IMG/VR virus record: IMGVR_UViG_3300035126_001430 | Location: 1 to 26,011 of that record | Length of the DNA: 26,011 bases | Direction: 5' to 3' (one strand) | Origin: a virus | Shown here: positions 1 to 26,011 of the stretch, one piece after another | Layout: each line of letters opens with the position of its first letter | Numbering within the stretch: position 1 is the stretch's first letter | Position numbers and translations under genes: made by a program | The notes under the pieces: model-generated | Database searches by the model: none | The model's input: the letters and a program-made list of their open reading frames with translations, nothing else | What the model was told of the DNA's origin: nothing

Positions 1-21
1 GCGGAGGCTGGGAGTGGTCAT
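1..21 (-). CDS. start of a tail-module gene cut by the window edge
   Basis: Only seven codons are visible, reading MTTPSLR before the edge. The ATG overlaps the TGA of the preceding small ORF in an ATGA arrangement, the same coupling used between the other genes of this tail operon. That spacing is the only support. Nothing can be said about function. Confidence 0.3.
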
Positions 22-122
22 GGTTCAGTCCAGCTCCGATACACCCGCCCGCTCACGCCGCTGATGGCCGCCAGGGTGGTGGCGACTTGGGCGAGGATTT
101 GCTCGCGTTTGGTGGTGGTCAT
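18..122 (-). CDS. 34-residue tail-operon ORF, possibly a truncated gene
   Basis: The ORF reads MTTTKREQILAQVATTL and ends in RVYRSWTEP before TGA. The ATG overlaps the stop of the upstream lectin-like gene (ATGA at 119-122), so it should be translationally coupled to it. From memory, phage proteins that start with a TTKREQILA...ATL...VSGRVYRS pattern are much longer and resemble tail-terminator or minor tail proteins. The TGA may therefore be a real truncation or a sequencing error. The next ORF starts in a different frame with another ATGA overlap, which argues for a genuine short gene. Function unknown. Confidence 0.45.
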   Translation of the reverse strand: MTTTKREQILAQVATTLAAISGVSGRVYRSWTEP

Positions 123-994
123 GGGATAGCAGCCGCGATGGCGTTGATCAGAGCGGTCACGCGGGCGTCGAGGAGGGCGAGGTCTAGGGATTCGCCGATG
201 GAGTAGAAGGCTAGGCGGCCTGCCGTAAGCGCTCCCGGGTTTAAGCTCCTTTGGAATAGGAGCGTAGATTCACTGGCTGGTGCAGCAGATGCCTGAGAGA
301 TACTTGTGTTTGTGTTGTTATTTCTTAGGGTTACAGTGCTACTTGAAGCCCTGCTGGTGCCGATAAAACCCGTTGCTGGAGTTATAGATTGACTCGAAGT
401 GCTGGTAGAGTTAGACCGAACCAGAATCTGGTTGGGAAGTTGATTGGCGCTTGATGCACTCACGACTATCTGGCTATAAGAAGCTCCGCCAGTGGTTCCA
501 AATGCTGCAATCAACGGACAAGATTGTGTAGCGCCATCAGGAATAATGGGGAAACTTGAGACATATAAGCTATAATGTTTACTGTTCTGCGAGGCTTCAG
601 CGTCGTTATTTCTGTTAGCGTTTAAGTATTTGGTATTATTTATTGCGCTTCCAGTTAGCCCCGTCTTCCGGTCGTAGTCGCCAGCCACAAAATTAAAGTT
701 CGTCGGCGCCGCACCCACCAACGGCACCAGCGCACCGGCCAGTGTGCGGGCACCGGCCATGATGCAACTGGCCTTGATGATGCTGTTGGCCTGGCTCAAC
801 ACGCCGCCGCTGGTGCCCAGGTCGCCAACGTTAATCGAGTCCCGAATGAACACGTCGTAAGCATTGCGCACGCCAACCTCCAGGCCCAGCGTGTTGCCCG
901 CTGCTACATCAGCAGCCACCACCCGGTCGATGTAATCCTGAACAGGGCTGATGTAGGCGCTAAACCTCCCCGTTCCAACCCAGATAATCGCCAT
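119..994 (-). CDS. lectin-like tail spike / receptor-binding protein
   Basis: This 291-residue protein starts MAIIWVGTGRFSAY. Residues about 95-270 have the layout of the concanavalin/LamG-like tail domains that I recall from cyanophage and cyanobacterial proteins: NFVAGDYDRKTGLTG, then TKYLNANRNND, SKHYSLYVSSF, a Ser/Thr/Asn-rich beta stretch, and a closing GRLAFYSIGESLDLALLDA. The likely role is a distal tail protein that contacts the host surface. The ATG overlaps the stop of the upstream gene by one base, and its own stop overlaps the next ATG. Base composition is mosaic: both ends are GC-rich, while about 240-660 is clearly AT-rich, as expected when the binding domain is exchanged between phages. 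The tail location is fairly sure and the binding role is inferred. Confidence 0.65.
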   Translation of the reverse strand: MAIIWVGTGRFSAYISPVQDYIDRVVAADVAAGNTLGLEVGVRNAYDVFIRDSINVGDLGTSGGVLSQANSIIKASCIMAGARTLAGALVPLVGAAPTNFNFVAGDYDRKTGLTGSAINNTKYLNANRNNDAEASQNSKHYSLYVSSFPIIPDGATQSCPLIAAFGTTGGASYSQIVVSASSANQLPNQILVRSNSTSTSSQSITPATGFIGTSRASSSTVTLRNNNTNTSISQASAAPASESTLLFQRSLNPGALTAGRLAFYSIGESLDLALLDARVTALINAIAAAIP

Positions 995-1662
995 CAGCCC
1001 ACCCTCTCCCAGATCAGCGATTCCCGTTCAGGGGTCGCGGGATCATCCGGCAGGAACTGCCCGCCCTCGCCACGGGATTGTGTCACCACCCACAGATCGC
1101 CGGCGGCGTCCACCCACTCCTGACCCACGCTTGCGGCGGCAGGCCGCAGGGAGCCGCCCAGTGCCGCCACGAATCCATCGGGCAGGTGGAGGGCAATCGC
1201 CAGCCCGCGAACCTCCTGCAGCAGCTCGGCGGACACCAGCCCCAGCCGGCGTAGGCCCAGCCAGGCCGCCCGGAAATCGTCCACATCCCCGCCGCCAGCG
1301 GCAGCCAGCAGGGTGGCGGGCAGGCTGAGCGCTGCAGCGGGGGCCGTGCTCACGCCGCCGCCCAGCAGGGCATTGATCGCCGGATGGCCCAGCAGGGTGC
1401 GCTTGAACGTCCGCCAATCAGCAGGCGGCGCCGGTACCGGCAGATCCTGCACGCTCCAGCCCCAGCGCCATTCGCCGGCCTCTAGGTCCACCGTGCGGGT
1501 CTGGCTGGCCTGCTGGCCGGGGCCGATCTCGGGGGCTGGTTCGCGCACCACGCGGAGCGCCGCGTAGCGGGGGTCGAGGCCCTGCACTGGGTCGTCATCA
1601 ACCCTCGGATAGTCCCGGATCTGGGCGGTCTCGCTGTCGTAGAGAACGAGGTTTCGCATCAT
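994..1662 (-). CDS. tail-fibre-associated protein of unknown function
   Basis: The 222-residue product starts MMRNLVLYDSETAQIRDY. The middle contains DWRTFKRTLLGHPAINALL, a pattern seen in proteins encoded next to phage tail fibres. The C-terminus is Trp-rich, with EWVDAAGDLWVVTQS, and may be a small surface-binding beta domain. The gene is very GC-rich, well above the portal or replication genes, in line with transfer from or adaptation to a different background. The ATG overlaps the TGA of the large fibre gene (ATGA), so the two are coupled. It could be a fibre chaperone or a baseplate accessory protein. Confidence 0.6.
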   Translation of the reverse strand: MMRNLVLYDSETAQIRDYPRVDDDPVQGLDPRYAALRVVREPAPEIGPGQQASQTRTVDLEAGEWRWGWSVQDLPVPAPPADWRTFKRTLLGHPAINALLGGGVSTAPAAALSLPATLLAAAGGGDVDDFRAAWLGLRRLGLVSAELLQEVRGLAIALHLPDGFVAALGGSLRPAAASVGQEWVDAAGDLWVVTQSRGEGGQFLPDDPATPERESLIWERVG

Positions 1663-3560
1663 GCCCTCCGCACGAACAGCGAAACCTTCAGGCCCGCGCC
1701 CGCCACCGTGCTACCGATCTGGTCAATGTCGATGCTGATCTCGGCGTCATCCGCCAGGCTGGAATCCGTGATCGTTGCGGCGCTCGCTGCGGTGGTGCTA
1801 CTGAACTCGCTGGCGTCGATTGAGAGCTTCGTCCCAAGCACGCTGGTGCCCGCCTCGTTTACGTCCACGATCAGCGTCGAGCCGGTCGGTGCTGTGTTCA
1901 CATTGGCCCGCACCGCCAGCAGCGTGGCCGCAAAGGGCATCCTGAATCTCACCCGGTTGGTGCCGGTGGTGAGCGCGGTGGTCTCGTCGCCAACAGGAAT
2001 CACGATTACATCGGAATCGCGCTGGTGGGCGTGATCCTCCCTGGCGTAGTCCGCGCTGCTGCCGATGGCTGCAGTGGCCGCCAGGGCGGCGGGAGCTGCG
2101 TCGGCGGGGGCGGGGATCGACGGCAACCCGCTCAGGTCCACATAGGCCCCGGTGAACCCCACCCGCGCCATCGCCGCGCCGATGTTTACCAGGATGGTGC
2201 CGGTGTTGCTGTTCACCCGTGCCACGCTGCTTACGGCCTGCACCAATCCGCTGGCCGGGGGTGTGGCCACCATGGCGCCGCCAGCGCCGACATAGAGCCG
2301 GTCCCTGATTTGATAGCCGCCGGTATTGAACGGTCGCAGCTCGCCCAGAACGACGGCGTCACCATCGCCGTTTTGGGCCAAGGTGGTCTGCAGGATCCCG
2401 ATTGCCGGCATGGTCGCCGCGTTGCTCGGGTCGCAGGCGGATACGGTGATGCGGTCGGTGTCGCCGACTGAGCCCGTGGCGTAAACCGCTGTGCCAGCCG
2501 CCAAGGGGGCGCCGCTGGTGTTGCGGACGTGGACGTAAAAATCACCGGCGATGCTGCCGTGGATGTGTGGGATGACGACCGGCGCGGTGCCGGTGATCGT
2601 GAGGCCGGTGAAGGAGGGGGAATCGTCGGCGCCCAGCTGATCGATTCGTGTCTTATCCGCTGCGCTTTGCAGGCCCGCCAGAGTGGTAGTGGCTTCAGGC
2701 AGCGTCACATCCGCCCCTGTGCTGCTGGCAAGCAGCCTGCTGGAGGCGGTGTAGCTCAGATCTGTGCCCACATTTGCCTGGGCGCCGGCCTCGATGCCGT
2801 CGAGCTTGGTCTTGTCGGCAGCACTTTGAAGACCCGGAACAGTCGCAGTTGCCTCAGGCAAGTTTACATCCGCGCCCGTGCTACTTGAAAGAAGCCTTGT
2901 GCTGGCCGTATAGCTAAGATCGGTAGCTACGTTTACCTGAGCGCCAGCCTCGACACCATTTAGTTTTGTCTTGTCCGCCCCACTCATCAGGCCAGCAACG
3001 GCTGTCGTCGCCTCCGGCAGGGTTACGTCTGTGCCCGTGCTTGATTCGAGCAGTCGCGTAGAAGCGGTATAAGATAAATCGGTGGGAACGTTGACTTGTG
3101 CCCCCGCAGCAATTCCATCAAGCTTGGTTTTGTCAGCAGCACTTTGCAGGCCAGGAAGCGATGTGGTCGCTTCGGGCAGTGTTGCGTCTGCTCCCGTGCT
3201 ACTAGACAGCAATCGAGAGCTTGCTGTGTAACTTAAATCAGTGCCTACATTTACTTGCGCCCCATCCTCCACGTTGAGCAGAGTTCTAATCTCAGGAGCC
3301 GTCGCGTCCTGTGGATCTCCAGTGCCAGCGGCAATGCGAGCCTTGATTGTTCCACTGGCCATATTTGCCAGTTTTGTGTTGCCAACAGCGTCAGGGTCGA
3401 TGGTCCAAGTCAAACCACTGGCCGAAACCGTTATATCCCCCTTGTCGCCATCGGTTACACCACCCGACCCGCCAGAGCCAGGCGGCCCAGCAATGCCAGG
3501 CACTCGAAGAATGATCTTTGGCTGCCCAATGGCGCTTGAAATAGAAACAGACTGGCTCAT
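1659..3560 (-). CDS. tail fibre protein with four 53-residue repeats
   Basis: The 633-residue product is the probable long tail fibre. Residues 21-34 are a short collagen-like, Gly/Pro-rich segment (PGIAGPPGSGGSGG). Residues 100-311 hold four tandem repeats of 53 residues, each running GAQVNVGTDLSYTAS, RLLSSSTGAD, LPEAT, SAADKTKLDG. These usually form beta-rich fibre shafts. A middle domain (about 315-500) has the flavour of a virion surface domain. The C-terminal 115 residues (from VIVIPVGDETTALTTG to LKVSLFVRRA) match a tip domain I recall from marine and freshwater phage proteins. The ATG overlaps the stop of the upstream gene. Repeat copies 1-3 are AT-richer than copy 4 and the C-terminus, so the gene is mosaic. 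Confidence 0.85.
   Translation of the reverse strand: MSQSVSISSAIGQPKIILRVPGIAGPPGSGGSGGVTDGDKGDITVSASGLTWTIDPDAVGNTKLANMASGTIKARIAAGTGDPQDATAPEIRTLLNVEDGAQVNVGTDLSYTASSRLLSSSTGADATLPEATTSLPGLQSAADKTKLDGIAAGAQVNVPTDLSYTASTRLLESSTGTDVTLPEATTAVAGLMSGADKTKLNGVEAGAQVNVATDLSYTASTRLLSSSTGADVNLPEATATVPGLQSAADKTKLDGIEAGAQANVGTDLSYTASSRLLASSTGADVTLPEATTTLAGLQSAADKTRIDQLGADDSPSFTGLTITGTAPVVIPHIHGSIAGDFYVHVRNTSGAPLAAGTAVYATGSVGDTDRITVSACDPSNAATMPAIGILQTTLAQNGDGDAVVLGELRPFNTGGYQIRDRLYVGAGGAMVATPPASGLVQAVSSVARVNSNTGTILVNIGAAMARVGFTGAYVDLSGLPSIPAPADAAPAALAATAAIGSSADYAREDHAHQRDSDVIVIPVGDETTALTTGTNRVRFRMPFAATLLAVRANVNTAPTGSTLIVDVNEAGTSVLGTKLSIDASEFSSTTAASAATITDSSLADDAEISIDIDQIGSTVAGAGLKVSLFVRRA
2628..3263 (-). 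repeat. four in-frame 159-bp repeats in the tail fibre gene
   Basis: Four consecutive 53-codon units encode near-identical protein but differ at many synonymous positions. The unit nearest the C-terminus (about 2628-2786) is GC-rich and the other three are AT-richer. The repeats are therefore old, or were assembled from different sources, rather than recently copied. Confidence 0.8.
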
Positions 3561-3898
3561 GGTGCGCTGTACCCCTGAGAAACAAAGGCAAGGCCTTCAA
3601 GAAGATAGAAAGGACGAGAACTTGAATCGACTACAAGCAAATCATAAAAGCATTCACACGGGAGACTTATGGTACTTGCCGCAGGCAGGGTCCAGCGGAA
3701 CTGCCCGAGGACTCGACTGACATATTCTATTGTAAAGTCTGCAAACTTATTCGCCCTGGTCTTATCCCAAATCTGAGAATAAATATTCGCCCCCGTCAAA
3801 TCAATATTGTTATCCGCTTCGTCAAGCAATTCAACCAGATAGCTGAAATTTGATCGCCTCTGGAGCTGTATATTGAATTTTGCGGGTTGAATTGACAT
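3557..3898 (-). CDS. small tail-tip or fibre-adaptor protein
   Basis: The 113-residue protein starts MSIQPAKFNIQLQRRSNF and contains TGANIYSQIWDKTRANKF and a late LPCECFYDLLVVDSS segment. The size, beta-rich character and place immediately before the fibre gene resemble small baseplate upper proteins that seat a fibre. That is inference from position and texture only. Its TGA overlaps the ATG of the fibre gene. An ATG preceded by GTAGAG gives a weak ribosome-binding site. Confidence 0.6.
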   Translation of the reverse strand: MSIQPAKFNIQLQRRSNFSYLVELLDEADNNIDLTGANIYSQIWDKTRANKFADFTIEYVSRVLGQFRWTLPAASTISLPCECFYDLLVVDSSSRPFYLLEGLAFVSQGYSAP

Positions 3899-3917
3899 CT
3901 CTACTTTAAGCAGTCAG

Positions 3918-4298
3918 TCAAACGTACTCTGTAACCTGAGCCGCACCATTCGCGCTAGCCCAAATACCATAAATAGTGTTGCCAAAAATTAACTGTTGAT
4001 CAAACAGCCTAAATTCACCCGCCTGCATCTCAATAAAACAGTTTGCAACAGTTGCTGGATTTGAAAAGCTAAGATAAAGCTTTGAGGTGCTGATATTACT
4101 AATGGAAACCCCCTTCCTTGCCGTATTTGCAGCAAGAATCGGAACGCTGCTTGCATTGCTCGCAATACTCGTTGTCGCTGGAGCCCTGAGCGGGGAAGCG
4201 CTAAATTGATCAATCTTGATCTCGCCACTAGCGGTTACGCCAACAGGCTTATCTGCCCCATTTGGCCCCCTGCCAATCAGAAAAGCGCCCGCAGACAT
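3918..4298 (-). CDS. small virion-surface or tail protein, function unknown
   Basis: The 126-residue protein has no membrane segment and reads as one beta-sandwich domain: a variable N-terminus, then ANTARKGVSISNISTSKLYL, NCFIEMQAGEFRLFDQQL and a C-terminal GIWASANGAAQVTEYV. The same fold pattern (replacement of an isotropic value, then 'artefacts of scale') occurs in small phage proteins coded near fibres and capsid genes, probably decorating the particle. The gene follows the terminator of the major tail protein, so it needs its own promoter or leaky termination. Confidence 0.6.
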   Translation of the reverse strand: MSAGAFLIGRGPNGADKPVGVTASGEIKIDQFSASPLRAPATTSIASNASSVPILAANTARKGVSISNISTSKLYLSFSNPATVANCFIEMQAGEFRLFDQQLIFGNTIYGIWASANGAAQVTEYV

Positions 4299-4347
4299 AC
4301 CCGTTCAGCTGCTACACACTCAATCTAGCGAGCCGCCCCAGGCAAAG

Positions 4348-4370
4348 AAAAACCCCTCCCGAAGGAGGGG
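4348..4370 (-). terminator. intrinsic terminator after the major tail protein gene
   Basis: On the minus strand a perfect 7-bp stem CCCCTCC/GGAGGGG closes a TTCG tetraloop and runs into five Ts. It lies 22 bases past the stop of the 4392-5144 gene, so abundant tail-tube transcript would end here. Confidence 0.9.
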
Positions 4371-4391
4371 CCGGATGATCGCAAAGGATGA

Positions 4392-5144
4392 TCAGGACTT
4401 CACTAGATCGAAGACAGGAGCCTCCGAGGGGCGGAAATTGATCGAGATGGACTGGGCATCGTCAGGGTTGACGTTCAGGCTTGCAGAGGTCAGAACGATC
4501 TTGGTCTGGATCGAGCGGCTCAGGGGATCATTGAGGGTACCGCCGGAGAACACCTGATCGATGTAGAGCTTCACCGCAGCACCAGTTTGACGACGCTGAA
4601 TCACGTCCTCGATCATGCGGTTGGAGATAGACTCTTCTTCGTCAGTGGTGTAGATAGTAGCGGTGCCACTGCCATCTGCAAAACCAGTGACGTACTTGCG
4701 GAACGGTGCATACTGCCCAGTGCCCTGACCAATAGTGGTCACGTCGATCTCGGAGCGAGTGATTTCAAAGCTCCAATCACGAACTTGCCCAACAACAGTG
4801 AACCCATTGTAAACAATCTTCGCCTTCGCCGCTCCAAAACCAGAAGGCTGAGCAGTAGCAGTTGCAGCGGTGCCACCGGCAGTAGAGCTAATCGTCATCA
4901 CGCCCGTGGTCGGATCGTAAGTTTTGACGAAGTAGTTGCCAGCAGCAATTGCGTTGGTAACAGTTGCGCCCACCGGATAGCTAAGAGTGATCGGATCATT
5001 CACTCGAAAGCCGAGAAAAACGCCAACAGTGATGTTGGCCCCAGTGGCAGGAAAGGCGGTGGCGAGAAGACAGGCTTCAGTGTTGGCGGGCTTATAGTAA
5101 AAAGCCCCGGAAGTGCCGGTAAGCACCGTAGTGTCGCAAGTCAT
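4392..5144 (-). CDS. major tail (tube) protein
   Basis: The 250-residue protein starts MTCDTTVLTGTSGAFYYK. The centre has VRDWSFEITRSEIDVTTIG and then FRKYVTGFADGSGTATIYT, the classic arrangement of siphovirus tail-tube subunits, in which the protein states its own insertion and symmetry strands. The C-terminus, DDAQSISINFRPSEAPVFDL, also fits. It polymerises around the tape measure to form the tail tube. The gene sits directly after the tail-completion genes and is followed by a strong terminator, both typical for this abundant protein. The 64-base gap upstream carries a GGCTATTCTGA element also seen before the 8900-9190 gene. Confidence 0.85.
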   Translation of the reverse strand: MTCDTTVLTGTSGAFYYKPANTEACLLATAFPATGANITVGVFLGFRVNDPITLSYPVGATVTNAIAAGNYFVKTYDPTTGVMTISSTAGGTAATATAQPSGFGAAKAKIVYNGFTVVGQVRDWSFEITRSEIDVTTIGQGTGQYAPFRKYVTGFADGSGTATIYTTDEEESISNRMIEDVIQRRQTGAAVKLYIDQVFSGGTLNDPLSRSIQTKIVLTSASLNVNPDDAQSISINFRPSEAPVFDLVKS

Positions 5145-5170
5145 GATTGCTTTACACAGAACAGCAGTAC

Positions 5171-5205
5171 GGGCACTGCCCGGTTACATTCAGAATAGCC
5201 GTAGC
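5171..5205 (-). promoter_or_regulatory. possible late regulatory element before the major tail protein
   Basis: On the minus strand the gap reads GGCTATTCTGAATGTA and then GGGCAGTGCCCG, which contains a small palindrome. A near-identical GGCTATTCTGATGTAGGGCA precedes the 8900-9190 gene, and related forms precede the capsid gene and the 9408-9740 gene. Sharing among structural genes suggests a late promoter or leader element. Not tested. Confidence 0.35.
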
Positions 5206-5208
5206 CGA

Positions 5209-5703
5209 TCACTCAGAGCAGGGCACCATGGCCTGCCAACCAGCAGAGATCTTGCCCATAAAATGAGGCGAATAAGACGAAAGAGATGGTTCAATTGATT
5301 CCGCTCTTTCCCTGATGAAATCCGGCCCCGTAATCGGCCCAGTCCTTACAAATACTTGATCCACGTTCTTCTTTGTCGCCCCAAGCTGAGTAATAACTTT
5401 TGCCGCAATGCCAATAAGCTCCTGGCATCTTGCAGGCCCGCCCCCAAGAGGAGCGAAACAGCGAACGATGAGAGCACCTCTCGCGTTTTTCACTGTTTGA
5501 GATATGCCTGACTCATTCATCAGCCCAAAGGTTAAGTTAACGCGAATGTATTCCTTCGGGGGGTCGGGCGGGACTGCTGTAATGTTGTCAAAGTAGACCG
5601 GTACGGGCGGAACCTGAGAATTAAAAGCAGTCAGCAGAGGCGCCTCAATAGCAGCTCTGATGCGCTGATATTCCGTTAAGCCGTTAAGTATTTGATCTGG
5701 CAT
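5209..5703 (-). CDS. tail terminator / tail completion protein
   Basis: The 164-residue protein starts MPDQILNGLTEYQRIRAAIE. N-terminal helix, then VPVYFDNITAVPPDPPKEYIRVNLTF and a strand-rich middle (RGALIVRCFAPLGGG) match the tail-terminator family, which caps the tail tube and joins it to the head connector. Position between the gp10-like gene and the tail tube gene is the usual one. The ATG overlaps the upstream stop by one base. The assignment is by size, order and texture, not by an active-site motif. Confidence 0.7.
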   Translation of the reverse strand: MPDQILNGLTEYQRIRAAIEAPLLTAFNSQVPPVPVYFDNITAVPPDPPKEYIRVNLTFGLMNESGISQTVKNARGALIVRCFAPLGGGPARCQELIGIAAKVITQLGATKKNVDQVFVRTGPITGPDFIRERAESIEPSLSSYSPHFMGKISAGWQAMVPCSE

Positions 5704-6302
5704 CAGAACCTAACTCTGTCTGACTGAGAAAACCTAAAGCCCCGAGCAAGATCACCTTGCATGACGGACTGAACATAGGTCTCGAACCAGTCTTGCGGGG
5801 CGGTGATGGAAGAGCTGGCCTCCTCTCCGTAGCCAAGGTAGGCAATCTGGTAGCGCAAATGCTCTAGCTGACCATTTTCATCTCCCGGCCGAGGCCCCCC
5901 CTCTATCTGAGGCTTCAAGGGCTGACCAATCTGGTAAAAGGTCGCCTCTTCTTTGTCAATCGCAATATCAGCATGTGGAGCAGTATTGACTATTTCAAAC
6001 TTAATGGAACGCCCCCCGCGATCCAGGGCTCTTTCAAACTTTCTAAGCTGAAAGTTTCTGTAAGTATATTCGTAAATACCATCCCCACCCCTGCCGCCAC
6101 TCGGAGGCGTTTCCCCTGGAGCGACCACATACCAGGAACGAGAAAATTCGCCACTCCAGCCAGGGCCTGCATCAACAAGGCCGTTCACAATCTCAACAGC
6201 AGCATCACGAATCCCGCGAGAAATAACAGGAGTCAGGTCTCTCTGAACCTGTTTTGCAAGTCCCATCAGGGATCGCCTGGATGAAGCACTCCGCCTAGCC
6301 AT
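5703..6302 (-). CDS. HK97 gp10-like head-tail / tail completion protein
   Basis: The 199-residue protein begins with a basic Ser/Arg-rich segment (MARRSASSRRSLMGLAKQ), then a helix ending VNGLVDAGPGWSGEFSRSW and a YVV strand. A Gly-rich loop and EIVNTAPHADIAIDKEEA follow. This is the layout of gp10-like proteins: helix, 'TG-loop' with S-W, and N-x-A-P/H-A motif, here NTAPHA. These proteins act at the head-tail joint. It overlaps both neighbours by one base, so the connector genes are coupled. Confidence 0.75.
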   Translation of the reverse strand: MARRSASSRRSLMGLAKQVQRDLTPVISRGIRDAAVEIVNGLVDAGPGWSGEFSRSWYVVAPGETPPSGGRGGDGIYEYTYRNFQLRKFERALDRGGRSIKFEIVNTAPHADIAIDKEEATFYQIGQPLKPQIEGGPRPGDENGQLEHLRYQIAYLGYGEEASSSITAPQDWFETYVQSVMQGDLARGFRFSQSDRVRF

Positions 6303-6679
6303 CAGCTCAACCTCCCAACAACTACATGCAGTATAGGATTATCCCCTCGATAGGACATAATGCCAACAATCTTCGCCGTTCTTTGCGCCCCATCTTGCAA
6401 ATATCGCACAGAATCAGTAGTTCTCGGATAATACTCTCCGAGTGACGAAGCTGAGATCAGAATCTTCACATCTGTCATCTGATAAAGCCCCTGCACCTCT
6501 TCCGGTCTGAGCTGAGTCGGGAGAAGCTTGATAGGAACCTCCGAATCACATCCCATCACCGTCCCGGTATATGGGTCATACTGCTGATTCTGAGATGACT
6601 TAATATAAGTGCCAGAAATTCCCCACTGAGCAATCAGCGGCCCCGGAATCTTCCCAAATACACGATCGGCAAGAGACAT
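6302..6679 (-). CDS. head closure / connector protein
   Basis: The 125-residue protein (MSLADRVFGKIPGPLIAQWG) is strand-rich with a central DVKILISASSLGEYYPRTTD and a C-terminal ILHVVVGRLS. Size, order (between the DnaT-like adaptor and the gp10-like gene) and beta character fit a head-closure or stopper protein. No diagnostic motif is visible, so the family is inferred from synteny. The stop overlaps the next ATG. Confidence 0.6.
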   Translation of the reverse strand: MSLADRVFGKIPGPLIAQWGISGTYIKSSQNQQYDPYTGTVMGCDSEVPIKLLPTQLRPEEVQGLYQMTDVKILISASSLGEYYPRTTDSVRYLQDGAQRTAKIVGIMSYRGDNPILHVVVGRLS

Positions 6680-6685
6680 AAGAAA

Positions 6686-7348
6686 TCAAAGAGGATTGCT
6701 GTACCAGCCCCCAGAGACCGGATAAACCATGCCGCCCGCAAAAGTTACACGTCGCCCCCTAAAAGCCCCAGCAGCGTAATACTTGTCAATTCTTGCAGAG
6801 CTATCTTTTGTAAGATGAGACTGATGAAAGCTACTATCAATGATATACTTTGAAAGAATATCCATCGCAAACGGTGGAATAAACTCAAAGCCCGACTGCA
6901 CCGTGTCTCGGTCTCGATATTTGACCTGAAGAGATCCGCTGCCGAGATTCACTTCATCATACTGATCGTTCTCTCTCAGCAAAACACCCCCATCATTATC
7001 AGCCCCAATACCTGCGTAGCCCCCAGTTGTAGTAAGAAAGGCTGCCATGTAGGAGACAGCAATTTCAAAGTCAAGTGGAAGCTCGTCGCTCGGAAGAATT
7101 CGCCCATCGAGCTTCATGTATCGAGGCCATGCAAGAGACTGCTGAGGGTCAACCAAGGCCCCCTTCCACTTGAGAGGGTTGATTGCCATTGTCGCCCCCA
7201 CAAGCGTCTGCTCTTTTTGCTGATTGCCAAGAGCAAGCCAAGAAGCAATACCTGGACTTTGCGGCAAGTCAGAAAGAAGCGAAGTGGCCCTCGCTACACT
7301 CACGAAAGAATTGGCGTTAGACGCCCCAAGAGTGGAAACGAAGGCCAT
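6686..7348 (-). CDS. DnaT-like head-tail adaptor protein
   Basis: The 220-residue protein begins MAFVSTLGASNANSFVSVAR. The N-terminal half follows the phage 'putative DnaT-like' adaptor pattern: NSFVSVARA, W, a KEQTLVGATMAIN helix, KWKG, then SLAWPRYMKLDGR. These proteins bind below the portal and connect head and tail. The name is historical and does not imply primosome function. The C-terminus is longer than usual and ends SGGWYSNPL. It lies 6 bases upstream of the head closure gene. Confidence 0.75.
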   Translation of the reverse strand: MAFVSTLGASNANSFVSVARATSLLSDLPQSPGIASWLALGNQQKEQTLVGATMAINPLKWKGALVDPQQSLAWPRYMKLDGRILPSDELPLDFEIAVSYMAAFLTTTGGYAGIGADNDGGVLLRENDQYDEVNLGSGSLQVKYRDRDTVQSGFEFIPPFAMDILSKYIIDSSFHQSHLTKDSSARIDKYYAAGAFRGRRVTFAGGMVYPVSGGWYSNPL

Positions 7349-7356
7349 TCACGCAA

Positions 7357-7590
7357 TCACTTAGAGGAAGTGACACCAGGGGCTGCTTTCACCTTAGCCG
7401 CAGAAGTGACAGGAGCTTTCGCCTGCACTGGCTTTGACTCAGCCGGTTTCGATTCAGCCGGAGGCTTGATCGAGCATTCAGCAACAGGAGCCTCTTCTGC
7501 CGGAGACTCCACAGGCGAAACACTCTGCACCTTTTCTTGAGCTTTGCGCTCTTGCGCTTCACGAGCAAGACGGAAGGTAATCATGGACAT
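7357..7590 (-). CDS. small Ala/Pro/Glu-rich protein of the head operon
   Basis: A 77-residue protein of low complexity: MSMITFRLAREAQERKAQ, then an extended PAEEAPVAE, PPAESKPAESKP and APVTSAAKVKAAP tail. It has no hydrophobic core and is probably disordered. Either ATG (codon 1 or 3) could be used. It starts just after the capsid terminator and runs 8 bases short of the adaptor gene. Disordered small proteins at this position occur in many phages, but I do not recognise this one. Confidence 0.6.
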   Translation of the reverse strand: MSMITFRLAREAQERKAQEKVQSVSPVESPAEEAPVAECSIKPPAESKPAESKPVQAKAPVTSAAKVKAAPGVTSSK

Positions 7591-7613
7591 GGCTTGTTTT
7601 GCGATTGAGTAAG

Positions 7614-7649
7614 AAAAAGCCCCACCAGCATATTAAATGCCAGCGGGGC
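7614..7649 (-). terminator. intrinsic terminator after the major capsid gene
   Basis: On the minus strand a 12-bp stem with three G-T pairs (GCCCCGCTGGCA with TGCTGGTGGGGC) closes a 7-base AT loop and is followed by five Ts. It is about 20 bases past the capsid stop. Confidence 0.88.
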
Positions 7650-7670
7650 CCAGCGGTAGTGCAACCGAAG

Positions 7671-8705
7671 TCACACGTAGCAACGAAGCTGGGTCAAGCG
7701 AATGTTGCGGTCGTCCGTAAACACCTTGGACCAGTTGGCGCCAGTAGCAAGCTCAGTGTTACTGGGCGAGTTGCCGGCAGCATTGCCAGTCCAGCTGATG
7801 CCGTTGGGATGCACCAGGTAGTGAGTACGGTTGATCAGGAAGTCAACGCCCTTCAGAGTGTCGCGATCGGTTTCCACCGGAGTCTTGGCAGGAGCAGTCG
7901 CATAAGCGAAAGCGCCAGGGCCAAAGAAATAGGTGTGATGAACATCGGTGCCACCAGTGCCGGCACCAGCATCGAAGGGGAGGGTGTCGTCCACGAACAC
8001 GGGACGGCCTAGATAAGTACCTAGTTCAAGACGCTCGCGGGAGAGGCGGGTATCCAGCTGGCTGGTCTGGCTCGCAGGAACGATCAGATCCAGGTTCATC
8101 AGTGCGTAATACACCGGGGAACGCATCAAAATGCCCGTCAGTTCCTGACCAGCGTCACCCAGCTTGGCGATACCGCTCACCATAGCTGACTGGCTCAGGG
8201 CAGTAGAGGTGCCGCCAACGGCGTGACTGGTCGCCAGGGGACCCCCAGAGACAAACATGCCGCGCAGGATGCTGATCATGGTCTTCTGCATGTCCCGCAC
8301 CCAATACTGACCAGTGCGACGAGCAATGGCCTGCATGGGGTCGGAACCAGCCAGCTCACCAGCCAGGTCGGAGGCGCTCCAGGCGCGGCCACGCACGTTG
8401 CGAACACCGGTCTGCAGGTCGCCAGCCAGCACCGAGGGGGTCAGGCCAACAGCGTCATTCAGGATCTCGGAATCGCCCGAGAGATCGCCAAAGAAAGGAA
8501 GGTCGATGGTTTTGCCGCCTTTGGCGAACTCAGCCTGGATGGCATCATTCGTCACCATCAGGCCAGAATTGACCAGTTGGTTACGGTCTTGAACCTCTTC
8601 CTGCTGGTATTCCAGGAAGAGCTGTGGGATAAAAGGAACACCAGCGAGCAGCATGGCTTTAGCCTCAAAGAAAAGGGATTGTTGGAGCGTTTTCAGGTTC
8701 GGCAC
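7671..8705 (-). CDS. major capsid protein
   Basis: The 344-residue protein is the icosahedral shell subunit. Residues about 64-90 (GKTIDLPFFGDLSGDSEILN) and 104-130 (VRGRAWSASDLAGELAGSDP, then MQAIARRTG) match a branch of HK97-fold coat proteins I recall: 'PFW.DL.G...L..', 'RG.AW...DLA..LAG.DPM.AI', then a W-x-R helix. The C-terminal half has GRPVFVDDTLPF and a PAKTPVETDRD strand. The start used is GTG at 8705, and no Shine-Dalgarno site is visible. A shorter start at Met18 is possible but would remove a helix. A terminator lies downstream, and a terminator-plus-promoter pair lies upstream, so the gene is probably its own highly expressed unit. Confidence 0.88.
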   Translation of the reverse strand: MPNLKTLQQSLFFEAKAMLLAGVPFIPQLFLEYQQEEVQDRNQLVNSGLMVTNDAIQAEFAKGGKTIDLPFFGDLSGDSEILNDAVGLTPSVLAGDLQTGVRNVRGRAWSASDLAGELAGSDPMQAIARRTGQYWVRDMQKTMISILRGMFVSGGPLATSHAVGGTSTALSQSAMVSGIAKLGDAGQELTGILMRSPVYYALMNLDLIVPASQTSQLDTRLSRERLELGTYLGRPVFVDDTLPFDAGAGTGGTDVHHTYFFGPGAFAYATAPAKTPVETDRDTLKGVDFLINRTHYLVHPNGISWTGNAAGNSPSNTELATGANWSKVFTDDRNIRLTQLRCYV

Positions 8706-8816
8706 TGCCGACAGAGACGAGGGGCGTCAAACGCCAGCGCTCTCTCAAGACCCAAAGAAAAGATTGCGGTACTACCGCGAAAGCCTGCCCTCGAAGCACT
8801 GCAGCGAGGTTGCCTT

Positions 8817-8850
8817 ACATCGTCACTATAGCAGCCAAATCAAGCAAGCA
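8817..8850 (-). promoter_or_regulatory. candidate extended -10 promoter for the capsid gene
   Basis: On the minus strand TGCTATAGT gives an extended -10 (TG, one base, TATAGT at 8825-8830). A poor -35 (TTGTTG) lies about 18 bases upstream, overlapping the T-run of the preceding terminator. A leader of about 110 bases follows to the GTG. Confidence 0.45.
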
Positions 8851-8852
8851 AC

Positions 8853-8874
8853 AAAAAACCCGGCAAAAGCCGGG
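8853..8874 (-). terminator. intrinsic terminator after the 8900-9190 gene
   Basis: On the minus strand a perfect 6-bp stem CCCGGC/GCCGGG with a TTTT loop runs into six Ts. It separates the 96-residue gene from the capsid unit. Confidence 0.9.
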
Positions 8875-8899
8875 CGAGGAAAGAGTTGCAGGCAAAAGC

Positions 8900-9190
8900 T
8901 CAAGCAGTGACATCCAGGGTCCAACCCTTGCCGGTAGCTACTGCTTTTTCGCCGGTCGTAACCGTAGCATTGCCGGTAGTGCCACTGATGTCGAGGGTCT
9001 GGGTTCCGGTCACAGTAGGCAGACCAGCAAAAAGCTCGACAAGGTTGGCCCTTGTAAAAGCAGCGGGAATCACGTAGATGCTACCACTTGCCATGCCGGC
9101 ATCATAGGCAATGCGAAGAGCCGTAATCACTTCCTCAACGGCAGAAGTGATCTGCCTTCCAATCACATTGCGATCAGTTTTGTAGCTCAT
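8900..9190 (-). CDS. small head-module protein, possible decoration protein
   Basis: The 96-residue protein has a helical N-terminus (MSYKTDRNVIGRQITSAVEE, then ITALRIAYDAG) and a C-terminal repeat-like beta region (TQTLDISGTTGNATVTTGEK, then KGWTLDVTA). The C-terminal pattern resembles single turns of the leucine-rich type repeats found in phage surface proteins. It is flanked by its own upstream element and its own terminator, which suggests separate and strong expression, as for a decoration protein. Function not established. Confidence 0.6.
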   Translation of the reverse strand: MSYKTDRNVIGRQITSAVEEVITALRIAYDAGMASGSIYVIPAAFTRANLVELFAGLPTVTGTQTLDISGTTGNATVTTGEKAVATGKGWTLDVTA

Positions 9191-9205
9191 GGTGCGTCTG
9201 AGTAG

Positions 9206-9227
9206 AGTGCCCTACATCAGAATAGCC
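9206..9227 (-). promoter_or_regulatory. possible late regulatory element before the 8900-9190 gene
   Basis: On the minus strand GGCTATTCTGATGTAGGGCA matches the element upstream of the major tail protein gene at 14 or more positions. It sits about 20-40 bases before the ATG, where a late promoter -10 or leader would lie. Confidence 0.35.
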
Positions 9228-9248
9228 ATGACAGCCGAGGCCCTAGCC

Positions 9249-9440
9249 ATGCCCAAAAGAGAGTACAACACGGCTTACCGGGAGCCATGGAACGACTTTA
9301 TTAGGGAGTCGCTAAAAGCGATTGATACCCATAATACAATATATTTTCAAACAAATAATATATGGCATCTGGAGAAAGCAAAAGAATTAAGAAAACATGT
9401 AACCGAATTAAAAGAAATGATTAAGAGGCAGGAGAGATAA
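9249..9440 (+). CDS. small plus-strand protein, the only gene on this strand
   Basis: The 63-residue protein starts MPKREYNTAYREPWNDFIRE and ends in a helix reading EKAKELRKHVTELKEMIKRQ before ER and stop. From memory, tiny phage proteins with a hydrophobic/aromatic centre and an 'A..LR.YV..LK.WI..QE' C-terminus are common, and this fits closely. The ATG at 9249 is chosen over 9228 because GAGG lies 9 bases upstream, one of the few good Shine-Dalgarno sites in the window. The second half is markedly AT-rich. The 3' end overlaps the 3' end of the converging 9408-9740 gene by 33 bases. Function unknown. Confidence 0.65.
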   Translation: MPKREYNTAYREPWNDFIRESLKAIDTHNTIYFQTNNIWHLEKAKELRKHVTELKEMIKRQER

Positions 9441-9740
9441 AAGAAAAATCCATTTATATTTATCAGCCCACCAAGCAGCCGACATCCTCCCCTTTGCAAT
9501 ATTTTTAGCGTGGCGATCCTTCCAACCCTCGCGCCTAAGCCGATAGGCCCTTGATTCGTTTTTCTTTTTTGGAGAACCTTTTACGCCTTGCTCTCCAAAG
9601 CGAATAAGCTTATACCTTCCGTCTTCTTTCGCCATTACGACATGAGACTTAGTTTTATGGCCGGGAGTTCTCTTGGGCTTATTCACCCCCGAAAGCCCAA
9701 GCTCTTTTATTTTGCTTTTAACTCTCTCTGGAACAGCCAT
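9408..9740 (-). CDS. DUF6321-like small basic protein
   Basis: The 110-residue protein starts MAVPERVKSKIKELGLSGVN. Residues about 21-97 match a family I recall as DUF6321: KPKRTPGHKTKSHVVMAKE, then YKLIRFGEQGVKGSP, then RRREGWKDRHAKNI-like segment and GRMSAAWWADKYKW. The family occurs in phages and algal viruses and has no known function. It normally ends near KYKW. Here 13 extra hydrophobic residues (IFLLSLLPLNHFF) are read from sequence that overlaps the converging plus-strand gene. The domain number is from memory. Confidence 0.75.
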   Translation of the reverse strand: MAVPERVKSKIKELGLSGVNKPKRTPGHKTKSHVVMAKEDGRYKLIRFGEQGVKGSPKKKNESRAYRLRREGWKDRHAKNIAKGRMSAAWWADKYKWIFLLSLLPLNHFF

Positions 9741-9785
9741 GGCGAAAGCGTGCCTAATTCAGGCTAGCCAAAGCCTCATGAACAG

Positions 9786-10040
9786 CTAACTCTTTTTTCG
9801 TTTATGGCGGTAGTCTATTCTTTTTGAACTTGTCTTTTTGCGCTTGAACTTTCTCTTCTCTTTTTCGGAAAGCTCTTTTGCGGTTTTTGGAGTCTCGGAA
9901 GAAACACGCTTGGACGGCCTGCAAGCAGGATAACTTCTACGCTTTTCGCCAGTCTTCCGCCCGCAAGGCTTCCCGGTCTTTATGTCAACCCACTCCTCGG
10001 CAAACCAGCGACCAAGGCCGCCCCGACCACGCTCAGCCAT
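9786..10040 (-). CDS. small basic protein of the DUF5872 type (C-terminal half)
   Basis: The 84-residue protein reads MAERGRGGLGRWFAEEWVDI, then KTGKPCGRKTGEKRRSYPAC, RPSKRVSSETPKTAKELS and a Lys/Arg-rich tail. This is the GLGRWF...WVD...CGR...YPACRPS pattern of a family I recall as DUF5872. Two conserved Cys (CGR, PAC) might bind metal. The ATG at 10040 overlaps the TGA of the upstream gene by one base. In some algal viruses, as I remember, this segment and the upstream gene's segment are parts of one polypeptide. Function unknown. Confidence 0.75.
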   Translation of the reverse strand: MAERGRGGLGRWFAEEWVDIKTGKPCGRKTGEKRRSYPACRPSKRVSSETPKTAKELSEKEKRKFKRKKTSSKRIDYRHKRKKS

Positions 10041-10204
10041 CACCCGCCCCCTTTAGAGGTTTTGTACTTTCCCCCTCGCCTCTTGTATTCACGAACAAGC
10101 CAGCCACTCGCATAGGCGCTCGGGAAAACAGCGAACTTACGCTTAGCTTCGGCCTTGACACGGGCATAAAGAGATTTGTTCGTTGGAATATTCTTCGCTC
10201 TCAC
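10040..10204 (-). CDS. small basic protein resembling the DUF5872 N-terminal segment
   Basis: The 54-residue ORF reads MRAKNIPTNKSLYARVKAEA, then KRKFAVFPSAYASGWLVREY and KRRGGKYKT. The PTNK.LYARVKAEAKRKF..(Y/F)PSAYA..WLV.EYK.RGG.Y pattern is very well conserved in phage and algal-virus proteins, so this short gene is almost certainly real. The start is GTG in a GTGA overlap with the upstream stop, and the stop overlaps the next ATG. The two genes should be co-translated and may act together. Function unknown; nucleic-acid binding is possible given the charge. Confidence 0.8.
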   Translation of the reverse strand: MRAKNIPTNKSLYARVKAEAKRKFAVFPSAYASGWLVREYKRRGGKYKTSKGGG

Positions 10205-10347
10205 TTCTTCTTGCCCTTCTTTTTGCGAGACTTCTTGGCAGTAGAAAGAGCAATTGCAACCGCCTGCTTTTGGGGACGCCCCTCCTTCCTCAGCTTTTCA
10301 ATATTGTAAGAAACCGTAGCCCCAGACTTCCCCATTTTCAAAGGCAT
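10201..10347 (-). CDS. small basic phage protein with 'PQKQAVAIAL' motif (DUF6496-like)
   Basis: The 48-residue ORF reads MPLKMGKSGATVSYNIEKLR, then KEGRPQKQAVAIALSTAKKS and a RKKKGKKK tail. The pattern MPL..GKS..T...NI..L...G.PQKQAVAIAL..A is common in phages and I am confident of it. I recall the family as DUF6496 or close to it. The ATG at 10347 rather than 10335 gives the usual MPLK start. Its stop overlaps the next GTG. It follows a terminator by 25 bases. Function unknown. Confidence 0.82.
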   Translation of the reverse strand: MPLKMGKSGATVSYNIEKLRKEGRPQKQAVAIALSTAKKSRKKKGKKK

Positions 10348-10371
10348 GACATCAAAGCATCTGCTTACACA

Positions 10372-10399
10372 ATAAAGCCCCCTCCGGGGGAGAGGGGGC
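10372..10399 (-). terminator. intrinsic terminator after the tail-anchored protein gene
   Basis: On the minus strand an 8-bp stem GCCCCCTC/GAGGGGGC closes a 7-base loop and is followed by TTTATT. The T-run is imperfect but the stem is strong. Confidence 0.78.
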
Positions 10400-10415
10400 G
10401 GGGAAAAGAATTAGC

Positions 10416-10706
10416 TCAGAAGAGAGCAATCAAAAAAAGAAGGAAAAGCGCTAAAAGCAAAGTAAAAATTGCAATCAGTGGAGAGGATTCATTTCTCGCT
10501 TGATAGACAGGCCTGCTTTCACGAGGAACAGGAGACGAGACCGGTTGAACAGAAGAAGGCATGGAGGGAGAAGCAGAATAACTTCTGGTTCTCGCATAAG
10601 AACGTGTTGAAGAAGAGGCAGCACGGCGGCTTCTGTAACCCCCGCGAGACCACTTCGCAACAGTTCTGCGCCCATACCTTCTGTTGTAGCGAAATTCGCT
10701 TCTCAC
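10416..10706 (-). CDS. Arg/Ser-rich protein with C-terminal membrane anchor
   Basis: This 96-residue protein has a strongly basic N-terminal 60 residues (RRYGRRTVAKWSRGGYRSRR, then Ser/Arg/Tyr-rich sequence), a Pro/Ser linker, and a single hydrophobic C-terminal segment SPLIAIFTLLLALFLLFLIA at about 74-93. The topology is tail-anchored with the basic part inside the cell. It starts with GTG immediately after the scaffold stop, with no gap, and is closed by its own terminator. It might link DNA or prohead to the membrane, or be a lysis-associated protein. I do not recognise the family. Confidence 0.6.
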   Translation of the reverse strand: MRSEFRYNRRYGRRTVAKWSRGGYRSRRAASSSTRSYARTRSYSASPSMPSSVQPVSSPVPRESRPVYQARNESSPLIAIFTLLLALFLLFLIALF

Positions 10707-11612
10707 TCAACCAAGCACACCACTCATTGCCCTTCCCACGGTCGGATCAAGCTTGCCAGCAGCACGAGCTTCACGGTAGAGCCGTGCAGCTTTTTCCTTT
10801 TGCCCCGAGTTAATCATTTCTGCAACGAGAGTTGCGTTCACCGACCCAACAGCAAATGGGTTGTTCGCAGAGGTGTAAGCAGGAGCGCGAGACGGAGCCA
10901 TGCCAGAGCCCGTAGCCCCGGAACCATTGAAGTAAATAGAGTAGTCGTCATCCTCACGAAGCTTGCTCACGGCATCCTTGAGAGACACCGGATCGTCCTG
11001 GGGCCCATAAACAACCGTCTCCTCGTCTTCAAGCAAACGGAAATCCTCCCTCTTGAGCTTGAACAAATGCCCCGGCTTCCGACAATCAACACGAGCCAGC
11101 TCGTCCATCACCTTCTGCTCAAGCAGAGTTGCGCGGCGGCTCTCGCGCTCACGATCGCGCTCCTGCTCGGCCTGGATGATCCGCTTGTTCTGCTCCTCCA
11201 ACCGGCGCTTCAGCGAGGCCATCTCCGCCTTCACAACCGTGTCCACGGCATCAGAGGGGTTGGTGTAGACCTGCTGCCCTTGGGGCTGCTGCTGCCCCCC
11301 CTGGGGCTGCTGCTGACCATTCTGGGACTGGCTCCCGCCAGCGCCGCCGCCCTCGCCTTCCTCGCCCTCCTCAGAGGCATTCGCGGCCTTCAGTGCCAAC
11401 ACCTTCTCGGCGATCTCTTCGTCGCTCATGTCAGGTGTCAGCTCGATGCCAGCCACTTTCAGGAAGGTAGCGATCTGCTTGCGCTTCTTGAGATCGCCCT
11501 GCAGGCCTTCCTTCGTGGCCTTCAGCTTCGTGTTTTCGGTCTCCAGAGCGTTGAGCCGCTCCTCAAGCGACTTGAAAGCACTGTTTGCCTCGTCGAGAGT
11601 CTCAAAAGCCAT
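10707..11612 (-). CDS. capsid scaffold protein
   Basis: The 301-residue protein begins MAFETLDEANSAFKSLEERL and is predicted mostly helical. Residues about 5-50 are a coiled coil, 83-113 a Gly/Gln/Pro low-complexity linker (two copies of QQQPQGG), and 127-165 a second charged coiled coil (KRRLEEQNKRIIQAEQERDR). The C-terminal helix (EKAARLYREARAAGK) would contact capsid protein. Size, composition and position after the portal are typical for a scaffold, which organises capsid subunits and then leaves. No protease gene is visible in the window. Confidence 0.78.
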   Translation of the reverse strand: MAFETLDEANSAFKSLEERLNALETENTKLKATKEGLQGDLKKRKQIATFLKVAGIELTPDMSDEEIAEKVLALKAANASEEGEEGEGGGAGGSQSQNGQQQPQGGQQQPQGQQVYTNPSDAVDTVVKAEMASLKRRLEEQNKRIIQAEQERDRERESRRATLLEQKVMDELARVDCRKPGHLFKLKREDFRLLEDEETVVYGPQDDPVSLKDAVSKLREDDDYSIYFNGSGATGSGMAPSRAPAYTSANNPFAVGSVNATLVAEMINSGQKEKAARLYREARAAGKLDPTVGRAMSGVLG

Positions 11613-11643
11613 ACGGAATTGTTGTCGGTGAAAGAACTATAGC

Positions 11644-13368
11644 TCAAGCCTCGCTTGGCTCAAACCCCGGCTCCGAGACTTCTCTGTCGGCGCCCTCACT
11701 CATTGGGGTTGTGTTGTCTACTTCAACGCGGGGGCGAGAAGATCGCCCATCGGCAGAAGCCCCTTCGCGAGCCCCCATCAGCTCCCTGATAGTCTCAGTG
11801 CCCTTCAGTCCCATCTTTTCGATAATGTCGGAGACACTGAAGCCAGGAATGCCCTCAAAAAGCTCCCCGCTCTCAAGCATACGCATGAACAATTCAATAG
11901 TTATCACCCCATCCTTGAACAGAGAGCTGTAAGCCATTACCTGCTGCGAGTGCAGTTTAACAGGAATGAAGTTCTTGCTAATTACAATCTTGACCGCAGA
12001 GTAGTTTCTGTAAGCCGCAGCATACATAAGCGCCCTGTTCAAGGCATCTTCAAGCGACTGAACGAGAACTGCAAGCTGAGAATCACTCTGAGAGCGGTCA
12101 AGAAGCTTCGCAAAGCCGGATTCAGCCTGCGTTTTGCCCGTTGTCATTGCAACTGCGGCCAATCGCTCCATTGATTTCTCAATTCTGTCAAGATTTTTAA
12201 GTGTAACTTCTGCCCCCTCCATGCTTGCGCTGATCATCCCGAACCTTGCATCAGGATTTTGCGAAGAAAGCGTTCGCCCCGACCCCGCCTTAACCTCATC
12301 GTCGGGACGGACGCCCGTCATTGTCAAAAAGGGCGAGGCTGTAAGGTGGATTGACTCTGCAAGGTCAGCGGAAACCGCCCAATGATGCAGATTTAGCCGC
12401 GCAATATCAAGAAGAAGGGGGCGAGCACGGAAAAATGCCTCTTTTTCACCCCCAAGAACGGGTACAAACGGGATAAATGGAATAGAGAGATACCTTTCCT
12501 CCCCTTCTTGAACATACCTATCGGTATTTCCGGGCACATTTTGCTTCACATACGTCCTGCAGCGAACTCTGCGCCCAGGAGGCACGAAGCGAAGCGTGTC
12601 ATTCACCTCGGAAAAGCTATCTTCCCCAATTTCTACGATGTCATAAACGAAAACAGCGGGCAAAACTTCTTCAAAAAACTCATTTGTGGCACTTTTTCGG
12701 CGAATTTCCCCCTTAATACGCAAATACGTGGGGAAAGAGCCAAAGAGTGACCGCCCCAAGATCTCTGCACTGAAAATATCGTGCCTACATTCAAGCACTT
12801 GGTCGCACTTGATCAAGACAAGGTAGGGGCGAGGGTTGAGAATTTTTTCCTCTTCTGCACTGAGGTCAGTAGGGAGCTTCGGATATTCGACCCAAATACC
12901 TGCAACGCCCGCGTCAATGGCTGCCGTAAAAAGCTCTTTGGTGTACGAGGTTAAAGAATGCCCCTCAAGATCGCAATCTTCAAAAAAATTGCCCCACGAC
13001 TCATCAATATTTTCGGGAATTACGACGCCCTTGCGAAGAGCCGTACCAATTGTAAGGTTGCGAAGATGCGAATAAAAAGGCTCGAAGCTGCTTTGCGCCC
13101 TGGTTTTGCGAACATCGTAGGATTCCACCTCCTCAAGATGATCCTTGGGGATATATTCGCTAGTCGCTTCGTACAGGAAGAACTCGGGCAGGGTGCAAAA
13201 CTTGATCGGAGACAGCCTTTCCAGCTGCTGAGCCTGCTCGATCGAGTATTCAGCAACGCCCGTAACCCCCTCAACATTCGCTTCCAGCTCTGGGTGCCGC
13301 CGGTCAAACGGATTCAGCCCCAGGGCGTCATCAGCATTTGGGATCAGAGAGTTACCGACGATGACCAC
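11644..13368 (-). CDS. portal protein (DUF4055-like)
   Basis: The 574-residue protein forms the dodecameric ring through which DNA enters the head. It matches what I recall of the DUF4055 portal group: TAAIDAGVAGIWVEYPKL near residue 150, then IPFIPFVPVLGGEKEAF, RPLLLDIARLNLHHWAVSAD and SIHLTASPFLTMTGV at 296-353, followed by the long helix AVAMTTGKTQAESG. Length is as expected. The start is GTG at 13368, with GAAGAA a few bases upstream as a weak ribosome site. The 116-base gap to terL carries three GGGGGC boxes. The C-terminal 45 residues are disordered. Confidence 0.82.
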   Translation of the reverse strand: MVIVGNSLIPNADDALGLNPFDRRHPELEANVEGVTGVAEYSIEQAQQLERLSPIKFCTLPEFFLYEATSEYIPKDHLEEVESYDVRKTRAQSSFEPFYSHLRNLTIGTALRKGVVIPENIDESWGNFFEDCDLEGHSLTSYTKELFTAAIDAGVAGIWVEYPKLPTDLSAEEEKILNPRPYLVLIKCDQVLECRHDIFSAEILGRSLFGSFPTYLRIKGEIRRKSATNEFFEEVLPAVFVYDIVEIGEDSFSEVNDTLRFVPPGRRVRCRTYVKQNVPGNTDRYVQEGEERYLSIPFIPFVPVLGGEKEAFFRARPLLLDIARLNLHHWAVSADLAESIHLTASPFLTMTGVRPDDEVKAGSGRTLSSQNPDARFGMISASMEGAEVTLKNLDRIEKSMERLAAVAMTTGKTQAESGFAKLLDRSQSDSQLAVLVQSLEDALNRALMYAAAYRNYSAVKIVISKNFIPVKLHSQQVMAYSSLFKDGVITIELFMRMLESGELFEGIPGFSVSDIIEKMGLKGTETIRELMGAREGASADGRSSRPRVEVDNTTPMSEGADREVSEPGFEPSEA

Positions 13369-13423
13369 TGTTTCTTCGCAGCACTATTCACACTCTAACA
13401 GCAGAAAAAGCTTCGCAGTTGGG

Positions 13424-13490
13424 GGCGGGAAAGACCAAAAATGTCGGGGGCGCAAAGGAAAATCAGGGGGCAAGAAAATGCAAACTATCT
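13424..13490. repeat. three G5C(G) boxes in the terL-portal gap
   Basis: On the plus strand GGGGGCGGGAAAG (13424), GGGGGCGCAAAGGAAAAT (13451) and GGGGGCAAGAAAATGCAAAC (about 13471) occur about 25 bases apart. They are variants of the dispersed box and occupy most of this gap. Confidence 0.6.
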
Positions 13491-14888
13491 CCAACGCTGC
13501 CCTCGCCCAAGCCCAATCGACGGCCTTGGCATTGTTTGCCAAACGAGATACCTCAAGGCATCACCAAAGTGAGAATAGTCCAATTTTCCACCTTTTGATG
13601 GCTTCAGAGAACTATCATAGCCCCAGTTTTCTAGCATTTCTACAGATTCGTGGCACGAGGAACAGTTGATAAAAATCTGCCCCTTATTAAAGCAATTATT
13701 TGCGTGCCCCACAGTTTCTGCGATTGGTGGATTTCGACGCTCGGCTATAACTTTCGCCCCCGTCTCTCTCAAGATGTCGTGATCACTCATGGTGGACGAC
13801 GTGCTAGCATGTGACCCCGAGCTATCAGGGTAAATCATCACCATGTTTCTTGCGACATGAGCAGCGTATTTCCGCTTGATATGCTCCGCGAGCGAAAAAG
13901 TGTCCCTAGAAATGTTCTCGTCAAATATGTGCAAGGCCTGGCCCCCAGAAGGCAGGGGGCGCATAACAGCATAAACACTCGACACCTTGCCCACGTTGAA
14001 GTCGCACCCAATGAGGATTGGCTCGCCAGCTTCGGGGCAGAAGATATTTGTAAAGTGCTTGTCTCTCTCAAACTCGCTAAATACAGTCGTCGTCTCAAGA
14101 TTAACAAACTCGCCCTTCACGTAAGCATCAACCAGATTTGAAGGGTATTTCTCCAGCAAGTCTTTGACGTAATTTTCATCGAGGTAGGGATTGTCTCTGG
14201 TATCAGCTCTATAAAGTTGCTTATCATCGCTTTTATTTTTCTCAAAGAAGCCCCAAATAAACTTCCGCCCCTCCGGCGTAGATACAAAACAAATCTGCGG
14301 ACAATTACCTACACGAACCCGCCCCTGCAGTTTGACCAGGGCCGCCTCGGCAACCTCCTGCTTGACCGTATCCGCCTCGTCAATGACCAGGGAGGCGGCG
14401 TTGATGCCCACCAGGCGCTCCACGTTCATGAGGGGGCGGAGAAGGATTGTGGTGTCCCCCTCGGGTAGGTGCAGGGTGTAACTGGGCTGAGGAGAGACTC
14501 GGTGCGTGAAAGGAATATCGTATTTATGAAGAAATGAGTTCCACGTAGGAATCGCGATGTCGTTCAACATCACGTAGGTGGGCTCAAGATAAATGTGAGT
14601 ATGCCCCTGACTCCTAAAAGCTAAAAGTATTGCCTTGGCGACACTGCTATAAGACTTTCCTGAACCCAATCCACCCACGTAAAGGATATACCTTGTATCG
14701 AAATTGCAAACAAAATCTTTTTGGTGCGGCAGCAGATCTGCAACAATTCGATCTTCGATCTCGTCTACGCTCAGAGCATTGTTGTTTTTTCTTTTTAATG
14801 CCTTGAGCATTGACGTATCATGAAAAAGCCCGAGCGACTGCAGAGCTGCTCTGTCTGCGTATCTTGCGCTGCGGGCTTTTGCTGGCAC
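13485..14888 (-). CDS. terL: terminase large subunit
   Basis: The 467-residue protein is the ATPase-nuclease that pumps DNA into the prohead. Walker A is GLGSGKS at residues 73-79, Walker B is LVIDEAD at 167-173, and the coupling motif is STP at 203-205. The C-terminal RNase H-like nuclease has acidic residues in GCDFNVG (D296), YPDSSGS (D355) and HFGDALRY (D443), numbered from the GTG. The GTG start at 14888 is uncertain. An ATG at 14810 would give 441 residues and still keep every motif. The extra N-terminus (SARYADRAALQSLGLFHD) reads like protein, but its DNA also forms a hairpin with T-runs at both ends. Confidence 0.9.
   Translation of the reverse strand: MPAKARSARYADRAALQSLGLFHDTSMLKALKRKNNNALSVDEIEDRIVADLLPHQKDFVCNFDTRYILYVGGLGSGKSYSSVAKAILLAFRSQGHTHIYLEPTYVMLNDIAIPTWNSFLHKYDIPFTHRVSPQPSYTLHLPEGDTTILLRPLMNVERLVGINAASLVIDEADTVKQEVAEAALVKLQGRVRVGNCPQICFVSTPEGRKFIWGFFEKNKSDDKQLYRADTRDNPYLDENYVKDLLEKYPSNLVDAYVKGEFVNLETTTVFSEFERDKHFTNIFCPEAGEPILIGCDFNVGKVSSVYAVMRPLPSGGQALHIFDENISRDTFSLAEHIKRKYAAHVARNMVMIYPDSSGSHASTSSTMSDHDILRETGAKVIAERRNPPIAETVGHANNCFNKGQIFINCSSCHESVEMLENWGYDSSLKPSKGGKLDYSHFGDALRYLVWQTMPRPSIGLGRGQRWR
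14820..14880. other. hairpin with T-runs at the 5' end of terL
   Basis: On the minus strand GCCCGCAGCG and CGCTCGGGC pair with one bulge across about 30 bases, followed by TTTTTC. On the plus strand the other end runs CGGGCTTTT. It resembles a bidirectional intrinsic terminator but lies inside the longer terL reading frame, so it may be chance or may be real if terL starts at 14810. Confidence 0.35.
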
Positions 14889-14907
14889 GGCCTACTCTTC
14901 TGAGGTG

Positions 14908-14966
14908 GGGGCGAGGGAAAAATAAAGTGAGGGAAAAAGAAGGGGGGCGAGAAAATGAAAGTTATT
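14908..14966. repeat. two G5CG boxes between thyX and terL
   Basis: Plus-strand GGGGGCGAGGGAAAAATAAA and GGGGGCGAGAAAATGAAAGT lie 36 bases apart. The second is among the best matches to the box consensus and runs into the stop of thyX. Confidence 0.65.
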
Positions 14967-15588
14967 CAGTAAACGCAGCTTCTGCAATCACCGGAAACTC
15001 TTTAGCAAAAATTTCCTTGCACTCTTCTGCAATTAGTCTATGCTCCAGCTGAGTATCAGGTGCGGTTCTAAGTTGTAGATAATGCGCCCAACTACGCAGC
15101 GTCCCGTGCATGTAAAGAGTCGTGGGCGTGCAAAGTGGAAGAATTCTCCTCGCCGTTTCTTTTGCAACCCCCGCATCAAGCATCTCTTGATACAGTAGGT
15201 AGATATTTTTAATACTAATGCCCACCTGAGGGGTAAATCGCTTCAGCACCTCTTCATCGAGACAGTCATCGCTTGACTGATGGTTTTTCTGGCTCTGCTT
15301 TCTGAGCGCGGGCATTTCTGCAACAGAGGTTTTCGAGTACCTGGTCGAGAACTCTTGAAACGAAAAGCTTCTGTGTCTGAGAATCTGCGCAGCTATATCT
15401 CGCTCTGTCTCAATCTTCACGCACATTGACGCCATCTCAAGTGGAGACCAGTGCTTGTGTTTGATCAGATACCTCAACAGCCTGGGGGCGGTATCAACAT
15501 TGTCTTCATTCGATGGATTCGAGACTCTCGCCATTTTAACTATCAGTCGCTCCGCCCCGTCCGTCCGATGAACCAGCTCAACGCCCAT
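14962..15588 (-). CDS. thyX: flavin-dependent thymidylate synthase ThyX
   Basis: The 208-residue enzyme makes dTMP from dUMP using methylene-tetrahydrofolate, FAD and NADPH. The ThyX signature RHRSFSFQEFSTRY is complete at residues 71-84. Upstream KHKHWSPLE (43-51) and the C-terminal LRSWAHYLQLRTAPD, TQLEHRLIAEE segment complete the family pattern of dUMP and FAD contacts. Length is at the short end of the family. Phages carry thyX to raise the thymidylate supply for DNA synthesis, and it is frequent in cyanophages. It lies between the putative origin region and terL, with a long non-coding leader upstream. Confidence 0.95.
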   Translation of the reverse strand: MGVELVHRTDGAERLIVKMARVSNPSNEDNVDTAPRLLRYLIKHKHWSPLEMASMCVKIETERDIAAQILRHRSFSFQEFSTRYSKTSVAEMPALRKQSQKNHQSSDDCLDEEVLKRFTPQVGISIKNIYLLYQEMLDAGVAKETARRILPLCTPTTLYMHGTLRSWAHYLQLRTAPDTQLEHRLIAEECKEIFAKEFPVIAEAAFTE

Positions 15589-15745
15589 GTCAATTCAAGG
15601 CCACTTACCGTCTCTCACCATACCTCAGCTCGTCAACACTGCAGCATTGCCGAGGCGGGCAAAGAAATCCAGTGGGGGCGAGAGGAAATTGACGAGAAGG
15701 GGAAAACAGCCGGGCCAAAAACTTTACAGATTCGATATAAATGCA

Positions 15746-15787
15746 AGTGTCTGCGTGAAATAGACACTAAAAAAATTTTGAGACACT
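15746..15787. promoter_or_regulatory. AGTGTCT inverted repeats, possible operator
   Basis: On the plus strand AGTGTCT at 15746-15752 pairs with AGACACT at 15762-15768 (9-base gap), and AGACACT recurs at 15781-15787 after an A/T run. The arms are perfect. No T-run follows the stem on either strand, so it is not a terminator; a protein-binding site is more likely. Confidence 0.35.
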
Positions 15788-15879
15788 GGTTTGAAAAGGT
15801 TGCGAAAATCGATTTTTTTCAGAGTAGGGGGGTGTAAAGTAATTGTGCTGTTGAGATAGATGAGAGTTGATGTGAGTGT

Positions 15880-15956
15880 TGGGAATAGGTGAAATAGTGC
15901 TGGTGAGAATGGGTAAAAAAAATTTAGCTGGTTGGAATGGGTGAAAAAAATTTAGG
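15880..15956. repeat. three short direct repeats of GAATRGGTRAAA
   Basis: Plus-strand copies are GGAATAGGTGAAAT, GAATGGGTAAAAAAAATTTAG and GAATGGGTGAAAAAAATTTAG. The last two share a 21-base block with one mismatch. Spacing is about 30 bases. Confidence 0.6.
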
Positions 15957-16002
15957 GGTGGGGGTACCGGGCCTTGCCAGCGCCAGCGGGATCACCCCCC
16001 CC

Positions 16003-16036
16003 CTAAATATAAAACCGGGGGCGAAGATGCCCCCGG
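16003..16036 (-). terminator. intrinsic terminator after the 16045-16605 gene
   Basis: On the minus strand a perfect 8-bp stem CCGGGGGC/GCCCCCGG closes a 6-base loop and is followed by TTTTATATTT. It begins about 9 bases past the stop codon. Each arm contains the G5C core of the dispersed box. Confidence 0.88.
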
Positions 16037-16044
16037 CGGTTTAA

Positions 16045-16605
16045 TCAAAGGTCGCCACTATTAGCAGCATCCTTAACAGACTGAACCACTAGATTGGCAG
16101 ACTTAATATAGTTGCTAAAGCCGTTTCCCTCGACTTTAAGTGTAACGACATCGGCCTTAGATTCGGCCTCAACGTTAAGATCATTTGCGATTTTGACAAT
16201 TAAAGCCCGCAAACTCGTTGCAATTTTATACTGGCGGCACAGACCAATATAAAGAGAAGCTATGTCAACGGTGCCAATCTTGCCCTTGTTTTGTGCGGCC
16301 AGGCCAGCAACACAGCACCTAAACACGAAATACGCTTTGACGCGGTTACGATCATAAACGTCCTGAGATTTATAGATTGGCTGCATCCTGCTAAACACTT
16401 GTGCGCTTTTCTTTTCAGGTGTTTTCTTTTCAATCTTAAACTCAGACCATGACAAACCACAGGCGAGCATTATTTTAATAGACTTTTCATCCTTAAAGAT
16501 CTCAGTATAAATATCGGAAACGTCAACAGTTTTAACAGACTCCGCAGACTTTGCCGCAGACTCAATCGCAGCATCAAACTGATCCAGAAAATTAAACTCA
16601 GGCAT
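16045..16605 (-). CDS. hypothetical protein next to the putative origin
   Basis: The 186-residue protein starts MPEFNFLDQFDAAIESAAKS. It appears helical, with a Lys-rich middle (EKKTPEKKSAQVFSRM), then DRNRVKAYFVFRCCVAGLAA and a C-terminal TLKVEGNGFSNYIKSANLVV. No catalytic motif or membrane segment is evident. Its ATG follows TTTAAGATC, the pyrimidine/AGATC leader seen before other non-structural genes. It lies directly downstream of the iteron region in transcription order and has its own terminator, so an origin-linked function is possible but not shown. Confidence 0.65.
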   Translation of the reverse strand: MPEFNFLDQFDAAIESAAKSAESVKTVDVSDIYTEIFKDEKSIKIMLACGLSWSEFKIEKKTPEKKSAQVFSRMQPIYKSQDVYDRNRVKAYFVFRCCVAGLAAQNKGKIGTVDIASLYIGLCRQYKIATSLRALIVKIANDLNVEAESKADVVTLKVEGNGFSNYIKSANLVVQSVKDAANSGDL

Positions 16606-16834
16606 GATCTTAAATAAATGAAGGAAAGGTGCCAGCTTTCGCCAGCTCCCATATTATTACAAATATAAAGCGCAAACGGTAGAGGCAGTGTGCCACTTTT
16701 TAACTGTCACACTAACAACTTTATATTTAGCATGTCACACTAAATATAGCTGGCGCGGGCTTGTGAACACACTAAATGTAGCTTAATTTTGCTTGTAAAG
16801 TATAAGCTCTCCAGGCGCTCAAATATACTGCCAG
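16606..16834. other. left part of the non-coding origin-like region
   Basis: No gene is seen. The stretch holds an outlying iteron-like copy (CTTTATATTTAGC at about 16719), related TCACACTAAATATAGC and ACACACTAAATGTAGC blocks, an inverted iteron copy (TTGTAAAGTATAAG at about 16793), and the 12-mer GGCTTGTGAACA at about 16758. Near 16640-16680 a minus-strand AT-rich TGTAATAAT could be a -10 for the 16045-16605 gene. Confidence 0.5.
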
Positions 16835-16909
16835 CAGACCCACGGTAACTAACACTTAGCAGACCCACGGTAACTAACACTTAGCAGACCCACAGTAACT
16901 AACACTTAG
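16835..16909. repeat. three tandem 25-bp repeats
   Basis: Three head-to-tail copies begin CAGACCCACGGTAACTAAC and end ACTTAG. Copies one and two are identical and copy three has one G-to-A change. There is no spacer, so it is not CRISPR. Adjacent to the iteron array, the copies may be initiator or partition-type sites. Confidence 0.9.
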
Positions 16910-16950
16910 CGCGGCTTGTGAACATAACAAATAAGATAAGACTTCCAGGC

Positions 16951-17243
16951 TATACTTTACACTTAACTTGTTTAATACTTTATACTTAACTAATTGATAC
17001 TTTACATTTAGTATTTGCTATACTTTATATTTAGCTGTTTGATACTTTATACTTAGCAAGTTGATACTTTATATTTAGCTAGTTGATACTTTATACTTAA
17101 CAAACTCTGATACTTTATATTTAGTAGATTGCTATACTTTAGACTTAATTTGTTTAATACTTTATATTTAGCAAACTTGTTTACTTTATACTTAACTTGT
17201 TTGATACTTTATACTTAGTAGGTTGCTATACTTTATACTTAGC
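16951..17243. repeat. AT-rich iteron array, candidate replication origin
   Basis: About 13 degenerate copies of ATACTTTATAYTTAGC (plus-strand reading) are spaced about 22 bases apart, close to two helical turns, across 293 bp. Every copy is in the same orientation. The spacers share TTG or TTGCT before the next copy. The region is very AT-rich and lies about 250 bases from the end of a RepL-like gene. This layout is typical of iteron origins. It could alternatively be an array of promoter-like or partition sites. Confidence 0.75.
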
Positions 17244-17299
17244 ATTACACCTAAACTATAACACCAACTTAAACAGTAAGCAAACAGAAGCCCCAGCTT

Positions 17300-17455
17300 A
17301 ACAAACACGCCAGCAAACAAACACGCCAGCGAACTTAAGTGACCGCTAACAAACACAAGTGACTGTGAACAAACACAAGTGAATGGCGGCTGCAAATGGT
17401 GGCTGCAAATGAATGCAACTGTGAATGAATGAATGTAAATGGTGGCTGCGGCTAG
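17300..17455. repeat. short repeats between iterons and the RepL-like gene
   Basis: AACAAACACGCCAGC occurs twice (17300-17314, 17316-17330), AACAAACACAAGTGA twice (17348-17362, 17368-17382), and ATGGYGGCTGC three times with GAATGAATG runs after that. No gene is seen. The repeats extend the origin-like region up to a G5CG box at about 17466. Confidence 0.7.
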
Positions 17456-17497
17456 TAAAGAAAGTTGGGGGCGAGGAAATGAATGTGAATGAATGGA

Positions 17498-17965
17498 TTA
17501 GTTTTCATCTTCAAAAGCTGAATCGAACTTCTTAAGATAAAACCCCTGTCTCTTCTTTCCGCCCACACTAAAGATTCCCGGATCAATCAGAAAGTATCTG
17601 TCTCCATTCGACTCAACAAAGAGGGCGACTAACCTAGCTTTCTTGAGGCGAGACAAACTAGAAGAAACTGAATTAGCAACAATACCAAGCTCTGCTGCAA
17701 GATTTTTAACCATAAATTTAACCTTGCTAGTTCTTGTATCACATAAGCTCATCATCGAATACAGCACACAAACATCTCTCTGATTGATTTTCTTTTCTCT
17801 GATTAACTTAAATATTTTCGCCCCCTGCTGACCATAGAATAATCCAAACCCAATAGTTTCTGAATCGTAGTTGTCGCTCTGAAAATGTGTAAACTCACCA
17901 AGATTTCGCATAACGGTTTTGTGATAACGTCCAAAGGATTCTACGGGACCACGATAATGTAACAC
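17498..17965 (-). CDS. RepL-like winged-helix replication initiator
   Basis: The 155-residue protein has a helical lead-in (IFKLIREKKINQRDVCVLYS), a winged-helix core at about 82-120 (VKFMVKNLAAELGIVANSVS, then SLSRLKKARLV) and the C-terminal RYFLIDPGIFSVGGKKRQ at 123-140. The wing ending in 'Y.(I/L)(N/D)P.(I/L)...G..KKR' is what I recall of RepL and related plasmid and phage initiators. The likely role is binding the adjacent iterons (16.95-17.24 kb) to start replication. The start is GTG at 17965; ATG at codon 19 is possible and would leave the domain intact. It could instead be a transcription regulator using the same fold. Confidence 0.7.
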   Translation of the reverse strand: MLHYRGPVESFGRYHKTVMRNLGEFTHFQSDNYDSETIGFGLFYGQQGAKIFKLIREKKINQRDVCVLYSMMSLCDTRTSKVKFMVKNLAAELGIVANSVSSSLSRLKKARLVALFVESNGDRYFLIDPGIFSVGGKKRQGFYLKKFDSAFEDEN

Positions 17966-17969
17966 AGCT

Positions 17970-17998
17970 ACGAAGCACCCTCAAGGCCTTCGTTTTTT
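17970..17998 (+). terminator. plus-strand intrinsic terminator candidate
   Basis: On the plus strand ACGAAG pairs with CTTCGT across a 12-base loop and runs into TTTTTT. No plus-strand gene precedes it. It may end antisense transcripts from the repeat region. The 6-bp stem is weak. Confidence 0.4.
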
Positions 17999-18056
17999 GG
18001 CTCGCACACAAAACAGCATACTCAGAACTCTCTCCACCACAGGGCCAAAATCAAGT

Positions 18057-18095
18057 GCTTCTATTATCTTATTAGGTACAGCAACCAATCAATGC
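18057..18095 (-). promoter_or_regulatory. candidate promoter of the RepL-like gene
   Basis: On the minus strand TTGATT (18087-18092) and GATAAT (18063-18068) are 18 bases apart. A 12-codon reading frame, MLFCVRAKKRRP, preceded by GGAGAG, lies in the leader between this promoter and the gene; it may be chance. Confidence 0.45.
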
Positions 18096-18200
18096 CTTGC
18101 GCCCAAAATCCCCCGTAACAAAAACTCGCCCGCAACAACTCACAGCAACAAACAAATTCAAGCAGCAAACTTTTGGCTTGTGAACACTGCAGCAATAACT

Positions 18201-18959
18201 TTAATCTTCCACTTCTTCCAAAGCAGCTAACAACTGATCCACCCCAAGACTGCTTGCCTGGAGATTCCGCCCAATGTCTCCCGCCTTCGATGCGGCGGCT
18301 AGAATGCCAGGCACATCTTTTATATCTATATCAGCATCAGCAGCAATAAACTTATCCAAGCTTCTACTTACAATTGCAGCCAGTTTGGCAGCATCTGCAG
18401 TTAAGCTGCGCCCAAGAAACTCTTGCTGCAATCTATATTCTTCAAGCTTCTTTTTATGCTCCAGCGCCCTCTGGTTGCTCTCTTCTTTCATCAGCAGCTG
18501 TAGTTGATACTTATCGTAATCTGCAACTCTTTTGCCCCAATTGTCCCTTGCAGCTATTTTGAGCACTCTGGTTTCTGATAAGTTGTAGATTAAAGATATG
18601 TATTTTGTTGATCGTCCCGATCCACTATCTCGATACAAACAGAACATTGCAAAATCTTTCTCTCCCTCAGCAGGAGCAAGCCTGCTTCTATAATCCCAAG
18701 ATTGTAGTTTGTTAGTAGCGGAATATGGATCTTGTAAAGAGCTAGAAATATCCTCATCAGCAAAATCCTCTTCATCACTTCGCGAGAAACTATTCTGATC
18801 ATCATCAAACAGTTCATCATCTGCATCAATTTGATCAGTTGCAGAATCACTGCCATGGGGCGGGAAACTTTTCATTTCAGAATTACTTTCAACATCTACG
18901 ATTCGATCAGTTGCTTGCACTTCATCTTGATCTTCAAAGCTTGCAGAGCTGTTAGTCAT
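18201..18959 (-). CDS. terS: terminase small subunit
   Basis: The 252-residue protein probably recognises the packaging site. Residues 1-85 are a very acidic, disordered arm. At 97-155, EGEKDFAMFCLYRDSGSGRS, TKYISLIYNLSETRVLKIAA and RDNWGKRVADYDKYQLQLL follow a small-terminase pattern I recall well ('A...F..YRDLG..RS...VA..L..S...V......W..R..A.D.'), which is the helix-turn-helix. A coiled coil (EHKKKLEEYRLQQE) and a helical tail follow, as in ring-forming TerS. The ATG at 18959 is chosen over an in-frame start at 19037, which would lie inside the previous gene. A G5CG box sits 20-30 bases upstream. It is 3.3 kb from terL, which is unusual. Confidence 0.78.
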   Translation of the reverse strand: MTNSSASFEDQDEVQATDRIVDVESNSEMKSFPPHGSDSATDQIDADDELFDDDQNSFSRSDEEDFADEDISSSLQDPYSATNKLQSWDYRSRLAPAEGEKDFAMFCLYRDSGSGRSTKYISLIYNLSETRVLKIAARDNWGKRVADYDKYQLQLLMKEESNQRALEHKKKLEEYRLQQEFLGRSLTADAAKLAAIVSRSLDKFIAADADIDIKDVPGILAAASKAGDIGRNLQASSLGVDQLLAALEEVED

Positions 18960-18974
18960 GACAAAAGAGAAATA

Positions 18975-18998
18975 GAGGGGGCGGGGAGCTGTAAACTC
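18975..18998. repeat. G5CG box before terS
   Basis: Plus-strand GGGGGCGGGGAGCTGTAAAC matches the dispersed box, with an inserted GCT. It spans the gap between the 18997-19479 stop and the terS ATG. Confidence 0.5.
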
Positions 18999-19479
18999 AG
19001 TATAGATCCATATATTCTGTAGACTTCTGGTAGACAACTCTGCCTGATGATTCGTCTCGGTAGAAGACTCGGGGGGCGTGATAAATACTACCTAAGCAAA
19101 CAATGACATGTTTTACAACATCCTTTTGTTTGCGATACTTTGTGAACAGCATTGCTGTTACAGAAAAGCTCTTGCAAATAGATTCACTGTTATCTTGCAC
19201 ATACTGTTGCACAGATGCTAGAGAGAAATTGTTGCGATCGAACAATTGGGGGCGATCTAATATTTCACTTAAAAACACATCCTTTCTAAACAATCTTTTG
19301 TTGTGATCGAGAGCGGTATAAAAAGAAGCTTCGTCTTGAGCTTGCAATGGCAGACTAAATATCTCTCTATCGTAAACTAACACTTGATTTTTATTTAGCA
19401 GCATTCTCTTGACTGATCTCAGCCTTCTAATTATCTCAGCATTTGTCATTCGCAAAGCATTATTAACTTTGTAGCTCAC
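18997..19479 (-). CDS. hypothetical protein upstream of terS
   Basis: The 160-residue protein starts MSYKVNNALRMTNAEIIRRL. It is mixed helical with LDRPQLFDRNNFSLASVQQY in the middle and HVIVCLGSIYHAPRVFYRDE near the C-terminus. No known motif. The GTG start has GAGG five bases upstream, one of the clearer ribosome sites in this half. An ATG at codon 11 is the alternative. It ends at the box that precedes terS, so the two are probably co-transcribed. Confidence 0.62.
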   Translation of the reverse strand: MSYKVNNALRMTNAEIIRRLRSVKRMLLNKNQVLVYDREIFSLPLQAQDEASFYTALDHNKRLFRKDVFLSEILDRPQLFDRNNFSLASVQQYVQDNSESICKSFSVTAMLFTKYRKQKDVVKHVIVCLGSIYHAPRVFYRDESSGRVVYQKSTEYMDLY

Positions 19480-19769
19480 TTGCCCCTCACTGTTTGTCTT
19501 GCAATTGCTTCAACAATCTACTTCAACGACAAACAAAGAGCAATCTTTGACGAGAATCTCTTTCTCGCCCCCATGGCTTTCTTCTGCTGCGGGCAAGCTC
19601 TCGGATCGAGGGCCAGGAGCCTCAGGAACAGCCCTCTAGCCTCTTTGACGGGGAAACGCCTTGCCAAGGGGGCAAGCAGCCTTGCAGGCGATTCTCGAAG
19701 GGGGCGGGGGATTGAAGAAATGTGGGGGCGGGAATAAAGTGTTGACTGATTTAAGTTGCAGAAAGCCAA
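19480..19769. other. GC-rich gap with two G5CG boxes; no confident gene
   Basis: This stretch is GC-richer than its neighbours. Plus-strand boxes begin at about 19702 and 19725. On the minus strand TTGCCCCCTTGGCAA and several GCCTGC/GCAAGGC blocks can form hairpins. A minus-strand frame (Arg/Leu-rich, ending SSKIALCLSLK) is open here, but its first codons fall next to the upstream terminator and it shows no clear start. It could be a structured leader of the 18997-19479 gene or a decayed gene. Confidence 0.45.
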
Positions 19770-19770
19770 G

Positions 19771-19803
19771 AAAAATGCGCCATGCTCTTACGAGCACAGC
19801 GCA
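19771..19803 (-). terminator. intrinsic terminator after the 19832-20194 gene
   Basis: On the minus strand TGCGC-TG-TGCTC and GAGCA-TG-GCGCA pair around a GTAA loop, with a T-G mismatch pair between two 5-bp stems, followed by five Ts. Confidence 0.9.
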
Positions 19804-19831
19804 GACACACACTATTTAAGAAAGAAAGAAA

Positions 19832-20194
19832 CTACTTTACTTTCCTCCAGAACTCAGCAATATCTAACACCCATTCAGTCGCTTCGTCTTTGAAGTTCAG
19901 AGCAACAACCAATCCGTTCTGTATTCGTAGAACTTTCCACTCTTTATAGGTTTTGCCAATCTCAGGCAGTGGATACGCAGCATTTACCTCAAGAGGAACC
20001 TTATCCGTAACAGCCTGATCAATGTAGTACAGGAGCCTGTCAATCTCCTGCACGGAGCGAACGTACTCAGCCTCTTCCCAAAGCCTGAACTCCTGCTGGT
20101 CTTTCATTATGTCGCCCCGATGTTTTATCAGGGCAAGGCGCAAGGTGTTTGCGCGTATTTGGTTGTCGGGGGCGGGATTAAATAAAGTTGCCAT
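19832..20194 (-). CDS. hypothetical protein
   Basis: The 120-residue protein starts MATLFNPAPDNQIRANTLRL. A charged helical N-terminal half (LWEEAEYVRSVQEIDRLLYY) is followed by a strand-rich C-terminus (EWKVLRIQNGLVVALNFKDE, TEWVLDIAEFW). The first eight codons are themselves a copy of the G5CG box on the other strand (AATCCCGCCCCCGAC encodes NPAPD), so the box is translated here. It is the last gene before a strong terminator. Function not recognised. Confidence 0.65.
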   Translation of the reverse strand: MATLFNPAPDNQIRANTLRLALIKHRGDIMKDQQEFRLWEEAEYVRSVQEIDRLLYYIDQAVTDKVPLEVNAAYPLPEIGKTYKEWKVLRIQNGLVVALNFKDEATEWVLDIAEFWRKVK

Positions 20195-20236
20195 TGAAGG
20201 GAATTGGTGATGGGGGGCGGGAAAATGTAAACTAAA
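20168..20236. repeat. two G5CG boxes around the 20194 start codon
   Basis: Plus-strand GGGGGCGGGATTAAATAAAG begins at about 20169, inside the coding start. GGGGGCGGGAAAATGTAAAC begins at about 20215, in the gap, and runs into the stop region of the upstream gene. The second is a near-perfect consensus copy. Confidence 0.65.
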
Positions 20237-20618
20237 TGATCACTCGGGGATTATAGCACGGCATACTAAAGCCAAGCTCAAACTCAAAGACCACTAAGTA
20301 GATAACCTTGTAAATTTCCTCCATCTCTTTTTTCGCCCCCGGAAACTTTAAGGCAAACTTTTCGTATCCGCACAGGTCTTCTTCGTGAATTTCCGCGATG
20401 TCTTCAGCATCGGGAATGTCGCTGGCCGCGTGAAACATCAAATCATATTCATCGAAGCTAAATGCAAGCAGGCCCATGCCACTTGTAAACGTCAAGCTAT
20501 ACTTCTTGCAAAAAGGAACAACTACCTGATCAAAGTATTCTCTTGCTAGATTGTCAACCTGCTGATTGGCCTTCTCTTCTATTTTTTCAATCTTTTTCTG
20601 TATCTTATCAGAGTCCAT
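20232..20618 (-). CDS. hypothetical acidic protein
   Basis: The 128-residue protein starts MDSDKIQKKIEKIEEKANQQ, a helix or coiled coil, followed by FCKKYSLTFTSGMGLLAFSF, an acidic ASDIPDAEDIAEIHEEDLCG stretch and a C-terminal VIYLVVFEFELGFSMPCYN. The ATG at 20618 is preferred because an earlier in-frame ATG at 20660 would overlap the upstream gene and place the box inside the coding region. Function not recognised. Confidence 0.62.
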   Translation of the reverse strand: MDSDKIQKKIEKIEEKANQQVDNLAREYFDQVVVPFCKKYSLTFTSGMGLLAFSFDEYDLMFHAASDIPDAEDIAEIHEEDLCGYEKFALKFPGAKKEMEEIYKVIYLVVFEFELGFSMPCYNPRVII

Positions 20619-20652
20619 GACGAGGATTGGCAGAGGGGCAAGAAACTGTAAG

Positions 20653-20922
20653 CTAAACAACCATGTCAGAAAACTGCTCGTCTATGATTCTTGAAGTATA
20701 GGCATCTCTGTTCTTTTCATCATCGTACCAGTCGCTAAGCTCCTTCATATCTTGTTCGTGCTGCAGCCTTCTCTGTTCTGCGTCATGCCTCTCCTGGAGT
20801 CCTTCCAGTTGATCGGCGACTCTATCAACTTTGTACCAGTCCTTCAGTCTTCTATAGCGCTGCAGCAACTTCTCGAAGTGAGCAATCTTTCTAGATAGTT
20901 CAAGCATGGTGGGACTTTCCAT
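20653..20922 (-). CDS. hypothetical coiled-coil protein
   Basis: The 89-residue protein starts MESPTMLELSRKIAHFEKLL and is almost entirely charged helix (ADQLEGLQERHDAEQRRLQH). Met6 is an alternative start. Two box copies (GGGGGC at 20923, GGGGGCG at 20941) sit directly before the ATG. It lies between two unknown genes in the same direction. It could be a small protein-binding regulator, but no family is recognised. Confidence 0.6.
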   Translation of the reverse strand: MESPTMLELSRKIAHFEKLLQRYRRLKDWYKVDRVADQLEGLQERHDAEQRRLQHEQDMKELSDWYDDEKNRDAYTSRIIDEQFSDMVV

Positions 20923-20967
20923 GGGGGCAAAAGAAATGATGGGGGGCGAGAAAATACAAGTTAAACG

Positions 20968-21495
20968 CTACTCAATCATCCAGCCATCGTGCCACGCCCT
21001 GGCTTCTTCAATCTGCTGCTTCATCGCAGCACATAAAACCCTGGCTTCTTTCTTGTTCATTTTTCGTGGCTCCGCCTCAAAGTTTACATGGCCATGACAA
21101 TCAAACAGCCTCTGGTAAAAACTTGCCCGATGCACGGGATTTGAAGAAGTGGCTTCAAACACAAGTTCCCGAACAGACGTGCCAATAAAACTTGCAAGCG
21201 ATTGCAAATCTTTTTCTGTTCCAAACCATGCAGGATGATCCACATGAAAAGGATTGTCAGATAGCGCGATGTATTCGCCCTCCCGACCCTTGATGGCCGT
21301 CAACCTTTCGCAGAGAATTGTGTAACGCTTCCAACTTGTAGGATCGCCATAGCGATCACTTCCCTCTGGCTCAAGAATCAAAAGCTCGGGATCGTAGCAA
21401 CCCCTCTTATCCACAAGAACAAAAGCCCCGCCGTGAACAAGCGGGGTAGCATCACCGATGTTGGCGATGCAATGAAAAGAAGGCTGATTGGTCAT
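20968..21495 (-). CDS. conserved-looking protein of unknown function
   Basis: The 175-residue protein starts MTNQPSFHCIANIGDATPLV. The N-terminal HCIANIGDATPLVHGGAFVL, then YDPELLILEPEGSDRYGDPT, then RYTILCERLTAI pattern resembles proteins I vaguely recall from cyanobacteria and planctomycetes with no assigned function. The ATG at 21495 is chosen because TCTTTTTAGATCA precedes it, the leader shared by several neighbours. An earlier ATG at 21540 has no such leader. It is the second gene after promoter P1. Confidence 0.65.
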   Translation of the reverse strand: MTNQPSFHCIANIGDATPLVHGGAFVLVDKRGCYDPELLILEPEGSDRYGDPTSWKRYTILCERLTAIKGREGEYIALSDNPFHVDHPAWFGTEKDLQSLASFIGTSVRELVFEATSSNPVHRASFYQRLFDCHGHVNFEAEPRKMNKKEARVLCAAMKQQIEEARAWHDGWMIE

Positions 21496-21557
21496 TGATC
21501 TAAAAAGAAATTGTGCAGTGCCTATCTCCGCTGAAGGCAAAAGGCTTGTGAGAAAAG

Positions 21558-21923
21558 TCAGCAGGAAAAGAAAGCCCTGATAGAAGCGATGAGGGCTGAG
21601 CGTGGGGCAAAATCATACGCCCCAAAGTCAAAACACAACACCTTGCCATTCTTATTGGAAACTGTAAACTTCCATCGCCCATCTTGTTTCCTGATCTCAA
21701 GAACGACGCCATTCTTATGGGAAATGATTTCACGGGTTTCATCCATAGAGCGAAACCCATCTAACTTCCACGTTCCCCTAAGATCCGCGTCGTTAAGTAT
21801 CTTTAACCATTTATCAGCAACTCGCTGAAACTGATTTCGAGTGAAGGGGTCAGAATAAAATTCAATCTCACAATTTCCCAAAGTACGGGAAAAAAGTTGC
21901 GGGTCAAAAGTCTTGACTGACAT
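21558..21923 (-). CDS. hypothetical protein, first gene behind promoter P1
   Basis: The 121-residue protein starts MSVKTFDPQLFSRTLGNCEI. It is beta-rich, with WKLDGFRSMDETREIISHKN, VVLEIRKQDGRWKFTVSNKN and GKVLCFDFGAYDFAP. The ATG follows TTTCTTTTTCAGATT. A near-perfect promoter starts about 50 bases upstream, so this protein should be made strongly and probably early. Function not recognised. Confidence 0.68.
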   Translation of the reverse strand: MSVKTFDPQLFSRTLGNCEIEFYSDPFTRNQFQRVADKWLKILNDADLRGTWKLDGFRSMDETREIISHKNGVVLEIRKQDGRWKFTVSNKNGKVLCFDFGAYDFAPRSALIASIRAFFSC

Positions 21924-21954
21924 AATCTGAAAAAGAAATAAATGAACAGAAAAT

Positions 21955-21974
21955 AGGCAGGCCTCGGCCCACCT
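21955..21974 (-). promoter_or_regulatory. 5' leader hairpin of P1 transcript
   Basis: At the expected transcript start AGGTGGGCC pairs with GGCCTGCCT around a 2-base tip (two G-T pairs), forming a stem at the very 5' end. Similar hairpins occur after P2 and P3. Confidence 0.65.
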
Positions 21975-21980
21975 GTCTTA

Positions 21981-22009
21981 ATTATACCCTATGCAGAGGG
22001 CGCTGTCAA
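21981..22009 (-). promoter_or_regulatory. promoter P1, perfect sigma-70 consensus
   Basis: Minus-strand TTGACA (22004-22009), a 17-base spacer and TATAAT (21981-21986). The spacer contains an imperfect palindrome, CCCTCTGCATAGGG, next to the -10. Upstream is a T-rich GATTTATTTGTGC and then a G5CG box. Confidence 0.93.
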
Positions 22010-22017
22010 GCACAAAT

Positions 22018-22042
22018 AAATCATACTTTCATTTTCCCGCCC
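22018..22042. repeat. G5CG box upstream of P1, inverted relative to most
   Basis: On the minus strand GGGGGCGGGAAAATGAAAGT reads toward the promoter. Most other copies read GGGGGCG on the plus strand, so the box works, if it works, in both orientations. Confidence 0.65.
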
Positions 22043-22050
22043 CCACACAA

Positions 22051-22746
22051 TCAGTAATAGTCGCGCTCGTCAATTAACTCTGCTCTCATTGCAGAAATAT
22101 CAACAATCAACTTTGCCTCATCGCCAACTTGAACATCGCCCATCAGCCACTTATCGCACTCTTTTGCGATAGCTGGAAACAGGTAATCAGACAAGTCAAA
22201 GATGCTCACGGAAGAAAACCTCTTCCTGAACATCTGGACTCCCTTACAGGTCCAGCCAACCGTGGAATCTACGTCGAAAAGATCCTCAATCTTTTTCTCG
22301 CCCCGAACCGCAACATTGCTCTCGTCAGTATATTCGTCCCATGCTTCTTGCAGTCCGCCCATCACAGATTTCCTGATGCTGCCCATCATTCCCGAGTCCC
22401 TGAGAAAACCTCTGCAGGGTTTCGCGCAGAAGGGCTCGGAGCTTATCAGGCAATGCCTCGCCAAAGAAGCAATATCAGACTGAAGGTCGTCAATCGACAA
22501 TTGCCTTCCGCCCCGATTCATGTAGCCGTGCTGGATTCTCCCAGCAAGAAAACCTCCTAGGGCCAACAATTCATCGATGATTCCATTGGGATGAGCGGTT
22601 GCAGGATGCTCAAGAACGTCGTGAGCAATTTGTTCACCGCTCAGGCCGGGCTCAAAGTAATCCCGGCCGTTCAGGCCTCTAACAAAAACAATTCCAGGAT
22701 TGCCTGTTTCAAAGTGTTCTCTGATCTGAAGCCTGTAAGTCTTCAT
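22051..22746 (-). CDS. hypothetical protein
   Basis: The 231-residue protein starts MKTYRLQIREHFETGNPGIV. The N-terminal half has GLSGEQIAHDVLEHPATAHP and NGIIDELLALGGFLAGRIQH. The middle has four Cys and His residues (ARHCLISSEPFCAKPCRGFL) that might bind metal. The C-terminus is acidic. It is the third gene after promoter P2 and is the largest of the block. No family is recognised. Confidence 0.65.
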   Translation of the reverse strand: MKTYRLQIREHFETGNPGIVFVRGLNGRDYFEPGLSGEQIAHDVLEHPATAHPNGIIDELLALGGFLAGRIQHGYMNRGGRQLSIDDLQSDIASLARHCLISSEPFCAKPCRGFLRDSGMMGSIRKSVMGGLQEAWDEYTDESNVAVRGEKKIEDLFDVDSTVGWTCKGVQMFRKRFSSVSIFDLSDYLFPAIAKECDKWLMGDVQVGDEAKLIVDISAMRAELIDERDYY

Positions 22747-22773
22747 GGGTCTTGAGAAATAAGTGGAAAAGAA

Positions 22774-23196
22774 TCAGCAACTGAGAAAACTGTTTAGCAC
22801 AAAATCTACATCAATCATCTGCCCCGACTTGTCGTAGTAATCCACACCCGCAGAATAGGATTTAGTGTCTTCAACAATCCAGACAACCTTCATAAAAGAA
22901 GAGGTTTGCAGGCAGGAAAAATGATGCGAAAGAAAATCAAAAACAGCTGAGTTGTCATTAAATGACTCGTCGGTCGAATAGCCAATCTGAAGAATACCTC
23001 GATCAAGACTTAGGTAGCCGCTGATATTTTCGACAAACTCATCCGAGTCGTCGCCAAGATCATTGAGGTCGTCAGTGATTTCTTCTGGATGATTTACCAA
23101 GTAATCGTAGACGGACAGCGCAATTTCGCCGACACTTGCAAGAGAGGGCGGAATAGAACAGGTGGCCGAAGCGGAAGCAAAAACTACAGAAGCCAT
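22774..23196 (-). CDS. hypothetical acidic protein
   Basis: The 140-residue protein starts MASVVFASASATCSIPPSLA, continues with a helix (EIALSVYDYLVNHPEEITDD) and a strongly acidic LNDLGDDSDEFVENISGYLS, and ends DVDFVLNSFLSC. The hydrophobic N-terminus lacks the positive charges of a signal peptide. The ATG follows a 20-base pyrimidine run. It is the second gene after promoter P2. Function not recognised. Confidence 0.62.
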   Translation of the reverse strand: MASVVFASASATCSIPPSLASVGEIALSVYDYLVNHPEEITDDLNDLGDDSDEFVENISGYLSLDRGILQIGYSTDESFNDNSAVFDFLSHHFSCLQTSSFMKVVWIVEDTKSYSAGVDYYDKSGQMIDVDFVLNSFLSC

Positions 23197-23218
23197 GGCT
23201 CAAAAAAGAGAAGAAAGA

Positions 23219-23246
23219 AAAGTCGCCGCGAAGACGGCTTGCGAAC
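23219..23246 (-). terminator. weak hairpin plus pyrimidine run, possible attenuator
   Basis: On the minus strand GCCG-TCTTCG-CGGC is followed by GACTTTTCTTTCTTCTCTTTTTT. The stem is only 4 bp, so it may be a partial terminator or simply part of the next gene's leader. Confidence 0.3.
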
Positions 23247-23254
23247 AATGTGTT

Positions 23255-23419
23255 TCAGTTGGTAATTTCAAACTTGTATTTGCAAACCTCTTCTGCATCA
23301 TGATCAGAAAACGATGCTCGACCTTGCCATTTCTTTGCCTCAATTAAACCCCAGACATCTTCCAGGGCGATTAGCAAATTTTCCCTAGTGTCCGCATCAA
23401 TGGAAACAGTCAGCTTCAT
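23255..23419 (-). CDS. 54-residue protein, first gene behind promoter P2
   Basis: The ORF reads MKLTVSIDADTRENLLIALE, then DVWGLIEAKKWQGRASFSDH and an acidic/Lys C-terminus. The ATG at 23419 is preferred to an in-frame start at 23491 because the latter lies upstream of the expected P2 transcript start. It is preceded by TTCTTTTTAGATCAA. The MK..(L)TV.I opening followed by a helix is common in small phage proteins and is shared with the first gene after P3. Function unknown. Confidence 0.62.
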   Translation of the reverse strand: MKLTVSIDADTRENLLIALEDVWGLIEAKKWQGRASFSDHDAEEVCKYKFEITN

Positions 23420-23446
23420 TTGATCTAAAAAGAAAAAACGACAAAA

Positions 23447-23471
23447 GAGTGACAGACCTTGCCCGTCACTC
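23447..23471 (-). promoter_or_regulatory. 5' leader hairpin of P2 transcript
   Basis: GAGTGAC and GTCACTC form a perfect 7-bp stem with an 11-base loop (GGGCAAGGTCT) at the predicted 5' end. Confidence 0.7.
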
Positions 23472-23475
23472 CTTA

Positions 23476-23504
23476 ATTGTAACACATGCAAGGGGCGGTG
23501 TCAA
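23476..23504 (-). promoter_or_regulatory. promoter P2, near-perfect sigma-70
   Basis: Minus-strand TTGACA (23499-23504), a 17-base spacer and TACAAT (23476-23481). The upstream sequence (GATTTATTTGTACTTGACA) is nearly the same as for P1. A box reading GGGGGCGGATAAAAACAAAG on the minus strand lies just upstream. Confidence 0.9.
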
Positions 23505-23547
23505 GTACAAATAAATCGTACTTTGTTTTTATCCGCCCCCAGCAAAC

Positions 23548-23844
23548 TCAACAATGCGCGTCCCAGATTTCAACAAGAGTTCGATTTAATTCGGCATCCG
23601 AGACATTGGCGAACTGAACTTTCATTGCTTGCCCGTAGACAGTATCATCCAGAACAAACTTTTTCCACTCCTGGAAAGTCTCAAAATTGCCGATCTCTTC
23701 AACAACAAATGTGTGCTCGTTGTTGATTGTATAATCAACCATGCGCCCAATCGCTTCTGCGAGATCGCAATTTTCATCAAGAAGAAGTGAGGCGAGAGCG
23801 GAGGGTTTGGGGCGAGAAACAGGCGAAAGACCAAAGTCGTCCAT
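23548..23844 (-). CDS. hypothetical small protein
   Basis: The 98-residue protein starts MDDFGLSPVSRPKPSALASL and continues LLDENCDLAEAIGRMVDYTI, NNEHTFVVEEIGNFETFQEW and a C-terminal LNRTLVEIWDAHC. It is acidic and mostly helical. The leader TTCTTTCTTTTAATCTC before the ATG is pyrimidine-rich. It is the last gene of the P3 block. Function not recognised. Confidence 0.62.
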   Translation of the reverse strand: MDDFGLSPVSRPKPSALASLLLDENCDLAEAIGRMVDYTINNEHTFVVEEIGNFETFQEWKKFVLDDTVYGQAMKVQFANVSDAELNRTLVEIWDAHC

Positions 23845-23874
23845 GAGATTAAAAGAAAGAAATGATTGGGAAAT

Positions 23875-23905
23875 GAGGGGGGGCGGAAATAAACTTACTC
23901 GTAGT
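23875..23905. repeat. G5CG box after the 23895-24248 gene
   Basis: Plus-strand GGGGGCGGAAATAAACTTAC spans the stop of the upstream gene. It fits the consensus, with a shortened A-run. Confidence 0.5.
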
Positions 23906-24248
23906 GGGGCCTTTCTTCAGGGAAAGGCTTAGCAAAATCCTCCTCGAAGTAACTCACAAAAGAGTTGTCCTGCTGGTAGGTACTTGGGGTGTCTGAGCCA
24001 AGCACAAATGTGTAACCGCCGTAGCCAGTATCTTTTGGCGTTGGCGGCTTACCATTCGTGTAGGCTATTGTGGCTTTGCTTCTCAGCTCATGCCGCTCTT
24101 CGCTTGGGACTCTCTCAAAAAAATCCTCAAGGTCTTCGTCTGAGTAGAAAACCGATTGAACTGGTGTTCCACAAGTAAACCACCACCCTCCTTCTTCTGG
24201 GCCACCGTAAGCTTCCCAGGTTTCGTAAGTGTTGAGATAGACAGTCAT
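23895..24248 (-). CDS. hypothetical small protein
   Basis: The 117-residue protein starts MTVYLNTYETWEAYGGPEEG and continues GWWFTCGTPVQSVFYSDEDL, then EDFFERVPSEERHELRSKAT and an extended Gly/Pro/Tyr C-terminus. The ATG at 24248 has the same leader as the 24302-24640 gene (a 33-base identical block covering leader, ATG and first codon), which fixes the start against an earlier in-frame ATG. Function not recognised. Confidence 0.65.
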   Translation of the reverse strand: MTVYLNTYETWEAYGGPEEGGWWFTCGTPVQSVFYSDEDLEDFFERVPSEERHELRSKATIAYTNGKPPTPKDTGYGGYTFVLGSDTPSTYQQDNSFVSYFEEDFAKPFPEERPHYE

Positions 24249-24275
24249 GATCTGAAAAGATAAAGTGCTTGATTT
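24243..24275. repeat. 33-bp repeat, copy A (leader plus start codon)
   Basis: Minus-strand block AAATCAAGCACTTTATC followed by TTTTCAGATCATGACT. It is identical to 24635-24667. It covers the leader, start and second codon of the 24248 gene. Confidence 0.9.
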
Positions 24276-24301
24276 GATTTGACTTGCGAGGCTCCCGCTA
24301 T

Positions 24302-24640
24302 TCATCCATAAACAATTTCGCCGAAACAAGCAATTTGACAAATCACATCAGCAGCATCTGCATCAATATCGGAATAATCCCCAAAGACGGCAGATTCAAT
24401 TGAGCGTCGAATGTCTCTTCGGCAATCAACCCGCCTGGCGAAGATTGAGGCGACAGCCTCCTCAGCCGCTTGCTGAGTAATTACATGCTGGACAGACTCC
24501 TCATCAATAATCATGTAAACACGGTCCTCCCTGTTGACATGTCCAGACTTCGCCCAATAGCCAATGGAATATCCGGCGGTATCGCAAATACCCTCGAAGT
24601 CGTCCCAGGAAATTTTGAAGTCTAAGGTAATGAGAGTCAT
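24302..24640 (-). CDS. tandem paralogue B of unknown function
   Basis: The 112-residue protein starts MTLITLDFKISWDDFEGICD. It aligns along its full length with its neighbour at 24694-25038: DFKISWDDFE/DYKISWDDFE, then INREDR-type turn (HVNREDRVYMIIDEESV), and the C-terminal DIDADAADVICQIACFGEIV. Residues near the termini are better conserved than the centre. Both are acidic. The pair arose by tandem duplication. Function not recognised. Confidence 0.72.
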   Translation of the reverse strand: MTLITLDFKISWDDFEGICDTAGYSIGYWAKSGHVNREDRVYMIIDEESVQHVITQQAAEEAVASIFARRVDCRRDIRRSIESAVFGDYSDIDADAADVICQIACFGEIVYG

Positions 24641-24667
24641 GATCTGAAAAGATAAAGTGCTTGATTT
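24635..24667. repeat. 33-bp repeat, copy B
   Basis: Identical to 24243-24275, 392 bases away. It covers the leader and start of the 24302-24640 gene. Confidence 0.9.
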
Positions 24668-24693
24668 AATTTGGCTTGTGAAACTATTGCTAT

Positions 24694-25038
24694 TTACCCA
24701 TAAGCAATTTCTCCAAAGCAAGCATACTGAAAGATGATACTAGCATCCTCTGCATCAATTTCACTGTATTCATTTTCGAGTACCGCAAGTTCGATAGACT
24801 TCCACGTTGCCTCAATGCAAAACTTCTTGCGATTGAAGAGATCAGCAATAACCTTCTCGACCATTGCCTGAGAGATGTGATGATGCGTCAACTCCTCGTC
24901 CACAATCGTGAACATTCGATCCTGTTTGTTGATGTGCCACTTGTGGGCCCACCCGTCGATACCGCCGAAGCCAGCGGTGCAGCAAAGATCCTCAAAATCA
25001 TCCCAAGAAATTTTGTAGTCCAGAGAAATAAGAGCCAT
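24694..25038 (-). CDS. tandem paralogue A of unknown function
   Basis: The 114-residue protein starts MALISLDYKISWDDFEDLCC and continues HKWHINKQDRMFTIVDEELT, with the C-terminus SEIDAEDASIIFQYACFGEI before AYG. It is a full-length paralogue of the next gene. The ATG at 25038 is chosen from alignment with that gene; an in-frame ATG at 25185 would add a tail that overlaps the upstream gene. Acidic C-terminal helix (ENEYSEIDAEDAS). Function not recognised. Confidence 0.72.
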   Translation of the reverse strand: MALISLDYKISWDDFEDLCCTAGFGGIDGWAHKWHINKQDRMFTIVDEELTHHHISQAMVEKVIADLFNRKKFCIEATWKSIELAVLENEYSEIDAEDASIIFQYACFGEIAYG

Positions 25039-25049
25039 GGCTTGAAAAG

Positions 25050-25080
25050 CGTGGGGGGCGGAAATTAAATAGAAACTAGA
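25050..25080. repeat. G5CG box between 25038 and 25076
   Basis: Plus-strand GGGGGCGGAAATTAAATAGA fits the box consensus, with a shortened G/A junction. Confidence 0.5.
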
Positions 25081-25507
25081 AAGGGGGCTGAGACTCTCTG
25101 AGGTAAAATCCCCCAGATTCCCAACAAACAACAGAATCTTTCGTCGCCCAATCCGTTTTGATTCGGGCATAATAGTCGCCCTCAAGACCTGGCGTTAATT
25201 CGCCATCAATTTTGAGTTCTCCACAGAACTCTTCTTCAACCCAGGCTTCAACCTGTTCCCTGAGATCAAGCGTGGAATCTTCGTCAAACTCCACAACCCA
25301 CTCTTGCCCAGTTCGGCAATCTTCCACAAGAAGATAGGCCTCGAACGGACCTTTTTCTTCGTCGTCCTCTTCCTGCTCGGGCAGAATAAACTTGTAAGTT
25401 GCCGAGCCCTCAGCAACTTCCAATCTTATCCACTGCACTGGGCAGCTTGAGATCCACTGCTCAAAATCTTCCCCAGGAAAACCATGGGGCCAGAGATCGT
25501 TTGACAT
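25076..25507 (-). CDS. highly acidic protein, possible DNA mimic
   Basis: The 143-residue protein starts MSNDLWPHGFPGEDFEQWIS. By hand count it has about 36 Asp/Glu and 10 Lys/Arg, net about -26. Acid runs include PEQEEDDEEKG, VVEFDEDSTLDL and AWVEEEFCGEL. Aromatic residues are interspersed (FPGEDFEQW, GDYYARIKTDW). Such composition in an early phage gene is typical of DNA-mimic or anti-restriction proteins, but no named family is recognised, so that is inference. The leader TTCTTTTTCTATC precedes the ATG. It is the second gene after promoter P3. Confidence 0.68.
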   Translation of the reverse strand: MSNDLWPHGFPGEDFEQWISSCPVQWIRLEVAEGSATYKFILPEQEEDDEEKGPFEAYLLVEDCRTGQEWVVEFDEDSTLDLREQVEAWVEEEFCGELKIDGELTPGLEGDYYARIKTDWATKDSVVCWESGGFYLRESQPPF

Positions 25508-25540
25508 GATAGAAAAAGAATGAACAGCAAAAGACAATGG

Positions 25541-25696
25541 CTAGAAAATGTCTACATTGTTTTCGTCGCAGACATTCACAATCTCGGTGCCGAGAATGTC
25601 TTCGTGCGTAAAACTGTAGTCAAGGTTTTCCGCAACTTCATGCGGATCTGCTTCGTCTTTGATACGAATTTGCACAGTCAGGTGAATTGTTTTCAT
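25541..25696 (-). CDS. 51-residue protein, first gene behind promoter P3
   Basis: The ORF reads MKTIHLTVQIRIKDEADPHE, then VAENLDYSFTHEDILGTEIV and NVCDENNVDIF. The 'V..V.I......P.EV..N.DYSF.H..I..TEI..V' pattern is one I recall from many small phage and prophage proteins. The codon frame is clear, and it stands about 50 bases behind a strong promoter, so it should be real. Leader CATTTTTATC, no Shine-Dalgarno site. Function unknown. Confidence 0.75.
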   Translation of the reverse strand: MKTIHLTVQIRIKDEADPHEVAENLDYSFTHEDILGTEIVNVCDENNVDIF

Positions 25697-25718
25697 GATA
25701 AAAATGAAGAAACAAAAG

Positions 25719-25739
25719 ATGACAGACCTTGCCTGCCAT
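25719..25739 (-). promoter_or_regulatory. 5' leader hairpin of P3 transcript
   Basis: ATGGCAG pairs with CTGTCAT (one G-T pair) around GCAAGGT, a 7-base loop. The loop and its flanks (GGCAAGGTCTGTCA) are the same as in the P2 hairpin. Confidence 0.65.
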
Positions 25740-25745
25740 GTCTTA

Positions 25746-25774
25746 ATTGTACCCTACGTAGGGGCGAATGTCAA
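25746..25774 (-). promoter_or_regulatory. promoter P3, near-perfect sigma-70 with palindromic spacer
   Basis: Minus-strand TTGACA (25769-25774), a 17-base spacer and TACAAT (25746-25751). The spacer holds a perfect 12-bp palindrome, CCCTACGTAGGG (25752-25763), directly against the -10. A box reading GGGGGCGAAAAGTAAAAGTC lies upstream. Confidence 0.92.
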
Positions 25775-25817
25775 GTACAAACAAAAGAGACTTTTACTTT
25801 TCGCCCCCGACGAACAA

Positions 25818-26011
25818 TTAAACGGCGGAGCAAACAGAAGAAGCCTGCTGCCACAAAGAAGAAGCAAGCTGCATTTCCTCCGCAAAAGAAAAACCTTTCA
25901 CGCCCAAGAAAAGCTCATCAAGAGCGCATAGGGCGTGCATGTATCTCAATGTCCTCCTGCCAGATTTTGAAGTGTAATAGCTACAGGAAACAAAGAAGGG
26001 GTTGGTATGCC
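25818..26011 (-). CDS. small protein at the window edge, possibly partial
   Basis: The frame is open from the edge to a TAA at 25818. From ATG at 25940 it encodes 40 residues, MHALCALDELFLGVKGFSFA, then EEMQLASSLWQQASSVCSAV. The in-frame sequence before that (HTNPFFVSCSYYTSKSGRRT) is also open, and AGGAGG lies 12 bases before the ATG, or 3 before an in-frame TTG. The helical second half reads like protein. It could be a complete 40-residue gene or the end of a longer one. Function unknown. Confidence 0.45.
   Translation of the reverse strand, partial: HTNPFFVSCSYYTSKSGRRTLRYMHALCALDELFLGVKGFSFAEEMQLASSLWQQASSVCSAV

Follow-up and report, generated by a model that had tools for sequence, protein, structure and literature searches.

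The borders between modules of mosaic phage genomes are usually said to be without recognisable homology, and it is an old question how phages take up and lose many small genes of obscure role without breaking their expression. The PeSLs of T4-type phages were reportedly described by Arbiol in 2010 and Comeau in 2014. They are repeated elements composed of an early promoter and a stem-loop, located in a region of gene shuffling (PMC4503421). For gene 68 of phage Island3, compared with phage Brujita, recombination at a short boundary has been described, with a repeat of ~50 bp (PMC3029335). In the Cluster K mycobacteriophages, Start Associated Sequences (SAS) and an extended form (ESAS) were found; SAS is a 13-bp sequence resembling a ribosome-binding site, 5'-GGGATAGGAGCCC, and ESAS adds a 17-bp inverted repeat upstream of it (PMC3203893). 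Counterparts of SAS, in ten copies, are present in the Microbacterium phages of Cluster EF (PMC7302621).

The locus studied here lies on the minus strand of a tailed-phage contig (IMG/VR record IMGVR_UViG_3300035126_001430), in the window, by which is meant the whole stretch of 26,011 nucleotides that was analysed. Five small genes, D, A, B, C and E, are located downstream of a promoter cassette (Table 1). As with SAS, a short conserved sequence at start codons is repeated, is kept among relatives and heads genes of different families. SAS is 13 bp long and resembles a ribosome-binding site, whereas the motif found here is TTTYAGATC(A), placed after a pyrimidine tract and directly abutting the start codon, and the available text of the two SAS reports (PMC3203893, PMC7302621) describes no tie of SAS to gene-swap junctions. 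With Island3 and Brujita the locus shares the insertion or deletion of a single gene through a short repeat at the gene borders, but the repeat described there is the 3' end of a coding sequence, while here it is a leader with its start codon. An early promoter with a stem-loop, as in PeSLs, was found in separate cassettes only; in these, the hairpin follows closely on the promoter, and junctions of the start-to-start type (see below) fall in translation leaders instead. A cassette of the PeSL type was also considered as the site of the B/C copy and rejected, the leader shared by B and C being without promoter-hairpin. Two of the 12 junctions in the first set read at base level (5 and 6b) end at a promoter-hairpin cassette. 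As far as these systems are described in the sources, the leader system is akin to SAS, the closest in anatomy, and to PeSL, the closest in idea, and is set apart from both by its motif sequence, its few Shine-Dalgarno sites and its link with gene junctions. The three related records measure 47-75 kb, and the best-identity terminase matches are cyanophages of 38-41 kb; the virus is not a T4-type phage.

Table 1. Features of the locus and of related junctions (window coordinates)
Feature	Position	Strand	Remarks
Gene D	25076..25507	-	upstream neighbour; kept in L018 at 92% aa
Gene A	24694..25038	-	114 aa; matches phrog_2355; orthologues share 79% aa (L018) and 70% aa (L003)
A-B intergenic stretch	24641..24693	-	53 nt; the B leader preceded by a diverged trailer
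B leader + ATGACT	24635..24667	-	27-nt leader; same letters as C leader
Gene B	24302..24640	-	112 aa, phrog_2355; probably old paralogue of A
B-C intergenic stretch	24249..24301	-	53 nt; 8/53 positions unlike A-B stretch, all within first 26 nt
C leader + ATGACT	24243..24275	-	27-nt leader; same letters as B leader
Gene C	23895..24248	-	117 aa, unrelated to A/B; L017 homologue 66% aa
Gene E	23548..23844	-	3' part and cassette after E match L003 (75% nt)
Gene F	23255..23419	-	54 aa, leader AGATCAA-ATG; start-to-start difference from L018 (indel 8)
Promoter + 5' hairpin cassette	25716..25800	-	upstream of D, A, B, C, E
Promoter + 5' hairpin cassette	23445..23530	-	downstream of E
Promoter + 5' hairpin cassette	21951..22035	-	from profile search
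Leader/start junction of 175-aa gene at 21495	21491..21511	-	nearly same leader block in G004 and G002
Leader junction of 89-aa gene at 20922	20942..20967	-	indel 10: 207 additional nt in G004
Leader elements of putative start signal			TTTCAGATC; pyrimidine tract

Two related phages carry comparable loci, G004 (locus L018, 81-95% nt identity in matching blocks around the locus) and G002 (locus L003); the virus itself is represented a second time by G001, a longer assembly. No mismatch was present between G001 and the window over positions 19305-26011, and the identity over 20 kb was 99.995% with one gap of 1 nt; an assembly artefact is unlikely as the source of the A-B-C arrangement, because the second assembly shows the same arrangement. 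Relatives were searched with B as query (three loci), with C, D and G (two loci each) and with an alignment of A, B and the L003 copy (five loci, of which L004 and L019 are short partial matches and were left unused). A pattern search of genome contigs returned 114 stretches, with no relative among them, and none was found in the plasmid search. In INPHARED, 14 records matched B and six matched A. No Rfam family scored above threshold anywhere in the window. The preliminary description had proposed a comparison of copy number among related genomes, and the number does vary: the A/B-type gene is present twice in G001 and once each in G002 and G004, and no copy was found in G005. The two-gene order that it expected in relatives if leaders do not recombine was not seen in G002 or G004.

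The best-identity matches of the terminase and portal proteins were to Synechococcus and Prochlorococcus phages (35-37% and 26-28% aa, respectively), and the host is probably a cyanobacterium. A and B both match the profile of phrog_2355, a PHROGs family without annotated function, and no difference was found in this respect; only the C-terminal part is covered (residues 46-112 of B, E 4.1e-11; residues 39-114 of A, E 1.7e-9). Pfam gave no family at cut-off for either protein. An AlphaFold model of A, built from four sequences, had a mean pLDDT of 81, the five models being uneven (44-81). Compared with the PDB, it gave no match at an E value of 0.001 or better (best VIA-align Z 2.9). The predicted fold does match predicted phage proteins, e.g. 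BcepNazgul Q6UYK8 (E 2e-5, TM 0.79 by query), and the matches in BFVD were unnamed or uncharacterised phage proteins. The phrog_2355 proteins (B, at window 24302-24640, and its homologues) end in ~25 residues, IDADAADVICQIACFGEIVYG, whose identity between the virus and Streptomyces phages reaches as much as 80%, against near 30-40% overall for the remainder; this C-terminal stretch is likely a functional tail.

A and B are adjacent on the same strand and align over their full length with 51% aa and 59.5% nt identity, confirming the earlier view of the 112- and 114-residue proteins as full-length paralogues. Adjacent same-strand copies with a homologous spacer, as looked for in a recent tandem duplication, are present here. 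The single copies of L018 and L003 are however closer to A (Table 1) than to B (49% aa for both). In a tree whose outgroup was made up of homologues from BcepNazgul and Streptomyces phage, A grouped with these two copies, without B, at a support of 99/98, and at 93/95 once the long Nazgul32 branch (BcepNazgul) was removed. A sister relationship of A and B was not rejected by the AU test (p 0.050; p 0.179 without Nazgul32). Third codon positions differ at 61/112 sites between A and B, against 35/114 between A and the L018 copy (p 0.0004) and 47/114 between A and the L003 copy (p 0.06), and the informative nucleotide sites are almost star-like (13, 9 and 7). The outgroup proteins are 33-41% identical to B and 28-32% to A. 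An old date is probable for the pair, rather than a fresh duplication, because the L018 and L003 copies are nearer to A than B is; a later duplication with a fast-evolving B is less likely, though in keeping with the AU values. Of the tandem duplication originally proposed, the geometry of the unit and the variation in copy number hold, while a recent date is unlikely, though compatible with the AU test, given the closeness of A to the L018 and L003 copies.

The trailers of the two genes were also compared with the relatives. Both trailers of the window, the one behind A and the one behind B, have a homologue in L003, in the ~24 nt that begin right behind its single copy. L018 is without the A trailer that L003 keeps, and its A orthologue ends, at the stop codon, directly against the next promoter cassette; at L018 5338-5345, corresponding to the boundary at window 24694, a GTTGA match that includes this stop codon joins the A orthologue to the sequence following E in the window. 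The single copy of L018 may reflect a secondary loss, because its stop codon joins the next cassette directly and the trailer is missing. E is also absent between A and the cassette in L018.

When the A-B and B-C stretches are aligned, their final 27 nt plus ATGACT are identical. This run of 33 nt was correctly reported in the preliminary description as a leader and start codon shared by B and the unrelated gene C, as was the repeated unit of gene plus downstream leader; the start-to-start spacing is 392 nt. In the alignment of the units, identical runs of 11 and 9 nt come next in length, and among 100,000 shuffles a run of at least 33 matches was obtained three times. Differences are present at 8/26 positions of the trailer and 0/27 of the leader (p 0.0018, for a split that was chosen after the data were seen). 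Among 200 ATG starts of this virus, B and C are the sole pair of unrelated ORFs with at least 22 of 30 leader bases alike (29/30, ungapped). For the distal 17-mer of the leader no further site was found at three or fewer mismatches, in 46 kb of the virus and in the scanned pieces of G002, G004 and L017. The L017 homologue of C has a different leader, with GATCATG in common.

Selection accounts for some of this identity, because the leader ends in TTTTCAGATC-ATG, part of a motif conserved ahead of many genes. The general level of leader conservation was assessed on ORF sets that contain some internal ORFs as well as A and B themselves. Between the virus and G002, a median of 12/27 leader bases is kept over 12 ORFs, random pairs giving 7.7 (17 against 13.4 when gapped). 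With G004 the median is 23/27 over 63 ORFs, and 8/63 leaders are unchanged; leaders of G004 are thus often well kept, and leader identity alone is no proof of copying. Selection can explain the motif core, and copying appears the better account of the distal part, because these 17 nt were found only before B and C (at three or fewer mismatches). The copy looks young. That leader conversion is ongoing, as had been suggested, goes beyond the data, which consist of one identical leader pair in one virus where motif selection explains part of the identity.

Many early genes have a pyrimidine tract and TTTYAGATC(A) directly against the start codon. The strict motif was found eight times on the coding strand of the 46 kb of the virus and not on the other strand, with a mean of 0.09 and a maximum of one in 100 shuffles; it is present five times in the G004 part and twice in the G002 part, again with none on the other strands. 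A looser listing of AGATC-start matches gave 13 on the coding strand of the 46 kb, of which 10 precede, by inspection, ORFs of at least 54 aa behind a T-rich stretch. An SD-like tetramer was seen ahead of only 7 of 73 greedily called ORFs. Motif-bearing leaders elsewhere have mostly the ~10-nt core in common, the distal part being common to B and C alone. The core is probably under selection and is a putative start signal.

To place the locus among other gene differences, the virus was compared in colinear blocks with G004, its closest relative. Of 23 gaps, the 15 that are near-one-sided were read at base level, the other eight being two-sided. Both ends lie within -30..+12 of the ATG of an ORF of at least 35 aa in seven of the 15. 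Five of these start-to-start gaps are clean (1, 6c, 8, 9 and 10) and two contain 8 and 32 unaligned nt; in one of the latter, an 80-aa ORF stands right before A in G004 and displaces the leader of A. The other eight gaps read are not start-to-start: gaps 5 and 6b end at a promoter cassette, for example, and gap 7, the block with B, C and E relative to L018, runs stop-to-stop. Gap 2 was tried as a start-to-start case and left uncounted, since the ATG at its left end opens an ORF of only 16 codons. A random position falls inside the start zone (-30..+12) in 10.4% of draws under a null that ignores selection against broken genes, and selection for intact genes would favour junctions at gene borders anyway. 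With an automatic gene caller, applied to 11 gaps, both ends were confirmed for four (1, 6c, 8 and 10), one end for five (2, 5, 6a, 6b and 9) and neither for gaps 3 and 7; in gap 9 the caller overlooked a start that is evident at base level.

The clearest example is the junction before the 175-aa gene, where the leader block GCCTTCAGCGGAGATAGGCACYGCACA...TTTTTAGATCA-ATG heads unrelated genes, of 175 aa in the window, 83 aa in G004 and 86 aa in G002 (local protein scores 21-29), and the G004 orthologue of the 175-aa gene has a different distal leader. In three related phages, junctions are seen in short repeated leaders, with one leader heading three unrelated genes. Close relatives appear often to gain or lose whole genes at leaders of the B/C kind, and these start-to-start gene differences elsewhere in the phages agree with the earlier proposal that recombination through leaders moves genes as cassettes.

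The reading we favour, and hold to be probable with some reserve, is that A and B are old paralogues, and that the leader shared by B and C was copied recently, by recombination through it, as one instance of a gene turnover common in this phage group. B would be a start-to-start unit consisting of its coding sequence, a diverged trailer of ~26 nt and the leader of the next gene. Leader and start codon would serve as the short homology for recombination, so that whole genes could be gained, lost or swapped with reading frame and start unharmed. The B/C leader could have been copied recently by conversion, or the unit could have been duplicated and a diverged allele could later have taken the place of one copy; both would fit and leave the same picture here. 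The small early genes, with their common pyrimidine-rich leaders, few Shine-Dalgarno sites and, in several cases, an ending in TTTYAGATC(A)-ATG, would lend themselves to this. The sequences, copy numbers and junctions are observed directly, and we infer the recombination mechanism from them. Models of Erf, RecT, RecA and YqaJ gave no match in G001, G002 and G004, three records that are possibly fragments, and PHROGs assigned to 10 proteins of L037 one kinase and unknowns, without a recombinase.

A plain tandem duplication of A with its downstream leader in the lineage of this virus, with B evolving fast and the leader, as a signal for start or regulation, conserved by selection, would need no conversion. 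The geometry is exactly that expected, with the 392-nt spacing, the C leader repeated before B, a different leader before A and trailers that can be aligned; the AU tests do not reject A and B as sisters, and the leader core is a motif kept before many genes. Against this, the third positions of A and B are far more diverged than those of A and its L018 copy (p 0.0004), B is nearer to the outgroup than A, contrary to what a fast B predicts, and the distal 17 nt, which lie outside the recurrent core, are the same in B and C and unique to them. This course of events is considered unlikely. Quite unlikely is a joint import of B and C, possibly together with E, from a phage that already carried the copied leader, so that no leader event took place in this lineage. 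It agrees with indel 7, since L018 has none of B, C and E in the interval from A to the following cassette, and with the homologue of C in the distant phage L017, but the A and B trailers are homologous to each other and their first ~24 nt recur in L003, which fits a local history. Moreover, E and the cassette occur together in L003 as they do in the window, and no donor record was found among the relative loci or in the INPHARED and plasmid searches. That the two leaders are alike by chance, merely through the start-signal consensus common to early leaders, is highly improbable: the consensus is strong, as 10 of the 13 AGATC-start matches show, but other motif leaders share mainly its ~10-nt core, and the distal part belongs to B and C alone.

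Recombination through leaders, with A and B as old paralogues, remains the preferred reading, and one step further can be offered tentatively. TTTYAGATC(A)-ATG could be an SD-independent start signal in this cyanophage-like group, making early genes plug-in cassettes that are gained, lost or exchanged start-to-start while the leader stays and only the gene downstream is replaced, with the B/C leaders as a fresh footprint of such an exchange. If the leader is also the start signal, a single element would give both expression and exchange.

The promoter cassettes share the form TTTATTTGTGCTTGACA-N17-TAYAATTAAG, and no more than a few nt behind it lies a hairpin, at the 5' end of the transcript. 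Besides the three in the window, copies are present in L037, L014 and L035; a profile search found 24 in all (nine in the 46 kb of the virus, seven in the G002 part and eight in the G004 part). The hairpin has a z value of -2 or lower in 18 of the 24. Each of the three cassettes of the window is 94-96% identical to its counterpart in G004; compared with one another, the three show about 73-78% identity. The cassettes may protect the 5' ends of mRNAs or act on elongation. Elsewhere in the window, two repeat arrays are located in a non-coding stretch of about 0.8 kb: an array of three 25-bp repeats at 16833-16910 and an iteron-like array of TAAGTATAAAGTATC at 16951-17244, with about 13 copies at a spacing of ~22 bp, which are a candidate replication origin or partition site.
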